Source of the DNA: a bacterium
Lineage (GTDB): Bacteria; Patescibacteriota; Microgenomatia; UBA1406; GWC2-37-13
Length of the DNA stretch: 64,000 nucleotides
Direction: 5' to 3'
Assembly (NCBI GenBank): GCA_021796235.1
Contig: JAJYOJ010000004.1
Span: 1 to 64,000, forward strand
A model generated the notes under the pieces. It made no database searches. It was not told the origin of the DNA and saw only the letters and a program-made list of their open reading frames with translations. Within the stretch, counting starts at the first letter, position 1. Every line of letters starts with the position of its first letter. Below, one piece after another: positions 1 through 64,000 of the stretch. Both the position numbers and the translations under genes were made by a program.

Positions 1-143
1 CCCCAGAAAGTGTTTACAGTTCAAAACACCAAATGAGATGTTTGAGAAAGAGGTAAACAGTTACAAGTTCCGTAGATACAGACGGGCAAAAGAAGACGGG
101 TGTTGCACTTCAACTTAGAATGCAGGCCCCGGACAAATTGTAG
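1..143 (+). pseudogene. 3' end of an IS30-family transposase gene, probably frameshifted
   Basis: The frame starting at base 2 reads PRKCLQFKTPNEMF, the typical IS30 transposase C-terminal block, and runs to a TAG at 116-118. The usual IS30 ending, GVALQLRM, is present but in another frame (99-143, stop TAG 141-143), so a one-base indel probably lies between about 45 and 95. The 5' part lies outside the window. No terminal inverted repeat could be identified. The identification rests on the short motif, so the family is fairly likely but the boundaries are not. Confidence 0.55.
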
Positions 144-178
144 TTGTTTCAGCCTATAATATTTGGTAAAATAAGAGT

Positions 179-2413
179 ATGATAAGGCTGATTTTGGTGC
201 TTCTCAATTCAATCATTTTTATTGGCGAAATAACGCAGGCGCTGATCCTTCTTCCGCTGAAAATAATCTTATTCATTTTACGGTTTTTACTAACCAAAAC
301 TAAAGAATTTTTACACGCGTTTAAAAAAATTGAATTTAAATATAAACCGATATTTAAGAAACGTAAAATTGCCAAGATATCGTTCCTTAAACTTCCGAAA
401 ATTTCTTTCAAACTTCCCCGAATAAAAATAAGAAATCGATTTTTGCGGGCTGGTCTCAAAGTGAAATTTTTTGTTCTAGGATGTATTTTCACGCTTCTAA
501 TAGTGTTTTTTTATCAATCTTATTTTTTTGTTAAAAATCTTCCATCACCTTTAAGCATAGGAAAAGTAAATTATCCTTTATCGACACATATATTTGACCG
601 AAACGGAAAGCTTTTATATGAGATTTACCGCGAACAAAATCGTACTCCGATAAATCTTAAAGACTTACCTCTGTATATCGCACAGGCGACAATCGCAATT
701 GAGGATAAAGATTTTTATCACCACAATGGGATAGATTTCATTTCGGGGATACTTAGGGCGGTAAGAGACACAATTTTTAGTGGTTCACTTCAGGGTGGAT
801 CAACAATTACTCAACAATTAGTAAGAAGCTCGTTGTTAACGCCAGAGCGAACTATTCAACGCAAAATTAAAGAAATTATCTTAGCGCTTTGGACGGAGAG
901 ATTATATAGCAAAAACCAAATTCTTGAAATGTACCTGAATCAGGTGCCTTATGGTGGCGAGTCTTATGGGATTGAAGAGGCGGCACGTACTTATTTTGGT
1001 AAGGGTGCAAAAGATATTGATCTTTCCGAAGCTGCAACATTAGCTGGACTTCCCCGGGCACCATCGCAATATTCACCCTATATAAATCCATCACTAACTC
1101 TGGTACGGCGAAACGAAGTATTAGGCCAGATGTATAATCAACATTACATTACGAGAGATCAAGAAAAACAAGCCGAAGATGAAGCTCTGCATATAGTTCC
1201 GCCGAAAACTCAAATTGCAGCTCCTCACTTTGTTTTTTATGTTAAATCTGCTTTAGAAAATACATATGGTATTGAAGAGGTAGAACAAGGTGGGTTAAAT
1301 GTCGAAACCACGTTAGATATTAATATACAAAATGAAGCTGAAAAAATCTTGAACGAAGAACTGACAAAAATCCAAAATTTGCACGTTACCAACGGCGCTA
1401 TAATGGTTACCCGACCTTCAACCGGAGAGATACTTGCGATGGTTGGATCAGTCAATTTCTTCGCTTCACCCTCTGGCTCTTTTAATGTAGCGACAGCCCT
1501 TAGACAACCCGGTTCGTCAATCAAACCGATAATGTATTCGTTAGCCTTGGCAAATGGTTATACGGCAGCATCAATCATCGACGACTCGCCGGTTGTTTTC
1601 AATAGCCCTGGTTCTTCCCCATATGCGCCAGTCAATTATGATGGAAAATTTCATGGAAAAATTCCTCTCAGATATGCCCTGGCAAATTCAATTAATGTAC
1701 CGGCCGTTAAGGTATTGAATACGTTAGGGGTACCGGCTTTTATCGAACAAGCGCAAAAATTTGGAATCACTACCTGGACAGATCCAGCCCGTTATGGTTT
1801 ATCCTTGACGCTGGGTGGAGGGGAGGTAAAAATGACTGATATGGCTGAGGCATATGGGGTTTTTGCCAATATGGGATACAAAGTTCCCTTAAATAGTCTT
1901 ATAAAAGTTTCCGATGTTACTGGACAAGATTTTTATGATTTAAGTCCTAAGAAGTCTCAGGTTATTGATCCTGGAATAGCCTATATTCTTTCAGATATTC
2001 TGTCAGATAATTTTGCAAGGCAGATGGAGTTTGGTACGAATTCGGCTCTGGAAATTCCCGGCTCTAAAGTAGCTGTGAAAACTGGTACAACCAATGATAA
2101 ACGAGACAACTGGACCATCGGCTATACTCCAGATTTCTTAGTTGTTGTTTGGGTAGGTAATAATGACAATAGCCCTATGAACCAATATTTGGCATCGGGG
2201 ATAACAGGTGCTGCTCCCATCTGGAACAGGGTGATGGGGTATCTTTTACAAAATTATTCAACAGCAGGCAATTGGTATAATCAACCCGACGATGTAGTTT
2301 CCAAAAAATGTTATTTCGGCAGGACCGAGTATTTCCTACGGGGTACTGAAAATAAAGTTTCCTGTGGAGAGCCAATCCTCGGGTCCACGCCAACCCCTAC
2401 GCCAAAGCCTTAA
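179..2413 (+). CDS. class A penicillin-binding protein (peptidoglycan glycosyltransferase/transpeptidase)
   Basis: Bifunctional murein synthase that polymerises lipid II and cross-links stem peptides at the outer face of the membrane. An unusually long N-terminus (about 95 residues with a first hydrophobic stretch and a Lys-rich linker) precedes the main membrane anchor (about 95-118). The GT51 domain shows EDKDFYHH near residue 175 (catalytic Glu) and QGGSTITQQ near 205. The transpeptidase domain has SSIKP near 447 (nucleophile Ser), SIN near 503 and KTGTT near 633. The tail is Pro/Thr-rich with two cysteines. A TATAAT at 155-160 lies 18 nt before the ATG. The 3' end overlaps the convergent serS gene by 17 bp. 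A close paralogue, without the long N-terminus, lies at 52386-54632. Confidence 0.93.
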   Translation: MIRLILVLLNSIIFIGEITQALILLPLKIILFILRFLLTKTKEFLHAFKKIEFKYKPIFKKRKIAKISFLKLPKISFKLPRIKIRNRFLRAGLKVKFFVLGCIFTLLIVFFYQSYFFVKNLPSPLSIGKVNYPLSTHIFDRNGKLLYEIYREQNRTPINLKDLPLYIAQATIAIEDKDFYHHNGIDFISGILRAVRDTIFSGSLQGGSTITQQLVRSSLLTPERTIQRKIKEIILALWTERLYSKNQILEMYLNQVPYGGESYGIEEAARTYFGKGAKDIDLSEAATLAGLPRAPSQYSPYINPSLTLVRRNEVLGQMYNQHYITRDQEKQAEDEALHIVPPKTQIAAPHFVFYVKSALENTYGIEEVEQGGLNVETTLDINIQNEAEKILNEELTKIQNLHVTNGAIMVTRPSTGEILAMVGSVNFFASPSGSFNVATALRQPGSSIKPIMYSLALANGYTAASIIDDSPVVFNSPGSSPYAPVNYDGKFHGKIPLRYALANSINVPAVKVLNTLGVPAFIEQAQKFGITTWTDPARYGLSLTLGGGEVKMTDMAEAYGVFANMGYKVPLNSLIKVSDVTGQDFYDLSPKKSQVIDPGIAYILSDILSDNFARQMEFGTNSALEIPGSKVAVKTGTTNDKRDNWTIGYTPDFLVVVWVGNNDNSPMNQYLASGITGAAPIWNRVMGYLLQNYSTAGNWYNQPDDVVSKKCYFGRTEYFLRGTENKVSCGEPILGSTPTPTPKP

Positions 2414-3650
2414 TTTTTTCAAATCCGACCAATGATTGCAGAACTTTTGGTATGACAATTGATCCGTCTTTCTGTTGGTAGTTTTCCAGTATTGCAATAA
2501 GAATGCGCGGAGAAGCAAGCGCCGTATTATTCAGAGAAAAACAATATTCAGTTTGCCCCGTTTTATTTCTGTATTTTATTTTTAACCTCCGGGTTTGAAA
2601 ATCACCCATAATAGAGTTTGACATAGTTTCTCCGTAACCATTCCTAGATGGCATCCAGGTTTCTATATCAAATTTCTTAACTTGTGGCTCGCCCATATCG
2701 CCTGTGCACATAAGAAGAACCCTATAAGGAAGGTTTAAATCTTGTAAGATTTCTTCGGAATTCTTTTGTAGTTCCTCATGCAGTTTTTTTGCTTCAAGCA
2801 TATCGTTTTTTCCAATGAAGACCTGTTCGATTTTCCAAAACTCGTGCAGCCGGTAAAGTCCTTTTAAGTCTTTTCCATAGGATCCGGCTTCGCGGCGAAA
2901 ACAGGGAGAAAGCGCGACAAATTTTTTTGGCAACCCTTTTTCATCTAAAATTTCCGAAGCATAGTAGGACGTTACCGGAACCTCAGCAGTTCCGGCAAGA
3001 TAGGCGTCGTTATCGTTTAATTTGTAGACTTCCTGCTCGCCCCAGGGGAATTGGCCGGCGCCAAAAAGAGTAAAGCCCTTGACAATCGCTGGCGCAATGA
3101 TAGGCGTATAACCTTTCTTAATAAGTTTATTGAAAACATAAAAAAGTATGGCAAAATGGAGTTGAGCAGCTGCATTTTTTAAAAAATAACCACGAAAGCC
3201 TGAAACTTTTGCTCCTCTTTCAAAATCAATCAAGTCCAGATTCTTACCGAGTTCGATATGAGATTTTGGCTCAAAATCAAATTTTGTAATCTTTCCCCAT
3301 TTTTTGATCTCAACATTGTCGTCCGTATTTTTTCCAACCGGTACTTCGTCTAAAGGAACGTTGGGAACGAAAGAAATTAACTTATTTAATTCTTCCTCGG
3401 TTTTTTTGAGGCTTTCTTCAATTCCTTTCAACTCTTCTTTTATCTCTTTACCCCTTTTCTTGACAGAATCATCTACTTTGTTTTTTGCCAAAGCATTGCG
3501 TTCCTCTCGCAGTTTCTGATTTTTTTGAATGAGGTCACGTCTTATTTTATCAAGCTCAAGAATTCTATCTATATCTACTACACGATTTTTGTTTTTTGCG
3601 GCTGTAATTACTTTTTCCTTGTTTTTTTGAATAAAATCAATTGAGAGCAT
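2397..3650 (-). CDS. serS: seryl-tRNA synthetase
   Basis: Charges tRNA-Ser with serine in the cytoplasm. The 417-residue length is normal for bacterial SerRS. The N-terminal third is the long Lys/Glu-rich coiled-coil arm that binds the tRNA variable arm (about residues 25-105). The class II core follows, with motif 2 (SPCFRREAGSYG, about 245-260) and motif 3 (ALASPRILIAILENYQ) near the C-terminus. It starts 7 nt after the stop of rdgB and is probably cotranscribed with it. Its 3' end overlaps the convergent PBP gene. Confidence 0.97.
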   Translation of the reverse strand: MLSIDFIQKNKEKVITAAKNKNRVVDIDRILELDKIRRDLIQKNQKLREERNALAKNKVDDSVKKRGKEIKEELKGIEESLKKTEEELNKLISFVPNVPLDEVPVGKNTDDNVEIKKWGKITKFDFEPKSHIELGKNLDLIDFERGAKVSGFRGYFLKNAAAQLHFAILFYVFNKLIKKGYTPIIAPAIVKGFTLFGAGQFPWGEQEVYKLNDNDAYLAGTAEVPVTSYYASEILDEKGLPKKFVALSPCFRREAGSYGKDLKGLYRLHEFWKIEQVFIGKNDMLEAKKLHEELQKNSEEILQDLNLPYRVLLMCTGDMGEPQVKKFDIETWMPSRNGYGETMSNSIMGDFQTRRLKIKYRNKTGQTEYCFSLNNTALASPRILIAILENYQQKDGSIVIPKVLQSLVGFEKIKALA

Positions 3651-3657
3651 GATTAGT

Positions 3658-4278
3658 TTATTTTAACACAGTTTCGATTTTTATTACTAAGCGTTTGAGA
3701 GCTTTTAATCTGTGGTTAATAATTTTATGCTCTTCATCAGTCAATTCGTCATAATATTTATTAAACTCTTTTACGATAAATAGGGCCCGATAGGGATAAC
3801 CAAGGGTGGGCCTGCCGCTAGGTTTTTCAGCAATCAGTCCTTTAATTTTTTCCTGCTCGCATAACTGTTTTTTTGTTTTCGGATCATAAAAACAAAGGCA
3901 CGTTTCCAAATAGGCTGTTCTGTCTATCCGAATTTCACCCGTAGGGTGCAATCGCCTAAGTGCGTAGTCAATGAGCTCTTTATCCGTTGCTTCTCGCCCC
4001 AGCCAGCGCCTGGACTTGACTCCAGGTTCGTTGTTTAAGGCCGGAATAATTAGGCCTCCGTCATCGGCTAAGGTTGGAAGACCAGAAATTTTAGCATAAA
4101 ATTTGGCTTTGAGAAGTGAATTTTCCTTAAAGGTTTTACCGGTTTCTTCGGGCTCTTCCGTGATACTTAAATTGTTTAGAGAGAAGACCTTTAATCTCTT
4201 TTGTTCCAATTTTTTTAAACCAAGCATCAATTCTGCGAGCTTCGCTTTATTGGTTGTTGCAACAAGAAGGGATTTCAT
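3658..4278 (-). CDS. rdgB: RdgB/HAM1-family non-canonical purine NTP pyrophosphatase
   Basis: Hydrolyses XTP/dITP to monophosphates to keep deaminated purines out of nucleic acids. The N-terminal ATTNKAKLAEL matches the HAM1 substrate motif (T/S-x-N-x-x-K) and LADDGGL is the metal-binding segment; NEPGVKSRRW follows as in the family. At 206 aa it is slightly long, and the extra residues include an HPTG loop encoded by a REP palindrome at 3936-3948. The start codon lies 7 nt after a TACAAT -10 box (complement 4286-4291), so the mRNA is probably leaderless. First gene of a two-gene unit with serS. Confidence 0.9.
   Translation of the reverse strand: MKSLLVATTNKAKLAELMLGLKKLEQKRLKVFSLNNLSITEEPEETGKTFKENSLLKAKFYAKISGLPTLADDGGLIIPALNNEPGVKSRRWLGREATDKELIDYALRRLHPTGEIRIDRTAYLETCLCFYDPKTKKQLCEQEKIKGLIAEKPSGRPTLGYPYRALFIVKEFNKYYDELTDEEHKIINHRLKALKRLVIKIETVLK
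3936..3948 (-). repeat. REP palindrome copy inside rdgB
   Basis: CACCCGTAGGGTG, the core of the REP family tied to the RAYT at 58787-59452. This copy lies inside the rdgB coding region, in frame, and encodes the HPTG segment of a variable loop. Its centre (CGTAG on the + strand) has the same orientation as the copy at 58768. Confidence 0.75.
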
Positions 4279-4286
4279 AGATTAAT

Positions 4287-4314
4287 ATTGTACTTGATTT
4301 TTAATAATCTATAG
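4287..4314 (+). promoter_or_regulatory. promoter of the MazG-like gene and its leader
   Basis: TTGTAC (4287-4292), 16 nt, TATAGA (4309-4314). The expected transcription start is near 4321. The -35 overlaps the -10 (ATTGTA, 4286-4291) of the divergent rdgB promoter. This is the best match between rdgB and the leader ORF, of moderate quality. Confidence 0.45.
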
Positions 4315-4327
4315 ATTAAAGTGTTTT

Positions 4328-4390
4328 ATGGAAATAAGAAAAAAGACTAAAAAAAAAGAAATTAAGGGTTATAATAACACCCGCGCATAG
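4328..4390 (+). CDS. putative 20-residue Lys-rich leader peptide
   Basis: The ORF begins about 7 nt after the predicted transcription start, encodes 20 residues of which eight are Lys (including KK and KKK runs), and ends with a TAG whose last base is the first base of the terminator's 3' arm. No Shine-Dalgarno is visible, but leaderless starts are common here. The position suggests translation-coupled attenuation. The AT-rich A-tracts could also give a Lys-rich ORF by chance, so this is a candidate only. Confidence 0.4.
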   Translation: MEIRKKTKKKEIKGYNNTRA

Positions 4391-4403
4391 CGCGGGCTTT
4401 TTT
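4380..4403 (+). terminator. intrinsic terminator in the leader of the MazG-like gene
   Basis: CCCGCGC (4380-4386), a 3-nt loop, GCGCGGG (4390-4396), then C and T6 (4398-4403). It sits 3 nt before the ATG at 4407. No rightward gene lies between it and the divergent rdgB promoter, so it can act on the MazG-like gene's own leader transcript. No competing antiterminator is visible upstream, where the sequence is AT-rich. Confidence 0.75.
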
Positions 4404-4406
4404 GTT

Positions 4407-5120
4407 ATGGTAGAAAAGATACGTAAAAGACCGCCAACTCGTACTTTACCTGTTCTCCAACAGTATTATCATGATTGGAGAAGAGAAAGAGGGCTATTGG
4501 ATGAAGGAGCGCTGGAAGTAGGTAGAAAATTGCTTGAGGAAAATCTAGAACTCGTAACAGCCATCGATGGATTATTTAAAGGAACTAAAGATCGATATGA
4601 TGTTGCTGGTGAAGCAGCGGATACATTTCTTTATGCAGGTACTTTAGTTTCCATGCACAAGATGCCGTTACATGAAGTCCTTGAAAATAACCTTCAAAAA
4701 CCTGCCATCATGATAGATGATCTTGAAATGGTGGTTGATAGTCATATAATTCATAACGGCATAGACTCTTTAACAGGCATTGGTTTATCAATGCTGGAGC
4801 GTTCACAGCTCGTTTGTCAAATTTTCGAAAATTCAGACGCCGCAGACCCTCGTTTTATAGCTGATCATGCGGGACAAATTATTTTTTTGTCAGCATTAAT
4901 CATAAGACATTTGGGTTTACCAATAGAAGAAGTAATTGATGGAAAGCTTTTAAGAAATGAAATTAAATATAATAAAGAGAAGCTTTTGCAGTTAAGACAA
5001 GCTGGTTTACTAGCGCAGGGCGCAATGACTATTGTCAAAAAAGACTGGAATGTCGCTTATGACAAGTTATTAATGCAATTACAATTAGGAGATTTTGAGG
5101 AGCTCGAATTAGAGTCCTAG
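4407..5120 (+). CDS. tandem MazG-like (all-alpha NTP pyrophosphatase) protein
   Basis: The first half (about residues 36-100) has the MazG-fold pattern: an acidic helix with EENLE, a spacer, then GEAADTFLYA followed by a hydrophobic helix and PLHEVLENN. The second half (about 130-205) repeats the same layout (ERSQLVCQ, ADHAGQIIFLSA, PIEEVIDGK) but has lost the acidic metal ligands. The protein therefore looks like an internal duplication with one active and one degenerate unit. The likely role is hydrolysis of a nucleoside triphosphate; the substrate is unknown. The ATG follows a terminator T-tract with no Shine-Dalgarno. Its 3' end overlaps the convergent HD gene by 12 bp. Confidence 0.65.
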   Translation: MVEKIRKRPPTRTLPVLQQYYHDWRRERGLLDEGALEVGRKLLEENLELVTAIDGLFKGTKDRYDVAGEAADTFLYAGTLVSMHKMPLHEVLENNLQKPAIMIDDLEMVVDSHIIHNGIDSLTGIGLSMLERSQLVCQIFENSDAADPRFIADHAGQIIFLSALIIRHLGLPIEEVIDGKLLRNEIKYNKEKLLQLRQAGLLAQGAMTIVKKDWNVAYDKLLMQLQLGDFEELELES

Positions 5121-5675
5121 ATCTGAAGAGATTGCCTGCATCGCTTTTAGAACAATTCCAACGAATTCCTCAAGTTTAATTCCCAATTTTTCGGCGCACA
5201 TTTTGATTTGTTCACGATGGACTCCGGCAGCGAAGTGTTTTGAAGGAAACTTTTTGAGTACCGACTCAACTGTTACAGATGCTAATTTTTTATCCGGCAT
5301 AACAAGGGCAACTGCAACTATAAATCCGGTTAGCTCGTCACAGCTGTAGAGAGACCATTCCAACGGGGTTTTGGGAGAATTTTCGCCGGTATGGACAAAA
5401 TTATGAGAAAGAATTGCGTTTATAACTTCGCTATCTGTTTCGTTTGCATCTTCTAGCCACTCAACCATTTTTTTCGTATGCATTGCCGGATTATCCCTTG
5501 TTGCTTCCCAATCTCCATCATGTAGCAGACCAACCAAACCCCATTTGTTTTCATCACCTTTGAAATGATTAGACAAAGCTCGCATAGCAGCTTCAACCGC
5601 AAGACAATGCCGCAGGAGGTTTTTATTTTTGAGATTCAGGTTTAAAATTTCAAGCGCTTTTTCCCGGGCGATCAT
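5109..5675 (-). CDS. HD-domain hydrolase
   Basis: A 188-residue HD-superfamily protein resembling the short predicted hydrolases of the HDIG type. Visible metal-ligand pattern: RHCLAVEAAM (His), GLLHDGDWE (HD pair), NPAMHTKKM (His), AILSHNF (His) and CDELTG (Asp). The family is a set of phosphohydrolases acting on nucleotides; the substrate cannot be told. Last gene of the T-box operon, 2 nt after the LysRS stop. Why it travels with LysRS is unknown. Confidence 0.8.
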   Translation of the reverse strand: MIAREKALEILNLNLKNKNLLRHCLAVEAAMRALSNHFKGDENKWGLVGLLHDGDWEATRDNPAMHTKKMVEWLEDANETDSEVINAILSHNFVHTGENSPKTPLEWSLYSCDELTGFIVAVALVMPDKKLASVTVESVLKKFPSKHFAAGVHREQIKMCAEKLGIKLEEFVGIVLKAMQAISSDLGL

Positions 5676-5677
5676 AT

Positions 5678-8011
5678 TTATTTGGCTGATACAATTCCAG
5701 CAACTTCAACTGTTCCTCCGCAATATTTAGTAATTTTTTCGAGGGTCTGTTTTAAAGTTTCTTCTACCATTGTTCTATTGATTTCATAAACTCCATCAAT
5801 ATTAATTAAAAGATTTTTAGTTTTTTCGGTTACCGCTGTTCTTTGGGCATCGCGATAGTTAAAGTCGATATTATAGCCGCCGATCTGATCGAAATAAGCT
5901 ACTTCTTCGGGTTTGTATTCCGTTGGTTCGTTATCTCCAAGAAGCAATATTTTTTCCTCACGTTTGGGAAAACGCAAAATGGTAGGTAATTTAATCTTAT
6001 CTAGATCAAAAGCACCAGAGGAAATTCGGTTTTTCATAACAACTAGATTATAGGCATCAACGCAAGAATTGATTTCATACAAGCCTTTTTTCAGAGCAAT
6101 ACGCCGGAGAAGAGCTTCGGGGGAGGGGCGGCGTGAATGCCAATCAACTTTCATTTCCCGATACATCCGTCGATAACTTTGTATCTCGCGGAATGAGCCT
6201 AGCATTTCATTTGTCAGCCCAGATTGAGTTTTAATAAATGCAGCAATTTCTTTTTGCAAATCGAGGCTGATTTTATTAATTGTTACATTCTTTATTATTG
6301 CTATTCCAATATTTATTGAGGGAAATTTTTCGGCAAGCGTTTTAGCAATGGAAAAAATTTTTTCATCGTTTAAATCCGGGAAATTAGTTTTTTTAGTTTG
6401 GCTGACTGGTCCACCTTTTTGTTTTACTGAATTAAGCAGTTTTTCCTTTGTGACATTAACACCCAATTCCAAAATTAAGTCAGCGGCTTTGGGACCAAAA
6501 TCGTCTGCAGTCAAAGATTGATAAAATGCCTTAAATGCTTCCTTAGGTGGAATTTTACTGCTTGCTAGTGAGGCATAGACTGTTTTTTGAAGCGTTTCCC
6601 TATCAGAATTTTTTATATCTAATTTATCAGCAAGCGATTTAAGGAATAACTTCTGGGCCGAGTTTAGTTTATTGCTGGATTTTTTTTCTGAAGCTTGTGA
6701 TGTCGGTCCAGCTTCCTGTGAATAGTTTTTTAAATACACTTGGGCATAAACGATACGTTCTTCCAAAATTTCCTTTTCATCTTGAGTTAGTTTTGAGCCT
6801 TTTTGTTTTTCAAAAAAACTAAGAAGATCAGTTTTAGTTTTCACAAGATTTGTAACCGTTCGGAAGCGAGGTAAATAAAGCCTTTTTTCGGGAAGAGGCT
6901 TAACTGCCGAAAGTTCAACAATACGGGCAAATTCTTCAAGAACTTCACCCGGTTTACCTTCGGGAAGTTTTTTTTCAATTTTTGAAAAATAAGCATTGAG
7001 ACAGCGATCATAGTCATCGAAAAGATTGAGAATTGTTACGCCATAAGGATTGAAGTCTAAATGTGTTCCAATCGGAGTGCGGACAATCAAAAAGCGAAAG
7101 ACATCAGGCGGTAATATTCGTGAAACTTCTTTAGCCGAAGTACCAATACCTTTTGATGACGACATTTTTTTCCCGCCGATTGTAAACCATTCGTAAGCCG
7201 GAGGATAGGTCGGAGGATAATTCAATATTTCTTCACAGATTGCCTGAGCCATATCATAGGAACCTCCGGAAGACATGTGATCTTTTCCCGCCCCTTCTAT
7301 TGTAACTCCGATTACTTTCCAGTGAGCCGGCCAATCAACCTTCCAATGGAATTTGCCGTTTCCATCAAAAGGCGAGATGACTCCTTGATGTCCGCAGCCC
7401 ATTGCCCAGGCAGCCATCTTGGGTTCGCAGCGATAATGAACTAGTTTTCCATCCCATTTATAAACCTGGGTGGTTCCGATTTTTCCGCACTTTTGGCAAA
7501 TAACCTGAAATGGATACCAGTCCTCGGGTTTTTCGGCCTTTGCAACACGGGCGTAGATTTCCCTAACTTTTTTCGCCTGGTTTAAGACCTCTTCGATCAC
7601 AGGGTTCATTTTTCCCGACCGGTATAACTTTGATGACCAGATGATTTGTGGGTGGCAGTTGATCGATTCAAAAACCTCGGTAAATTCCTTTGCATAATAC
7701 TCGGCAAAGCTCTTATAATTTTTTTCCGGAGCGGGAATATTGCAAAGCGGCATTCCGGCATATTTTTCCCATTTTTCGTAATTTAGATACGAGGGTACCG
7801 CATCCATCTGATCAAGATCATTAAAAACGTAAGAAAACTTTGCGTTAACGCCATTTTCAAGAAGGACTTTATAAATTAAATCATGGATAATAACGCCCCG
7901 CAATGATCCGACATGGATTCTCCCGGAAGGAGTTTTCATGTCATCAACCAACTCACTTTTCTTATTATGCAAACTTATTATTTTTTTAACCTCGCGGTCA
8001 ACCCAGATCAT
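5678..8011 (-). CDS. lysS: class I lysyl-tRNA synthetase fused to a PheRS-beta-type B3/4 domain
   Basis: The N-terminal ~520 residues are an archaeal-type class I LysRS: GRIHVGSLRG near 30 (HIGH-like), a Cys-rich zinc insertion (CQKCGKIG) and KKMSSSKG near 282 (KMSKS). From about residue 540 to the end the protein changes to a B3/4 domain like that of PheRS beta and of solo COG3382 proteins: EIQSYRRMYREM, RPSPEALLRRI, CVDAYNLVV, RDAQRTAV, and an ending with TKNLLINIDGV. In PheRS this domain edits mischarged tRNA. Class I LysRS is normally about 500-550 aa, so 777 aa reflects the fusion. It overlaps the upstream M20 gene by 4 bp (ATGA) and lies in the T-box operon. Confidence 0.9.
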   Translation of the reverse strand: MIWVDREVKKIISLHNKKSELVDDMKTPSGRIHVGSLRGVIIHDLIYKVLLENGVNAKFSYVFNDLDQMDAVPSYLNYEKWEKYAGMPLCNIPAPEKNYKSFAEYYAKEFTEVFESINCHPQIIWSSKLYRSGKMNPVIEEVLNQAKKVREIYARVAKAEKPEDWYPFQVICQKCGKIGTTQVYKWDGKLVHYRCEPKMAAWAMGCGHQGVISPFDGNGKFHWKVDWPAHWKVIGVTIEGAGKDHMSSGGSYDMAQAICEEILNYPPTYPPAYEWFTIGGKKMSSSKGIGTSAKEVSRILPPDVFRFLIVRTPIGTHLDFNPYGVTILNLFDDYDRCLNAYFSKIEKKLPEGKPGEVLEEFARIVELSAVKPLPEKRLYLPRFRTVTNLVKTKTDLLSFFEKQKGSKLTQDEKEILEERIVYAQVYLKNYSQEAGPTSQASEKKSSNKLNSAQKLFLKSLADKLDIKNSDRETLQKTVYASLASSKIPPKEAFKAFYQSLTADDFGPKAADLILELGVNVTKEKLLNSVKQKGGPVSQTKKTNFPDLNDEKIFSIAKTLAEKFPSINIGIAIIKNVTINKISLDLQKEIAAFIKTQSGLTNEMLGSFREIQSYRRMYREMKVDWHSRRPSPEALLRRIALKKGLYEINSCVDAYNLVVMKNRISSGAFDLDKIKLPTILRFPKREEKILLLGDNEPTEYKPEEVAYFDQIGGYNIDFNYRDAQRTAVTEKTKNLLINIDGVYEINRTMVEETLKQTLEKITKYCGGTVEVAGIVSAK

Positions 8012-9135
8012 ACTTGATTATCGACTTTATTTAAAAAGTCATTTATTATTATATAGAGTTTTTCAAGAGAAGACAAAGAAACCCATTCATTGGGAGCATG
8101 GGCATTTCCTCCGTTTGGACCAATACCAAGTACCGTTATTCCGTGAACCCCGAAAATATTTTCATCCGAAATAGATGTACGGAAATAAGGAAGAGCTTTT
8201 TTACCGATTTTTTCGCTTACAGACTGCTTTAGCATTTTTAAATATTTGTTGTTCTTGCTTATTTCATAACTATTTAAAAAAGGAGTGTCTCTTTTAAGAA
8301 AAGAGACATTTACCGAAAAATAATTTCCATATTTTCTCTTGATAATTTTTGCTAAATTCTTTATTTCTTCTAATAGCTGTTTATTTGTTTTTGGCGGTAA
8401 TATTGATGAATCTAATTCAAGGCTTATTTCATGCGGAGTAGACATGCCTGTTGTTTTTGATTCAATTCTTCTTGCGAAAATGAACCCGTTTTTTTTATTT
8501 GAAAATTTATTTAATCTTTTTAATTCATTCAAAAAATCGGATAGGAATAAATTAATATCAAGCGCTGGATGATACAAGGCATAATGAAGAGGAAGGCCCT
8601 TTATTTTAATTACATAGACTGCGCGACCTGGCCTTGCAATGACGATACCTCTATTCTTGTAATAAAAGGCGGGTTCTGGCGAAACAACGCATTCGACGCC
8701 TTTCATAAAGTTTGAATTTATTAACCTATACCCGCCTTTTGAAATATTTTCTTCATCTACGCAAAAGGCTATTTTTAACGTAAAATTTTTTGGTTGAAAA
8801 TTTAGGAAATTTAAAATATTAACTGCCATTCCACCTTTCATATCCCAGGAGCCCAAACCATAAGCTTTATTTCCGACCACGGTTAATTTAAACGGTTTAG
8901 TTTTCCATCCGTTCGCGACGCCGATGGTATCAAGGTGAGAGTAAAGAAGAACGCTTTTTTTACCTTTACCTTTTTCAACGACAAGATTAAATCTGTTATT
9001 TTCTACTCGTTGTTTTTGTATAAAACCATGATCTTCTAAAAGGTGATTCAAATGCATACAAAGATTTTTTTCTTCAGGATAATGGGAGTCAATTGATACG
9101 AGTTTATTTAAAAAATCTAATATTTTATCTCCCAT
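8008..9135 (-). CDS. M20-family metallopeptidase/deacylase (ArgE/DapE-like), copy 1
   Basis: Zinc-dependent amidohydrolase of the family that includes ArgE, DapE, carnosinase-like and N-acyl-amino-acid hydrolases. The metal ligands are in order: LYSHLDTI (His), GLGSWDMKGG (Asp), CVDEEN (catalytic Glu and ligand Glu), SPEPA (Glu) and GGNAHAPNEW (His). It is 375 aa with the usual inserted dimerisation domain and has no signal peptide. It overlaps the upstream GNAT gene by 11 bp and the LysRS gene by 4 bp, so it is translationally coupled. A paralogue at 45875-47011 also follows a GNAT gene. The substrate is not known; the context suggests an acylated amino acid or dipeptide. Confidence 0.88.
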   Translation of the reverse strand: MGDKILDFLNKLVSIDSHYPEEKNLCMHLNHLLEDHGFIQKQRVENNRFNLVVEKGKGKKSVLLYSHLDTIGVANGWKTKPFKLTVVGNKAYGLGSWDMKGGMAVNILNFLNFQPKNFTLKIAFCVDEENISKGGYRLINSNFMKGVECVVSPEPAFYYKNRGIVIARPGRAVYVIKIKGLPLHYALYHPALDINLFLSDFLNELKRLNKFSNKKNGFIFARRIESKTTGMSTPHEISLELDSSILPPKTNKQLLEEIKNLAKIIKRKYGNYFSVNVSFLKRDTPFLNSYEISKNNKYLKMLKQSVSEKIGKKALPYFRTSISDENIFGVHGITVLGIGPNGGNAHAPNEWVSLSSLEKLYIIINDFLNKVDNQV

Positions 9136-10198
9136 ATAGTTGAAGTAATCTTTCTCTGGCTAAATAGGTCACTAAAAGATCGTTTTGAATACTTTCTGGT
9201 CGAGCATCATTTGAATCATTGATTATATTGACATGCCGGCGAAGAATCCCAGGTGCAAAGCCATATTTTTCGCAAGCAGATAAAGTAGATTCTCTTCCCT
9301 GTTTTTTAGCAGAAATTAATACGGGAGGCAAGGGTTGTGGAATAGAGATATCTGCATTAGATTCCGAATAAATTAAATGGGTACCATTTCTAGCTTCATT
9401 TCTCATAAGTTCGGTTGCAACATGAGTATACAACCCTTTACCTCGATATATTTTTCCGTTTAAACCTTCACGGGTAAATCCTTCTGTTATTTCTCCGATA
9501 TTAAAAACAACAGGCTGGCCGTTGCGAGCTAAATTTAAGCTTGCGTGTTCGATCATACCCGTACTCACAATGGATCCTTCATCAAACAAGGCTACTAAAA
9601 CATTATGCGTATTTAAAAGCATTTCGGAAACGTTTTCAGATGAATATCTAAACGCTCTATATAGATCAGCATACTGACGTTGGATATCAGGATTTTGTCT
9701 ATCAGCCTCGGTCAATATCCTTATAGAATATTCATCCGGCAAAGATTGATAAGACATAGTATTCGGCGACTCAAAAATAGTTCGAGCCTTAGCTATTTCT
9801 GTTCCGATTATTTCAGAGGAAGGCGTCCTTCCCGGAGTGTTTTTTCCTAAATAAATTATTGCGCAATCATCTAGTGAGTCTACTCTACATCCGGATAGAG
9901 GAATTATTCCTTCAAGATATGGTTGAATAAAATTTCTGTCTACGCCTAGGTCTTGTATAGACCGATTTGATACAAAAACTCTTGTGGTGTACCTTGATAT
10001 GTCTTCATCAAAAGGATAGGAAGAAAAATCGGCAACAAAGCCAATAAAATCTTTCCCATTTTCAATTACGTGCGGGTAGATATTTTTTTTTCTTCCCTCA
10101 GAAGCACGCCTGGGAAATAACGACACATCTCCTATACTTGTCGGAGCGGGAGCGGGGATATCATGTATATTATTTGTTACAACTTCATCACTTATCAT
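9125..10198 (-). CDS. GNAT-family N-acetyltransferase, first gene of the T-box operon
   Basis: 357 residues. The C-terminal half (about 155-300) has the GNAT layout, with the acetyl-CoA pyrophosphate loop at IYRGKGLYTHV. It recalls beta-lysine acetyltransferase (AblB)-like proteins, a weak resemblance. The N-terminal ~150 residues are not recognised. The ATG follows the T-tract of the T-box terminator directly, with no Shine-Dalgarno. It is followed by M20 hydrolase, LysRS and HD genes on the same transcript. Putative role: acetylation of an amino acid or amine induced when a tRNA is uncharged. Confidence 0.75.
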   Translation of the reverse strand: MISDEVVTNNIHDIPAPAPTSIGDVSLFPRRASEGRKKNIYPHVIENGKDFIGFVADFSSYPFDEDISRYTTRVFVSNRSIQDLGVDRNFIQPYLEGIIPLSGCRVDSLDDCAIIYLGKNTPGRTPSSEIIGTEIAKARTIFESPNTMSYQSLPDEYSIRILTEADRQNPDIQRQYADLYRAFRYSSENVSEMLLNTHNVLVALFDEGSIVSTGMIEHASLNLARNGQPVVFNIGEITEGFTREGLNGKIYRGKGLYTHVATELMRNEARNGTHLIYSESNADISIPQPLPPVLISAKKQGRESTLSACEKYGFAPGILRRHVNIINDSNDARPESIQNDLLVTYLARERLLQLYGR

Positions 10199-10224
10199 AA
10201 AAAAACCGTCCTTGGAAAATTAGT

Positions 10225-10240
10225 TCCGCCAACTGACGGA
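10225..10240. repeat. TCCGCC-type palindrome in the T-box terminator loop
   Basis: TCCGCCAACTGACGGA, one mismatch from the perfect palindrome at 10412-10427. It forms the tip of the T-box terminator hairpin. It is unrelated in sequence to the CACCC REP family. Confidence 0.55.
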
Positions 10241-10411
10241 TTAACCTTTCAAGGACGGAGAATCACAATTCAACCGCGGTACCACCTTGATTTAATAAAG
10301 CTTATTTTCTGTTTCGTCAACAGACTTCGACTTTACCACTCTTTCCTGATTTAATCAGAATGCTGCTTTTGACGGGCAGGCTGCCGTCGGGTTCTACTTT
10401 GACTCTCCAAA

Positions 10412-10427
10412 TCCGCCAACTGGCGGA
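10412..10427. repeat. TCCGCC-type palindrome in the T-box leader
   Basis: TCCGCCAACTGGCGGA, a perfect palindrome with 7-bp arms, in the 5' part of the T-box leader. Near-identical to the copy at 10225-10240. Confidence 0.55.
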
Positions 10428-10506
10428 AAAGGCGGTTCATTTCTTCCCGAAGCAGTGAAGTCTTGCCCAAAAATTTTTAGGGGTCTTCACTATTGCTTTC
10501 TTGAAT

Positions 10507-10534
10507 ATTCTAGCAAAAAATTATTTAATGTCAA
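10507..10534 (-). promoter_or_regulatory. promoter of the T-box operon
   Basis: On the - strand, TTGACA (10529-10534), a 16-nt spacer and TAGAAT (10507-10512). The -35 lies inside the 3' end of greA. The transcription start is expected near 10500, giving a leader of about 300 nt. Confidence 0.75.
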
Positions 10535-10979
10535 CTACTTTATATTTTATTTTTCCTGCTGGGGTATCGGCCCAAACATCATCACCAACTTTTTTATTGA
10601 GAAGAGCTGCGCCGATTGGCGAGGTAAGAGAAAGTTTTTTTTGCATTGGATTTGCTTCGTATTCACCGACAATTTGAAATATGTCTTCTTTACCGTCTAT
10701 TCCGACAGTTACATAGTTTCCCAATGCAACGGTCTGAGAATGATTGTGATTTTCAGCGACTACAACGTTTTTTAAAATCTCCTCGATTTCCTGGATCCTT
10801 CCTTCAATAAAAGCTAGCTCCTCCTTGGCAGCGACATATTCACTGTTTTCCGATAAATCACCCATGGCACGAGCCTTTTGTAGCCGGTCAACGGCGTAAG
10901 GCCGTTTGGTTTTTTTTAGTTCATCTAATTCAGAAACGATTTTTTGATAGCCTTCTTTGGTAAGTTCTACTTTTTTCAT
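10521..10979 (-). CDS. greA: transcription elongation factor GreA
   Basis: Rescues backtracked RNA polymerase by stimulating transcript cleavage. At 152 aa it has the normal layout: N-terminal coiled coil with the acidic tip around DLSENSEYVAAKEE (about 41-54), and a C-terminal FKBP-like domain ending with SPIGAALLNKKVGDDV. It is preceded by a strong promoter and, right before the ATG, an intrinsic terminator hairpin. No Shine-Dalgarno is visible. The promoter of the next operon overlaps its 3' end. Confidence 0.97.
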   Translation of the reverse strand: MKKVELTKEGYQKIVSELDELKKTKRPYAVDRLQKARAMGDLSENSEYVAAKEELAFIEGRIQEIEEILKNVVVAENHNHSQTVALGNYVTVGIDGKEDIFQIVGEYEANPMQKKLSLTSPIGAALLNKKVGDDVWADTPAGKIKYKVVDIK

Positions 10980-10983
10980 TTAT

Positions 10984-11023
10984 AAAAAAACAAATCCCCG
11001 TAAACTTGTTTCAAAGGGGGATT
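10984..11023 (-). terminator. terminator hairpin in the greA leader
   Basis: On the - strand, AATCCCC (11017-11023), a 17-nt loop, GGGGATT (10993-10999), then TTG and T7 (10984-10990). It begins almost at the expected transcription start and ends 4 nt before the greA ATG, so it must be read through to express greA. Confidence 0.7.
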
Positions 11024-11034
11024 AATGCTACAAT
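11006..11034 (+). promoter_or_regulatory. promoter of tRNA-Glu
   Basis: TTGTTT (11006-11011), 17 nt, TACAAT (11029-11034), 36 nt before the mature tRNA 5' end. The -10 overlaps the -10 of the leftward greA promoter. Confidence 0.5.
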
Positions 11035-11061
11035 ACTACTATATTTTTTAAGTGATGTCAA
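11033..11061 (-). promoter_or_regulatory. promoter of greA
   Basis: On the - strand, TTGACA (11056-11061), 17 nt, TAGTAT (11033-11038). It crosses the rightward tRNA-Glu promoter, so RNA polymerase cannot occupy both at once. Confidence 0.65.
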
Positions 11062-11070
11062 ATAGCTTAA

Positions 11071-11144
11071 GCTCTCGTCGTCTAGTGGCCCAGGACGGCA
11101 GGTTCTCATCCTGCAAATCAGGGGTTCAAATCCCCTCGAGAGCA
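11071..11144 (+). tRNA. tRNA-Glu (anticodon CTC)
   Basis: Full cloverleaf: acceptor GCTCTCG/CGAGAGC, Glu-type D arm GTCT-AGTGGCCC-AGGA, anticodon stem GCAGG/CCTGC with loop TTCTCAT (CTC), T arm AGGGG-TTCAAAT-CCCCT, and discriminator A at 11144. CCA is not encoded. Confidence 0.95.
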
Positions 11145-11153
11145 CCCTTCTAT

Positions 11154-12017
11154 TTATTTCAATGCAGCGGCGACTACTGGAGCCATCGAGCTATAATCTA
11201 CTGCCCCGGGAAACATTGTTGTATTTAAAAGAAAGTGTGGCGTTCCTTGATAGCCGAGAGTTGGAGCAAGATTGGTATCTCTGGTTAAAGCTTTAGCGTA
11301 TTTACCACTTTGCAAACAGGCAGTAAGAGCATTAGTATCGACTGCGCCTGACAAGAAGTCAACAAGCTGGGGAATATTTTTAGGATCGTTTTGGAGGGTA
11401 GTATTTAAAAGGGTGTATCCTGCATCTGACATTAATTTGTCGTGTGCTTCCCAAAATTTACCTTGATCAAATGCGCAGTAGAGTGCTTGCATGCCCAAAG
11501 CGCCATTACCATGACCGGGTGCGTATAAAAACGCTAAAGAAGCCTTTCCGGAATCAACCAGTTTTCTAAGTTCCGTAACTGGCGGGTCATAAGATCCTCC
11601 GTCCGTCGCATATTGGAATTGCGGTCCGTCCTGTTTTGCTAATTGGGGATCAAGTCCTCCAGCCAGATGGCAGTAAGGACAGCTGGGGTCGGTAATTTCG
11701 ACAATGAGCAATTTACTGTTCGTATTTCCGAAATGTATAAATCCATTTGCGAAAAGTTTTTTAACCTGATCCAAGGTAACTGTTGCCGTTGGTTTTCCGG
11801 TTTGGTTTTGAGGAGTTGTAGTTGTGGCTGTAGTTCCAGTTTGTTCAAGAGTTTTTACTTTGAAAAAAAGATAACCTGCAACAAAAGAAATAACAATTAA
11901 TAAAACAACTAAAAGAGTTGCTGGTCCAGAAGAACGAGGTTCTCGATATTGCATTTCAGGTTCGGGAGTATATGATACCTCAAGATCTTTTTTTGTTGGT
12001 TTTCTTCCTCTTGGCAT
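11154..12017 (-). CDS. membrane-anchored DsbA-like thioredoxin-fold protein
   Basis: Likely a thiol-disulfide oxidoreductase acting outside the membrane. A basic, Pro-rich cytoplasmic N-terminus is followed by one membrane helix (about residues 32-52) and a Thr-rich linker. A DsbA/DsbG-type thioredoxin domain (about 85-287) follows, with the CPYCH active site near residue 113 and the cis-Pro region at LGYQGTPHFLLN near the C-terminus. The promoter is TTGACA-17-TACACT (complement 12026-12054), with the ATG only 8 nt after the -10, so the transcript is probably leaderless. It stands alone, downstream of the alaS unit and convergent with tRNA-Glu. Confidence 0.9.
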   Translation of the reverse strand: MPRGRKPTKKDLEVSYTPEPEMQYREPRSSGPATLLVVLLIVISFVAGYLFFKVKTLEQTGTTATTTTPQNQTGKPTATVTLDQVKKLFANGFIHFGNTNSKLLIVEITDPSCPYCHLAGGLDPQLAKQDGPQFQYATDGGSYDPPVTELRKLVDSGKASLAFLYAPGHGNGALGMQALYCAFDQGKFWEAHDKLMSDAGYTLLNTTLQNDPKNIPQLVDFLSGAVDTNALTACLQSGKYAKALTRDTNLAPTLGYQGTPHFLLNTTMFPGAVDYSSMAPVVAAALK

Positions 12018-12025
12018 AATGCAAA

Positions 12026-12054
12026 AGTGTAGAGGAAAAAATATTTATTGTCAA
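12026..12054 (-). promoter_or_regulatory. promoter of the DsbA-like gene
   Basis: On the - strand, TTGACA (12049-12054), 17 nt, TACACT (12026-12031), then 8 nt to the ATG. A near-consensus, leaderless arrangement. Confidence 0.75.
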
Positions 12055-12065
12055 CCGTAAAATAT

Positions 12066-12404
12066 TTATCTCACGATTAAACCGTTCTTGAGAGATTTTT
12101 TGAGAGGGAGGAGAAGTGGTTTTCCGTTTTCATCTGCTGCCAACATCATACCGTTGGAAATTTTGTCAAGCATTTTTTTCGGTTCAAGATTTGCAACGAA
12201 AATAAATTTTTTTCCAATCAGATCCGGCGCTTTGTAATATTTACCTACGCCGGCGATGATTTCAACGACTCCATAATCTTGTCCCAAATCTACCCGGAGA
12301 GCGATTAGATTCCGTGAACCTTCGACAAAAGCCGCTTCTTTTACTTTACCAATTTTAAAGTCAAACTTCTGAAAGTCGGAAAACGTGACAAGCGGCTTTT
12401 TCAT
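12066..12404 (-). CDS. Trbp111/MetRS-C-terminal-type tRNA-binding protein
   Basis: A 112-residue OB-fold protein of the EMAP-II/Trbp111/CsaA type, found alone or as the C-terminal dimerisation domain of MetRS. Family segments visible: FDFKIGKVKEA, LRVDLG, IIAGVGKYY, KKFIFVANLEPKKM and SNGMMLAA. It lies 2 nt downstream of alaS in the same unit. The MetRS of this window (54657-56082) and the AlaRS both lack a C-terminal tRNA-binding appendix, so this protein may serve one of them in trans (inference). Confidence 0.85.
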   Translation of the reverse strand: MKKPLVTFSDFQKFDFKIGKVKEAAFVEGSRNLIALRVDLGQDYGVVEIIAGVGKYYKAPDLIGKKFIFVANLEPKKMLDKISNGMMLAADENGKPLLLPLKKSLKNGLIVR

Positions 12405-12406
12405 AT

Positions 12407-14185
12407 TTATTTTGCGTAAATTCTGTATAAATTACTGCCTGTTTTCTCAAATTTATAAATGGTTATTTTACCAATTTCCGATGTATTTTTTACATGCGGT
12501 CCACTGCAAAATTCCTTCGAATAATTGCCGACAAAATAAACTTTCACCATATCGGGATACTTTTCGCGGAAAAAAGCTTTCGCACCGATTTTCATTGCTT
12601 CTGCCTTAGGAATAATTTTGAATGAAACCGCTAAAGATTCTTTTATTTTGTTGTTAACAATAGTTTCCACTTTAGTAATTTCTTCCTGCGTAGGCTTCCT
12701 GCCGCAGTAAAAATCAAAACGCAGTCTTTCACCGGTAATATTGGATCCTTCCTGCCGAACCTCGTTTCCTAAAACATCAAAAAGCGCCTGGTGAAGTAGG
12801 TGGGTTGCGGTGTGATATTTTAAAACTTGTTCACTTTGATCCGCCAGACCACCTTTGAATTTTCCGGCGGAAGCGGTACGCGACATTTTACGATGCTTTT
12901 CAAACTGGTCGCGAAAAGCTTTTTTATCGACTTTTTTATTTAGATTATCGAAAATTTCTTCAATAATTTCCAAAGGGAGTCCATAACTTTGATAATAGTA
13001 AAAAGCTTTATTTTCTAGTTCCCGATCAGGAGTATTCATTATTTCTGTCATACCGCGAGCTAAAGCCTTGCCAAATTTATTCATTTCTTCCTGGATAATG
13101 GGAGCGATTATTTTTCGATCGTTTTTTACGTCAAAATAAATATCTCCGTAAGTATCAATTACGCCTTGACAAAGCTCGTCTAGGGAAAATATTTGTTTAA
13201 TATCAACTCCTATTTTATGCAAATTCAGTGAGGCTTTTCTTAAAATTCGTCTTAAAACATAACCTTGTTCCTTATTTGACGGTATAACACCTTCTTTTAT
13301 TAAAAAAACCGAACTTTTAATATGATCGGCAATTATTCTCATTTCTTTTTTTGATTCGGGGTATTTTTTACCTGTAATGTTTTCTAAGGAAGTAATTATT
13401 TTTGTGAAAATGTTAGTTTCAAACAAATCGTTTTTGTTCTCGAGCGCCATTATTATTCTTTCTATACCACCACCAAAATCGACGTTTTTGTTTGGCAACT
13501 CAGAAAATGAGCCGTCAGAATTTTTTTTATATTGCATAAAGACACTATTTCCTATTTCTAAGAAGCGACCACAGTCACAATTTGGGTGGCAAACTTTTCC
13601 ATATTTCGGATTGTGTTTTATTTCAGTAAACTCGAAAAAAACTTCAGAATCTGGACCGCCCGGCTCGCCTGTTGGCATGTTTTCCGGCACGCCGGCGCGG
13701 GACCACCAGTTTTTTTCCGGACCATATTTAAAGATTCTATTTTCAGGAATACCTAACGATTTCCAGATATCGTACGATTCTGAATCTTCGGGCAGGTCTT
13801 TTGTACCTGAAAATACTGATGCATATAAATTTTCTTTAGGCAGCTGCAATTCCTTTGTTAAAAACTCAAAAAACCAGGCTAACTGTTCTTTTTTAAAGTA
13901 AGTTCCTAATGACCAATTTCCCATCATTTCAAAAAATGTATCATGTCGATTGTCGCCAACCTCCTCGATGTCTTGTGTACGAAAACAGGGTTGGATGTTG
14001 TATAATTTTTTGCCCAGCGGGTGCGGTTCGCCTAGCAGGTAGGGAACAAGCTGTTGCATCCCTGATCCGGTAAACAGAGTCGTTGGATCATCCTTAGGAA
14101 CCAGAGGAATGGGAGGGACTTCTTGATGATCATGGCTTTTCCAAAATTTGGCAAACTTTTCACGCAGCTGGACATGGGTTATCAT
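12407..14185 (-). CDS. alaS: alanyl-tRNA synthetase, short form without C-Ala domain
   Basis: Class II synthetase charging tRNA-Ala. The aminoacylation domain has TTLFTGSGMQQLVPYL and CFRTQDIEEVGDNRHDTFFEMMGNW-type core motifs (split here by position, about 35-90). The editing domain has HTATHLLHQAL (zinc HxxxH, near residue 465) and a Cys/His pair in CSGPHVKN near 565. At 592 aa it ends right after the editing domain and lacks the usual C-terminal oligomerisation/C-Ala domain of ~870-aa enzymes. An ATTATA -10 (complement) lies 11 nt before the ATG. The tRNA-binding protein gene follows directly. Confidence 0.96.
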   Translation of the reverse strand: MITHVQLREKFAKFWKSHDHQEVPPIPLVPKDDPTTLFTGSGMQQLVPYLLGEPHPLGKKLYNIQPCFRTQDIEEVGDNRHDTFFEMMGNWSLGTYFKKEQLAWFFEFLTKELQLPKENLYASVFSGTKDLPEDSESYDIWKSLGIPENRIFKYGPEKNWWSRAGVPENMPTGEPGGPDSEVFFEFTEIKHNPKYGKVCHPNCDCGRFLEIGNSVFMQYKKNSDGSFSELPNKNVDFGGGIERIIMALENKNDLFETNIFTKIITSLENITGKKYPESKKEMRIIADHIKSSVFLIKEGVIPSNKEQGYVLRRILRKASLNLHKIGVDIKQIFSLDELCQGVIDTYGDIYFDVKNDRKIIAPIIQEEMNKFGKALARGMTEIMNTPDRELENKAFYYYQSYGLPLEIIEEIFDNLNKKVDKKAFRDQFEKHRKMSRTASAGKFKGGLADQSEQVLKYHTATHLLHQALFDVLGNEVRQEGSNITGERLRFDFYCGRKPTQEEITKVETIVNNKIKESLAVSFKIIPKAEAMKIGAKAFFREKYPDMVKVYFVGNYSKEFCSGPHVKNTSEIGKITIYKFEKTGSNLYRIYAK

Positions 14186-14223
14186 AATAATGTAAAATTA
14201 TAGCATTATTTCCCCAAAAAATT

Positions 14224-15087
14224 ATGTTGATAAAAACATCAGACAAAGCAGCAATAAAACTAATTCTTGATAAATATAAGTTACCAAAAGCTGATTCTCA
14301 TAAAGGTCAGAATGGGCGAGTTCTGATTATCGGAGGTTCTTCGCTCTTTCACTCAGCATCAATCTGGGCGGCAGAAGTTGCCTCGCATTTTGTTGACATC
14401 GTTCATTACGCGTCGACAAAGGAAAATGAAGAGATTTTTCTTGATTTAAAGAAAAAATTTCATAATGGAATTATTGTTCCGCAAAAAGATTTAATGCGTT
14501 ACGTTAGCGAGGATAACGCAGTCTTGGTCGGTTCAGGTATGATGCGAACCGACGAAGAAGGAAAATATACATACGATTTAACAAAAAAGTTGCTTGAAAG
14601 TTTTCCGAATAAGAGATTTGTATTAGATGCCGGATCACTGCAGACGATGCCGCCGGATTGGTTATCCGAGTTAAAGGTGCCGGCAATAGTTACACCCCAC
14701 CAGCAGGAATTTGAAAAACTTTTTAGTTTAAAAGTAATAGACAAATCTCTTGAGGAAAAACAGCGGCTTGTGCAAACTACAGCCAAGAAATATCACTGCA
14801 TAATTCTTCTTAAAGCAGTTTCTGATATCGTTTCCGATGGCAAAGAAATATACGTTGTAGAAGGAGGAAACCAGGGTTTGACAAAGGGTGGGACAGGTGA
14901 TGTTTTGGCGGGTCTAACTGTAGGTTTCTACGCTAATAATCCGCCTTTGCTTTCAGCAGTTTTAGCATCCTTTCTGCTCAAAAAAACAGCTGAGGAACTT
15001 TCTAAAAAAAGTGGTTATTGGTATAATATAGATAATATAGTTGAAGCTTTGCCCTCGCAAGTTACGACACTTATTTTAAAAGAATGA
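14224..15087 (+). CDS. nnrD: ADP-dependent NAD(P)H-hydrate dehydratase
   Basis: Repairs hydrated NAD(P)H. At 287 aa it has the ribokinase-like CARKD fold: GQNGRVLIIGGSS near the N-terminus, VGSGM, PAIVTPHQQEFEKLF, and the nucleotide-binding GLTKGGTGDVLAGL near 218-231. The epimerase half found in bifunctional enzymes is absent. First gene of a tight rightward unit with two exported proteins and secA; the next ORF overlaps its stop by 4 bp. Confidence 0.92.
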   Translation: MLIKTSDKAAIKLILDKYKLPKADSHKGQNGRVLIIGGSSLFHSASIWAAEVASHFVDIVHYASTKENEEIFLDLKKKFHNGIIVPQKDLMRYVSEDNAVLVGSGMMRTDEEGKYTYDLTKKLLESFPNKRFVLDAGSLQTMPPDWLSELKVPAIVTPHQQEFEKLFSLKVIDKSLEEKQRLVQTTAKKYHCIILLKAVSDIVSDGKEIYVVEGGNQGLTKGGTGDVLAGLTVGFYANNPPLLSAVLASFLLKKTAEELSKKSGYWYNIDNIVEALPSQVTTLILKE

Positions 15088-15518
15088 AAAAAGAAACAGC
15101 CATTGCAATTGTTTTTGGTATAATCCTGGGCGGGATTGTTGCAACTTTATTGATACTAAGAAATAAAGAACTACAGCTCGCTAAAAACAAGGCTTTCGGG
15201 TCGAACAGTAGTCAATCAGCAGCCGCTCCAGCCACAAGTCAGAACATTCAATCGTTTACTCTAGATGCGCCTCAGGATGGCGAAATTGTCTATACTAATT
15301 CTGTTACTATCAAAGGCAGCGCCAATAAAGGAAGTCTGATTGTAATTCAATCACCGATAAAAGACCTAATAGTTAAAAACGACAATGAACAATTTAGCGA
15401 AGATTTTCCTTTAAGTTTTGGTGAAAATGCCATTACAATAACGGTTTACCCGCCCCAAGCCGAAGGAAAGTCGCAGGAAAAGCGTTTACGGATTTATTAT
15501 TTAAAGCAGAGTCTATGA
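15084..15518 (+). CDS. single-pass membrane protein with an Ig-like extracellular domain
   Basis: 144 residues: one N-terminal membrane helix (about 6-25), a Ser/Ala-rich linker, and a beta-sandwich-like domain (about 55-140) with the pattern APQDGEIVYTNSVTIKGSA ... GENAITITVYPP typical of bacterial Ig-like/glucodextranase-B-type domains. Function unknown. It overlaps nnrD and the following ORF by 4 bp each, so it belongs to the secA operon. Confidence 0.7.
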   Translation: MKKETAIAIVFGIILGGIVATLLILRNKELQLAKNKAFGSNSSQSAAAPATSQNIQSFTLDAPQDGEIVYTNSVTIKGSANKGSLIVIQSPIKDLIVKNDNEQFSEDFPLSFGENAITITVYPPQAEGKSQEKRLRIYYLKQSL

Positions 15519-16225
15519 AAAAAATAATTTATTTATTTTTACTTTTATTTATTGTATTCAGTGCTGCGGTGCGGGCTCAAACTCCGCCGGTTTCCACTGC
15601 CTCAAGCAATTTAACGCCAACCCTGAGCGCGAGCGAAGAAAAACTTATCCAGGAATTCAAAACTAATGTGGCCACCCAAGTCGCACAGTACCAACAAAAA
15701 AACAATCGCGCGATAGCAGGCTTTATGGAAAGTTACAGTAACAATATAATGAAAATCAAAAATGATTCTGGTGACGAATACAGTGTTAAAATTGATGATA
15801 ATTTGACCAAATTTTACCAAGTTACCAGCACTGACAAAACTGAAATTAAATTGGCTGATATAAAAACCGGGCAATATGTCTTTGTTACCGGCGTTATCAA
15901 TGGCCATAAGATCGATGCAAATGAGGTTTATGAGGACGACTATTTTATCACCGAGTCGGGTAAAATTACCGAGGTTAATAAGACGGATTATTATGTGTCA
16001 GTCCTTACAAATGATAAAGAGACTATTACTTTAGACATAGAAAGCTATACAAAACAGCAACTGATGGATATTAAAACTTTGGCCCTTTCACCAATCGGTT
16101 TTTCAAAAATTAAGAGCGGAGACACGATCCATTTTGTTGTAAAAAAAACCGGAAAAGAAAGGGAAAAAAATCGTTATTCTGCCCTCAAAATGATTATAAT
16201 TCCTCAAGAATTCTTTATTAAATAA
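15515..16225 (+). CDS. exported protein of unknown function (DUF5666-like)
   Basis: 236 residues with a clear signal peptide (MKKIIYLFLLLFIVFSAAVRAQ). Two similar beta-rich segments follow (about 70-130 and 145-230), each with a pattern of phrase I-x-KI/KIT, an alternating strand, and a DIKTGQYVFVTG or KIKSGDTIHFVV turn. These look like small OB/DUF5666-type barrels. The name is a structural guess. It sits between the Ig-like protein and secA, 9 nt upstream of secA. Confidence 0.6.
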   Translation: MKKIIYLFLLLFIVFSAAVRAQTPPVSTASSNLTPTLSASEEKLIQEFKTNVATQVAQYQQKNNRAIAGFMESYSNNIMKIKNDSGDEYSVKIDDNLTKFYQVTSTDKTEIKLADIKTGQYVFVTGVINGHKIDANEVYEDDYFITESGKITEVNKTDYYVSVLTNDKETITLDIESYTKQQLMDIKTLALSPIGFSKIKSGDTIHFVVKKTGKEREKNRYSALKMIIIPQEFFIK

Positions 16226-16234
16226 ATCTCGAAG

Positions 16235-19036
16235 ATGCTCAATTTTTTTAAAAAATTTTTCGATTACAACCAAAAAGAAATCAATCGCCTCGAAAAAAAT
16301 CTCGACGAAATAAATACCTTTGAAGATAAGGCGCGCAAACTTAAAGAAGCGGATTTTCCGAAAGAGACGAAGAAATTAAAAGAAAGGATTGCCAACGGTG
16401 AAAACCTAGACGATGTACTTCCTTGGGCGGCTGCACTAGTGCGTGAGTCAGCCCGGCGCGTTTTAGGCGAAAGACATTTTGATGTACAGGTGATGGCAGG
16501 TATTGCCCTACATTACGGAAAAATAATTGAAGAAAGAACCGGTGAAGGAAAAACCCTTTCGGCGACTATTCCTTTATATGTCAATGCGCTTGAGGGAAAA
16601 GGCGCTCATCTGGTTACAGTTAATGACTACTTGGCAAGGCGGGACGCCGGCTGGATGGGAATGGTATTCAATTTTTTGGGCATGACAACTTCCGCAATGA
16701 TTGCGGAAAAGTCATTTATTTACGATCCAAATTTTGCAGATAAGGAAGCCCAAGATTGGCGAATTATTAATCTTCGTCCTATTACCCGAAAAGAGGCATA
16801 TGAGGCAGATATTACCTATGGTATCAATAGTGAATACGGTTTTGATTATCTACGCGACAATATGGCTATTTCGCCAAAAGACTTGGTGCAACGGGGATTT
16901 AATTTTGCAATAGTGGACGAAGCCGATTCTGTTTTAATCGATGAAGCTCGAACTCCTCATATTATTTCAGCTCCTTATGAAGAGGACGTTTCCAAATATT
17001 ACAAATATTCATCAATCGTGCGGCAACTTGATTCTAAAACCGACTACGTGATTGACGAAAAACTTCGTACGGCAAACTTAACTGAAGCCGGTATTACAAA
17101 GATAGAAGGTATTATGGGCGAAAGCAATATCTATGAGAAAGATTTTGACACGCTTTTTCACATAGAAGCTGCTTTGAAAGCGCAGACGCTTTTTAAACTT
17201 GATAAAGACTACATTGTTAAGGATGGCGAAGTCATTATCGTCGATGAGTTTACTGGTAGACTGCTTTATGGAAGGAGATTCTCCGAAGGTTTGCATCAGG
17301 CGATTGAGGCTAAGGAAGACGTTACTATTCAAAAAGAATCAAAAACCTTGGCAACCGTTTCACTGCAAAATTATTTCAGGATGTATAAAAAATTAGCCGG
17401 TATGACCGGAACCGCCTCAACTGAAGCCGAAGAGTTTCATAAAATCTACAACGCTGACGTTATTGTTATACCAACTCACCGGCCAATGATCCGAAAAGAC
17501 AATTCAGATATGATTTATAAAACCGAACGGGGGAAATTTAATGCTGTTGTTGAAGAAATAACAAAAAGCTATAAAGAAGGAAGACCAGTTTTGGTTGGTA
17601 CGACCTCAATCGAAAAAAACGAGTATCTCTCCCGACTTTTAAACAAAAAGGGAATTCCGCATGAGCTTTTGAATGCAAAAAATCATGAAAAAGAAGCCTC
17701 AATTATCGCCAATGCCGGGAAAAAAGGAGCCATCACGGTTGCGACCAATATGGCAGGACGGGGAGTAGATATCATACTTGGAGGAGCACCACCTAATAAA
17801 TATCAAATATCAAAAATCGAATATCAAAGCGAGATTAAAGATTGGGAGAAAAGACACGATGAAGTGGTTAAGCTCGGCGGTCTTTATGTCATCGGTACCG
17901 AACGACATGAGTCCCGAAGGATCGACAACCAGTTGCGAGGCCGCGCCGGCAGACAGGGCGACCCGGGTGATTCACGATTTTTCGTGGCTTTGGAAGATGA
18001 TTTGATGCGGATTTTCGGGGGAGAGCAAATATCAAAACTTATGACATTTTTTAAATTCCCCGAAGATCAACCTCTAACTCATTCAATGGTTTCAAAAGCG
18101 ATTGAACAAGCTCAGGTTAAAGTTGAAGGATTCAACTTTGACATAAGAAAGCACTTAGTTGATTATGATGATGTTTTGAATAAACAACGCGAAATTATTT
18201 ATACGCTACGCAGAAAAATTCTCTCACTTCCGGAAAAAAATAATGAAGAATTTAAACAAACGGTTTTTGACGTCTTTTCCCAAGAAGTAACAGATATTGT
18301 AAATGCAAATTTTTCTCTTAAGGAACAGTTTGAAGACGCTGATGTAAATGCATTTATCAAGGAATTAAATCTTATTCTGCAAGTCCAAAAAAATGATATA
18401 GAAAAATTTATAAAAACTAAAGATAGTGAAGGAATCCTAAAGTTTTTAAGCGAAAAAATCGAAGCCGAGTTTAAATTGCACGAAAAAAAAACCGGAAAAC
18501 AACTGTGGACAGATGTTACACGCATGATTTTTCTTTCAACAATCGACAAATATTGGACAGAACATTTAACTTCGATCGAGGATTTACGGGAGGGTATAAA
18601 CTTAAGAGGTTACGCCCAGCTCGATCCGTTAGTCGAGTACAAAAACGAAGCCTATTCGATGTTTGAAAAATTAGTCGGGGACATAAACTTTGAAGTGACC
18701 AGGAGGCTTTTCAAGGTGGAGGTGGAGATGTCGCCTTCTCTACCAGTTATAGAAAATAAAGCAAAAGAGAAGGATCTGGTTTATAAATCTGCTTCAAACG
18801 TTAACGCTTTTGAGCAAGCCACGAAGCAAACGGTATCCCCTGCCCCGCAACATTTACCGACGTCTACTGTTTCTGGCCCAACCCCGTCAATGCAGCCTCA
18901 GCCGCAGGTGCAAACTGCCAAACAGATGGGATTCAAAATCATTCCCCCGGGAGCAACTCAAAAAAAACCCGGCCGCAACGATCCGTGCTGGTGCGGCAGC
19001 GGGAAAAAATATAAGAAATGCCATTACCCGAATTAA
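16235..19036 (+). CDS. secA: preprotein translocase ATPase SecA
   Basis: Motor of Sec protein export. At 933 aa it has the full layout: Walker A RTGEGKTL near 101-108, DEADSVLIDEARTPHII, preprotein cross-linking domain, motif MAGRGVDIILGG, QLRGRAGRQGDPG near 570, helical scaffold, and a Gln/Pro-rich linker ending in the SEC-C zinc motif CWCGSGKKYKKCH. A normal SecA; the C-terminal zinc finger suggests interaction with SecB-like factors or ribosomes. Last gene of the nnrD unit. Confidence 0.98.
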   Translation: MLNFFKKFFDYNQKEINRLEKNLDEINTFEDKARKLKEADFPKETKKLKERIANGENLDDVLPWAAALVRESARRVLGERHFDVQVMAGIALHYGKIIEERTGEGKTLSATIPLYVNALEGKGAHLVTVNDYLARRDAGWMGMVFNFLGMTTSAMIAEKSFIYDPNFADKEAQDWRIINLRPITRKEAYEADITYGINSEYGFDYLRDNMAISPKDLVQRGFNFAIVDEADSVLIDEARTPHIISAPYEEDVSKYYKYSSIVRQLDSKTDYVIDEKLRTANLTEAGITKIEGIMGESNIYEKDFDTLFHIEAALKAQTLFKLDKDYIVKDGEVIIVDEFTGRLLYGRRFSEGLHQAIEAKEDVTIQKESKTLATVSLQNYFRMYKKLAGMTGTASTEAEEFHKIYNADVIVIPTHRPMIRKDNSDMIYKTERGKFNAVVEEITKSYKEGRPVLVGTTSIEKNEYLSRLLNKKGIPHELLNAKNHEKEASIIANAGKKGAITVATNMAGRGVDIILGGAPPNKYQISKIEYQSEIKDWEKRHDEVVKLGGLYVIGTERHESRRIDNQLRGRAGRQGDPGDSRFFVALEDDLMRIFGGEQISKLMTFFKFPEDQPLTHSMVSKAIEQAQVKVEGFNFDIRKHLVDYDDVLNKQREIIYTLRRKILSLPEKNNEEFKQTVFDVFSQEVTDIVNANFSLKEQFEDADVNAFIKELNLILQVQKNDIEKFIKTKDSEGILKFLSEKIEAEFKLHEKKTGKQLWTDVTRMIFLSTIDKYWTEHLTSIEDLREGINLRGYAQLDPLVEYKNEAYSMFEKLVGDINFEVTRRLFKVEVEMSPSLPVIENKAKEKDLVYKSASNVNAFEQATKQTVSPAPQHLPTSTVSGPTPSMQPQPQVQTAKQMGFKIIPPGATQKKPGRNDPCWCGSGKKYKKCHYPN

Positions 19037-19043
19037 GAAATAA

Positions 19044-19409
19044 ATGAAAATAAGAGGACTAGAAAGCCACACAAAGGCTTTTATAGCAGTATTGATAACA
19101 GATTTTTTTTGGTTCAGCTCAGGCTTAATAAGCCATTTCTTAATAAATCAATTTCTCTAAAGAATAATTTATTAGGAAATATCTTGATCTCGGTTGGGGT
19201 TTTATGTTACTCGATTTATTTGATCCTTTAAACATGGAACAGCGTTAATAGCATCAGTGTCATTATATGTTCAACCGCTTGGAACCTTTATGCTGGCAGG
19301 ATTTTTCTTAGGTGAACGATTAACTTTGACCTTTACTAGCGGGGCGGTTCTCGTTTTTCTCGGAGCCGGTATAATTTCCTTAAAAAGAAACAAGCCTATA
19401 ACTACTTAA
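19044..19409 (+). pseudogene. remnant of an EamA/DMT-family transporter
   Basis: The first 38 codons (to a TAA) encode a hydrophobic start reading FIAVLITDFFWFSSGL, like TM1 of EamA transporters. After a degenerate stretch, 19229-19409 encodes the last two helices (SVSLYVQPLGTFMLAGFFLGERLT then VLVFLGAGIISL, quoted in part). Most of the ~290-aa protein is missing, and the middle is interrupted, so it is a decayed, internally deleted gene. Its 3' end overlaps the convergent glmS stop. Confidence 0.7.
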
Positions 19410-21180
19410 CCGTCACGCTTTTGGCAATGTTTCTAGGTTTGTCGACATCGTGTCCCAGCATTGTTCCCAAGTAATAAGCCAAAAGCTGCAACGGTACGAT
19501 ATTCATAACCGCACTTGTCTCCCCACAGTCGGGAACTTTAAGATGCAAACTGAAATTCTCATGAGCCTCCGGTGAGATTCCAATTACATAGGCACCTCTG
19601 GCCCGAACTTCATTAATGGCATTGTTGATATCAGACTTCACCTTATCATTATTCATAACTACAATTACAGGAATGCCTTCCTCTATCAGAGTTATCGCAT
19701 AGTGTTTCAAGTCGCCGGCTGGAATTGCCTGAGCGTGTTTATAGGAATCCTCAATTATTTTAATCATCCCTTCTCTGACAATCTGATAATTTTGATATTT
19801 ACCCATTAAGAATATATCGTGTGAGTTAATAAGTTTTTTTGCTAATTGCTTAACTTGCTTAGAATCAGATTGCAAATAGCTTTCAATTTTTTTTGCCAGC
19901 TCTTTTAAGTTAGTTTTAGCTTCTGCCACCTGGCCTACAGTTGTTTTTACCACGAGATAACCCCAGACTATTTGCGAAACGAAGACTTTTGTCGAGAGCA
20001 CACAAATTTCCGGTCCTGCTTGTGCCATAAATTTATAGTCAGCGATACGCGTCATCATCGATCCGGGCATATTCACAAAAGAGGCAATTTTTACCCCTTT
20101 CTTCTTGGCATATTCCAAAACCTCAAGAACGTCGGCGGTTTCCCCGCTTTGTGACGGTGCGAGTATCAGGTCTCCTTTTGAAAATAAATTGTAATAATCA
20201 CGGGCATCAGCTCCGACTAGACTAATGCAGTTTATTTTGGCGATCTCTCTGAGATAGAAAGCTGTTTGTGCCGCAGCCACTCCGGCTGTTCCAGAACCGA
20301 TCGCGTAAACTGTTTTGGCTTTTTTAATTTCAGAAGCCAATTTAGCATAATCTAATCCGTTTTGTTTTATTAATTGTCTGATCGCAAACGGTTCTTCATG
20401 GATCTCTTTTAGCATAAAGTAATCGTAACCCTCTTTATCGATCTTACTTTTTTCAATTTTAATGTCTTCAAGTTTATAATTTTCTTTACTGCCGGTTTTA
20501 ATATCAAATAACTCAACGCGGTTATCTGAACATCTGACAATTTTGCCGTTATCGACAACGATCAATTTTTTCGTCATTTCCGCAAAGGACAATGCATCAG
20601 AGGAAAAGAAGATCTCAGCAGTTTGCGGATTAGTTCCTATGACTAGAGGTGAACCATTGCGCGCTGCGATGATTTCTCCGGAATGCTTTGCTAGTATAAT
20701 AATTGTGTTTCTTCCTTCAAGCTGTAAAAAAGCATTTCGAACTGCAGAAAGCAAATAAGCTGTTTTTTTTAATTCGTCTTCAATGAGTCTCACGATGACT
20801 TCTGTGTCGGTCTGAGTTACAAACTTATAGCCTTTTTTACTGAGGCTTTTTTTTAAGTCCTCATAATTTTCAACGATCCCATTTTGCGCCAGAGCAAATG
20901 ATTTATCAGTTGAGAAATGGGGATGAGCATTGATATCGGTAACTGCGCCGGTCGTTGCCCAACGCGTATGACCAATTCCAATAGAGCTTTTCGGTAATTT
21001 TTTCCAATCATCCGCTTCGCTAATCTTTCCCGCCCTTTTCGCAATCAGAATATTTCCTTTAGATTGGACTGCGATTCCCCAAGAATCATATCCCCGATAT
21101 TCAAGTCGCTTCAGACCCAATAAAACCGTTTTTGCAGCATCGCCCGACTTATCATTCACGACACCAAAAATACCACACAT
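19402..21180 (-). CDS. glmS: glutamine--fructose-6-phosphate aminotransferase (isomerising)
   Basis: Makes glucosamine-6-phosphate, the first step to UDP-GlcNAc for peptidoglycan. At 592 aa it has the N-terminal Ntn glutaminase (MCGIFGVV with nucleophile Cys2; GHTRWATTG; NGIVENY) and two SIS domains (IGSGTAGVAA; PSQSGETADVLE; and AGDLKHYAITLIEEG). The C-terminal KPRNIAKSVTV ending is conserved. A single gene; its product feeds the PBP, MraY and glycan genes in this window. Confidence 0.97.
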   Translation of the reverse strand: MCGIFGVVNDKSGDAAKTVLLGLKRLEYRGYDSWGIAVQSKGNILIAKRAGKISEADDWKKLPKSSIGIGHTRWATTGAVTDINAHPHFSTDKSFALAQNGIVENYEDLKKSLSKKGYKFVTQTDTEVIVRLIEDELKKTAYLLSAVRNAFLQLEGRNTIIILAKHSGEIIAARNGSPLVIGTNPQTAEIFFSSDALSFAEMTKKLIVVDNGKIVRCSDNRVELFDIKTGSKENYKLEDIKIEKSKIDKEGYDYFMLKEIHEEPFAIRQLIKQNGLDYAKLASEIKKAKTVYAIGSGTAGVAAAQTAFYLREIAKINCISLVGADARDYYNLFSKGDLILAPSQSGETADVLEVLEYAKKKGVKIASFVNMPGSMMTRIADYKFMAQAGPEICVLSTKVFVSQIVWGYLVVKTTVGQVAEAKTNLKELAKKIESYLQSDSKQVKQLAKKLINSHDIFLMGKYQNYQIVREGMIKIIEDSYKHAQAIPAGDLKHYAITLIEEGIPVIVVMNNDKVKSDINNAINEVRARGAYVIGISPEAHENFSLHLKVPDCGETSAVMNIVPLQLLAYYLGTMLGHDVDKPRNIAKSVTVK

Positions 21181-21440
21181 AATGGTTTAAGAAGCTCAAT
21201 GAAAAATATTAATTTTAAGAGGGTAGTTGGTTATTTGTTTTTTCTTTCAAAAAAACATTAAAGTTGACAACCGCAACTTGGAGGTCCCCGCAGATGATAT
21301 TTCGAACACCTCCACTTCGTATCCCCGCCAATGACGGGGCCACACGCTTGAATATTGATAATAACTACGCCTTTTCAAAGAGCTTTTCAGCAAAGGATAG
21401 CAAAAGGAAAACTTGTTGTCAAATCTGCTAAAATTGAAGG
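21181..21440. other. 260-bp intergenic region with a short palindrome
   Basis: No gene seen. It holds a hairpin-forming CCCCGCCAATGACGGGG (about 21323-21339), unlike the REP family, and a TAAAAT -10 (21429-21434) placed 6 nt before the CvpA-CAP start. Confidence 0.5.
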
Positions 21441-22211
21441 ATGCAAGGAAACTGGGTGGACTTGGTTTTTTTACTTCTTATTGTTTACTTTGTTTTGACC
21501 AATAACGGATTCATCGATACTTTTTTTGAAGGAATGGGTTTTTTGGTCTCACTTTTTGTTTCTTATAAACTATATGCCTTATTTGGAAATCTATTAATTG
21601 TCAACTTTACTTTCCCGAAAGGAATTGCCGAGGCAGCAGGTTTCTTTATTGCCTGGTTTCTAGCGGAAGCATTTTTTTATTTGATAATTGGTACAGTTTT
21701 GATTCCGCATTTAAAAAAACTGGAAGAACATCCGGTTAATATTTCTTTGGGGTTTTTGGCCGCGGCTTTTCAAGCATCATTGCTTTTCCTTTTTGTAGTG
21801 AGTCTAATTTTTGCTTTTCCCGTACAAGGGCAGATTAAAAATGATATCCTTAATTCACGTACTGGACCATTCTTTGTCAATCTTTCGCAGTCGTTTGAGA
21901 AACAGATAACTAATATATTCGGGGGTGCAATTGATGAAACTTTAAACTTTTTAACTGTTAAGCCGGATTCTTCTGAAATTGTAAACCTCGGATTTAAGTT
22001 AAAGGAAAGTCAAGTTTCAGTCGATCCGCAGTCCGAACAAGTAATGTTTGATCTTATCAACAAAGAACGGACTCAAAGAGGTATCCCCCCCTTGACTGCA
22101 AGTATTGAGCTTAAGGATTTAGCCAGAAACTACGGTACGCAAATATTTGCGACAGGTGTGTTCTCCCACGTTTCGGGGTCTGGACGGATCGACGCCCGCA
22201 GATCGTGCTAA
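21441..22211 (+). CDS. CvpA-like membrane protein with CAP domain, 5' part of a frameshifted gene
   Basis: The first ~150 residues have four hydrophobic helices and resemble CvpA. A linker follows, and at about residue 195 a CAP/SCP (YkwD-like) domain starts: SEQVMFDLINKERTQRG and FATGVFSHVS. The frame then leaves the domain (SGSGRIDARRSC, stop). The rest of the CAP domain continues in another frame to 22407. The break is near the G4 run at about 22176-22179. TAAAAT lies 6 nt before the ATG, a leaderless arrangement. The likely product is a cell-surface CAP protein tethered by the CvpA helices. Confidence 0.75.
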   Translation: MQGNWVDLVFLLLIVYFVLTNNGFIDTFFEGMGFLVSLFVSYKLYALFGNLLIVNFTFPKGIAEAAGFFIAWFLAEAFFYLIIGTVLIPHLKKLEEHPVNISLGFLAAAFQASLLFLFVVSLIFAFPVQGQIKNDILNSRTGPFFVNLSQSFEKQITNIFGGAIDETLNFLTVKPDSSEIVNLGFKLKESQVSVDPQSEQVMFDLINKERTQRGIPPLTASIELKDLARNYGTQIFATGVFSHVSGSGRIDARRSC

Positions 22212-22407
22212 TAGAGCCGGAGTTTTTTACACTGTTATCGGTGAGAATTTGGCTTATGCCCCTGATGTTTATATTGCACATCAGGGTTTAATGAACTCAC
22301 CTGGTCACCGAGCCAACATTTTATCTACCAGTTACGGAAAAATGGGTATCGGCGTTATTGATGGTGGAATTTACGGCAAGGTTTTTGTGCAGGAATTCAC
22401 GAATTAA
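22147..22407 (+). CDS. 3' part of the frameshifted CvpA-CAP gene
   Basis: From about 22185 this frame encodes DGSTPADRANRAG, GENLAYAP, GLMNSPGHRANIL and GIGVIDGG, the C-terminal two thirds of a CAP domain that completes the preceding ORF. The nominal start lies inside the other frame and is not a real gene start. Either a natural frameshift or an assembly indel separates the two. It overlaps the convergent exonuclease gene by 4 bp. Confidence 0.7.
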   Translation: MRQVCSPTFRGLDGSTPADRANRAGVFYTVIGENLAYAPDVYIAHQGLMNSPGHRANILSTSYGKMGIGVIDGGIYGKVFVQEFTN

Positions 22408-23333
22408 AATAATCCTATTTGATTTTTATCTTCTTTTAAAGTTTTTTCTTTTTTTGCTTCAATCTTGGTGGTTTCTTGATTCGCAAAAAAGCGCTGGATT
22501 AAGGATGTCATTTCATAATCAGCTAAAAAATCTTTAAGATCTGGTCTGAAACCTGAGAAACTGGATTCTTTTTCCGAAGTTTTGATATCGACGTTTTTAA
22601 GAATTGTTGCCAGCTTATGAGACATAAGGACACTTTCTTTGTGTGTTTCTAGGATTGCCTGAATTTTTCCGTCAATTTTTTTTAAATTTTTAAAAATATT
22701 TTCTATTGAGCCATATTCTTGTAGTAGTTTTGCTGCCGTTTTGGGGCCAATGCCTTTAGCCCCTTTATAGTTATCCGACTGGTCACCCATGAGCGCTTTA
22801 AAATCCGGAATCTGATTAGGTTTAATGCCAAATCTTTTTTCGACCGCCGCTTCATCATAGATGACTTGTTTAGTAAAACCAATCTGCGGAGTAATAACAA
22901 ATACGTTAGAATTAATAAGCTGCAGAATATCTTTGTCTCCGGAAAGAATTAGAACGCGATATTCATTTTTATCAAATTGTCGGCTTAGCGTTCCAATCAC
23001 GTCGTCTGCTTCATATCCGGCTTTTTCAAGATGAGTTACGCCAGCCCGATCAAGCGCTTCTTTTACTGCTGGGAATTGCGAAGAGAGATTATCTTCCATC
23101 TTGGGTCGGTGCGACTGGTACTGCGCAAACATTTTTTTTCTAAAGGTAGGGACAGGAGTATCAAAACAAACCACAACATTTGCTGGTTTAAAATCGGCTA
23201 CGGCTTTATTAAGCATGGTAAGAAATCCGTAAATTGCATTGGTTGGCATACCGTTTTTAGTTTTAAACGGAGGTATGGCGTGGTACGCACGGTGCATTAT
23301 TGCATTACCGTCGATAATAAGAAGAGTTTTCAT
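22404..23333 (-). CDS. stand-alone 5'-3' exonuclease (PolA N-terminal domain type)
   Basis: FEN-1-like flap endonuclease/exonuclease acting on Okazaki fragments and repair flaps. N-terminus LLIIDGNAIMHRAYHAIP, then GYEADDVIGTL and LSGDKDILQL (acidic metal ligands), MGDQSDNYKGAKGIGPKTA (second acidic cluster and H3TH), and a Lys-rich tail. At 309 aa it matches the isolated exonuclease domain of DNA polymerase I; no polymerase domain follows in this window. It overlaps ftsH by 4 bp and is cotranscribed. Confidence 0.93.
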   Translation of the reverse strand: MKTLLIIDGNAIMHRAYHAIPPFKTKNGMPTNAIYGFLTMLNKAVADFKPANVVVCFDTPVPTFRKKMFAQYQSHRPKMEDNLSSQFPAVKEALDRAGVTHLEKAGYEADDVIGTLSRQFDKNEYRVLILSGDKDILQLINSNVFVITPQIGFTKQVIYDEAAVEKRFGIKPNQIPDFKALMGDQSDNYKGAKGIGPKTAAKLLQEYGSIENIFKNLKKIDGKIQAILETHKESVLMSHKLATILKNVDIKTSEKESSFSGFRPDLKDFLADYEMTSLIQRFFANQETTKIEAKKEKTLKEDKNQIGLF

Positions 23334-25240
23334 GAGTTTTTTGCCAAAGCATCAAGTTTTTTTTTGGTACCGACTATTTTTTCAAACTCTTCTGCGTCAA
23401 GACTTTCTTTCTGAAGCAGCGCTTCGGCAACTTTATTCAGAAGATCCTGTTTTTCTTTTAAGGTTTTTACAGCAGTATCGTAACATTTCGTTATAATCTT
23501 TTTTATTTCTTGGTCAATCTTACCTTGCATTTCTTGGGAGACAGGGTTCTGTTCGTAATAGCTTTTTCCCCATTCAGTTATATCCATTGTCGGGCCAAAG
23601 TTGATCGGTCCAAGCTCACTCATACCGTATTCGATTACCATAGATTTGGCAATTTGGGTGGCTTGATCAAAATCATTGGCAGCACCGGTTGTCGTCTCGT
23701 CAAAAACTAACTCTTCCGCAGCTCGTCCTCCCATCATTACAGAAATTTCCTCCAAAAGATGCGTCTTTGTTTCATGCAGTTTGTCTTTTGCAGGGGGAAT
23801 TAGTGTGTATCCTAGAGCCATGCCGCGTGAGACAATCGAAATCCGATGCACGGGATCGGTATGAAGAAGAAAATGCGAAACAATCGCGTGGCCTGCTTCG
23901 TGATAAGCAGTAAGTTTTTTATCGGTGTCTGATTGAAGCCGCTTTTTTTCCGGACCAAGTTTTACTTTAGTTGCGGCTTCTTCGATATCGTCCATGGTGA
24001 TTTTATCCTTTGCATTACGCGCCGCATGAATAGCTGCTTCATTTAACATGTTTTCCAGATCAGCGCCTGAAAATCCAACCGTCCTTTTGGCAATTTTTTC
24101 CCAATCAACGTCTTCGGAGAACGGTTTTCCTTTGGCATGAATTTTTATTATCTCCTTTCGGCCTTCAGCATCGGGATAGTCAACCATAATGCGTCGATCA
24201 AATCTTCCTGGGCGTAAAAGTGCCGTATCTAAAAGATCGCCACGGTTTGTAGCTGCAATTACCACAACTTGTTCACTAGGCGCAAATCCGTCCATCTCAA
24301 CCAAAATCTGATTCAAGGTTTGTTCCCGCTCATCGTGCGACGGCATGACTCCCACCGACCGGGCTCGACCAATGGCATCAACTTCGTCTATAAAAATAAT
24401 TGAAGGGGCACTTTTTTTGGCTACAGAAAAAAGATCGCGTACACGTGCCGCTCCAATGCCAACCAACATCTCCATAAACTCAGATCCAGCAATTGAGAAA
24501 AAAGGAACATTCGCTTCGCCGGCTACGGCTTTGGCAAGAAGAGTTTTGCCACATCCCGAGGGTCCAACCAGGAGAACGCCTTTGGGCGTACGGGCACCAA
24601 GTTTTTTATACTTATCCGGGTGTTTCAAAAAGTCAACAACCTCTTCGAGTTCTTTTTTAGCCTCGTTGACTCCGGCAACATTAGAAAAAGTTATTTTCGG
24701 CATGTCTTTGTTAAACCGCTTGGCGCGAGATTGACCAAAAGAAAAAACTGAGTCCTGTGCGCCTTTAGCCTGCCGGAAGAGAAAGATAAAAAAGGCGACC
24801 ATAAGAATGGTTGGAATAATATTGCTCAAAAAATTAATAAGGCCAGATGAACCTTGAGTATCTTCAATTGTAATATTAACTTTGTTGGGATCTATGCCTG
24901 AGTCTTTTAGTACCTGTATGAATCCCTCACTGGGCTCTTTATAGGTTAGAGCCAAACTATTGTCTTTGTAAGTTACGATTACTTTATTGTCAATAACATC
25001 AACTTTTTTGATTTTTCCCGCTTTAATATCTTGAACAACCTGGGTTAAAGACTTTTGGGGTAGAGCTTGTTTTAATCCGCTGGAAATCGATTGGTAAGCA
25101 AAAAAAAGAAAGAGGATGACAAATACGATTATAAAGACATTTTTTAAATCAAAGTTAAAGCGAAACTCTGCAATCCTTTTGATCGGGTCATTCGGAATGA
25201 CTTCCTTGTGATTATTTGACCCATTTTTTTTAGCTGCCAT
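23330..25240 (-). CDS. ftsH: ATP-dependent zinc metalloprotease FtsH
   Basis: Membrane AAA+ protease for membrane and regulatory proteins. Two N-terminal membrane helices (about 33-52 and 137-155) flank an extracytoplasmic segment. The AAA domain has [13 protein letters not shown] near 225 and [10 protein letters not shown], and SRH arginines follow. The zinc site HEAGH is near 443. At 636 aa it has a normal length. The ATG lies 6 nt after TAAAAT (complement 25247-25252), a leaderless arrangement. The promoter is divergent from tsaC-tsaE. Confidence 0.97.
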
Positions 25241-25285
25241 TTATCAATTTTAGCAGAAATTTTGTTAGAATTGGAGGGTAAATAT

Positions 25286-26338
25286 ATGAAAATCATTAGG
25301 TTGAATGAAGGCGCCGTTTTAGAAGCCTGCAAAATTATAAAATCAGGCGGACTTATTGTCGCACCTTCTGATACCGTCTATGGTCTTTTAGCCGACGCTA
25401 CGAACGGCGCGGCGGTAAAAAAATTAATTGCGTTTAAGAATAGACCTTGGGGCAAACCGATTTCGGTTTTTGTTTCTGATTTTTCAATGCTCGGACGTCT
25501 GGTTAAAATTAGTAAGAAGCAAAAAGCAGTTTTATCCGAATTGCTACCTGGTCCGTTCACAGTCATACTTCCGGGAAAACAGCGCGTTTCAAAACTTCTA
25601 GAATCGGAAAAAGGTATGTTGGGGGTAAGAATTCCGGACTATTCGTTTATCAATAAACTACTGCATATGGTTAATAAACCGATCACCGCAACTTCAGCAA
25701 ATTTATCGGGAAGACCAGCTCATTATAATGTTGAAACATTATTGCATGAATTGCCCAAAAAGAAAAAAGACTTGGTTGACCTTATCGTTGATGCGGGGAC
25801 CTTACCAAGGAACAAACCTTCGACGGTTATTGATCTTACAAACGATCGTTTAAAGATAATTAGACAAGGAGACATCATTTTTTCCAAAAAACACAGTTTT
25901 GTTTCAGACTCGCCTCACCGGACAAAAGAGATTGCCCGGTTCACTTTAAAAAAACAGTTAACCAGTTCGTTTAGACCGCTGGTTTTTATTATCGAAGGAG
26001 AACTTGGCGTCGGCAAAACAGTGTTTGTTAAAGGCATAGGTGAATATTTGGGAATAGAAAATATTATCTCACCGACGTTCACGGTTTCCTACGAATACGA
26101 TGTTAAAATAGGCAATACAAAAAAACTAGTTCATTTTGACTTATACAACATTATCGATCCCCAAGAGTTCAAATATTTAGGGATAGAAACTTACCTAAAA
26201 AAAGGTAACATTTTATGTTTCGAATGGGGGGAAAAAACAGCGGAAATATTAAATGTTTTAAAGAAAAAAGCCAAAATTATTTTTGTAAAAATGCAATATA
26301 TTAATGAAAAGAAAAGAGAAATAGCAATAAAATTATGA
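25286..26338 (+). CDS. TsaC (Sua5/YrdC) - TsaE fusion for t6A tRNA modification
   Basis: Residues 1-~205 are a YrdC/Sua5 domain making threonylcarbamoyl-AMP (KSGGLIVAPSDTVYGLLA, NRPWGKPISVFV, GPFTVILPG, ITATSANLSG, PSTVIDLT). Residues ~220-350 are TsaE, the ATPase of the transfer complex (GELGVGKTVFVKG, SPTFTVSYEY, HFDLYNI-DPQEF, CFEWGEK). These are normally separate genes. ATG 25286 is chosen because GGAGGG at 25273-25278 is a good Shine-Dalgarno; a TTG 24 nt upstream is less likely. It overlaps tsaD by 4 bp (ATGA), so the core t6A enzymes form one unit. Confidence 0.95.
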   Translation: MKIIRLNEGAVLEACKIIKSGGLIVAPSDTVYGLLADATNGAAVKKLIAFKNRPWGKPISVFVSDFSMLGRLVKISKKQKAVLSELLPGPFTVILPGKQRVSKLLESEKGMLGVRIPDYSFINKLLHMVNKPITATSANLSGRPAHYNVETLLHELPKKKKDLVDLIVDAGTLPRNKPSTVIDLTNDRLKIIRQGDIIFSKKHSFVSDSPHRTKEIARFTLKKQLTSSFRPLVFIIEGELGVGKTVFVKGIGEYLGIENIISPTFTVSYEYDVKIGNTKKLVHFDLYNIIDPQEFKYLGIETYLKKGNILCFEWGEKTAEILNVLKKKAKIIFVKMQYINEKKREIAIKL

Positions 26339-27396
26339 AAATTTTAGCCATAGATACATCAGCCGATGAAACATCGGTAGCTGTTACTGAAGGGCGCCGC
26401 GTTTTATCCAACGTTATTTACTCGCAAGCGCTGCTCCATAAAAAATGGGGCGGAATTTATCCCGCTTTGGCAAAGCGCGCACACGAAGAAAGAATTGATT
26501 CGGTTATCCAGGCCGTTAGCAAGAAGCTTGTACACCCTATGGGTGTATTAGCCTCAATTGATACGGTTGCTGTTACAAATGGTCCCGGCTTGGCCGTTGC
26601 TTTGGAGGTTGGGATCGGGAAGGCGAAAGAATTGGCGCAAAAATATAAGAAGAAATTGATTGCGGTTAATCATCTCGAGGGGCATATTTATTCGAGTTTC
26701 GTTCAAAATAGTCAGGGTAATCCCAAAAAAGAATTTGAATTTCCTTATTTAGCGCTTGTAATTTCAGGTGGACACACAGAAATTGTTCTTTTTAAAAATC
26801 ATGTAACATATCAAGTTTTGGGTGAAACAATTGATGATGCGGCGGGCGAAGCACTGGACAAGGCGGCAAAACTTCTAGGTTTGGGTTATCCTGGTGGTCC
26901 TGTAATTGAAAGATTGTCAAAGGAGGCTGGAAACTTCGACTTTTACCACTTTCCCCGACCGATGCTTAAATCCAAAGATTTGAACTTTTCTTTTTCCGGC
27001 TTGAAAACAGCATTTTATTATTTCATAAAAGACTTAAAGTCGGAAGAAAAAAATAAAAAAATAAAAGAATTGGTCAGCTCATTTCAGGAAGCGGTTTTTG
27101 CCACGGTAATTTTTAAGACGGAAAAAGCGATAAAACAAACAGGCATTAATAAATTAGTTGTCGGCGGAGGAGTGATCGCCAATCTGTATTTGCGCAAAAA
27201 ATTTCGTGCTCTTGCAAAAAAATATAAAGGCGATGTTTATTTCCCGCCTTATCAGTATCTGACCGGTGATAACGCCGCAATGATAGGGGTTGCCGCCTAT
27301 TACAAAGCTCAGAAAAAATTGTTTGTTTCTGACCCGGCTAAACTTGACAGAGTCCCCCGGCTTTCACTGGTTGACAACGAGCTTAAAAGTTTGTAA
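26335..27396 (+). CDS. tsaD: tRNA N6-adenosine threonylcarbamoyltransferase TsaD
   Basis: Transfers threonylcarbamoyl to A37 of ANN-decoding tRNAs with TsaE. ASKHA fold: LAIDTSADETSVAV, VTNGPGLAVALEVG, HLEGHIYSSF (metal His), VISGGHTE, DDAAGEALDKAAK, GGGVIAN and TGDNAAMIG. At 353 aa it has a normal length. Residues about 66-72 (VHPMGVL) in a variable loop are encoded by a REP palindrome at 26531-26547. The next promoter (suf) lies within its 3' end. Confidence 0.96.
   Translation: MKILAIDTSADETSVAVTEGRRVLSNVIYSQALLHKKWGGIYPALAKRAHEERIDSVIQAVSKKLVHPMGVLASIDTVAVTNGPGLAVALEVGIGKAKELAQKYKKKLIAVNHLEGHIYSSFVQNSQGNPKKEFEFPYLALVISGGHTEIVLFKNHVTYQVLGETIDDAAGEALDKAAKLLGLGYPGGPVIERLSKEAGNFDFYHFPRPMLKSKDLNFSFSGLKTAFYYFIKDLKSEEKNKKIKELVSSFQEAVFATVIFKTEKAIKQTGINKLVVGGGVIANLYLRKKFRALAKKYKGDVYFPPYQYLTGDNAAMIGVAAYYKAQKKLFVSDPAKLDRVPRLSLVDNELKSL
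26531..26547 (+). repeat. REP palindrome copy inside tsaD
   Basis: TACACCCTATGGGTGTA, a perfect palindrome around the core CACCCTATGGGTG (26533-26545), in frame within tsaD and encoding HPMG. Related to the RAYT-flanking copies. Confidence 0.75.
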
Positions 27397-27399
27397 ACT
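27371..27399 (+). promoter_or_regulatory. promoter of the Rrf2-suf operon
   Basis: TTGACA (27371-27376), 17 nt, TAAACT (27394-27399), in the 3' end of tsaD; the Rrf2 ATG is 16 nt further on. Confidence 0.6.
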
Positions 27400-27415
27400 A
27401 TTACTTGCTAAGTAT

Positions 27416-27817
27416 ATGTTAACTATAAATAATCAGTCCGACTACGCATTGGTGTTGGTTTCCAACTTAATGGGGAAAGATAATTATGTTTCACTTTCCA
27501 ATTTGGTTGAAGAAACCAATCTTCCCCAGCGCTTTCTGGCAAGAATTGCAGCCCAATTGGTCAAAAAAGAGGTTTTAATAAGTAGAGAAGGAAAAGTTGG
27601 CGGATACAAGCTGAGTAAAAAGTTCCAGAACATGAGTCTTTATAAATTTTTGGCAATTTTCGAAGGAGATTTGCTATTTGCAAAATGTTTAGATGAAAAC
27701 TATGATTGTCGTTTTGAAGACATTTGTACCCATAAAGGTATAATGAAAAACAAAATCAACAGAATTCTTGAAAAGAACCTAGATGCAATCAAGGTTGTTA
27801 ACTTATTTAAAAAATAG
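27416..27817 (+). CDS. Rrf2-family (IscR-like) Fe-S-sensing transcriptional regulator
   Basis: 133 residues. The N-terminal winged helix has SDYALVLVSNL, SLSNLVEETNLPQRFLARI and SREGKVGGYKLS, typical of Rrf2. Three cysteines at about 93, 100 and 106 (C-x6-C-x5-C) match the cluster ligands of IscR-type members. It heads the suf operon and is likely an autoregulator sensing Fe-S status (inference from family and position). ATG 27416 is chosen from the family N-terminus; an in-frame ATG 126 nt upstream lies inside tsaD and is not credible. Confidence 0.88.
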   Translation: MLTINNQSDYALVLVSNLMGKDNYVSLSNLVEETNLPQRFLARIAAQLVKKEVLISREGKVGGYKLSKKFQNMSLYKFLAIFEGDLLFAKCLDENYDCRFEDICTHKGIMKNKINRILEKNLDAIKVVNLFKK

Positions 27818-27828
27818 TCTTCAACAAG

Positions 27829-28548
27829 ATGCTTACTGTTAAAAATCTTGACGTAAAGGTCGGAAGGAAAGAAATTCTTTCAGACTTTAGTTTCGATTTC
27901 CAAAAAGGAAAAATTTACGCAATCATGGGGCCGAATGGATCGGGTAAATCCACGTTAGCTTACGCCCTATCCGGGCACCCGCTTTATAAGATAACTAAAG
28001 GAGAAATTTTTTTAAAAGGGAAAAATATCACAGACGAAACAGCCGACAAACGCGCTAACGCCGGCATCTTTTTGTCATTCCAAAATCCTCTTTCTTTAGG
28101 AGGCGTCAGAGCGTATCAACTTTTGCAGATGGCTATGGAGAAGAAAAAATCGGCTCTTGAAACCCGTGAACTTGCCGATAAATTTGCACAAGAATTAAAA
28201 ATTTCCTCTGATTTATTAAAAAGATCTTTGAATGAAGGAGCGTCGGGCGGTGAGAAGAAAAAAATGGAAGTTTTGCAAGCTGCGGTTTTAAATAAAGATC
28301 TGCAGATTTTTGACGAGGTTGATACAGGCGTAGACGTTGATGCGTTAAAAACAATTGCCAATTTTTTACATAAACATAAGAACGGAAAAACTTATATTGT
28401 AATAACCCATTACAATCGGATACTTCATTACTTAAAACCGGATGAGGTCCTGATAATGATTAACGGAAAACTAAAAAAAGTCGGGAATGCTAGATTGGCG
28501 GAAAAAATAGAAAAGGAGGGATATGCGGCAATCACAGACGAATCTTGA
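27829..28548 (+). CDS. sufC: Fe-S cluster assembly ATPase SufC
   Basis: ABC-type ATPase of the SufBCD scaffold. At 239 aa: Walker A MGPNGSGKST near 35, Q-loop FLSFQNP, signature GASGGEKKKME, Walker B LQIFDEVDTGVD, and H-loop VITHYNR. The usual SufC length is ~250. It starts 11 nt after the Rrf2 gene, and the 3' end overlaps sufB by 26 bp. Confidence 0.96.
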   Translation: MLTVKNLDVKVGRKEILSDFSFDFQKGKIYAIMGPNGSGKSTLAYALSGHPLYKITKGEIFLKGKNITDETADKRANAGIFLSFQNPLSLGGVRAYQLLQMAMEKKKSALETRELADKFAQELKISSDLLKRSLNEGASGGEKKKMEVLQAAVLNKDLQIFDEVDTGVDVDALKTIANFLHKHKNGKTYIVITHYNRILHYLKPDEVLIMINGKLKKVGNARLAEKIEKEGYAAITDES

Positions 28549-29923
28549 TTTTGAATACCGCTTCGGATTTTCGATGCCTCAGAACTATGTTTTTAAAGCT
28601 CAAAAAGGTTTGAGCCGAGAAATTGTTGAACAAATTTCTTACTTTAAGGGCGAGCCGCACTGGATGTTACAGTTCCGTCTCAAAGCCTACGATATATTTC
28701 TTAAAAAGACTGTTCCCACCTGGGGAGCCGACCTGTCGAAAATTAATTTTGCCGACATCTATTATTACATCAAGCCCACTAAAGAACAGGTTTCCTCTTG
28801 GTCAGATCTGCCTAAAGAAATTAAGGAAACATATGATCGAATCGGAGTACCTGAAGCAGAAAAAAAATTTTTGGCAGGCGTTTCGGCCCAATACGAAAGT
28901 GAAGTCGTCTACGAAAGTATCAGTCGCGAGTTAAACAAACAGGGAGTTATTTTTTGCGATATGGATACAGGTCTCAGAAAGTACCCCGAAATTGTTAAAG
29001 AGTACTTTGGTACACTGATTCCTCCGACTGACAATAAATTTGCAGCCTTAAATTCAGCGGTTTGGTCCGGCGGGTCGTTTGTTTATGTTCCCAAAGGAGT
29101 TCATGTGAATCTGCCTCTTCAGGCTTATTTCAGAATAAATTCGGAACGATTCGGCCAGTTCGAAAGAACTCTGATTATTGCCGAAGAGGGATCATATGTC
29201 CACTATGTTGAAGGTTGCACGGCCCCGATTTATACATCTGAATCATTGCATGCGGCGGTAGTTGAAATTTTTGTAAAAAAAAATGCACGCGTTCGTTATA
29301 CCACTGTCCAAAACTGGAGCACTAATGTTTACAATCTGGTAACCAAGCGGGCGCGGGCAGACCAAGCTGCAATTATGGAGTGGGTAGATTGTAATATAGG
29401 TAGCCGTGTAACAATGAAATATCCGAGCGTCTATCTGTATGGAGAAGGAGCGCGGGGCGAGGTTTTATCAATTGCCTTTGCCGGAAAAAATCAGCATCAG
29501 GATGCCGGAGCGAAAATGCTTCACTTTGCCCCAAATACATCGTCTCGGATAATTTCCAAATCGATATCAAAGGCCGGCGGCAGAACTTCCTACCGAGGAC
29601 TGGTACAGGTTTTTCCCGGAGCTAAGAATTCCAAAGTCTATGTTTCCTGTGATGCATTAATTTTAGATAAAGCTTCCCGATCGGATACTTATCCTTCGAT
29701 GCGAATTAAAGAAAACGAAACCGCAATTCAGCATGAGGCAACCGTCGAAAAATTGGGGGATGAAAAACTTTTTTATCTGACATCGCGCGGGATTAAGAAA
29801 CCTGATGCTGAAAGTTTACTGGTTAATGGTTTTATTGATCCGGTTGCCCGAGAAATACCCTTGGAGTACTCAATTGAACTTAACCGTCTAATCAATTTGG
29901 AAATGTCGGGAAGTGTGGGATAA
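28523..29923 (+). CDS. sufB: Fe-S cluster assembly protein SufB
   Basis: Scaffold subunit of SufBCD. At 466 aa it has the typical motifs FSMPQNYVFKAQKGLSR, SGGSFVYVPKGVHV, EGSYVHYVEGCTAPIY, KNSKVYVSCDALILD, and the C-terminal FYLTSRGIKKPDAESLLVNGF (quoted in part). The ATG has the Shine-Dalgarno GGAGGG immediately upstream. It is complete and looks functional. Confidence 0.97.
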   Translation: MRQSQTNLDFEYRFGFSMPQNYVFKAQKGLSREIVEQISYFKGEPHWMLQFRLKAYDIFLKKTVPTWGADLSKINFADIYYYIKPTKEQVSSWSDLPKEIKETYDRIGVPEAEKKFLAGVSAQYESEVVYESISRELNKQGVIFCDMDTGLRKYPEIVKEYFGTLIPPTDNKFAALNSAVWSGGSFVYVPKGVHVNLPLQAYFRINSERFGQFERTLIIAEEGSYVHYVEGCTAPIYTSESLHAAVVEIFVKKNARVRYTTVQNWSTNVYNLVTKRARADQAAIMEWVDCNIGSRVTMKYPSVYLYGEGARGEVLSIAFAGKNQHQDAGAKMLHFAPNTSSRIISKSISKAGGRTSYRGLVQVFPGAKNSKVYVSCDALILDKASRSDTYPSMRIKENETAIQHEATVEKLGDEKLFYLTSRGIKKPDAESLLVNGFIDPVAREIPLEYSIELNRLINLEMSGSVG

Positions 29924-29928
29924 ATATT

Positions 29929-30504
29929 ATGCAGCTTATTAACCTTAATAAGGAAAAGAAAAAAGAAGTCAAATTCTCCAAGCCCGGCGATTACATTATT
30001 TTCTTTTATAATGTTTCGGGTAAATTCACATTTGATCTTGCGGCAAGCGGAATAAACCTTGATATTTTTGGTCTTTTTATAGGAAAAAACGCTAAAGAGT
30101 TCTCTTTGGAAACAGTTCAAAATCACAAATATCCTGCGTCGACTTCCAACTTACTTATTAAAGGAGTTTTTAGAGATAAATCTAAATTTAATTATAAAGG
30201 GCTGATCCGGATCGAAAAAAAGGCTCAGAAAAGTCACGCTTACCAAAAAAACCAGAATCTGATTTTATCACCGGACGTATTTGTCGAGTCGAAACCCTAT
30301 CTAGAAATTCTAGCCAACGACGTCTTTTGTACCCACGGATCAACGACAGGAAAATTAAATGAAGAAGAAATCTTTTACCTTAAATCACGCGGTTTTTCCG
30401 AAAAAGCCGCAACGTCATTACTGATCGACGGGTTTATACAAGATTTATTTGCTAAAATTAAGGAAAAGAAAGGGGATTTCAAATTTGACTACACAGATGC
30501 TTAA
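29929..30504 (+). CDS. short SufD-like protein
   Basis: 191 residues, less than half of a typical SufD (~420). The C-terminal part is recognisably SufBD core: LIKGVFRDKSKFNYKGLIRI, VFVESKPYLEI, DVFCTHGSTTGKL and EIFYLKSRGFSEKAATSLLIDGF (in part), including the Cys-Thr-His segment. The long N-terminal region is missing. It probably pairs with SufB and SufC as a minimal SufD. It overlaps sufS by 8 bp. Confidence 0.85.
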   Translation: MQLINLNKEKKKEVKFSKPGDYIIFFYNVSGKFTFDLAASGINLDIFGLFIGKNAKEFSLETVQNHKYPASTSNLLIKGVFRDKSKFNYKGLIRIEKKAQKSHAYQKNQNLILSPDVFVESKPYLEILANDVFCTHGSTTGKLNEEEIFYLKSRGFSEKAATSLLIDGFIQDLFAKIKEKKGDFKFDYTDA

Positions 30505-31729
30505 CGTAACTCATATACGCAGTGACTTTCCTATTTTTTCCGATAAACCAAATCTTGTCTATCTTGACTCTACAGCTACTTCGCTTAAACCGAGAGTTGT
30601 CATAGAAAAACTTAGGGAGTACTACGAAAAATACAGCGCCAATGTTTTTCGCGGAATATATGGTATTTCAGAAAAAGCAACAGAAGAGTATGAAGAAACA
30701 AGACAGATAGTTGCCGACTTTATCAACGCCAAGTCTCCGGATGAAGTTATTTTTACCAGAAATACGACAGAATCATTAAATTTGTTGGCCTATTCTTTAG
30801 GACAGCAAATTATTGAAAAAAATGACGAGGTTGTTACAACGATAGAAGAACATCACTCAAACTTTGTACCATGGCAACAGTTGGCAGCCGAAAATGGAGC
30901 AGTTTTCAAGATCATAGATATAACTACTGACGGCAATCTTAATTTAGGAAAAAACAGTTCATTGGAAGGAATTGTTACTAAAAAAACAAAAATTTTGACC
31001 TTAACTTACATTTCCAATGTTTTGGGAAATATCAATCCCATTAAAGAGATTGCTCGTCAGGCAAAAAAGATAAATCCTAAGATCGTTGTCATTGTTGATG
31101 CTGCTCAGGCCGTGCCTCACATTAAGGTTGATGTTCAAGATTTAGGCTGTGATTTTATAGCTTTCTCGGCTCATAAAATGTTGGGACCTACCGGTCTTGG
31201 AGTTTTATGGGGGAGGTACGATCTTTTGGAAAGCATGCTGCCTTTCAATTTTGGCGGAGAGATGATTGAGTCGGTGGAAGCCGACAAAACTTTATTCAAA
31301 AGCCCGCCCTACAAATTCGAAGCCGGTACGCCCCACATCGCAGGAGTTATTGCCCTTAAGGAGAGTATCCACTATCTTGAAAAGTTAGGTTGGGAAAATG
31401 TCGAAGCGCATGAAAAAGAACTGACAAATTACGCTTTGCGAAAAATGGCGTACGAGCTGGGAAAAAAAGTAAAAGTTTTGGGCCCCTCGTATCCAAACCA
31501 CAAAGGAATAATTGCGTTTACATTTGAACCATATCATCCTCACGATATTGCGCAAATTTTCAGCGACGAAAATATCTGTATCAGAGCTGGGCATCACTGT
31601 GCAATGCCGGTCCATACGCGTCTTGGAGTAAATGCCTCATGCCGAATGAGTTTTTATATCTACAACGACAAAACAGATATAGACAAAGCTATTTTGGCAC
31701 TAAAACAAGTAGAAAAAGTTTTAGGATAA
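30497..31729 (+). CDS. sufS: cysteine desulfurase SufS
   Basis: PLP enzyme delivering persulfide sulfur from cysteine. The start at 30497 gives the family N-terminus (IRSDFPIF, LVYLDSTATSLKP). Active-site Lys in SAHKMLGPTGLGVLW and catalytic Cys in IRAGHHCAMPVH are present; 410 aa is normal for group II desulfurases. It is followed 4 nt later by sufU, its sulfur acceptor. Confidence 0.96.
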   Translation: MLNVTHIRSDFPIFSDKPNLVYLDSTATSLKPRVVIEKLREYYEKYSANVFRGIYGISEKATEEYEETRQIVADFINAKSPDEVIFTRNTTESLNLLAYSLGQQIIEKNDEVVTTIEEHHSNFVPWQQLAAENGAVFKIIDITTDGNLNLGKNSSLEGIVTKKTKILTLTYISNVLGNINPIKEIARQAKKINPKIVVIVDAAQAVPHIKVDVQDLGCDFIAFSAHKMLGPTGLGVLWGRYDLLESMLPFNFGGEMIESVEADKTLFKSPPYKFEAGTPHIAGVIALKESIHYLEKLGWENVEAHEKELTNYALRKMAYELGKKVKVLGPSYPNHKGIIAFTFEPYHPHDIAQIFSDENICIRAGHHCAMPVHTRLGVNASCRMSFYIYNDKTDIDKAILALKQVEKVLG

Positions 31730-31733
31730 TTGC

Positions 31734-32099
31734 ATGTCAATCTATCAGGATAAAATTTTAGATCATTATCGAAATCCCCGGAATTTTGGGAGGATTAAGA
31801 ATGCTGACAAAACAGCGGAAGTTTTTAATCATGTTTGCGGCGACAGGATAGATATGGACATTGTTATTAAAGAAGGCGGGGTTGAAGAAATAAGATTTGA
31901 GGCCAAAGGTTGTGCAATTTCACGGGCTTCAGCCTCGCTTCTCACCGAATATGCAAAACACAAAAAAATTGACGAGTTGAAGAAGTTAGACAAAGCGTTT
32001 ATTATTAATTTATTAGAAATTGATCTGGGTCCCAACCGGATAAAGTGCGCGCTTTTACCGCTTGAGGCCTTAAAAAAACTAATCATTAATGGACAATAA
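31734..32099 (+). CDS. sufU: SufU/IscU-like sulfur acceptor/scaffold protein
   Basis: At 121 aa it has DHYRNPRNFG, VCGDRIDM, GCAISRASASLL and the final Cys in RIKCALLPLEAL, giving the three conserved cysteines and the Asp of the zinc/cluster site. SufU of Firmicutes is ~145 aa; the insertion between the second and third Cys is short here. It overlaps the ferredoxin gene by 11 bp. Confidence 0.93.
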   Translation: MSIYQDKILDHYRNPRNFGRIKNADKTAEVFNHVCGDRIDMDIVIKEGGVEEIRFEAKGCAISRASASLLTEYAKHKKIDELKKLDKAFIINLLEIDLGPNRIKCALLPLEALKKLIINGQ

Positions 32100-32382
32100 C
32101 TATAAACTGGACGAGCAAAAACTCAAAGATCCTGCAAAACCTTCAGGTCCCATTCAGGTTCGTAAGCTTAAAATATGGGTAGATCGCGACCTTTGTATCG
32201 GAGCAGCAACATGCATAGCGGTTGCACCGAAGACTTTTTTACTGGATTCACAGGCAAAAGCGGTGATACTGGATAGTGTTGATCAGGAAGAGGATTCGGT
32301 CATCATCGACTCTGCAAAAAGCTGCCCGGTCGCCGCAATTATCATTGAGGACGATAAAGGTAATAGAATTTTTCCTAAATAA
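32089..32382 (+). CDS. single-cluster ferredoxin, [3Fe-4S]-type cysteine pattern
   Basis: 97 residues. Cluster ligands are in DLCIGAATCIAVAP and AKSCPVAAI: Cys-x5-Cys...Cys-Pro, with Ala where the second Cys of a [4Fe-4S] motif would be. Only three ligand cysteines are present, so a [3Fe-4S] cluster, or a [4Fe-4S] with a non-Cys ligand, is expected. Location between sufU and the 2-oxoacid oxidoreductase suggests it is the electron acceptor of that enzyme. Confidence 0.85.
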   Translation: MDNNYKLDEQKLKDPAKPSGPIQVRKLKIWVDRDLCIGAATCIAVAPKTFLLDSQAKAVILDSVDQEEDSVIIDSAKSCPVAAIIIEDDKGNRIFPK

Positions 32383-32391
32383 TTTAATTTT

Positions 32392-34104
32392 ATGACAAAA
32401 CTGCTCTGGAAAATCGGTGGTGAAGCCGGCTTTGGTATAGTTACAACCGGCCAGGTATTTGCAAAAATTATCAACCGACAGGGTTATTACACTTTTGATT
32501 ATATTCAATACCCGTCTCTTATAAGGGGCGGTCATAATACCATCGATGTCATGGTTTCCGACGAAGAGGTAACAGCTTTAAAAAAACCGGTTGATTTTTT
32601 AGTTTGCTTGAACAAAGATACTTTTGAGTTTCATAAGGAAAGATTGACACCAACCAGCGTTGTTATTTTTGATCCGACCGAGTTTACACCAGATGGTGAG
32701 TTTGTGAAAATCGCTGTTCCGTTTGCAGAAATTCTTAAAACTAATGAAGGTCAGACCGTAATGAAAAATACGATTGCACTTGGAGCGTCCTTAGCTGCTT
32801 TAGGTTTGGATTTAGAGATTTTAAATACATTGCTTGAGGAACAGTTTGGTAAAAAAGGCGAACCGGTAGTTAACTTTAATAAAAAATTTGCCGAAGAAGG
32901 TTTTAGTCACGTGAAAAAAAATTATAGCCAGTCGATCAAACAGCTTCTTCCCAAAAAAGAAACCGGTCAAAAACTAGTTATGTCCGGCAACGAAGCATTC
33001 AGTCTGGCCTCAGTTTTGGCAGATTGCCGGCTTTATGTTGCTTATCCTATGACCCCATCCTCAACGATCCTTACAGTATTAGCGTCTTGGCAGGAAAAAA
33101 ATGGAATGGTTGTTCGTCACGCTGAAGATGAGATCTCGGTGATAAATACCGCAATTGGTGCAGCCTTCGCAGGTGTGCGGGCGAGCGTTGGTACATCGGG
33201 TGGCGGATTTGCTCTCATGGTTGAATCAATTTCACTTGCCGGAGTAACCGAAACCCCAATTGTAATATTTTTAGCGGAGCGACCTGGTCCTGCAACCGGT
33301 ATGCCAACCTGGACAGAGCAGGGCGATCTTTTATTTGCAATTCATGCCGGCCACGGCGAATTTCCGAAAATTGTTTTAGCTCCGGGAGATATGGAGGAAA
33401 TGTTGGAATTGGGAGCCAAAGCCTATAATCTTGCCGATGTTTATCAAACCCCGGTCATCGTTGTTTCCGACATGCTTTTGTCGGAATCCCATAAAAGCGT
33501 ACCGCGCGAATTTCTTGACAGATTGAAAGCTGACTACAAAGTTGAGAGAGGAAAAACTGTATCGACACCTACCGATACAAAATATCTTAGATACAAAGTT
33601 ACAGACGATGGCATTTCCGAACGCTTAATTCCAGGCGCAAAAGGCTTTTTTTACCAGGCAAATTCCTACGAACATTTAGAGGACAGCCATACGACTGAAG
33701 AAGCTGGTCCGCGAACTGCCCAGGTTGAAAAAAGAAATAAGAAAAATCAGACCTATCTCAAAACCCATTTTCAACCACCCAAACTTTATGGAGCAAAGGA
33801 CTCTAAGACAGTTTTTGTCGGTTGGGGATCGGTTAAGGGAGCGATTTTAGATGCGCAAAAAATTTTAAAGCTAAAAGGTCAGGAAACGGCATTTGTCCAT
33901 TTTACCCACGTCTATCCAATGAACGAAGAAATAATCAAGCCGTTTTTTCCAGAGGGAAAAAGATATATCCTAGTTGAAAATAATTCCCAGGCACAGTTTG
34001 GCAAATTGCTTCGAGCCGAAACTGGAATCGATATAAAGGAAAAATTATTAAGATATGATGGCCGACCTTTTTGGTCGGAAGACATTGCAAATTATTTAAA
34101 GTAA
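32392..34104 (+). CDS. 2-oxoacid:ferredoxin oxidoreductase, fused gamma-alpha subunit
   Basis: Oxidative decarboxylation of a 2-oxoacid to acyl-CoA with ferredoxin. Residues ~1-190 are the gamma domain (GGEAGFGIVTTGQVFAKI, YPSLIRGGHN). From ~200 the alpha domain follows (YPMTPSSTILTVLA, HAEDEISVINTAIGAAFAG, RPGPATGMPT). The fused gamma-alpha form is common in bacteria and in CPR genomes. Substrate (pyruvate or 2-oxoglutarate) cannot be assigned. It is followed 3 nt later by the beta subunit. Confidence 0.93.
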   Translation: MTKLLWKIGGEAGFGIVTTGQVFAKIINRQGYYTFDYIQYPSLIRGGHNTIDVMVSDEEVTALKKPVDFLVCLNKDTFEFHKERLTPTSVVIFDPTEFTPDGEFVKIAVPFAEILKTNEGQTVMKNTIALGASLAALGLDLEILNTLLEEQFGKKGEPVVNFNKKFAEEGFSHVKKNYSQSIKQLLPKKETGQKLVMSGNEAFSLASVLADCRLYVAYPMTPSSTILTVLASWQEKNGMVVRHAEDEISVINTAIGAAFAGVRASVGTSGGGFALMVESISLAGVTETPIVIFLAERPGPATGMPTWTEQGDLLFAIHAGHGEFPKIVLAPGDMEEMLELGAKAYNLADVYQTPVIVVSDMLLSESHKSVPREFLDRLKADYKVERGKTVSTPTDTKYLRYKVTDDGISERLIPGAKGFFYQANSYEHLEDSHTTEEAGPRTAQVEKRNKKNQTYLKTHFQPPKLYGAKDSKTVFVGWGSVKGAILDAQKILKLKGQETAFVHFTHVYPMNEEIIKPFFPEGKRYILVENNSQAQFGKLLRAETGIDIKEKLLRYDGRPFWSEDIANYLK

Positions 34105-34107
34105 ATT

Positions 34108-34959
34108 ATGGCAACAGTTCAAGATTTTTCTGGTTATACTCCAACCTGGTGTCCGGGTTGCGGCGATTGGGGAATTGGAGTTGCTGTTAAAACGGCTTTC
34201 AGTCAGATGGGACTTGATCCTTCCTCTCTGGCTGTCGTATTTGGTATAGGCTGTTCCGGAAATATGAATGACTTTTTGAATGCCTATGCAATTCATGCCC
34301 TCCATGGCCGGGCGATCCCGAACGCGATTGGTATTAAAATTGCACGACACAATCTGCCGGTGCTTGCAATTGTTGGAGATGGAGACTGTTATGGTGAGGG
34401 AGGCAATCATCTGGTCCATGCCTGCCGGGGGAATCATGACATAACTGTTATAGTTCATGACAATGGCGTATATGGTTTGACAACCGGACAGGTTGCCCCT
34501 ACCGCTCAAAAAGGTTTCAAATCAAAGTCGACCCCGGGTGGGATTATTGAGATTCCCATCAATCCATTAGCGCTAACAATTACTTCTGGCGCAACATTTG
34601 TGGCGCAAAGTTTTGCCGGCGATGCCAACTTCACGATTGAGATGATAAAACTTGGCATGAAACACAAGGGTTTTTCTCTTATCAATATCCTGCAACCCTG
34701 CGTGACATTTAATAAAATTAATACCTACCAGTATTATCTGCAACATATCTATAGGTTGCCCCCCGAGTATCAGAAAAATAGCTTTACTGCGGCGGTTAAT
34801 AAGGCCGTAGAGATGAATCAAGAAAAGTTTCCGTTGGGTGTTGTCTATGAGTCGGATCGTCCATCTTTTACCGATTCCATACCTCAACTTAAAGAAAAAA
34901 CTTTATTTGAAAGAGAGAGGTTTGAAAATTTAGAAAGTTTTTATCCAGAATTTTTATAA
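34108..34959 (+). CDS. 2-oxoacid:ferredoxin oxidoreductase, beta subunit
   Basis: TPP-binding subunit, 283 aa. WCPGCGDWGIG near the N-terminus and GIGCSGNM give the cluster cysteines. The TPP/Mg motif is GDGDCYGEGGNHLVHACR with HDNGVYGLTTGQ downstream. No ferredoxin domain is fused, which fits the separate ferredoxin two genes upstream. Last gene of the suf-OFOR run. Confidence 0.94.
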   Translation: MATVQDFSGYTPTWCPGCGDWGIGVAVKTAFSQMGLDPSSLAVVFGIGCSGNMNDFLNAYAIHALHGRAIPNAIGIKIARHNLPVLAIVGDGDCYGEGGNHLVHACRGNHDITVIVHDNGVYGLTTGQVAPTAQKGFKSKSTPGGIIEIPINPLALTITSGATFVAQSFAGDANFTIEMIKLGMKHKGFSLINILQPCVTFNKINTYQYYLQHIYRLPPEYQKNSFTAAVNKAVEMNQEKFPLGVVYESDRPSFTDSIPQLKEKTLFERERFENLESFYPEFL

Positions 34960-35037
34960 TTTTTTTGAACGATAATTGGTCTGTAGTAGAAGTTGACGGG
35001 CTGAAATTACTATAGGTTGAACCGGTTTTAATTGGGT

Positions 35038-35066
35038 TTGACAATTAGCAATTGATGTATTATACT
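35038..35066 (+). promoter_or_regulatory. promoter of lon
   Basis: TTGACA (35038-35043), 17 nt, TATACT (35061-35066), then 10 nt to the ATG with no Shine-Dalgarno. One of the best promoters in the window; the mRNA would have at most a few untranslated bases. Confidence 0.8.
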
Positions 35067-35076
35067 GCTAAATAGA

Positions 35077-37497
35077 ATGGCATTTTTACTTGGAGCGTCA
35101 GAACAATCTGTTTTCCCAATAGTTCCGGTCCGGGAAGGAATCGTTTTTCCTAACACCGAGAACGTTTTAGTCTTTGGTAGACCAAAAAGCGTCCAAGGAA
35201 TTGAGGAGGCATTAAAAAAAGACAAACAAGTAGTTCTCGTGATGCAAAAAAATCCTTCAATTGACGATCCGAAGAAAGAAAACCTTTATGACGTCGGAGT
35301 TTTGGTAGGAATAGAAAAAACAATAATGGGTGAAAAGGATGAAATAAATGCGCTCGTTAAAGGCAGGGCCAAAGTTAAAATTTTGAAGTACGAAAAAGAA
35401 ACCCCTTACTTTGAAGCTGAGGTTACGGAGCTACACAACAACCCGATCAACGACGAAGAAGTCCAAGCAATGGTGCGCCATATATCTACGCAGGTTAAAC
35501 GTGCAATCAATCTCGGCAAGGCCGTAGACTTCGTATTTCTAATGAATATTTTAAACATTACTAACCCGCAGGATTTTGCAAACCAAATTGCTGTTATTCT
35601 AGATGTTAAATCGGAAGAGAGGCAGGATCTTTTGGAAGAAGCAGATTTGAAAACAGTTCTCAAAAAAGAAGTCGAGTATGTAAACCGCGAGATTAAAATT
35701 CTAGAGATAGAAAAGAATATCTCCAGCAAGACTCAACAGAAGTTTGAACAGGGCATGAAAGAATCTTTTTTACGAGAGAAGATGAAAACTATTGAGGAGG
35801 AGTTAGGTGGAAAGGGTGAAGACAAAGACGTCGTAGAATATCGCGATAAAATTAAAAAGGCCAAGATGCCCAAAGACGTAGAGGAAAAAGCTATCAAAGA
35901 ACTTAAACGATTATCTCAAATGTCCCAGTTTAACCCGGAGTCTTCTTATATAAGAACCTACCTTGATTGGCTCGTTGAGTTACCGTGGATTACCCTGTCG
36001 CAAATAGATGTTGATATTAAGCAGGCCGAAAAAATTCTAAATGAAGATCATTATGGACTAAAAAAAATTAAAGAGAGAATTTTGGAATATCTGGCAATCA
36101 TTGGACTTAAAAAGAAAAAAGAGCTGGAAGCAAAAACTAAGTCAAAGGAAAGGCAACCGACAATTTTATGTTTTGTTGGACCGCCTGGCGTTGGAAAAAC
36201 TTCACTGGGCAAGTCAATTGCAAGATCGCTGGGCAGAAAATTCGTCAAAATTTCCCTGGGAGGTATTCGCGATGAAGCAGAGATTCGGGGTCATAGAAGG
36301 ACTTACGTTGGCGCTCTGCCCGGAAGAATTATTCAGGGAATAAAACAATCTGCAGCCAAGAATCCGGTATTTATGTTGGACGAAATAGATAAACTGGGAA
36401 GAGATTATCGGGGTGATCCATCCTCGGCGCTTTTGGAAGCACTTGATCCCGAACAAAACCATGCATTCTCTGATCACTATCTGGAGGTACCCTATGACCT
36501 ATCCGATGTATTTTTCATAACAACCGCGAATATTTTAGATACTATCCCTGATGCTCTTTTGGACCGTTTGGAAGTTATTCATTTTCCGGGTTACACCGAA
36601 GATGAAAAATTCCGAATCGCAGCCGACCATCTAATAAAAAAACAATTGGAAGCTCATAGTTTGGCCCCGGAAGAAGTAAAAGTTACCGATAATGCCGTGA
36701 AAACAATTATTAGACGGTATACCCGGGAAGCCGGAGTCAGAGAACTTGAACGACAGATCGCTACAATTTTTAGGAAGGTTGGTAGAGAGATTGTTGAAGG
36801 CAAGATAAAACAAAAAATTGTTGGTGTTTCGGACATTCAAAAATATCTAGGTCCATATAAATATTCCTCCCAGATGATCGAAGAAAAAGATACAGTGGGA
36901 ATTGTTACCGGTCTGGCTTGGACACAGGCAGGAGGAGATATTCTGTTTATCGAAGTTGCCAAAATGCCTGGAAAAGGCGGACTGACCTTAACCGGTCACT
37001 TAGGTGAAGTGATGAAAGAGTCGTGTCAGGCAGCTTTATCCTACATTCGACCGCGTTGGGAGCTTTTCGGGCTTGCGAAAAACTTTTTTCAATCAATTGA
37101 TATTCATGTCCATGTGCCGGAAGGAGCCGTACCTAAAGACGGACCGTCTGCTGGAATTGCAATCACAACCGCCATGGTTTCTGCTCTGACTAAAATTCCG
37201 GTAAAGCGCGACGTTGCGATGACCGGAGAAATAACCCTTCGGGGAAGAGTGCTTGAAATCGGTGGAATTAAAGAAAAAGTAATTGCCGCACACAGGGCCG
37301 GAATAAAAACCATAATTTTACCCAGAGATAATAAAAAAGATCTCGAAGATATTCCGCACTATGTTCTTAAAGATCTTAACTTTATTTTTGTTTCTCACAT
37401 GGATGAAGTTTTGAAAGCTGCCTTATCATTCCCTAATCACAAGGTAGAATTCCCTGCAGTTGCTAAGGAGTTTGCCGAAGTAAAAAAAGCAAATTAA
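35077..37497 (+). CDS. lon: ATP-dependent protease Lon
   Basis: Cytosolic AAA+ serine protease. N-terminal substrate domain ([11 protein letters not shown]), coiled coil, Walker [14 protein letters not shown] near 367, [20 protein letters not shown], and a C-terminal Ser-Lys dyad domain with PKDGPSAGI near 685 (catalytic Ser) and the downstream catalytic Lys ([14 protein letters not shown]). At 806 aa it has a normal length. Transcribed alone from its own promoter. Confidence 0.98.
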
Positions 37498-37573
37498 AAA
37501 TTTCTTCAAAAAACATTTTAACTTTCCTGAACAGAAACGCCTAGATAATCTATTCCAGGTTTCACACCATTAT

Positions 37574-38560
37574 TTAATAGATAATTTTTTTTAATCCTAA
37601 ATACATTTGTCGCAGTGAATAGATTAAATTGTAAAGTTTGTATATAGTCGGATTAATGCTAAGGTCATAACTTCCGACCATTTCGACAAATTCTCCGCCG
37701 TAGCCTTCTTTAAAGCGGGTAAATCCAGACCAGGGATGATTGTCGTTGTAGCCAGGAGGCAGTGATCCCCACATGTCAAATTTTTCGGCTCCCAATTTTT
37801 TGGCAAGACGAACAGCTTCCCACATTAAAAGATTTGCTCCCATTAGATTCCGATATTCAAGAGTAGTCCCTCCATAGGGATAGTACATAATATTTTTAAA
37901 ATAAAAAAGCTCGTAAGCTGCCAGCGGTTTATCCTTATAAAATGCAATCAGGATATGGGCGATATTCTGTTTTAAGGAATCCCATACGATTTTATGATAT
38001 TTAAGTGTGTGTCCAAAATAATGTTGTCGTTTACACGTGTCAAAATAGAGTTTCGAAAAAATCTCAAAACCTTTTTCATTAGACATTTCTTTGACGGTAA
38101 CCCCTTTTTTTTGCGCCAATTTTATATTGTAGCGAGTTTTAGATTTCATATTCCTTAAAAGTTCTTCTTCGGTTTTAGCGAGTTTAAGTATTTGCGTCCA
38201 CCGGGGAAAAAGCGGATGAGCGGATTTTTGGAATTTGGAATTTTCAATTGGGGGTTTAGAGCCTTGCAAATAAGGCTCAATTTTTATAAATATAACTCGA
38301 TTTTTTTTGCCGTATTCATAAAGAAAGTTTAAAACTTCCTTTGTTGGAAAAGCCGATCGGGGTAAGTACCCGATCTTATATCCTAGAAACGGCAATTTAT
38401 GAAAGGTTAACTGAAAGATATTTTTTCGGGCTTCGATTCGTAAAACTTCAATTCCCATTTTCTTTCTCGCTTCACCCCATTCCCAGGATTGAAGCGGATG
38501 ATTGGCCATTTCGTTAAATCTTTTCCGGTCAAGAAGTTCTTCAAGAATTTTTACTGGCAT
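37574..38560 (-). CDS. FemAB-like peptidyl/aminoacyl transferase
   Basis: 328 residues in the FemX/FemAB (lipid II interpeptide bridge) fold of paired GNAT-like domains: PLQSWEWGEARKKMG at the N-terminus, SKTRYNIKLAQKKGVTV (the tRNA/lipid II-binding helix region), and YYPYGGTTLEYRNLMGANLLMW, ending FDMWGSLPPGY and GFTRFKEGYGG (quoted in parts). Likely adds an amino acid from aminoacyl-tRNA to a peptidoglycan precursor. Last gene of the seven-gene glycan operon; overlaps the upstream GT by 10 bp. Confidence 0.9.
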   Translation of the reverse strand: MPVKILEELLDRKRFNEMANHPLQSWEWGEARKKMGIEVLRIEARKNIFQLTFHKLPFLGYKIGYLPRSAFPTKEVLNFLYEYGKKNRVIFIKIEPYLQGSKPPIENSKFQKSAHPLFPRWTQILKLAKTEEELLRNMKSKTRYNIKLAQKKGVTVKEMSNEKGFEIFSKLYFDTCKRQHYFGHTLKYHKIVWDSLKQNIAHILIAFYKDKPLAAYELFYFKNIMYYPYGGTTLEYRNLMGANLLMWEAVRLAKKLGAEKFDMWGSLPPGYNDNHPWSGFTRFKEGYGGEFVEMVGSYDLSINPTIYKLYNLIYSLRQMYLGLKKIIY

Positions 38561-39648
38561 ACAGATTTTATAATCTCTAATGTTTTATCTGCGCAGGCTT
38601 TCCAGGAAAAAAATTTGATTCGTCTTCTGCCTTTGGTTATTAATTCTTGGCGCAAATTATTGTCACCTTGCAAAAGAAGCATTTTTTCTAGGAGATCATC
38701 TACGTTTTGGGGATCGAAATACAAACAGGCATCTCCTCCTATTTCCGGCAAGCTTGAAGAAAATGAAGTAATAACCGGACAATCATAGTTCATCGCTTCC
38801 AGAATTGGTATTCCGAAACCTTCATAAAGCGAGGGAAGAATAAGAGCGAAGGCGTTTTCATAAAGATAGGCCAGCTGGCTATCGGGAATGTAATCGGTAA
38901 AAAAAACCGAATCATTAAGCCCGAGTTCAGAAACTTGGTCGAATATTTTTTCATAGAGCCAACCTTTTTTTCCAGCAATGATAAGTTCAAAATCCGGAGC
39001 ATTGCTTTTATATTTTTCAAAGGCTTGAAGAAGCAAAGGTATATTTTTTCTAGGTTGAAGCGTTCCTACATACAAAAAATACGGCTTTTTTTGCAACTTT
39101 GTAAACTTTAATTTTCTGGCTTTAGATTTTAATATTTTTTCATAACCGTTATAGACAACTTCAACTTTTTCTTCCGGAACGTTATAAAAACTTAAGAGGT
39201 CTTTTTTAGTGGTTTTAGAAACAGTTATTACCTTAGCTGCTTTTCTTACGGAATATTTTGTCCAATTTTTAAGCTTAAAAAGATCACCTTTTAAAAAATC
39301 AGCGGGGTAGTAGAAATATGACAAATCGTGAATCGTGACGACAGTCGGTACCGAAGAAAAACGTGGAGCATAGTGAGCTGGCGCAAAAAAAACATCAACG
39401 TCTTTTTTGCTAAAAAGTCTAAGAGGCATAAAAATTTGGGACCAAAGAATATTGCCCTTGATTACTTCGTATTTAAAATTATTTGTCTCAGATGGAAAAT
39501 CAATAAGCGGAGCTTGCCTTAAGAAAATCCTAAATTTAAGAGAGCTGGAAGCTTTTTTTTTAAACTCGTGCAGGAGATTGAAGGTGTAGACAGAAACGCC
39601 AACGCGTGCGGTAACATTAGCTTCATTTGCGTCAATCCCTATTACCAT
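38551..39648 (-). CDS. GT4-family glycosyltransferase
   Basis: 365 residues. N-terminal GIDANEANVTARVGVSVYT, a central LYVGTLQPRKNIPLLLQAF and the donor-binding SLYEGFGIPILEAMNYDCP (E-x7-E). GT-B fold, retaining, probably using a nucleotide-sugar for a surface polysaccharide. Overlaps its neighbours in the glycan operon. Confidence 0.92.
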   Translation of the reverse strand: MVIGIDANEANVTARVGVSVYTFNLLHEFKKKASSSLKFRIFLRQAPLIDFPSETNNFKYEVIKGNILWSQIFMPLRLFSKKDVDVFFAPAHYAPRFSSVPTVVTIHDLSYFYYPADFLKGDLFKLKNWTKYSVRKAAKVITVSKTTKKDLLSFYNVPEEKVEVVYNGYEKILKSKARKLKFTKLQKKPYFLYVGTLQPRKNIPLLLQAFEKYKSNAPDFELIIAGKKGWLYEKIFDQVSELGLNDSVFFTDYIPDSQLAYLYENAFALILPSLYEGFGIPILEAMNYDCPVITSFSSSLPEIGGDACLYFDPQNVDDLLEKMLLLQGDNNLRQELITKGRRRIKFFSWKACADKTLEIIKSVCQ

Positions 39649-40744
39649 ATGTGAGATATTGTATCATTTTTTGATAATATCTCTCCCAGGTAAATAACGA
39701 GGCAGCTTTTTTACCTTTCTCTGTTAAATCTTGCCGCAGCTTTTTTGTGGAAATTAATTTTTTAATTGTGTGACTAATTTCCTGAACGTCAAGAGGGTTA
39801 AAAAGAAGAGCTCCGTCTTGAGCAATTTCTTGCACAGACGAGTCATTTGAACAGGCAACCGGCGCTCCCAGTTTCATTGCCTCAATAATTGGATAACCAA
39901 ATCCTTCCCAAAGGGACGGGTAAATTAAAAATACGCAGGATGAATATAAAGAATAGAGAACGTTGTCGGGGATATATCCTAAAAACCTTATTCTTGGATT
40001 TTGCTGTGATGCTTCATCATAATTTTCCCACCCGGAAGGACCGACAATGACAAGATCGATATCGGTTTTTATATCATTAAATGCATTGATCAAACGATGC
40101 AGATTTTTTCTTGGTTCAAGTTTACCAACGGTAAGGACAAAAGGTTTATGGAGGTTATACTTATTTAAAATTTTTTGCGTTTCTGTTTCATTAGGTTCTA
40201 CGATTTTTACACCCGGATAGTTGACTACGATTCGACTTTCTTTTATCTCAAGAAATTTAATTAAATCCTTTTTTGTCGTTTCCGAGTCGGCGAAAATTAT
40301 TTGCGATTCTTTAGCTACCCATTTCAGTCTTTTTGTTTGGGTGCGAAGAATTTTATTGGTGACGGTTTCAGGATAGCGTAAGTATACAAGATCGTGTACG
40401 ATCGTCGCTTTGCGAATTGAATTAGATGGCGGTTCGGTCCAATCCGAGGTAATAAACCAATCAGGTGCGATTTTAAATTTTAAATTTTCAATTTTTGAGA
40501 TGTGTAAATCATTCCAGACAAAAGAGAGCAAGGTTGGAGGAAGTTTCCACTTAATTAATTCACTATTCCTGCTATTTATTTTTCTTTCAAGTTCCGGATC
40601 AATTTTTTCACGCAGGCTTGAGAAAAAAAATGTCCAATGATTAGATTGATCATAGTCAAGAATGTAATTGGTCAATCCATTTAGAAAACGCGCTACGCCT
40701 GTTCCTTTATAAACGATTTGCGATATATCTATTCCAATTTTCAT
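39632..40744 (-). CDS. GT4-family glycosyltransferase
   Basis: 370 residues; paralogue of the preceding GT: IGIDISQIVYKGTGVARFL, VLTVGKLEPRKNLHRLINAF and SLWEGFGYPIIEAMKLG. GT-B retaining fold. It overlaps the downstream GT by 17 bp and the upstream one by 4 bp. Acceptor and sugar unknown. Confidence 0.92.
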   Translation of the reverse strand: MKIGIDISQIVYKGTGVARFLNGLTNYILDYDQSNHWTFFFSSLREKIDPELERKINSRNSELIKWKLPPTLLSFVWNDLHISKIENLKFKIAPDWFITSDWTEPPSNSIRKATIVHDLVYLRYPETVTNKILRTQTKRLKWVAKESQIIFADSETTKKDLIKFLEIKESRIVVNYPGVKIVEPNETETQKILNKYNLHKPFVLTVGKLEPRKNLHRLINAFNDIKTDIDLVIVGPSGWENYDEASQQNPRIRFLGYIPDNVLYSLYSSCVFLIYPSLWEGFGYPIIEAMKLGAPVACSNDSSVQEIAQDGALLFNPLDVQEISHTIKKLISTKKLRQDLTEKGKKAASLFTWERYYQKMIQYLTYGNRD

Positions 40745-41946
40745 ATTTTCGGCAGAGCGATTTTTTTATAAACGCTTTCCAATTGAATTGAGATTGTCTG
40801 CCAGTTATAAATGTCTTGAACTAGCAAATAGGCATTCCTTCTTATCTCCTCAAATAATTTTTTATTTTTCAGAACAAGAGTTATTTTTTCGATAAATTCT
40901 TCGGGATTATTGGCGATAATGGTATTGTAACCATCGCGGACAGCCAGACCTTCAATCCCAATTTTAGTTGATATGACTGGCAAACCGGAAGCCATTGCGG
41001 CCAGGATCTTGAGTCGTGTGCCGCCGGGTCCAAAAATAGGAGCAATAAAAAGAGTGGAGTCGCGGTATATTTTTTTTATTACGTTATCTTGAAAGGGCAT
41101 GATATCTATTATTTTCAGACTATCGGAATTATTAATTTTTATTTTTTTTGTCGCCGATTGACCTGCAATAAGTATTTTAATTGAAGGCAGTCTCTCCTTA
41201 AGTCGCGGGTAAATTTTTTGAATAAGAAAGTTTGCGGCTTCAACATTTTGCAGCCAGAAAAAGTTGCCGACAAATAAAACCGTGACGTTGAAAAAATCTT
41301 TCTTTGGCAGGCGTTTAGCTAACATTTCATCACCGGCTCCATTCGGGATAACGACAGGATCAATATTGGGTTCAAGCTCTGTAACCGATTTTTTGTCTGT
41401 TTCCGAAACTGTTCCAACCAAAGTTGCGTCTTTCCAATAAGAGCGTTCCCAAAACTTAAGTTTTAAAATATCAGGATAAAAAAAAGGCCGGATAATGAGG
41501 GGCAGAGAATTAATAAAATGTTGATAAACTTTATATTCAATAGTTTGTTCAACTAGAAAAATTGGGATGTCGGTTTTGGGAAGATGGGGCATGATATAAA
41601 ATGTCTCGGCATGAATAACGTCAAATTTTTTTTTACGCAGGATTTCCTTCAGAGTAATTTCCGCTTCAACAGAATAGTTGCGGACAATTAAAAACGGTTT
41701 TCTGGAAAACACAGATCTTAAAATATTTTTTAACTGCCAGGGGTATCTGGCTCTTCGACAGAAATAGATTGCGTGGCAATATTTTTTTAATTTTTGCAAA
41801 TATTTTTTTTCGGACGAATTTTTATATAAACAGAGAAGTGTGATCTCATTATTTTTATACAGATGTTTGAGTAAATTGTAGGTTCGGATTTGACCACCAG
41901 AGGAAGGTGGATATGGCACGTAAGGTGTCAGCATCAAAATCTTCAT
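40741..41946 (-). CDS. GT4-family glycosyltransferase (third)
   Basis: 401 residues. N-terminus MLTPYVPYPPSSGGQIRTYNLL, FVGNFFWLQNVEAANFLI, and APIFGPGGTRLKILAAMASG (E-x7-E pattern altered: the first acidic position is Gly). It resembles GT4 proteins of sugar-polymer loci. It overlaps the upstream membrane GT by 4 bp (ATGA). Confidence 0.88.
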   Translation of the reverse strand: MKILMLTPYVPYPPSSGGQIRTYNLLKHLYKNNEITLLCLYKNSSEKKYLQKLKKYCHAIYFCRRARYPWQLKNILRSVFSRKPFLIVRNYSVEAEITLKEILRKKKFDVIHAETFYIMPHLPKTDIPIFLVEQTIEYKVYQHFINSLPLIIRPFFYPDILKLKFWERSYWKDATLVGTVSETDKKSVTELEPNIDPVVIPNGAGDEMLAKRLPKKDFFNVTVLFVGNFFWLQNVEAANFLIQKIYPRLKERLPSIKILIAGQSATKKIKINNSDSLKIIDIMPFQDNVIKKIYRDSTLFIAPIFGPGGTRLKILAAMASGLPVISTKIGIEGLAVRDGYNTIIANNPEEFIEKITLVLKNKKLFEEIRRNAYLLVQDIYNWQTISIQLESVYKKIALPKI

Positions 41947-43385
41947 AGTTTGAAAAGTGCGAATTTATCGTTTTCGAAAATAACTGTGAATCTTTTCTCC
42001 TTTTTTAATTGGGCAATAACATCAGATTTTTGCGTTACAAAATAAGATGCACCACGTTTTTTTAGATCGGGTAAGCCTTCGGTCACTGCCGGGTAACCAC
42101 GCCGGTCCGATAAATAAAGAAGTGTTGTGTCACCAACTGTGTCAGTAACGATTTGATCGCTTGGGTTGGTAAGCGTTCTGACGATTTTGGCTATAGAAAC
42201 AAGGTCGTTTGAGTAATCGTAATAGCCTTTCACCTGATAAAAAGAAATAAGCAAGGAAAAAGCAAAAATTGCAACTACCACTGGATACAGAACTGCCTGA
42301 TGAATAAACTGTTTTTTATTATCGGTAAGTAAATATGAAGCTCCTATACCTGTAAACATCGCTAAGGCGGGAAGAATTATTATTTGATAATACTCATGTT
42401 GGACGTTGCCGCCTTCAAAGGTGAAAAGATAGATAAGGGAAGATATTAAAATAGAGAAAAGAAGCAGCCGGCGATTTTTGATAAGAGAGCCTATGACTAA
42501 TAAAGTTGCTCCAAAACCACCCAGGATGATATTATTTATCCGTTCAAAAAAAATCCAGCGGAAAAAAGCCGGTCTTAGAAAAATCGGTTGCAGCCCGGCC
42601 GAAGTATTTACCATGGTAAAAAGCCATTTATTGGCCGGGATACCTTCTGGATAGTTTTGGATATAAAACCGCCACCAAACAAGAGGCAAGACGGCAAGAA
42701 TAAAATAAACATACGTATCCAATCTCTTAACTAAATTGAATTCGTACTTAATAAAAAAAAGATACAAAAAAGCCAACCCGAAAAAAATCGTTACAGGTTT
42801 AACAAGTAAGCTTGCCGCAAAAAGTATCAGCGACAGAAGATAAAAAATCCAAATTTTTGCGCCTTTATTATGGGTAAAGAGATAAAAAAAGAAAATTGCC
42901 AGGAACGCAAGCGATAAAGCCGCCGTGTCGGGAAGAACCACTCGGGAAAAAAATACAAAAAAAGGAAAAATCGCGTAGACAAGCGATCCGATAACGGCAG
43001 AAAGCCGATTCGATTCTTTTAACAAGAGATAATAAATTACAGAAATCAAAACAAGGGAGAAAAAAATTGTGGTCAGTCTGCCGTAAACTTCCAGCGGAAC
43101 AACCGGAAAAGATTTGTACAAAACTGCAACAATTGCGCTATAAATAGGAAACTCAACCATTCGATAGCCTTGAGGATTGTATTTACCCGATTGAATATTG
43201 GAAAGGTCATCATACTTTGGATGCAACAAATCAAAACCTTGGGTGATAAAATTTCTGGCTACTGCAGCGGTATCTGACTGGCGCCACGAGTGCAAATCAG
43301 CCAGAGGGGTATTTATATTATATAAACGGCAGACTAATGCAAGAAAAATGATTAGTGACAATAGCAAAAAATCAACTTTTTTCAT
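41943..43385 (-). CDS. GT39/ArnT-like membrane glycosyltransferase
   Basis: 480 residues, about 11 membrane helices, then a small C-terminal soluble part. The first extracytoplasmic loop has an acidic motif (PLADLHSWRQSDTAAVAR) typical of polyprenyl-phosphate-sugar dependent GT-C enzymes. It likely adds a sugar to a glycan or protein on the outer side of the membrane. ATG 43385 (MKKVDF) is preferred to a TTG 21 nt upstream. Overlaps the upstream ligase by 14 bp. Confidence 0.85.
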   Translation of the reverse strand: MKKVDFLLLSLIIFLALVCRLYNINTPLADLHSWRQSDTAAVARNFITQGFDLLHPKYDDLSNIQSGKYNPQGYRMVEFPIYSAIVAVLYKSFPVVPLEVYGRLTTIFFSLVLISVIYYLLLKESNRLSAVIGSLVYAIFPFFVFFSRVVLPDTAALSLAFLAIFFFYLFTHNKGAKIWIFYLLSLILFAASLLVKPVTIFFGLAFLYLFFIKYEFNLVKRLDTYVYFILAVLPLVWWRFYIQNYPEGIPANKWLFTMVNTSAGLQPIFLRPAFFRWIFFERINNIILGGFGATLLVIGSLIKNRRLLLFSILISSLIYLFTFEGGNVQHEYYQIIILPALAMFTGIGASYLLTDNKKQFIHQAVLYPVVVAIFAFSLLISFYQVKGYYDYSNDLVSIAKIVRTLTNPSDQIVTDTVGDTTLLYLSDRRGYPAVTEGLPDLKKRGASYFVTQKSDVIAQLKKEKRFTVIFENDKFALFKL

Positions 43386-44904
43386 AATGAAGCAATGAGC
43401 CGACAAAAAATCCCGCCATTAACCAGAAATAAAACGCAACTTTAGAGGCTTCGAAAACATCAATATAACCGGCATTAATGAAGAGACCCAAAAGACCAAA
43501 GATAAAACTGTAGTAAAGCATTTTGTCTTCGTCCTTAAGTTTACGCCCCGCTATCCAGATAAACCGTATAATTGACAAAAATATCAGAGCAAAAAGAATT
43601 GTTCCCAAGAGTCCAAACTCACCCAGAGAACGAAGATAGTCGTTATCCGTTGCCTCGGTGATTGAAGATGGACCAGTTCCCAATACTGGGTTGGTCAAAA
43701 AAGCTTTGATCGCCCGTGGCCACTCAACCTGCAGACGAGTTGCGAAAGAGATGTCGGAAACAACAGTCGTAATCGGTCTTAAGGCTGCCGACAACGATGC
43801 AACCAAAATATCTTCCTCTTGCGACGTTAGTTTTTTACCAGATTGCGAAGCCTGTTGCTGGACTTCTGCAATAATTTGTTGTCTAACGAGGGCTTCAGTA
43901 TTTGCCGAAACCTGTTGATTTTGCAGCGTCGCCTGGACTTTGTTCTGGACCTGTTGCGCGAGTGGGAGATAAAAACTGCCGGCCGGTAACTGTTTGGCGG
44001 TTATTTTCTGCGGTATTATTGCAGCTCCGGTATTTTGGTTGATGAAAATTTGCTTTACCTGGAAGGTTCGGGAGAGGCGCGACGTCAAATTGTTACTCAC
44101 AAGATTAAGGCCGATAGTAACTACAATTAAGATTAAAATGAAGCGATATTTTTTAAACATAAGCAAAAATAAAAGAGTTGAGATTACATACGCTCCAAAT
44201 GAAGATCGTGAACCAGTAAGTACAAGAATAAAAATTGTTAGAACCGATAATAAAAGGTAACGAAGCGATTTTTTGTAATAAAAATAAACCGCACTGACAA
44301 TTGGGATAAGGAAAACTACATAGGCTCCTAAATCATACTGACCGGCAAAAGTCGAGGAGATTCGCGCCTCTGGCGTAAGAAACAGTAAATATCCTTTTGC
44401 ATATTCTGGGTTCATCGTTTGGACGGCAGGCCAACCTAGGAATTTTTGACCGACGCCATAAATTCCAACCAGTCCCAATACGATTAAGATATATTTTAAA
44501 TAAGTTAATAATTGTTTTTTATCTTTTGTAACGGCTAGTCCAATAAAGAAAATACACATGTATTCAACTCTGCGTGCAGCATTGAGGAATGCAACCTGCC
44601 GGTAGGGCAGGTTCTTTTTTAAGAAAGCTCCGTACAGAAAAGAAATAAAAACAGCTGCCCAAAATGCCAAAAAAAGCCATAAAAATTTTTGATTCAATAC
44701 AACCTTTCTTCTGACAAGTTGGATAAAAAAGATTAGTACATAAAGTACAACGTAAATATCTTCTAGACGTACTGCGATGTACGTATAGGTGATCATTTGG
44801 AGAGGCAGTTTGGGATAAAGTGGGATAAAAAAAATAAAAATTATCGTCAGGATTACGAGAATATTATCGTCAAGCCATTTGAGCGATTTTGAAAGCCTCT
44901 TCAT
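43372..44904 (-). CDS. O-antigen ligase/Wzy-type polymerase-like membrane protein
   Basis: 510 residues with about 11-12 membrane helices and the Wzy_C-type pattern (GSRSSFGAYVI; NPVLGTGPSSITEATDNDYLRSLGEFGLLG, in part). A ~100-residue, Gln-rich hydrophilic insertion (about 280-385) lies in the large extracytoplasmic loop. It probably ligates or polymerises an undecaprenol-linked glycan. Ends overlap both neighbours by 14-35 bp. Confidence 0.85.
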   Translation of the reverse strand: MKRLSKSLKWLDDNILVILTIIFIFFIPLYPKLPLQMITYTYIAVRLEDIYVVLYVLIFFIQLVRRKVVLNQKFLWLFLAFWAAVFISFLYGAFLKKNLPYRQVAFLNAARRVEYMCIFFIGLAVTKDKKQLLTYLKYILIVLGLVGIYGVGQKFLGWPAVQTMNPEYAKGYLLFLTPEARISSTFAGQYDLGAYVVFLIPIVSAVYFYYKKSLRYLLLSVLTIFILVLTGSRSSFGAYVISTLLFLLMFKKYRFILILIVVTIGLNLVSNNLTSRLSRTFQVKQIFINQNTGAAIIPQKITAKQLPAGSFYLPLAQQVQNKVQATLQNQQVSANTEALVRQQIIAEVQQQASQSGKKLTSQEEDILVASLSAALRPITTVVSDISFATRLQVEWPRAIKAFLTNPVLGTGPSSITEATDNDYLRSLGEFGLLGTILFALIFLSIIRFIWIAGRKLKDEDKMLYYSFIFGLLGLFINAGYIDVFEASKVAFYFWLMAGFFVGSLLHYEKS

Positions 44905-45778
44905 ATGTATTAGTTAGATAATAATTGTTTAATACTCTTCCTAGAAAAATTCCAACCAATGCTTTTAATTGTAACATAATTTTAAGTATATAGAGTTTTT
45001 GCTGGGAGTAATGCTTTTTATAGAAAAAGATAAAACCTCTATAGACCTGGAGGATTGGATAGGTTCGTCCTTGACTTGAAGCCGAACCAAGATGTATAAA
45101 TCGTGCTTCCGGATAAAAAAATACCCTAAATCCCCGTTTTTTGGCCCGATATAAAAGATCGATCTCATCCATGTACATAAAAATATTTTCATCGAAGCCG
45201 CCCAGCTCGCTGAAATAGTGGTTTTTTGTCAAAATACAAGCGCCCGAAATCCAATCAACTTCTCTGGTTATAGCTGGTGAGTAACGAGTTAAACTCCAGT
45301 AATCACCGCGCAAAAATAAAGCTGCAAAAATAACAGACAATGAGTAAAACGGTCCACAAGATGGTTGTGAAGTTAAATTTTTGTTCAATAACTTTCCACC
45401 TAAAAAGTTGATCGTATTTTCCCGCTGTTTATAAAATGTTAACAGTTTTTCTATTGCGTCTTCTAATACCAGAACATCTGAATTAAGAAAGAGTATATAT
45501 TCACCTTCAGCAACTTTAGCTGCCTGATTATTGGCTTTTGCGAAGCCCACGTTTTTTTTGTTGAAAAGCGTTTTGAGATTTAGGTTGTGGTTTTGAGATT
45601 TGAATTTTGATATTTGATCTTGGCTGCCATCGGTTGAAGCGTTATCAACCATAATGATTTCGTAATGCATTTGAGATTTTTTAAGCGATTTTACGATCGA
45701 ATCAAGGCAGTTCTGGGTTATGGTTTTCGTATTGTAAGAAATAACAATGATCGAAAGTTCAATTTTTCGCTCACTCAT
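44870..45778 (-). CDS. GT2-family glycosyltransferase
   Basis: 302 residues, inverting GT-A fold: ELSIIVISYNTKTITQNCLDS, MVDNASTDGSQDQ, NNQAAKVAEGEYILFLNSDV and a late FMYMDEIDLLYRAKKRG. It resembles rhamnosyl/dTDP-sugar GT2 enzymes. First gene of the glycan operon, ATG 6 nt after the TATAAT (complement 45785-45790), so leaderless. Confidence 0.93.
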   Translation of the reverse strand: MSERKIELSIIVISYNTKTITQNCLDSIVKSLKKSQMHYEIIMVDNASTDGSQDQISKFKSQNHNLNLKTLFNKKNVGFAKANNQAAKVAEGEYILFLNSDVLVLEDAIEKLLTFYKQRENTINFLGGKLLNKNLTSQPSCGPFYSLSVIFAALFLRGDYWSLTRYSPAITREVDWISGACILTKNHYFSELGGFDENIFMYMDEIDLLYRAKKRGFRVFFYPEARFIHLGSASSQGRTYPILQVYRGFIFFYKKHYSQQKLYILKIMLQLKALVGIFLGRVLNNYYLTNTYEEAFKIAQMA

Positions 45779-45780
45779 TG

Positions 45781-45790
45781 TATAATTATA
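45781..45790. promoter_or_regulatory. shared palindromic -10 of GT2 operon and tRNA(CAU)
   Basis: TATAATTATA contains TATAAT rightward (45781-45786, 12 nt before the tRNA) and leftward (complement 45785-45790, with an extended TG, 6 nt before the GT2 ATG). Two divergent promoters share this element, with weak or no -35 boxes. Confidence 0.6.
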
Positions 45791-45798
45791 ACAAAGAA

Positions 45799-45870
45799 GT
45801 CAGCATAGCTCAGTGGTAGAGCAATCGTTTCATAAGCGATCGGTCGCAGGTTCGAATCCTGCTGCTGACA
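45799..45870 (+). tRNA. tRNA with CAT anticodon (Met elongator or Ile2)
   Basis: Cloverleaf: acceptor GTCAGCA/TGCTGAC, D arm GCTC/GAGC, anticodon stem ATCGT/GCGAT with loop TTCATAA (CAT), T arm GCAGG-TTCGAAT-CCTGC, discriminator A 45870, CCA not encoded. The paired first base excludes initiator. Elongator Met and lysidine-modified Ile2 cannot be told apart by eye. Confidence 0.93.
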
Positions 45871-45874
45871 CAGA

Positions 45875-47011
45875 TTACAAAAGCTTTTCCAGAATTTGTT
45901 CCAAGCTATTAATAGAATCTATCTGTACCCATTCATTGGCGCCGTGACGATTACCTCCGATCGTCCCGATACAACAGGAAGTGCTTTTAAATTGGGATAC
46001 AAGCAAAGCCAAATCGACGTAGCCAGACCTAGAAGGGTCGGTAAAATCCGCTCTCCCAATAGATTCAGTTACCTTGTCGGTTATATACTTTAATTTTGAT
46101 CTATATGAGTACCAAGGATTTAAATTGTGGGTGATTTTTTTAACCATAAACTTTATTTTCTGTTCCAAAAACCAATTATTTAAGCTATTAATGACGAGCT
46201 GCAGATTTATTTTTCGGTTGGTACGTATTTCCAAGGTTGCCTCGAGAAAGTCGGGAATGTTATTGCCGTTTTTTCCTAGCGTAACGTCTTTATTTCGTTT
46301 AATAAATAAACCGGATCTTAAATAGGAAATATTCAGAGTTGAACTACCGAGGTCTTTGTCCGGGTTTTTTTTCAATAATTCCTCAAGTTTTCCTATAGTT
46401 TTATTAAATCCGATCAATACATTGTTTCCATTAGTTTGATTGGCAGAGTGGCCGGATTTTCCAAGACACTCTATGTCAATTTCGATCAAACCTCGACAGC
46501 AGTTTCTTATCTTAAGGTTCTCACCGTCAGTTGAAATTATCTTTTCGGACTTCAGGATTTTTTTATATTTACCAATGAAAGAATACATACCTTTAAACTC
46601 ATATTCTTCATCAACATAAAACAAAAACATAATTTTTTGGTCTTTAATCCTTTCCGCCAACTTCATAAGCACTGCAACATTGGATTTGGTATCAGCCGTT
46701 CCTAATCCGTAGAGCTTATTTTTTATTCGTGTGGCTACATATTTTTCTGTCAAGCAACCCTGTTTAGGCTGGACCGTATCTATGTGGTCGATAAATAGAA
46801 TATCAACCTGCAAAAAATCTTTTTTTTTACAGCTTTTTGAGTAAGCAATTACATTAAAGCGATTACCTTCAACCGGAGATTTTTCCACGACCAATTTAGT
46901 ATTTTTTTTTAGATATCGAAATATAAATTTAGCAATTTGTACTTCATTATTAACGGAATCGACGTAACTCGGGATTGATATAAGTTTCTTAAGTAAATTC
47001 AGGGTATTCAT
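45875..47011 (-). CDS. M20-family metallopeptidase/deacylase, copy 2
   Basis: 378 residues with all metal ligands of the M20 fold: LFIDHIDTV (His), GLGTADTKSN (Asp), YVDEEYEF (Glu-Glu), ISTDGENL (acidic) and GGNRHGANEW (His). It differs from copy 1 (8008-9135) over the dimerisation domain. It starts 2 nt after the GNAT gene under the histidine-type attenuator. Substrate unknown; regulation points to a histidine-containing acylated or dipeptide compound (inference). Confidence 0.88.
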   Translation of the reverse strand: MNTLNLLKKLISIPSYVDSVNNEVQIAKFIFRYLKKNTKLVVEKSPVEGNRFNVIAYSKSCKKKDFLQVDILFIDHIDTVQPKQGCLTEKYVATRIKNKLYGLGTADTKSNVAVLMKLAERIKDQKIMFLFYVDEEYEFKGMYSFIGKYKKILKSEKIISTDGENLKIRNCCRGLIEIDIECLGKSGHSANQTNGNNVLIGFNKTIGKLEELLKKNPDKDLGSSTLNISYLRSGLFIKRNKDVTLGKNGNNIPDFLEATLEIRTNRKINLQLVINSLNNWFLEQKIKFMVKKITHNLNPWYSYRSKLKYITDKVTESIGRADFTDPSRSGYVDLALLVSQFKSTSCCIGTIGGNRHGANEWVQIDSINSLEQILEKLL

Positions 47012-47013
47012 AT

Positions 47014-47745
47014 TTATTTTCTTCGCGCAACATAAAACATGCGCGGATTTCCTTCCACCATATAAGTGTCGCCACCGGGAACGAAGTATTGAAAGTCATA
47101 TCCGATCACATCCAGCTGCTCTTTTTTTAAAGACAACCAGGGTTTATTAATAGTTCTTCCGACAATCACTTCCGTTCCCAAATCAATCGCCGAGTTTATT
47201 CTTACTTGACTTAATATTCTGCCTGCGCCCTGTTGCTGTTTTGTCGGAGTCACGCAGGTTTCGTTGTCGTAAAAAACCATAATGTTTGGGGCTAACTCCA
47301 TAGTGTTTACTATAGAATCAAGGATTTCCTTCTTGTTTCCGTACTTGATTTTTACCAGTTCTTCTAGTTCAGTCGTTCCTCCAGTTGTAAACCCGATAAC
47401 TTTTCCGTTTTCTTTGGCTTTAATTAACGTGCCGGGAGTAAATTCGGAAAGTGTTTTAGGAAAATAATTATTTATTAGTCCATCTTTTGGGTATGCTTCG
47501 CCTAGAGAGTTACCCTTACAGTTTGGGCAGCAGGTATCTACGGAAGAAAATGTTCCGCAATCTGCACATTTAAATTTTTCCCACCAGGGTGGCCCGCCAA
47601 AACCTAACTGATAAACCGAGGCCATTTCTTCCAATTCTCTCGGTGCAATAGATGATAATGCTCTTATGGCTTCCGAAGGATTGTTATAAACAAAAACGGA
47701 AAGAGAAATACCCGCGACCTTTTTTTCTTTTGATTGTATTTCCAT
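47014..47745 (-). CDS. GNAT-like acetyltransferase with a zinc ribbon, behind the histidine attenuator
   Basis: 243 residues. About 60-85 contain a zinc-ribbon pattern (CADC ... CCPNCKG). A GNAT-like core follows, with TKQQQGAGRILSQVRINSAIDLG as the acetyl-CoA loop and a terminal beta strand. The acceptor is unknown. Paralogous in role to the GNAT at 9125-10198, as both are followed by an M20 gene and both sit behind an amino-acid-responsive leader. It starts downstream of the terminator with no Shine-Dalgarno. Confidence 0.72.
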   Translation of the reverse strand: MEIQSKEKKVAGISLSVFVYNNPSEAIRALSSIAPRELEEMASVYQLGFGGPPWWEKFKCADCGTFSSVDTCCPNCKGNSLGEAYPKDGLINNYFPKTLSEFTPGTLIKAKENGKVIGFTTGGTTELEELVKIKYGNKKEILDSIVNTMELAPNIMVFYDNETCVTPTKQQQGAGRILSQVRINSAIDLGTEVIVGRTINKPWLSLKKEQLDVIGYDFQYFVPGGDTYMVEGNPRMFYVARRK

Positions 47746-47765
47746 AATTTTAAAATTAAATTATT

Positions 47766-47838
47766 AAAAAACCCGCCTTATAAAGCGGGGTAGGAACGAG
47801 AAATTGATAAATATTAAATTACCCCGCAAAAAGCGGGT
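47766..47838 (-). promoter_or_regulatory. histidine-type transcription attenuator
   Basis: On the - strand four segments alternate: 1 ACCCGC (47833-47838), 2 GCGGGGTA (47820-47827), 3 TACCCCGC (47785-47792), 4 GGCGGGT (47771-47777), then T6 (47766-47771). Pairing 1:2 lets the 3:4 terminator form; pairing 2:3 prevents it. Segments 1 and 2 are the end of the leader peptide gene. Confidence 0.85.
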
Positions 47839-47878
47839 GATGATGTAGAGAGCCATTAATGGAATTCATTTTTTTCAT
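47819..47878 (-). CDS. 19-residue leader peptide with His-His-His
   Basis: Reads MKKMNSINGSLHHHPLFAG then TAA (complement 47819-47878). Three consecutive His codons (CAT CAT CAC) lie right before segment 1 of the attenuator, and the stop codon lies at the end of segment 2. This is the arrangement of hisL-type leaders: stalling at His codons frees segment 2 for the antiterminator. The TTGACA promoter lies about 55 nt upstream. Confidence 0.8.
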   Translation of the reverse strand: MKKMNSINGSLHHHPLFAG

Positions 47879-47910
47879 AAAGATGAATACAGTTATATTA
47901 TTGTATTAGT

Positions 47911-47960
47911 ATGTTAACATGATATTATAAGTTTGTCAAGAGAGATTTTAGTGATATAAT
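47911..47960. promoter_or_regulatory. divergent promoters of the GNAT-M20 leader and the YerC-like gene, with a palindrome
   Basis: Leftward: TTGACA (complement 47934-47939), 17 nt, TAACAT (47911-47916). Rightward: TTGTCA (47933-47938), 16 nt, TATAAT (47955-47960), ATG 5 nt later. The -35 boxes overlap. ATGTTAACAT (47911-47920), a perfect palindrome, covers the leftward -10 and is a candidate operator for the YerC-like regulator. Confidence 0.65.
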
Positions 47961-47965
47961 TTTTT

Positions 47966-48256
47966 ATGCAAAAAACCGAATTTTACAGACCAAAAAATAC
48001 GAAGGAAAAACTTTTAGTTGATGCGTTCTTAAAATTAAAAACGCAGCAGGACATGGCTGATTTTTTAAGGGATTTATTAACTCTGCCGGAAATAGAAGAG
48101 TTTGCAAACAGACTTGAAATTGCTAGACTACTTCTTAAAAGGGGTTCTTATAAACGAATTGCCAAACAGACAGGGGTATCAACAACAACTGTTACTCGCG
48201 TTGCCCATTGGCTCTTCAAAGGCTGCGGAGGATATCAAAAGGTTTTAAAAAAATAA
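47966..48256 (+). CDS. TrpR/YerC/YecD-family transcriptional regulator
   Basis: 96 residues, all-alpha Trp-repressor-like fold: MADFLRDLLTLPEIEEFANRLEIARLLL then the helix-turn-helix SYKRIAKQTGVSTTTVTRVAHWL (quoted in parts). YerC-type proteins have been proposed as histidine regulators (HisR) in Firmicutes. Here it is divergent from the histidine-attenuated operon. Probably leaderless. A good candidate for a histidine-responsive repressor (inference). Confidence 0.9.
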   Translation: MQKTEFYRPKNTKEKLLVDAFLKLKTQQDMADFLRDLLTLPEIEEFANRLEIARLLLKRGSYKRIAKQTGVSTTTVTRVAHWLFKGCGGYQKVLKK

Positions 48257-49462
48257 TCATTTCCAGTCGGGTACGTAATACTTTCTACCTTTTAAATTTT
48301 TCGGCATATATTCCTGGATAATTTTTCGGCCGGTTTCTTTTTCAACCAACCAGGGGTAGCGGACGTGGCCCCGGCCATAACCTAAGGATCTCATTACTTT
48401 ATTGGCGGGGTTTCTTAAATGCAGAGGGATCGGGTCAAGGTTTTCTTCGTCGATGTCGGATAAAGCTTGAGAGATACCGGCTGTCGAAGCAATTGATTTT
48501 TTGGCAGTTGCTAAATAAGTGGCGGTTTGAGCCAGGATCAGGGAAGCCTCGGGCATACCGATCATGTGAACCGCCTGCATTGCGGCAGTAGCAACAACCA
48601 AAGCCGTGGGTTGGGCGTTACCTATATCTTCGCTCGCAAAAATTACCATTCGTCTGGCAATAAAGACTGGATCTTCTCCGGCCTTAATCATTCTCGCCAG
48701 ATAATGCAAGGTTGCGTCGGGCTGCGAACCGCGCAGGCTTTTTATAAATGCCGAAATCGTGTCGTAGTGCCAGTCGCCCTTTTTATCGTAATAAATTGCT
48801 TTTTGCTGAACCGCATCTTCAGCAATTTTCAGTGTTATATGTTTATTCAAACTCGCTGCCAACTCAACCGCATTGATTGCAGTTCTACCGTCTCCATTGG
48901 CATGTTTGATGATATGTGCAAGCGCTTCTTTATCCCATTTGTGCTGCGGAAAATATGTAAGAGCTCTTTTTACTATTGTTGCAATTTCCTTTTCGTTTAA
49001 GGAATAGAGAACATAAATCTGGCTACGCGAAACCAAAGGCGCAATGACTTCGAATCCCGGATTTTCGGTTGTTGCTCCAATTAAGGTTATGGTCCCATCT
49101 TCAACATGAGGAAGAAATGCATCTTGCTGGGCCTTATTGAAACGGTGTATTTCGTCAATAAAAAGTACCGTCTGTTTTTTGAATAGAGTTTTGTCATCTT
49201 TTGCCTTAGCAATAACCTTTCGGACCTCGGCTAAATTACTTGTAACAGCAGAAAACGGTATAAAATCTGCATTGACATAATGGGCAATAAGTCGGGCGAG
49301 TGTAGTTTTTCCGCACCCCGGGGGTCCCCAGAGAACCATCGATGTTATCTGGCCGGATTCAAGCATCCTCCTTATAAACCTGCCTTTACCGACAAGGTGT
49401 TCCTGACCTACAAATTCATCCAAAGTTTTGGGTCGCATCCGATCGGCAAGTGGAGTATCCAT
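48257..49462 (-). CDS. rarA: replication-associated recombination ATPase RarA (MgsA)
   Basis: 401 residues from ATG 49462 (MDTPLADRMRPKTLDEFVGQEHLVG), the family N-terminus; an upstream in-frame extension is not supported. AAA domain WGPPGCGKTTLARLIA and FIDEIHRFNKAQQDAFLPHVE (in part), then the lid and the RarA C-terminal tetramerisation domain (GSQPDATLHYLARMI, YGRGHVRYP). Acts at stalled forks. A GAACN4GTTC palindrome lies between promoter and start. Confidence 0.95.
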   Translation of the reverse strand: MDTPLADRMRPKTLDEFVGQEHLVGKGRFIRRMLESGQITSMVLWGPPGCGKTTLARLIAHYVNADFIPFSAVTSNLAEVRKVIAKAKDDKTLFKKQTVLFIDEIHRFNKAQQDAFLPHVEDGTITLIGATTENPGFEVIAPLVSRSQIYVLYSLNEKEIATIVKRALTYFPQHKWDKEALAHIIKHANGDGRTAINAVELAASLNKHITLKIAEDAVQQKAIYYDKKGDWHYDTISAFIKSLRGSQPDATLHYLARMIKAGEDPVFIARRMVIFASEDIGNAQPTALVVATAAMQAVHMIGMPEASLILAQTATYLATAKKSIASTAGISQALSDIDEENLDPIPLHLRNPANKVMRSLGYGRGHVRYPWLVEKETGRKIIQEYMPKNLKGRKYYVPDWK

Positions 49463-49469
49463 ATTTACT

Positions 49470-49518
49470 GTGAACGCTTGTTCACTAATAGAATATATTA
49501 TGCGGAAACAGATTTCAA
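49470..49518 (-). promoter_or_regulatory. rarA promoter and candidate LexA (SOS) box
   Basis: On the - strand, TTGAAA (49513-49518), 17 nt, TATTCT (49490-49495), then GTGAACAAGCGTTCAC (complement 49470-49485) over the likely +1. Its core GAAC-AAGC-GTTC matches the Gram-positive LexA box form GAACN4GTTC. Confidence 0.5.
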
Positions 49519-49531
49519 GCGGAATTCTTCC

Positions 49532-49550
49532 GTACACCCTAAGGGTGTAC
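49532..49550. repeat. REP palindrome copy upstream of rarA
   Basis: GTACACCCTAAGGGTGTAC, 19 bp, perfect palindrome about a central A (core CACCCTAAGGGTG, 49535-49547). It lies in the intergenic region and carries a variant centre. Confidence 0.75.
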
Positions 49551-49741
49551 TAAAATACCTAGATTATTTTGGTTATAACAGGCTCAATTCGACGAACGAA
49601 AAATTAGTTAGAAATTGGTTAGATATACATAACTCAAAACCAGGTCATAGAGCTACGTACGTCGATAAAAACAGCGTGCCTCGATCTGATAACTAATTGT
49701 GGATAAAACATTAATTAAATAGATGATTATCTATTCACTGT
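49551..49741 (+). other. intergenic stretch with a degenerate open frame
   Basis: 49551-49696 keeps one open frame reading YLDYFGYNRLNSTNEKLVRN and on to a stop after VPRSDN; it has no start of its own and matches nothing I recognise. It may be the tail of a lost gene. No promoter or RNA signature was seen until 49742. Confidence 0.3.
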
Positions 49742-49770
49742 TTGACTTTAATATCTTAAAGTATTAAAAT
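49742..49770 (+). promoter_or_regulatory. promoter of the 143-aa ORF
   Basis: TTGACT (49742-49747), 17 nt, TAAAAT (49765-49770), then 9 nt to the ATG. Near-consensus, leaderless. Confidence 0.65.
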
Positions 49771-49779
49771 TGTTGGCTT

Positions 49780-50211
49780 ATGAGTGTAAGAAGCGAACTA
49801 TTGCATAATTTAGGAAATGCCGCCGGAAACTTCGCCGGATGGATATTCTTTAGCGCTTTTGTTCTGAGTCCAGGAAAAGCCGATATAAAACCCAGCCGCG
49901 CTGGTACACCTGCCTATACACTTTTAAATGATCGCGACAGACATTATCCTGAAAATACTCCTTTATCAATAATTGTTGAGGGTAGGTTGGTCAGGGCTAT
50001 TGACGGCAAAGCGATTAATCCGGAAGCTGATATCGCAGTACGAATGACGCTGGTTATACAACCAGGCGGTAAGCAAGATGTACTAGTGGGGGAAGGAGAT
50101 AGTATAAATCTAGTGAATACAGACGCAAAAATAATACACACGAATCTATCAGCAGCGGAATATTGTAAAAAAATCTTCCCCCAATCGATAAACCGAAGAA
50201 AAATCCAATAA
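49780..50211 (+). CDS. hypothetical exported or membrane-anchored protein
   Basis: 143 residues, a hydrophobic N-terminal helix (about 12-30, AAGNFAGWIFFSAFVLS) followed by a beta-rich domain with LSIIVEGRLVRAIDGK and RMTLVIQPGGKQDVLVG and an alpha-helical, Lys/Arg-rich end. Not recognised. It has its own strong promoter. First member of a run of small unknown proteins between rarA and the second PBP. Confidence 0.6.
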   Translation: MSVRSELLHNLGNAAGNFAGWIFFSAFVLSPGKADIKPSRAGTPAYTLLNDRDRHYPENTPLSIIVEGRLVRAIDGKAINPEADIAVRMTLVIQPGGKQDVLVGEGDSINLVNTDAKIIHTNLSAAEYCKKIFPQSINRRKIQ

Positions 50212-50228
50212 AATAATAATACGCCTTA

Positions 50229-50504
50229 CTATTGCCATTCTTTGAAGCACTGTTTGTTTCCGTCTGTGGACTCACTCATTTCACATACGGCAGATACGAT
50301 TTCAGTATTGACCGGGTATCCACTTTTTACTCTAATAATAGCGAATTTGCCTTCGCATTCTACAGTTTTAAAGACATTACCCATGGCTCCAACACGTGAA
50401 TGGGCTTGTTTCAAAGGCACCCTTTGACCATCAACTACATCTACTGCGCCTTCAAGCGAACGAAGCGTAAAGGTTTGAGTAAGGGGTTTTTGATCTTCTG
50501 GCAT
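50229..50504 (-). CDS. small hypothetical protein
   Basis: 91 residues from ATG 50504. TTGACT (complement 50533-50538), 16 nt, TATATT (50511-50516) lies 6 nt upstream, so a real leaderless gene is likely. Beta-rich, three cysteines (VECEG, AVCEM, KQCFKEW). No signal peptide. It is convergent with the 143-aa ORF. The 106-aa protein at 51267 shares the size and a similar cysteine-containing style, but I see no clear homology. Confidence 0.6.
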   Translation of the reverse strand: MPEDQKPLTQTFTLRSLEGAVDVVDGQRVPLKQAHSRVGAMGNVFKTVECEGKFAIIRVKSGYPVNTEIVSAVCEMSESTDGNKQCFKEWQ

Positions 50505-50673
50505 GACCTTAATATACAATAGGTTTACAAAAAGTCAATAACATATTGATCACCATCTACTTGATATTTTTTACATAAAGTCTTAGTATATTCTCAACAT
50601 GTGGTCTATAATCCACAATCTTCCGCGATTATCTTCTTGGAAAGCCGAAATTCTACTTATAACTTTTCAAAAA

Positions 50674-51150
50674 ATGATAGGGGTGAAGAAAATTATTTTT
50701 TCCGCAGCGCTTTTAACATTAGCTTTATTACTAACTGTAAAAGTTTCAGCAGCAGGAAAAGCAGCGCCGAAAGCTACTGGTTCGATTGAAGCGGTTATGT
50801 ATGGCGGAGCAGTTCATTTGTACGCAGATTTCAATGGGATTTCAGCCACCGCCACTCAACCTGATAAAGGCAACTACCATGTCTGGGGTTCTGTTTTCGG
50901 ACAAAATATCGATTGGTACGGCGATATTAATAGCGTTACAGTAGGAGGTCAACAAGCGATTCTACATGGAACTTTTGTGTCGGGTGTTGCAGATGGTAAC
51001 CCTAGCGCAGGAACACCATTTAGTCTTAAAATGACAGATGGTGGCTCTCCAGGTGCAGGGAATGATACTTTTAGCTCTGAATGGGGAATTACTGATAATC
51101 CGTCTTTCGCATGGACAATCGTAAGCGGTAATTTAGTAGTTCATAATTAA
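50674..51150 (+). CDS. secreted beta-rich protein (post-COAP-like domain)
   Basis: 158 residues from ATG 50674: a signal peptide (VKKIIFSAALLTLALLLTVKVSA) then a beta domain ending LKMTDGGSPGAGNDTFSSEW, which resembles the D-x-G-x-P-G-x-G-D-x-F pattern of post-COAP/repeat surface domains. An alternative start at 50599 (9 nt after a TTGATA-17-TAGTAT promoter) would add 25 residues before the signal peptide; which is used is unclear. Extracellular, function unknown. Confidence 0.65.
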   Translation: MIGVKKIIFSAALLTLALLLTVKVSAAGKAAPKATGSIEAVMYGGAVHLYADFNGISATATQPDKGNYHVWGSVFGQNIDWYGDINSVTVGGQQAILHGTFVSGVADGNPSAGTPFSLKMTDGGSPGAGNDTFSSEWGITDNPSFAWTIVSGNLVVHN

Positions 51151-51183
51151 TGAATTTTAAATAAGAGAAAAGGGGTGAAAAAC

Positions 51184-51228
51184 ATGAGTGTTAAAAAATT
51201 AATAGTTGTTCGTAAAATTTTAAGGTAA
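51184..51228 (+). CDS. 14-codon ORF with a strong Shine-Dalgarno
   Basis: ATG 51184, encoding MSVKKLIVVRKILR then TAA. AGGGGTG (51171-51177) lies 6 nt upstream, unusual in this window where most genes lack one. It could be a tiny peptide, a leader, or the remnant of a gene start. Low confidence. Confidence 0.25.
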   Translation: MSVKKLIVVRKILR

Positions 51229-51266
51229 AACCATTCCAAAATATTCTATAATTTATTTCTTAACCT

Positions 51267-51587
51267 ATGCCAGCCGGACTTGAGTGCAGCTTTCAAAGAC
51301 CTGTGGATCCCGAAACACTAGGAAAACTTCCCCAAGATTTTTATGAGGACAAGAGCAATAGTTCTTTTATTATAAATTCAGTGACTCAAGCCCTAAGAGG
51401 TTTGAAAGTTGAAACTGAAGGACCAATCGGAAAAGCTATTGATCCGAAGTTTGATCAACCGGAAGTCAAATGTATAAATACCAAAGTTATAATTGAGGCT
51501 TGGAAAGAGCCTTCGGGAGTCCGATCTATTGCTATCTGCCAAGCGTCTAAATGCCTTTTTGCCAAAGGTGAAAAGTTAAGCAAGTAG
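51267..51587 (+). CDS. small hypothetical protein
   Basis: 106 residues, no signal peptide, four cysteines (ECSFQ, VKCINTK, AICQASKCLF). A TATAAT lies about 11-16 nt upstream of the ATG. Not recognised. It lies in the small-protein island and is followed by a REP at 51599. Confidence 0.5.
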   Translation: MPAGLECSFQRPVDPETLGKLPQDFYEDKSNSSFIINSVTQALRGLKVETEGPIGKAIDPKFDQPEVKCINTKVIIEAWKEPSGVRSIAICQASKCLFAKGEKLSK

Positions 51588-51598
51588 TCTAGCCATGC

Positions 51599-51611
51599 CA
51601 CCCTACGGGTG
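51599..51611 (+). repeat. REP palindrome copy after the 106-aa ORF
   Basis: CACCCTACGGGTG, flanked by short imperfect arms, 11 nt after the preceding stop codon. Same orientation as the copies at 59458 and 59559. Confidence 0.75.
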
Positions 51612-51672
51612 AGAAAGAGAAATGATTTGAACCAATGAAAAAAATCTGTTACCTTTATTTTATAGTCCGCCT

Positions 51673-51690
51673 TCGTCCCGCTCAAGCGGG
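51673..51690. repeat. GTCCCGCT palindrome upstream of the 201-aa ORF
   Basis: GTCCCGCTCAAGCGGGAC, a perfect 8-bp-arm hairpin just before the Shine-Dalgarno AAAGGAGGTG (51706-51715). It is not followed by a T-tract, so it is not a terminator; it may shape the mRNA leader. Different in sequence from the REP family. Confidence 0.5.
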
Positions 51691-51720
51691 ACTGCGGCGA
51701 GACAAAGGAGGTGAATTAAT

Positions 51721-52326
51721 TTGAAAAAAAGAAGAACAACAAAACATGTAACGCATCATCATGCGAGACAAAAGGTTAACTACGACAAAGTTCTTTATTA
51801 TGGTCTTCTGATTTTAGGAGTATTCGTCGTATCTTTTTTTGTCGGTAAAACAGTTTTATTTTCCAACCAATCGACGGATCCGCCAACAGTTGAGGGAACA
51901 AATACCAGCGGCGGATTTGACCAATATGGTTACAACTACCAGGCGCGTATATTTGTTGGACCGGCAGACGGGGTCGATAGAGAACTTGATGGAAATGTTT
52001 GGGGTGACCCAACATATGCGAAAGACCATCTAGTTATGAAATGGTCAAAAGCCTGGGATGATGCCCGTTTCCACCAAGCTGCATGGACACCCGAGGCTTG
52101 GGTCGACAATGAATGGAATGGGATGCTCCAAAATGGATCAAAAGTATCAGAACACGTGAAAATAATCTGGGTGGGTTCAGCGCTTGAAAATAGTCAATAC
52201 TGGAGAGCTGGAGGTTATCCGATTTGGGGACAGTTTGAGGTAATAATGGATCAAGGATTCGATAAAAACAGTATGACCCACTATTCAAACGCCCATGCGA
52301 CACCGAATGGTTACGGAGGTAAGTAA
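51721..52326 (+). CDS. membrane-anchored surface protein of unknown function
   Basis: 201 residues, TTG start with a textbook Shine-Dalgarno (AAAGGAGGTG, 51706-51715). A Lys/Arg/His-rich cytoplasmic tail, one membrane helix (about 27-46) and an extracellular domain rich in Trp, Gly and Asp (DGNVWGDPTYAKDHLVMKWS, DARFH, DNEWNGM, WGQFEVIMDQG). I have the impression that this domain recurs in Microgenomates-like genomes, but cannot verify it. It may be an adhesin or lipid/carbohydrate-binding domain. A terminator follows. Confidence 0.7.
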   Translation: MKKRRTTKHVTHHHARQKVNYDKVLYYGLLILGVFVVSFFVGKTVLFSNQSTDPPTVEGTNTSGGFDQYGYNYQARIFVGPADGVDRELDGNVWGDPTYAKDHLVMKWSKAWDDARFHQAAWTPEAWVDNEWNGMLQNGSKVSEHVKIIWVGSALENSQYWRAGGYPIWGQFEVIMDQGFDKNSMTHYSNAHATPNGYGGK

Positions 52327-52350
52327 AAGAGTGAATTAAATTATTACTAA

Positions 52351-52387
52351 CAGCCCATCGTTTTTTAAAGCGGTGGGTTGTTTTTTT
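52351..52387 (+). terminator. terminator of the 201-aa gene
   Basis: CAGCCCATCG (52351-52360), a 10-nt loop, CGGTGGGTTG (52371-52380), T7 (52381-52387). It lies between this gene and the convergent PBP stop. Confidence 0.85.
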
Positions 52388-54632
52388 AGGGAAGTACAAC
52401 GTTTTGTACCGCGTCGTGATCGTGGTTACAACCAATGCAGTAAATTGATCCTAAAGGATCTTTAATTATCGATTCCTGTTTCAGATCGACATTAGTATCG
52501 GAAGCCGGGGCCAAAGCTCCGGTTGACTTATCGACAGCCACTGTTTCCTGCGCCGACGGAGTAGCAGTAGGTTCGGTGCCGGAAATAAAATATTCAAAGC
52601 GCGCCGGACAGCTATCTTTACCATCAGGGCCTTGAGAGGCCAATGTTCCTGTATCCCAACAGACCTGTTTTCCGACAACGTCATCCGGTTTTATTGGCCA
52701 AAGATCGGGTTGTTTTCGCAAAACAAAGCTCATAACCCGATTCCAAATTGGAGCAGCTCCGGTTATGCCCGAGGCTAAATACTGATTCATGGGTGAGTTG
52801 TCATTATTACCAACCCAAACCGCAGTCAGGAAATTCGGCGTATAGCCAATTGTCCAGTTATCACGTTTATCATCGGTTGTACCGGTCTTAACCGACACCG
52901 CTTTTCCCGGAATGACAAGAGCAGAAGAGGCGCCGAACTCCTGGGAACGGGCGTTGTTATCAAGCAGAATATGCGAGATCAGAAAGGTTGATTCGGGTGA
53001 AAGGGCTTTGGAACCAACAATTGCTAAGAAATTAGGATAATAAAGCGGCTGCTCGAGATTTTGGATGTAGTTTGGATCCTTGAACTGATATAAAACATGA
53101 CCGTACTTATCCTGGATTTTTAAAATAGCATTTAATTTTTTGGCAACGCCGCGATTGGCAAAGGTTGAATAAGCCTGGGCCATTTCGGTCATTCGGACCT
53201 CACCGCCTCCAAGTGTTAGAGCTAATCCATAATGCGAGGGATCTTTAAAAGTTGAAATTGTGAAGGCAGAAGCCGACGCAACAAAGTTGGCCACTCCGTT
53301 GATCGCCAACATTTTTACCGCCGGAATATTAAAAGAGTTGCCCAGAGCAAAACGAAGCTGCACCGGTCCGTGGAATTTGCGGTCGTAGTTTACCGGACAG
53401 TAGGCGGCTGGTTGACCGGCCGCTTCAAAACAGGTCGGGACATCCAAAAAAACTGTAGCCGGGGTAACGAGCCTTCTTTCCAGCCCAATTCCATAATTTA
53501 AAGGTTTTATCGAAGATCCGGGTTGGCGAAGTGCGGTTGTGACATTAAAACTTCCGCTCGGAGTGGCAAAATAATCTACAGATCCAACCATTGCCAAAAT
53601 CTCACCGGTTGGCGGTCGGGTAACCAAGATTGCACCGTTAGTTACGTGCAGATCGGCAATTTTTGCCAGCTCTTCTTTTAGGACTTTTTCCGCCTGCTCC
53701 TGGATATTTAAATCAAGAGTTGTATAGACATTTAAACCGCCCTCTTCGACAGCATTTACGCCATACATTTTTTCAAGTTGGGAGCGCACATAAAAAACGA
53801 AGTGAGGAGCGAGAATACTGTTGGTAAGCGGTTTAAACTGCATTTTTGTATTGAGGGCGGATTCATAAGTAGATTTATTTATATAATTTTGTTGATTAAG
53901 TGCTTTCAAAACTTCGTTTCTTCTCTGGATCGTAAGATTTGGATCGTTGTAGGGAGAGTAATAGGATGGCGCCTGAGGCAGACCTGCTAGGGTTGCGGCT
54001 TCGACCAGCGTCAGATCTTTGGCATTTTTCCCAAAATAGCGTTTAGCCGCTTCTTCAATACCGTAGGAGGCGCCACCGTAGGGGATTTGATTCAGATACA
54101 TTTCAAGAATTTGATCTTTACTGAAAACCTCTTCGGTCCACATCGCTAAAATTATTTCACGCGCCTTGCGCCGGATTGTTCTTTCCTGACTGAGCAGGGC
54201 ATTTTTTACCAACTGTTGGGTGATTGTCGAACCGCCCTGAAGCGAGCGGCTTATGATCATGTCTCTCACAGCCCGTAAAATTCCCGAAACTAAAGAAATT
54301 CCGCCGTGATGATAAAAGTTCTTATCCTCAATAGCGATTGTCGCTTGCGCAATATAGGGCGGCAGATCCTTAAGTTTTATCGGGGTCCGATTTTGATCCC
54401 GATAGATTTCAAACAACAGTTTTCCATTTCTATCTAAAATATGCGTAGAAAGGGGAGTCGCCTGAAAGTTTTTGAGCTGATAGGGAGTTGGGAGATTAAA
54501 GAAGATAAAGAAATAGATAAATATTACGAATAAAATTATTCCGGAAGGAATTAAAATTTTTTTATTATTAAATCTGGAGGTTTTGAACTTAAGATACAGA
54601 TTTCTCAATGACTCTTTTAACTTTTCGACCAT
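52386..54632 (-). CDS. class A penicillin-binding protein, second copy
   Basis: 748 residues, close paralogue of the PBP at 179-2413 from the membrane anchor onward. Membrane helix about 26-45, GT51 with IEDKNFYHHGG near 100 and QGGSTITQQLV, transpeptidase SSIKP near 371, SFN and KTGTTDDKRDNW near 579. C-terminal extension with CWDTG, SCPARFEYF and a late CIGCNHDH. The ATG is 6 nt after TACAAT (complement 54639-54644), so leaderless. Confidence 0.93.
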   Translation of the reverse strand: MVEKLKESLRNLYLKFKTSRFNNKKILIPSGIILFVIFIYFFIFFNLPTPYQLKNFQATPLSTHILDRNGKLLFEIYRDQNRTPIKLKDLPPYIAQATIAIEDKNFYHHGGISLVSGILRAVRDMIISRSLQGGSTITQQLVKNALLSQERTIRRKAREIILAMWTEEVFSKDQILEMYLNQIPYGGASYGIEEAAKRYFGKNAKDLTLVEAATLAGLPQAPSYYSPYNDPNLTIQRRNEVLKALNQQNYINKSTYESALNTKMQFKPLTNSILAPHFVFYVRSQLEKMYGVNAVEEGGLNVYTTLDLNIQEQAEKVLKEELAKIADLHVTNGAILVTRPPTGEILAMVGSVDYFATPSGSFNVTTALRQPGSSIKPLNYGIGLERRLVTPATVFLDVPTCFEAAGQPAAYCPVNYDRKFHGPVQLRFALGNSFNIPAVKMLAINGVANFVASASAFTISTFKDPSHYGLALTLGGGEVRMTEMAQAYSTFANRGVAKKLNAILKIQDKYGHVLYQFKDPNYIQNLEQPLYYPNFLAIVGSKALSPESTFLISHILLDNNARSQEFGASSALVIPGKAVSVKTGTTDDKRDNWTIGYTPNFLTAVWVGNNDNSPMNQYLASGITGAAPIWNRVMSFVLRKQPDLWPIKPDDVVGKQVCWDTGTLASQGPDGKDSCPARFEYFISGTEPTATPSAQETVAVDKSTGALAPASDTNVDLKQESIIKDPLGSIYCIGCNHDHDAVQNVVLP

Positions 54633-54656
54633 GTAATTATTGTAACAAAAATGGAG

Positions 54657-55871
54657 TTATTTTACCGAAGAGAATCGGGGAAAAAGTGGAGAAATTTTTT
54701 TGATTTTTCCACTGGTCACTTGTAATATTTTTTCGGCAGTCTCAGGGATAAAAGGCTGTAAGTGAAATGCTATTGATTTTAATATGTTAAAACATTGAAA
54801 GAGAAAATCTTTTCTTTTATCTTTAGTTTTGTTCCAAGGAGCAAAAGTATCGACTTTTTTGTTTAGGTCTTTTATCCGAGTCCAAAGCTGCTCCAAAATA
54901 ATATTGAATTGGAATGAGGCAAACTGTTTTTTAATTTCACTACTGAATTCTTCTTTTGTAGCGGTGCCGATATTTAATTCGTCCTGTTCTCCAAGTGTAG
55001 TTAGCCGCGAAACCAGATTGCCCAGCTCATTTGCCAGATCCGAGTTATAAATTTCTTCCATTCGAGCAAACGAAAAGTCACCGTCATCGGCAGCCGGAAT
55101 TTCTCGCAGAAGATAATAACGGACGGCATCGGTTCCGTATTTACTAACCAGATCAAACGGATTGATAACATTGCCCAGACTTTTGCTCATCTTTTGACCG
55201 CTGGAAGTTATAAAACCGTGGATAAAAACCTGTTGACTGTTTGGAAGGCCTGCCGAAAAAAGCATGGCTTGCCAGATGGCGGTTTGTTGCCGCAGATTAT
55301 CTTTTCCGGCAACCTGAACACCAGGCCAGAAGTCCTTGAAATTTTTTAAATTTTTTGGCCAGCCTAAGGTTGAAATGTAGTAGACCAAAGCGTCAAACCA
55401 GACATACATCACGTGTCGCGGATCGCCGGGGACATCGACTCCCCAGGGCATTTTGGATTTTAGGCGCGAGATACTGAAGTCTTGTAAGCCTTTTTTTACA
55501 AAGCTGCGAATTTCTTCCAATCGGTAAGCGGGAACCACAAACGGCGGAGTTTTTTCGTAAAGAGCGAGTAAATTTTTTTGATATTTAGAGAAGCGGAAAA
55601 AATAATTTTCCTCCTCCAATATTTCTATTTCGAGATTAGGATGGATTAAACAGCGTCCATTTTGGAGTTCCGAGTCAGTTTTTTCCAGTTCACAACCGAT
55701 ACAGTATTTCAATTTATAATTTTTTTTATAGATGTCCCCGTTTTTATCACAAAGTCGCCAAAATTCTTGGGCGGCTTCGAGATGGCGCGGATCGGTGGTT
55801 CGCATAAAATAGTTTGAACTTAAATTCAGGGCAATCTTTAATTCATCAAATTTTTTTGGCGTATTCGTCAC
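54657..55871 (-). CDS. metG: methionyl-tRNA synthetase, C-terminal part of a frameshifted gene
   Basis: From [10 protein letters not shown] onward this frame carries most of MetRS: FKRT-equivalent zinc knuckle [40 protein letters not shown], and KMSKSLGN (KMSKS) near 229 of this part. The first six residues come from the frameshift region. It continues the frame begun at 56082. The anticodon-binding helices are present; the C-terminal tRNA-binding appendix is absent. Confidence 0.88.
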
Positions 55872-56082
55872 AGTATTTTTGCGGATCTTTTTTGGCTAAG
55901 AGGGCTTTTTGATAAATTTTTTGGCCGTGTTCATCAGTACCGAATCCAAATGCTACGTCGAAACCTTGGAGTCGTTTAAATCTCGCAACGCAATCAGCCT
56001 GAATAATTTCTAAAGCAAAACCGATATGCGGATCAGCATTTACATAAGGAGCGGTAGTTGTGATATAAAATTTTTTGTCCAT
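55846..56082 (-). CDS. metG: methionyl-tRNA synthetase, N-terminal part of a frameshifted gene
   Basis: The first 78 residues of Met[22 protein letters not shown] (HIGH-like) and [15 protein letters not shown]. It ends KKI-stop at a run of seven A; removing one A joins it to the next frame (...[11 protein letters not shown]). The intact enzyme would be about 475 aa. Given that MetRS is essential, either slippage at A7 restores the frame or the assembly has an indel. TAAAAT lies 10 nt before the ATG. Confidence 0.88.
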
Positions 56083-56090
56083 TACAGGTT

Positions 56091-56366
56091 CTATTTTACC
56101 AGAATAGCCAGGCCGACAAAAAGACTAATGGTTAGCAAAAAGTTCAAAAAGTCTAAAAGTTGGAAGGCTTTAAGCGTTGTGATAAATAAAATCAATAAAG
56201 CCAGAAGCAGGCGAAATTTTTTTTTAAGAAGCGGCGACAGAAGAAGGTAGATAAAAATACCTAGAAGAGTATTAACACAAAGTATCAGCCAAAGGTTGCT
56301 GGGAGGGACAAACATAACTACAGCTACAAGTGTGACAAAGATAAGAACTTCGGTTGCAAGAAACAT
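56091..56366 (-). CDS. small membrane protein of unknown function
   Basis: 91 residues, three hydrophobic helices. ATG 56366 ([10 protein letters not shown]) is preferred to the ATG 6 nt upstream because it is 8 nt from the shared TATAAT. No family recognised. Ends 8 nt before the metG start, so possibly cotranscribed with metG. Confidence 0.65.
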
Positions 56367-56382
56367 ATGCATCTATTATAAT
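56354..56382. promoter_or_regulatory. promoter of rpsO, sharing its -10 with the divergent small membrane gene
   Basis: Rightward: TTGCAA (56354-56359), 17 nt, TATAAT (56377-56382), 8 nt to the rpsO ATG. ATTATAAT (56375-56382) also supplies TATAAT leftward (complement 56375-56380), 8 nt before ATG 56366. Confidence 0.65.
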
Positions 56383-56390
56383 ATTTAACT

Positions 56391-56660
56391 ATGGTGAAAC
56401 TTCCCGATGATAAATTGCAGCTTATCGAAGAGTTTGCGCAGCACAAAGGTGACACAGGCTCTCCGGAGGTACAGGTAGCTCTCCTGACTCAAAAGATCGA
56501 ACGCCTGGTTTTGCATCTGGATGAGAATAAAAAAGATAATCACTCAAGGCGGGGACTACTCAAGGTCGTTGCCAAGAGACGAAGGATTATTCAGTACCTT
56601 GAGTCATTGGATAAAAAACGTTATAAAAAACTGGTAGAAAAACTTGGACTTAAAAAGTAA
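56391..56660 (+). CDS. rpsO: 30S ribosomal protein S15
   Basis: 89 residues, normal for S15, binding 16S rRNA helices 20-22. [39 protein letters not shown] and the [19 protein letters not shown] end are conserved (quoted in parts). Leaderless promoter. Followed 16 nt later by pnp, the common rpsO-pnp pair. Confidence 0.98.
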
Positions 56661-56676
56661 ACTACTTATTATATAA

Positions 56677-58776
56677 ATGAATATTTTTGAGGACTCCACC
56701 GAGATTGACGGACAGAAACTGAAATTGCAGTTCGGGAGACTTGCCCAAGCGGTAGACACTTCGGTTTACGCAACTTTGGGTGACACAGCGGTTCTTGTGA
56801 CTATTGCGGTTGGACCGGAAAATCCCAACATTGACTATTTCCCTTTGTCGGTCGAGTATGCGGAAAAACTCTATGCCGGCGGACTTATCAAAGGTTCACG
56901 TTGGATAAAAAGAGAGGGTAGACCGTCGGACGAAGCGGTTTTAACCGGAAGACTTATTGACCGCTCGATTCGGCCGCTTTTCCCCAAAACCTATAAAAAA
57001 CAGGTGCAGGTTGTTGTTACGCTTTTATCAGTAGACGGCATCAATGCTCCGGAAGTTCTTTCGGCAATTGCCGTATCTGCGGCGCTTTCTGTGTCTTCAG
57101 TTCCTTGGGACGGTCCGATCTCAACCGTACGTATCGGTTATGTCACGGCGGGCGAGAACAAAGAAACCGGATTTATCCTAAATCCCACCGAGAACGAACA
57201 GGAATTTTCTGACCTAGATCTCGTGGTTTCGTCTTCTGCCGATAAGGTTATCATGATTGAAACAAAAGCCAATATGGTCAAAGACGAAATAATTCAAGAG
57301 GGAGTTGAGATGGCCAAAAAAGAGAATAAAAAAATAATCGAATTTATCGAGAAAGTAACCAAAAAAATCGGCAAAAAAAAGGCTGCAATTCCAAGCGATG
57401 AAGACTACTCAGAAATTCTTAAACTTGTTAAAACCAAATACGCCAAACCAGTTGAAGATGCTGTAAAACAAGCAGCGGAAACTGCCGGCAGTGAAGACAG
57501 AATGCTTCAGGAAATTGTTTCAGCCATCTATGAGGATTTAGAGAAAAAATTTGACAGCAAACAAATTATGGCGGCAATCACCAAAAATAATTATGAAACG
57601 ATTAAAAAAAATGTTTTAGATAAAGGCAAAAGACCGGATGGAAGAAAGTTTGACGAAGTAAGAGATCTTTTAGTTGAGGTGTCGGTTTTACCTCGCACTC
57701 ATGGTTCGGCACTTTTTCAACGCGGTCAGACGCAGGTTCTATCAATTGCGACCTTAGGTTCAACAACTTTAGAACAGCTTATAGAAGGCCCTGAGGGTAA
57801 AGAAGCAAAAAGATATATTCACCACTATTCAGACGGACCTTATTCTTACGGTCAGGTTGGTCGGATGATGGGCCCGTCACGTAGGGCAATTGGCCACGGT
57901 GCTTTAGCGGAAAAGGCGATAGAGCCGGTTCTTCCGTCTTCGGAAGAGTTCCCTTACGCTATTCGGGTTGTTTCGGAAATCCTGTCGGAGAATGGTTCAT
58001 CCTCAATGGGAAGCGTCTCTGGATCTTCTCTGTCGCTTATGGATGCAGGCGTTCCCCTGAAGGCGGCGGTAGCCGGAGTTGCAATGGGAATTATGTCAAA
58101 GTCGGACGATAAGTATGTGGTTTTAACAGATATCGTTGGAATGGAAGACTTTTCTGGAGAGATGGATTTTAAAATTGCCGGGACCGCCGAGGGAATTACA
58201 GCAATCCAGCTTGATGTTAAAAACAAAGGATTGACTGCCAAAATGATTAAAGATATTTTTGCTCAAGCGAAAAAAGCGCGACTCCAGATTTTAGCTGCGA
58301 TGGATAAGGTTATTGCCAAACCGCGAAAAGAAATTTCACGTTATGCGCCTAAAGTTGTGGTTTTAACCCCGCCTGCGGATAAAATCGGCGATATCATTGG
58401 GCCGGGTGGAAAAAATATCCGTGCACTCATTGCTCGTACTCAAACCGAAATTAACGTTGAAGATGATGGAAAAGTTACTGTTTCCGGCTTGGATCGGGAG
58501 AAAGTCGACGAAGCAGTTAATTATATCGGCAATATCACCCGCGAAGTTAAAGTCGGTGAAGAGTTTGAAGGCGAGGTAAAACGTATTTTGCCATTTGGAG
58601 CATTTGTTGAAATCCTACCAGGTAAAGATGGCATGGTGCATGTTTCTAAGATGGGAAAAGGCTTTGTCAAAGATCCTCACGATGTCGTTAAAATCGGCCA
58701 GATTGTCAAAGTTAAGGTTTACCAGATCGATAACCAAGGCAGAATAAATCTTCAGTTAGTGACTTCTCACCCGTAG
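56677..58776 (+). CDS. pnp: polyribonucleotide nucleotidyltransferase (PNPase)
   Basis: 3'-5' phosphorolytic RNase. Two RNase PH domains (N-terminal with GRPSDEAVLTGRLIDRSIRPLF; second with RPDGRKFDEVRDL, GSALFQRGQTQ, DGPYSYGQVGRMMGPSRRAIGHGALA in parts), then KH (DIIGPGGKNIRALI) and S1 (GEEFEGEVKRILPFGAFVEILPGKDGMVHVS, in parts) domains. At 699 aa it has a normal length. Its final codons and the TAG stop lie inside the REP at 58765-58783, so the original C-terminus may have been changed by the insertion. Confidence 0.97.
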   Translation: MNIFEDSTEIDGQKLKLQFGRLAQAVDTSVYATLGDTAVLVTIAVGPENPNIDYFPLSVEYAEKLYAGGLIKGSRWIKREGRPSDEAVLTGRLIDRSIRPLFPKTYKKQVQVVVTLLSVDGINAPEVLSAIAVSAALSVSSVPWDGPISTVRIGYVTAGENKETGFILNPTENEQEFSDLDLVVSSSADKVIMIETKANMVKDEIIQEGVEMAKKENKKIIEFIEKVTKKIGKKKAAIPSDEDYSEILKLVKTKYAKPVEDAVKQAAETAGSEDRMLQEIVSAIYEDLEKKFDSKQIMAAITKNNYETIKKNVLDKGKRPDGRKFDEVRDLLVEVSVLPRTHGSALFQRGQTQVLSIATLGSTTLEQLIEGPEGKEAKRYIHHYSDGPYSYGQVGRMMGPSRRAIGHGALAEKAIEPVLPSSEEFPYAIRVVSEILSENGSSSMGSVSGSSLSLMDAGVPLKAAVAGVAMGIMSKSDDKYVVLTDIVGMEDFSGEMDFKIAGTAEGITAIQLDVKNKGLTAKMIKDIFAQAKKARLQILAAMDKVIAKPRKEISRYAPKVVVLTPPADKIGDIIGPGGKNIRALIARTQTEINVEDDGKVTVSGLDREKVDEAVNYIGNITREVKVGEEFEGEVKRILPFGAFVEILPGKDGMVHVSKMGKGFVKDPHDVVKIGQIVKVKVYQIDNQGRINLQLVTSHP

Positions 58777-58783
58777 GGTGAGA
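58765..58783 (-). repeat. REP copy at the pnp stop codon
   Basis: TCTCACCCGTAGGGTGAGA, 19 bp; the TAG in its centre is the pnp stop. Left boundary of the RAYT unit; inverted relative to the copy at 59455. Confidence 0.85.
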
Positions 58784-58786
58784 GGA

Positions 58787-59452
58787 CTAATCGATAAGTG
58801 ATTTCTTAATTTTTCTTAGCTTTCTTTGGTAATCAACTTGATCTTCGTGAAATTTTATAAAATTGTTCCTGGATCTAAAATGGTTAAACATGTAGTCAGT
58901 TTTAATAAATTTGTTACGGTTTGTATTTAAATAACAGGAGAATGAACAAAATGGATATGTTGCTAACTCTTTGAATTCAATAAGGCATGATGTCACAGGA
59001 TTTAAATGGATATAACGGCAAAGGTGGATAAATTCCTCCCGTGAGGTTATTCGTCTATATTTAAAACTATTTAAGAAAAGTGAGCCTTTCCTATTTTTTT
59101 TCAAATCAAAATATTTTGCGAAGCTATTTTCAGTGTTACTAATAAATTTTCTGACGCCGTTTTCTTGCAATTGCTTGACTAAAAAGTGATAATGATTAGG
59201 CATAAAAGAAAAAGCAAATATTTCAACTAGAGGAATCGATGAGGAGACTTCCTTTAAATAGTTGTATTGTAGTGGTTTAGCAGACTTATTAAATTGAGAT
59301 AAACGAATTCTTTGATTATAACGATAAAAATCTACTGTCTGCAAAATTCTGTGAAGGTATTCCAAATCGGAAAAAATCTTTTCATCAGCAATTGCTTTAT
59401 TGTAGACGTGGTAGAACTCATTGGTTGAGAGAGGACATCTTTTTAGGGACAT
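58787..59452 (-). CDS. REP-associated tyrosine transposase (RAYT)
   Basis: 221 residues of the TnpA-REP/Y1-transposase type (IS200-like HUH fold). Key segments: NEFYHVYNKAI at the N-terminus, FAFSFMPNHYHFLVKQ (the HUH histidines, about 80-95), RKFISNTENSFAKYFDLKK with the Tyr at SFAKYFD, RKGSLFLNSFKYRRI and RYIHLNPVTSCLI. The genes of this family mobilise REP/BIME palindromes by single-strand cleavage. The surrounding REPs match that role. Its own ATG follows a REP by 2 nt. Confidence 0.88.
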   Translation of the reverse strand: MSLKRCPLSTNEFYHVYNKAIADEKIFSDLEYLHRILQTVDFYRYNQRIRLSQFNKSAKPLQYNYLKEVSSSIPLVEIFAFSFMPNHYHFLVKQLQENGVRKFISNTENSFAKYFDLKKNRKGSLFLNSFKYRRITSREEFIHLCRYIHLNPVTSCLIEFKELATYPFCSFSCYLNTNRNKFIKTDYMFNHFRSRNNFIKFHEDQVDYQRKLRKIKKSLID

Positions 59453-59454
59453 AA

Positions 59455-59473
59455 TTACACCCTACGGGTGTAA
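59455..59473 (+). repeat. REP copy upstream of the RAYT gene
   Basis: TTACACCCTACGGGTGTAA, 19 bp, ending 2 nt before the RAYT start codon (on the - strand), where it could fold over the start region. Confidence 0.85.
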
Positions 59474-59554
59474 ATAAACTAAGTCAATCGATTATAGCCC
59501 ACAAAATTTAAATTTAGATTGTTTTAACAAACTACACGAAAAATATGTTCTCAA

Positions 59555-59575
59555 TTCTCACCCTACGGGTGAGAA
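59555..59575 (+). repeat. REP copy near the ftsK promoter
   Basis: A 21-bp near-perfect palindrome around CACCCTACGGGTG (59559-59571), 82 bp beyond the RAYT-adjacent copy and in the same orientation, 20 bp before the ftsK -35. Two same-orientation REPs flank about 82 bp of unique sequence. Confidence 0.85.
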
Positions 59576-59594
59576 ATTTCAGTAATATTCAAGG

Positions 59595-59623
59595 TTGATT
59601 TTATTTCTTCGGATAGGTACAAT
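59595..59623 (+). promoter_or_regulatory. promoter of ftsK
   Basis: TTGATT (59595-59600), 17 nt, TACAAT (59618-59623), 7 nt to ATG 59631. Leaderless. Confidence 0.7.
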
Positions 59624-59630
59624 CTTTTAT

Positions 59631-61754
59631 ATGCCACGAACCAAGAGATTAATCCGCGTGCCCTTTCTCAAATTTAAGATCAACAAACAGACGATATTTA
59701 ATATTTTAGGCTTCATTTTAGTCGCTTGTGCACTCATTCTTCTGGTTTCTTTTATAAAAGATTTTGTTTCGACCCCAGCCGACGGCATTTTACTTAATCC
59801 GGTCAATAATATTTTGATCGAAAAAGTTGGAGTTTTATCGATCTTTTTGCCCTTTCTTATCTTTCTTTTTGCGGCGCATTTTTTTAACACAAAAAAATTG
59901 CGGTTTGTAAAACCCAATATAAGTTTTGGACTGCTATTGGTTTTTATCGCGCTGCTCGGGATTACCCAGTCCGGACAGTTCGGTCAGTTAATTTTTAGCA
60001 ATTTATCTGCCGATCTTACGCAGGCCGGAGCGATTATAATTCTTGCGGCTACCTTTCTTATCGGTCTGATACTTTTTCTGGACACGTCGATCGATGTTTT
60101 TTTGCTTTTTGTTATCGATATCGTGAAAGGAGTTTTTTCATTTTTTAAAAACTATTTTTTCCGGAGCGCGGGAGAGGTTGAGAAAGGGAAAGAAAAAAGC
60201 AGGGCTAAAGAGGAGTTCATTCTTGAAAAAAAACCGTTTGAAAAAAAAGATCTGCCGGTGCTAGCCGGCTCTCCAACGGCAAAGCCGATTACAATTCGGC
60301 CAATCAGTGCCAGTTCAAAGTCAACCTGGGTTTATCCTCCCTTATCCCTTCTTACCGATGTTGCTCAAGAAAAAGCAGATAGAGGCGATGTAAACGGGAA
60401 CGCTGGCAAAATCGAAAGGACGTTAGATAGCTTCGGTATTAGGGCAAAGGTTGCCGACGTTAATTACGGTCCAACTGTTACTCAATATGCATTATCGATC
60501 ACAATGGGTACCAAGCTATCGCGTATCACGGCTTTGTCCAACGATTTGGCACTGGCACTGGCCGCCCCAACCGGTCAGGTAAGAATCGAGGCGCCAATTC
60601 CTGGTCGCTCGATGGTAGGCATTGAGATTCCGAACATCAAACCGGAAATTGTTACCTTAAAAAAGCTTTTAGCCGATCAGACGATGATATCGAGTAATGA
60701 CCCACTACTTGTGCCTTTAGGATTAGATGTTGCCGGAAAACCCCAGGCGGCGAGTATCGACAAAATGCCGCATGTCCTTATCGCCGGAACAACCGGAAGC
60801 GGAAAATCAGTTATCCTGAACGCCTGGATAAGCACATTTCTTTTTCGGGTTAGACCGGAAGATCTGAGACTTATTTTAGTTGATCCAAAACGTGTTGAGT
60901 TAACAGCCTATAATGGTATCCCGCACCTTCTTACCGAAGTAGTTGTCGAACCCGAACGTATTATATCGGCACTTCGCTGGACGGTTTTGGAAATGGAAAA
61001 CCGCTATAAAGAGTTTGCCAAAGTTGGAGCGAGAAACATTGAAAGTTTCAACTTAACGCCGGGCGTAGAAAAAAAACCTTACATAATATTCGTTATTGAT
61101 GAATTGGCAGATCTGATGATTTTTGCGCCGGGTGACGCAGAAGATTTGATAACCAGAATTGCGCAGATGGCGCGGGCAACCGGCATCCATTTGATTTTAG
61201 CAACTCAGCGGCCATCGGTTGACGTAATCACCGGTCTTATGAAGGCCAACATCCCGTGTCGGATTGCCTTTAACGTTTCTTCCATGATTGATTCGCGCGT
61301 TATTATTGATATGCCGGGTGCGGAAAAACTTTTAGGCAAAGGTGATATGTTATTTTTGCCTCCTGATCAAGCCAAGCCTAGGAGAATTCAAGGTCCTTTC
61401 ATCACTGAAAAAGAGGTAAATCAACTTGTTAAATTCTTAAAGACGCAAACTCCGGAAGTTCATTACACCGAAGAAATCACCACTCAGGACATAAATTTTG
61501 TCCCGGGTCGCGGAGGGACAATGGTTGTTGCATCCGACGAAAAAGATCCGTATTTCAATCAAGTAGTTGAAGTTATTTCGCAAATGGATAAGGCATCATC
61601 TTCCTTGCTTCAGCGCAAGTTTAAAATCGGCTATTCGCGGGCCGCGAGGCTGCTTGATCAGCTGGAAGCGGAAGGATATGTTGGTCCGGCCGAGGGATCA
61701 AAACCAAGAGAGGTACTTCGCCGCAGCGCTCAAGTTGAGACTCCGCAAGAGTAG
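59631..61754 (+). CDS. ftsK: DNA translocase FtsK/SpoIIIE
   Basis: Septal DNA pump that clears the chromosome terminus. At 707 aa: four N-terminal membrane helices (about 15-165), a short Lys/Glu linker (short compared with E. coli FtsK), motor with Walker A AGTTGSGKSV near 384 and Walker B YIIFVIDELADLM, and a C-terminal gamma winged helix (SSLLQRKFKIGYSRAARLLDQLE, in part). ATG 59631 is chosen because the upstream TTG (59595) lies inside the promoter -35. Confidence 0.97.
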   Translation: MPRTKRLIRVPFLKFKINKQTIFNILGFILVACALILLVSFIKDFVSTPADGILLNPVNNILIEKVGVLSIFLPFLIFLFAAHFFNTKKLRFVKPNISFGLLLVFIALLGITQSGQFGQLIFSNLSADLTQAGAIIILAATFLIGLILFLDTSIDVFLLFVIDIVKGVFSFFKNYFFRSAGEVEKGKEKSRAKEEFILEKKPFEKKDLPVLAGSPTAKPITIRPISASSKSTWVYPPLSLLTDVAQEKADRGDVNGNAGKIERTLDSFGIRAKVADVNYGPTVTQYALSITMGTKLSRITALSNDLALALAAPTGQVRIEAPIPGRSMVGIEIPNIKPEIVTLKKLLADQTMISSNDPLLVPLGLDVAGKPQAASIDKMPHVLIAGTTGSGKSVILNAWISTFLFRVRPEDLRLILVDPKRVELTAYNGIPHLLTEVVVEPERIISALRWTVLEMENRYKEFAKVGARNIESFNLTPGVEKKPYIIFVIDELADLMIFAPGDAEDLITRIAQMARATGIHLILATQRPSVDVITGLMKANIPCRIAFNVSSMIDSRVIIDMPGAEKLLGKGDMLFLPPDQAKPRRIQGPFITEKEVNQLVKFLKTQTPEVHYTEEITTQDINFVPGRGGTMVVASDEKDPYFNQVVEVISQMDKASSSLLQRKFKIGYSRAARLLDQLEAEGYVGPAEGSKPREVLRRSAQVETPQE

Positions 61755-61755
61755 A

Positions 61756-62793
61756 TTATTTCAAAAACGCGATCATGAGACCCAGGGTTGCAAAAAGCAG
61801 AGAAAAAATCCAGAAGCGCATGACTATTTTCGGTTCCTCCCAGCCCTTAAGCTGGAAAAATAAATGAAGGGGAGCAACCGGAAACAGTTTTTTCTTCAAG
61901 AATTTTTTGGAAAGAATCTGGAAAAGCGAGGTTGCAACTTCGATGACAAAAATTCCTCCGATGATTGGCAGGGAAAAAGTTTTGCCCAAGAGAAGCCCAA
62001 CTACTGCAAAGGTTGCTCCAAAAGAAAGCGCTCCGGTGTCTCCCAAAATTATTCTCGCTGGAAAAACGTTAAAGTACAAAAACGCAATTAATCCACCCAG
62101 CCAGGTTCCAATAAATAAACTGGTAGGAACGTCCAAAATACTGCGGGCCACAACCCAAAAAGAAGCTAGGGCAATCACCAAAACTCCACTTGCCAGGCCA
62201 TCCAGACCGTCAGTAATATTTACGGCATTAGCAAAGGCAACGATAACAAAAGTCGAAAATAAAATAAAATAATAAGAGATATCGTAGACCCCAAAAAAGG
62301 GAACATTAATAAATTTAATTTTTAAATCGGTTACCATCCACCAAGAAACAATCAGGGCAAGAATTATTTCAAGGATTAATTTGTGGCGAAATCGCAGACC
62401 AAAAAACTGGCGGTTCTTCAAGAAAAAAATTTTATTAAGATCGTCAAATATACCAAGAAGCGCAAATGAAATAAAAGTAAATAATAATATTTTTATTTCC
62501 GAAGCTGCCGCCGCATAGTTTGAGGCGATTTTTTTATGAAGGAGGAAAAACATGAGATAAGACAGGCTAAAGAGCACGAGTGTTGTCACTATAAGCAGTA
62601 TTCCTCCGCCGACCGGGACACCTTTTTTATGCTCGTGAAACTTGTCAAAAATCGGAGTCGGCTTGTTGAATATATCCCGGGTTGTTTGGGCTACGCGTTG
62701 GAATTTTAGGTGATAAAGAAAATTTATAAAAGGGACTATAAGGGCAAAATTTACGATAAAAGAAACAAACACCAGGAATAGATAGGTTGACAT
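61756..62793 (-). CDS. mraY: phospho-N-acetylmuramoyl-pentapeptide-transferase MraY-like
   Basis: Makes lipid I from UDP-MurNAc-pentapeptide and undecaprenyl phosphate. 345 residues, about ten membrane helices. Catalytic Asp motif LLGIFDDLNKI, NITDGLDGLASG and GDTGALSFG are present. The family also includes WecA-type enzymes, but the ITDGLDGLA block and the PVGGG-like segment fit MraY. Starts 3 nt after the dgkA stop. Confidence 0.9.
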   Translation of the reverse strand: MSTYLFLVFVSFIVNFALIVPFINFLYHLKFQRVAQTTRDIFNKPTPIFDKFHEHKKGVPVGGGILLIVTTLVLFSLSYLMFFLLHKKIASNYAAAASEIKILLFTFISFALLGIFDDLNKIFFLKNRQFFGLRFRHKLILEIILALIVSWWMVTDLKIKFINVPFFGVYDISYYFILFSTFVIVAFANAVNITDGLDGLASGVLVIALASFWVVARSILDVPTSLFIGTWLGGLIAFLYFNVFPARIILGDTGALSFGATFAVVGLLLGKTFSLPIIGGIFVIEVATSLFQILSKKFLKKKLFPVAPLHLFFQLKGWEEPKIVMRFWIFSLLFATLGLMIAFLK

Positions 62794-62796
62794 ATT

Positions 62797-63147
62797 TTAG
62801 ATGATCTTAGGAATGAAAATAACACAGGCCACCAAGAAGGCAAAAATTGCAAAAACCAGTACGGAGGCGGCTGAGACGTCTTTGGCAATTTTTATCTCGG
62901 GATTCCAGTCCTTGTGGATTGCGTCAATGGTTTCTTCAATTGCTGTATTTATTGTCTCAACTGCTAAACCGCAACCTATCAACACCAGAATAATTAAAAA
63001 TTCATAATAAGATATTTTCAAAAAAAAACCAAAAGCTAGAGCCAAAAAAGAAAGGGCAAGATGAATTTTGAAATTTCTCTGGGTTGTAATCACCCAGATA
63101 AGTCCGGAAATTGCATTCTTGAATGAAATTGCGTGTTCCTTAATCAT
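62797..63147 (-). CDS. dgkA: DgkA-family undecaprenol/diacylglycerol kinase
   Basis: 116 residues, three membrane helices. AVETINTAIEETIDAI (glutamate-rich catalytic helix) and HKDWNPEIKIAKDVSAASVL are the family signatures. In Gram-positive-type bacteria the substrate is undecaprenol, giving the lipid carrier used by MraY. It overlaps the yvcK-like gene by 4 bp. Confidence 0.93.
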   Translation of the reverse strand: MIKEHAISFKNAISGLIWVITTQRNFKIHLALSFLALAFGFFLKISYYEFLIILVLIGCGLAVETINTAIEETIDAIHKDWNPEIKIAKDVSAASVLVFAIFAFLVACVIFIPKII

Positions 63148-64000
63148 AAAATTAGTTTTTCAATAACTTTTGCAAGCTTAGACGTGTCATGACGCAAAAT
63201 GCTTCGTACTCTTGGATCAACAAACTTCTCGGTTTGAGGTTTTTGATGCTCTCGTATATCAACCAAATCAGCTTTCATAGTTTTTCCTTTAAAATTCTGT
63301 GAGTTAATATCGTTTACGACAATTTCTTCGTTAGCCCTTTTATACCAGTCTACAATAGAATCAGGAATATTACCAGTATTCAAAATTAAAAAATCGGGCT
63401 TTCTGCCTAAATACCTCTCTATATCTTGCAAGTGATCGGAAGCTTTATAATGAGTCGTTTGTCCCGATTTGGTCATAAGATTCATAATATAAATTATTTT
63501 TGTTTTGGCTTTTTCCACTACGTCCTTAACTCCTTCAACCAAAAGTATAGGTATGATACTGGTATAAAGATCGCCCGGGCCAATTATAAGATAGTCTGAA
63601 TAAAGAATTCTTTTAAGAGCTTTTGGGTTGGCTGCTACGCTTGGTTCAAGAAAAGCCTTAATAACCTTAGTTTTTTCGGAAAAATTTTTATCAATATTGC
63701 CTTCGGTCTTAACCAAGGCGCCGCTTTCATACCGTACACACATATTGGTTTTTTCGTAGGTAATTGGAAAAACTTTCCCTTTGGTTTTTAAAACATTGTT
63801 TGCCGAATCTATAACTTCATCGTAGCTACTTGAAACTTTTTCCAAGGCCGACAAAAAAATATTGCCAAAATTGTGACCGGCCAGATCGCCCGACTCAAAA
63901 CGATAAAGAAATAGTTTACGCCAGAGCAGAGGAGCATCAGATAAAGCTACCAGGCATTGGCGCAGATCACCGGGTGGCAGGACCCCAAGTTGGTCGCGCA
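63144..64000 (-). CDS. YvcK/CofD-like protein (gluconeogenesis factor family), 5' end beyond window
   Basis: Binds UDP-sugars and is needed for cell-wall homeostasis in B. subtilis. The visible ~284 codons run from the window edge and include DQLGVLPPGDLRQCLVALSD, GHNFGNIFLSAL and GPGDLYTSIIPILLV (in part). The ORF is open at base 64000, so the N-terminal Rossmann start is missing. Operon with dgkA and mraY. Confidence 0.92.
   Translation of the reverse strand, partial: RDQLGVLPPGDLRQCLVALSDAPLLWRKLFLYRFESGDLAGHNFGNIFLSALEKVSSSYDEVIDSANNVLKTKGKVFPITYEKTNMCVRYESGALVKTEGNIDKNFSEKTKVIKAFLEPSVAANPKALKRILYSDYLIIGPGDLYTSIIPILLVEGVKDVVEKAKTKIIYIMNLMTKSGQTTHYKASDHLQDIERYLGRKPDFLILNTGNIPDSIVDWYKRANEEIVVNDINSQNFKGKTMKADLVDIREHQKPQTEKFVDPRVRSILRHDTSKLAKVIEKLIL

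Follow-up and report, generated by a model that had tools for sequence, protein, structure and literature searches.

The window analyzed here is the whole 64-kb stretch of patescibacterial DNA. Its minus strand carries a short leader followed by the genes for a GNAT-fold acetyltransferase and an M20 metallohydrolase, and the gene for a HisR-like repressor of the TrpR family is divergent from them (Table 1). The leader is 113 nt in length (47766-47878), with no clear Shine-Dalgarno sequence seen upstream of its ATG. The terminator, CCCGCTTTATAAGGCGGG-TTTTTT, sits between the leader and the GNAT ATG (47745), 20 nt from that start codon.

Table 1. Features of the leader-GNAT-M20 operon and the divergent HisR-like gene, in window coordinates
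Feature	Position	Strand	Basis or remark
HisR-like TrpR-family repressor gene	47966..48256	+	Divergent; TIGR02531 yecD_yerC, PF01371
-35 box, TTGACA	47934..47939	-	Leader-GNAT-M20 promoter; consensus match only
Candidate HisR operator, TTAGTATGTTAACATGATA	47906..47924		Near-palindrome overlapping the -10 box
-10 box, TAACAT	47911..47916	-	17-nt spacer to the -35 box; consensus match only
Leader peptide ORF, MKKMNSINGSLHHHPLFAG then stop	47819..47878	-	19 codons
His codons CAT CAT CAC	47837..47845	-	Consecutive; from the sequence
Segment 1, CCCGC	47833..47837	-	First base is the last base of the third His codon
Segment 2, GCGGGGTA	47820..47827	-	Overlaps the stop codon
Leader stop codon, TAA	47819..47821	-	Inside segment 2
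Segment 3, TACCCCGC	47785..47792	-	Pairs with segment 2 or 4
Segment 4, GGCGGG, and U6	47772..47777 and 47766..47771	-	Intrinsic terminator; 3:4 hairpin at 47772-47789
GNAT-fold acetyltransferase gene	47014..47745	-	243 aa; Cys-rich (zinc-ribbon-like) insertion; predicted structure
M20 metallohydrolase gene	45875..47011	-	378 aa; ArgE/DapE-like; PF01546, 3.5e-14

The original prediction described a His-His-His leader followed by four segments that pair either as 2:3 or as 1:2 plus a 3:4 terminator with U6, and this description is accurate base for base. It also placed the His codons and the stop codon where a hisL-type mechanism needs them, and segment 1 does start from the third His codon with the stop falling in segment 2. 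The calculated pairing energies are -9.3 kcal/mol for 1:2, -12.2 kcal/mol for 2:3 (8 perfect pairs) and -10.0 kcal/mol for 3:4. The leader as a whole folds with z = -3.25 (1 of 200 shuffles was equally good), and dinucleotide shuffling of the spacer gives p = 0.005 for the 2:3 antiterminator. No other ORF on either strand of the 64-kb window combines a run of at least 2 His codons with a stop no more than 22 codons away and a terminator downstream. Equilibrium folding of the finished leader RNA indicates that segment 1 is able to pair with segment 4, enclosing 2:3; the switch would therefore depend on the order of synthesis and on the ribosome, as in hisL and trpL. A second leader with the pattern CAYCAYCAY plus T6 and a terminator was not found elsewhere in the same genome, which is weak evidence because the pattern was too short and failed to recover the window's own leader.

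Among the Rfam matches up to E = 10 for the 231 nt around the leader, the His_leader family (RF00514) is absent and the only match is a sub-threshold one to Trp_leader (19.7 bits against a cut-off of 41). Nor is the leader a recognizable T-box: positions 47740-47970 have no RF00230 match, and TGGNACCGCG is absent from the leader. A 9-mer, CTCGTTCCT, at 47792-47800 on the minus strand, just before segment 3, is shared with the T-box antiterminator/terminator regions of four relatives (L032, L033, L038 and L049); in the window it could be either a T-box relic or a chance occurrence.

The two proteins encoded behind the leader have confidently modeled folds. The AlphaFold2 model of the GNAT protein has a pLDDT of 95.1 and its best GNAT match in the PDB has Z 15.3 over 153 residues; by sequence it has no Pfam GNAT match. 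Its closest folds include tabtoxin resistance protein (1ghe) and phosphinothricin NAT; RimI/NatD-like and AtaT-like folds also appear in the list of matches. The M20 model (pLDDT 94.1) matches E.coli ArgE (8uw6) and DapE best, and the metal and catalytic residues H76 (21 of 22), D107, E135, E136 and H356 are conserved. No named equivalog such as ArgE, DapE or PepT can be assigned, as the NCBIfam models all score far too low, the best reaching 96 bits where 217.6 are required. Used as a single-sequence query, the GNAT protein retrieved only its own gene from 72 genomes of the same family, and it gave no match in a first contig scan or in plasmid and phage collections. Finding relatives required profiles and an M20 alignment.

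The divergent gene product matches PF01371 with 70.1 bits and TIGR02531 with 62.9 bits, both above cut-off, which places it in the YerC/YecD branch. Its nearest PDB relative is 3g1c, a TrpR-like protein from Eubacterium eligens that has been named HisR (PMC9413887). For the Ruminococcus gnavus HisR, histidine is the ligand that stimulates DNA binding most effectively (PMC9413887). The core of the candidate operator, ATGTTAACAT, is a perfect palindrome. The site has a single exact match in the 922-kb genome, the next best carrying 3 mismatches, and a near-identical site lies between the HisR and GNAT genes of L074 (Roizmanbacteria). The HisR gene, this operator and the HisR-tail leaders described below were all absent from the original prediction. 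The genome's second TrpR-family gene (L002:1483-1734) adjoins a TrpS-like gene for tryptophanyl-tRNA synthetase, named from sequence only, and is a possible tryptophan counterpart of HisR.

Histidinol dehydrogenase (hisD) was not detected in the window genome, which appears to be auxotrophic for histidine. Its hisS gene sits away from the GNAT-M20 operon, and a search for a histidine-racemase homologue, run without a positive control, found none in this genome.

We then compared the leader with the regions upstream of related M20 genes. A profile search for M20 yielded 55 named loci, mostly from Patescibacteria. For 35 M20 genes, the preceding 1500 nt were scanned for leaders that have a triplet of identical codons, a stop no more than 17 codons away and a terminator. 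Such a leader with triple His is present at 9 of the 35 loci, whereas Ile and Leu each gave one hit, both at the same locus, and the other amino acids gave none. Leaders with at least 2 His codons were also read by eye at L037, L045, L047, L048, L050, L053 and L058, those of L050 and L058 having weak antiterminators. The antiterminator is significant in 17 of 30 testable loci and, taken alone, not significant in the other 13; Fisher's combined p is 1.3e-19. The proposed check for the same leader in homologous operons thus came out positive, with His the only amino acid enriched as a repeated codon and the alternative pairings present. No switch is recognizable at many M20 loci, and several (e.g. 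L034, L051 and L056) show no sign of either an attenuator or a T-box. The original prediction had pointed to relatives that have the operon but neither His codons nor pairings as the case that would tell against it. Against the enrichment of His across relatives stands L074, the closest relative in which HisR, GNAT, M20 and the operator are arranged as in the window. Its leader, MNYSINLFSFSSIHPA followed by a stop, contains one His and thus no His run, and it has no terminator. Because the operon occurs there without either element, L074 in part contradicts the prediction for that lineage.

The gene neighborhoods point to the same amino acid. Although the loci were collected by the M20 motif alone, with no selection for HisS, a HisS gene lies within the flanks of up to 6 kb around M20 in 21 of 34 patescibacterial loci, and a GNAT gene often accompanies M20 and HisS. 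In L033 (7106-9040), GNAT and HisRS form one uninterrupted reading frame of 645 aa. Genes for tRNA-His lie within the operons of L008, L036, L038, L041, L042, L044, L057 and L061; the order is leader-tRNA-His-M20-HisS in L042 and leader-tRNA-His-M20 in L057 and L061. Histidine-racemase homologues are found under His attenuators in two operons, L048 and L117. In L048, an HHHH leader precedes the racemase homologue, which is followed by GNAT, an M15 peptidase, a HAD hydrolase, a nucleoside hydrolase and M20. Four loci from Daviesbacteria, Woesebacteria and Amesbacteria (L032, L033, L038 and L049) have T-boxes before M20-GNAT-HisS genes. All four contain an invariant AGUCACG, whose CAC codon would be the specifier, and, in the antiterminator bulge, a UGGG that fits discriminator base C73 of tRNA-His. 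These elements fall under the cut-off of the Rfam T-box model and were instead assessed from their motifs and an alignment. As separate observations, a nucleoside hydrolase gene lies beside histidine-linked genes at two distant loci (L048:3706-4617, by Pfam, and L008:372-1271, by resemblance), and HisS adjoins a related M20 gene on a contig labelled Myxococcota (L064:4494-7098).

In other relatives the repressor gene itself appears to supply the leader peptide. HisR genes end in HHH or HH directly before the stop codon and attenuator hairpins in L041, L044, L047 and L055. Across the phylum, 138 of the 380 genomes searched carry a HisR-like gene. Among 50 sampled genes, at least 2 His residues are present in 15 of 22 long C-terminal tails compared to 1 of 28 short ones; these counts are approximate because the tail cut-offs were set by rule. 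The commonest doublet in the tails is HH (16 tails), with SS second (10). Under the same rule triple S and triple H are equally frequent (4 each), and the His signal therefore rests on position and on the hairpins that follow as much as on composition. Such tail attenuators precede hisG in four genomes, L094, L097 (with hisD), L110 and L118, and these serve as natural positive controls for histidine sensing by the device. The hisG calls are from NCBIfam for L094, L097 and L110, with L094 just under the cut-off, and from start-sequence resemblance for L118. In L117, which belongs to the same family as the window genome, the gene behind the tail attenuator is the histidine-racemase homologue. 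The window HisR gene is not one of those whose His-rich C-terminal codons run into an attenuator. The end of the window leader, SLHHHPLFAG followed by a stop, resembles the HisR tails SLHHHKPDSAGL, TLHHHKPKFAGL, INSLHHHKPDSAGL and INTLHHHKPKFAGL, each likewise followed by a stop. Tail attenuators also precede a SLOG-like gene in L091 (annotated), L092 and L103 (both by resemblance), and a conserved protein without a Pfam match in L099 and L109; these are possible new histidine-regulated genes.

We consider it very likely that the leader is a ribosome-mediated attenuator sensing charged tRNA-His on the histidine-scavenging operon of an auxotroph, with HisR as a probable additional layer. When histidyl-tRNA is scarce, the ribosome would stall on the His codons and cover segment 1, segments 2 and 3 would pair, and the polymerase would enter the GNAT-M20 genes. 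When it is plentiful, the ribosome would be at the stop codon in segment 2, allowing the 3:4 hairpin to form and transcription to end at U6. Initiation would be blocked by HisR, whose probable binding site is the palindrome over the -10 box and whose probable corepressor is histidine, such that low histidine would open both layers. The most likely role of the M20 enzyme is to free histidine from a peptide or an N-acyl-histidine that has been imported; the GNAT enzyme, we guess, acetylates an amine that contains histidine. With acyl groups added by one enzyme of the operon and removed by the other, a futile cycle would result if the two shared a substrate. Control of a non-biosynthetic operon by histidine starvation, as originally proposed, is well supported by the His-only leaders and by the links to HisRS, tRNA-His, T-boxes, HisR and the racemase homologues. 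The accompanying proposal of a salvage or acyl-histidine pathway holds up in its salvage part: because no histidinol dehydrogenase was detected, imported material is the most likely source of the histidine that the operon would release. As for acyl-histidine, it is just one candidate substrate among several.

More broadly, there is good reason to think that the operon belongs to a histidine-scavenging regulon spanning the Patescibacteria and comprising M20, the zinc-ribbon-like GNAT, HisRS, tRNA-His, the histidine-racemase homologue and sometimes hisG-hisD, with His T-boxes, HisR and His-codon attenuators as interchangeable sensors. In many lineages the HisR tail (HHH...stop) would be the leader, one ORF thus serving as both repressor and stalling sensor, and the window leader may derive from such a tail. 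This regulon has apparently not been described until now.

Several other explanations of the locus have to be weighed against histidine-controlled scavenging. The 3:4 hairpin and U6 could be the ordinary terminator of a transcript from the rarA-like gene upstream on the minus strand (48257-49537), the His run being coincidental. That gene does read towards the hairpin, ending about 480 nt upstream, and intrinsic terminators are common enough that the hairpin by itself is unremarkable. However, the interval holds a good promoter and a 19-codon ORF, segments 1 and 2 fit precisely with the antiterminator significance given above, and the same His-specific device recurs before M20 relatives, so that the comparative data already disfavor this reading and we regard it as very improbable. 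It is also distinctly improbable, though slightly less so, that repression by HisR is the sole working control and that the leader has decayed or no longer works, as is apparently the case in L074. The palindrome over the -10 box is common to the window and L074, where the His run and terminator are missing, but the window leader retains all of its segments, three His codons and U6, and HisR and an attenuator occur together commonly in relatives.

Two further alternatives concern what the enzymes do. In one, which is improbable, GNAT (together with M20) targets histidyl-tRNA or nascent N-termini as opposed to free metabolites. The shared GNAT-HisRS reading frame in L033 and the RimI/NatD-like and AtaT-like folds among the GNAT matches would suit this role, whereas ArgE/DapE-type M20 enzymes have small amides as substrates, and the racemase homologue and hisG in the regulon indicate small-molecule histidine. 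In the other, the operon is protective and controlled by histidine starvation: GNAT would acetylate a toxic histidine analogue or a HisRS inhibitor mimicking histidyl-adenylate, M20 would hydrolyze it, and induction would follow because HisRS is blocked. The kinship of the GNAT fold with acetyltransferases of amino-acid analogues (1ghe and phosphinothricin NAT) and the linkage to HisRS are consistent with protection, and a starvation switch would sense HisRS inhibition too. Yet the wide and conserved company of tRNA-His, HisRS and histidine-racemase homologues suits nutrition better, the genome is apparently auxotrophic, and the pairing of M20 with a synthetase apparently recurs for lysine in the window; we therefore consider a protective operon unlikely. 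Histidine scavenging under attenuator control remains our preferred reading.

The mechanistic kind is known. Like hisL of E.coli and related gammaproteobacteria (RF00514), the window leader combines a His-codon peptide, 1:2, 2:3 and 3:4 hairpins, a stop codon in segment 2 and a U-tract terminator before the operon. The E.coli hisL leader has seven His codons, whereas the window leader has three, lacks an RF00514 match, controls GNAT-M20 and not histidine biosynthesis, and lies alongside a HisR gene. What is new is the scavenging target and a phylum for which we found no report: in literature mostly outside subscription journals, no paper tied attenuators or T-boxes to Patescibacteria. Candidate His attenuators in Firmicutes combine attenuator and terminator hairpins with a short leader that contains three to five His codons; they precede histidine biosynthesis operons, and all are in genomes that lack HisR (PMC9413887). 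Here, in contrast, HisR and an attenuator co-occur, before scavenging genes. The window repressor resembles the known HisR/YerC proteins in its TIGR02531/PF01371 assignment, its best PDB match (3g1c) and possible autoregulation, and its candidate palindromic site may correspond to the 20-bp palindromic operator that this branch has at histidine genes, but many patescibacterial HisR genes differ in having His-rich C-terminal codons that run into an attenuator; Patescibacteria go unmentioned in the text of the HisR paper (PMC9413887). In relatives, His-type T-boxes would regulate this set of M20-GNAT-HisS genes; T-boxes, unlike the window leader, sense uncharged tRNA directly. The trpR-trpBA operon of Chlamydia trachomatis has a trpL leader, which to our knowledge is not within the repressor ORF. 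A paper on that operon places a TrpR-family repressor at the main promoter and discusses attenuation in the intergenic stretch that follows the repressor gene (PMC7755916). There the amino acid is tryptophan and the targets are biosynthetic, whereas here it is histidine.

Amino-acid acquisition by Patescibacteria, tiny bacteria with reduced genomes and probable dependence on hosts, is poorly understood, and where a starvation switch reveals the amino acid concerned, otherwise anonymous hydrolases and acetyltransferases acquire a testable function. A repressor gene whose 3' end doubles as an attenuator leader peptide would, if confirmed, be an unusually compact double sensor. The pairing of M20 with an aminoacyl-tRNA synthetase, which apparently recurs in the window for lysine, suggests a general scavenging scheme. 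In that region (5678-10543, minus strand), a sub-threshold Rfam T-box match (40.9 bits) is followed by a 357-aa ORF without a Pfam match, an M20 gene and a class I LysRS carrying a B3/4 domain; the 357-aa protein could not be shown to belong to the same family as the window GNAT. The window also contains a glmS ribozyme riboswitch at 21227-21359 on the minus strand, above the Rfam gathering score.
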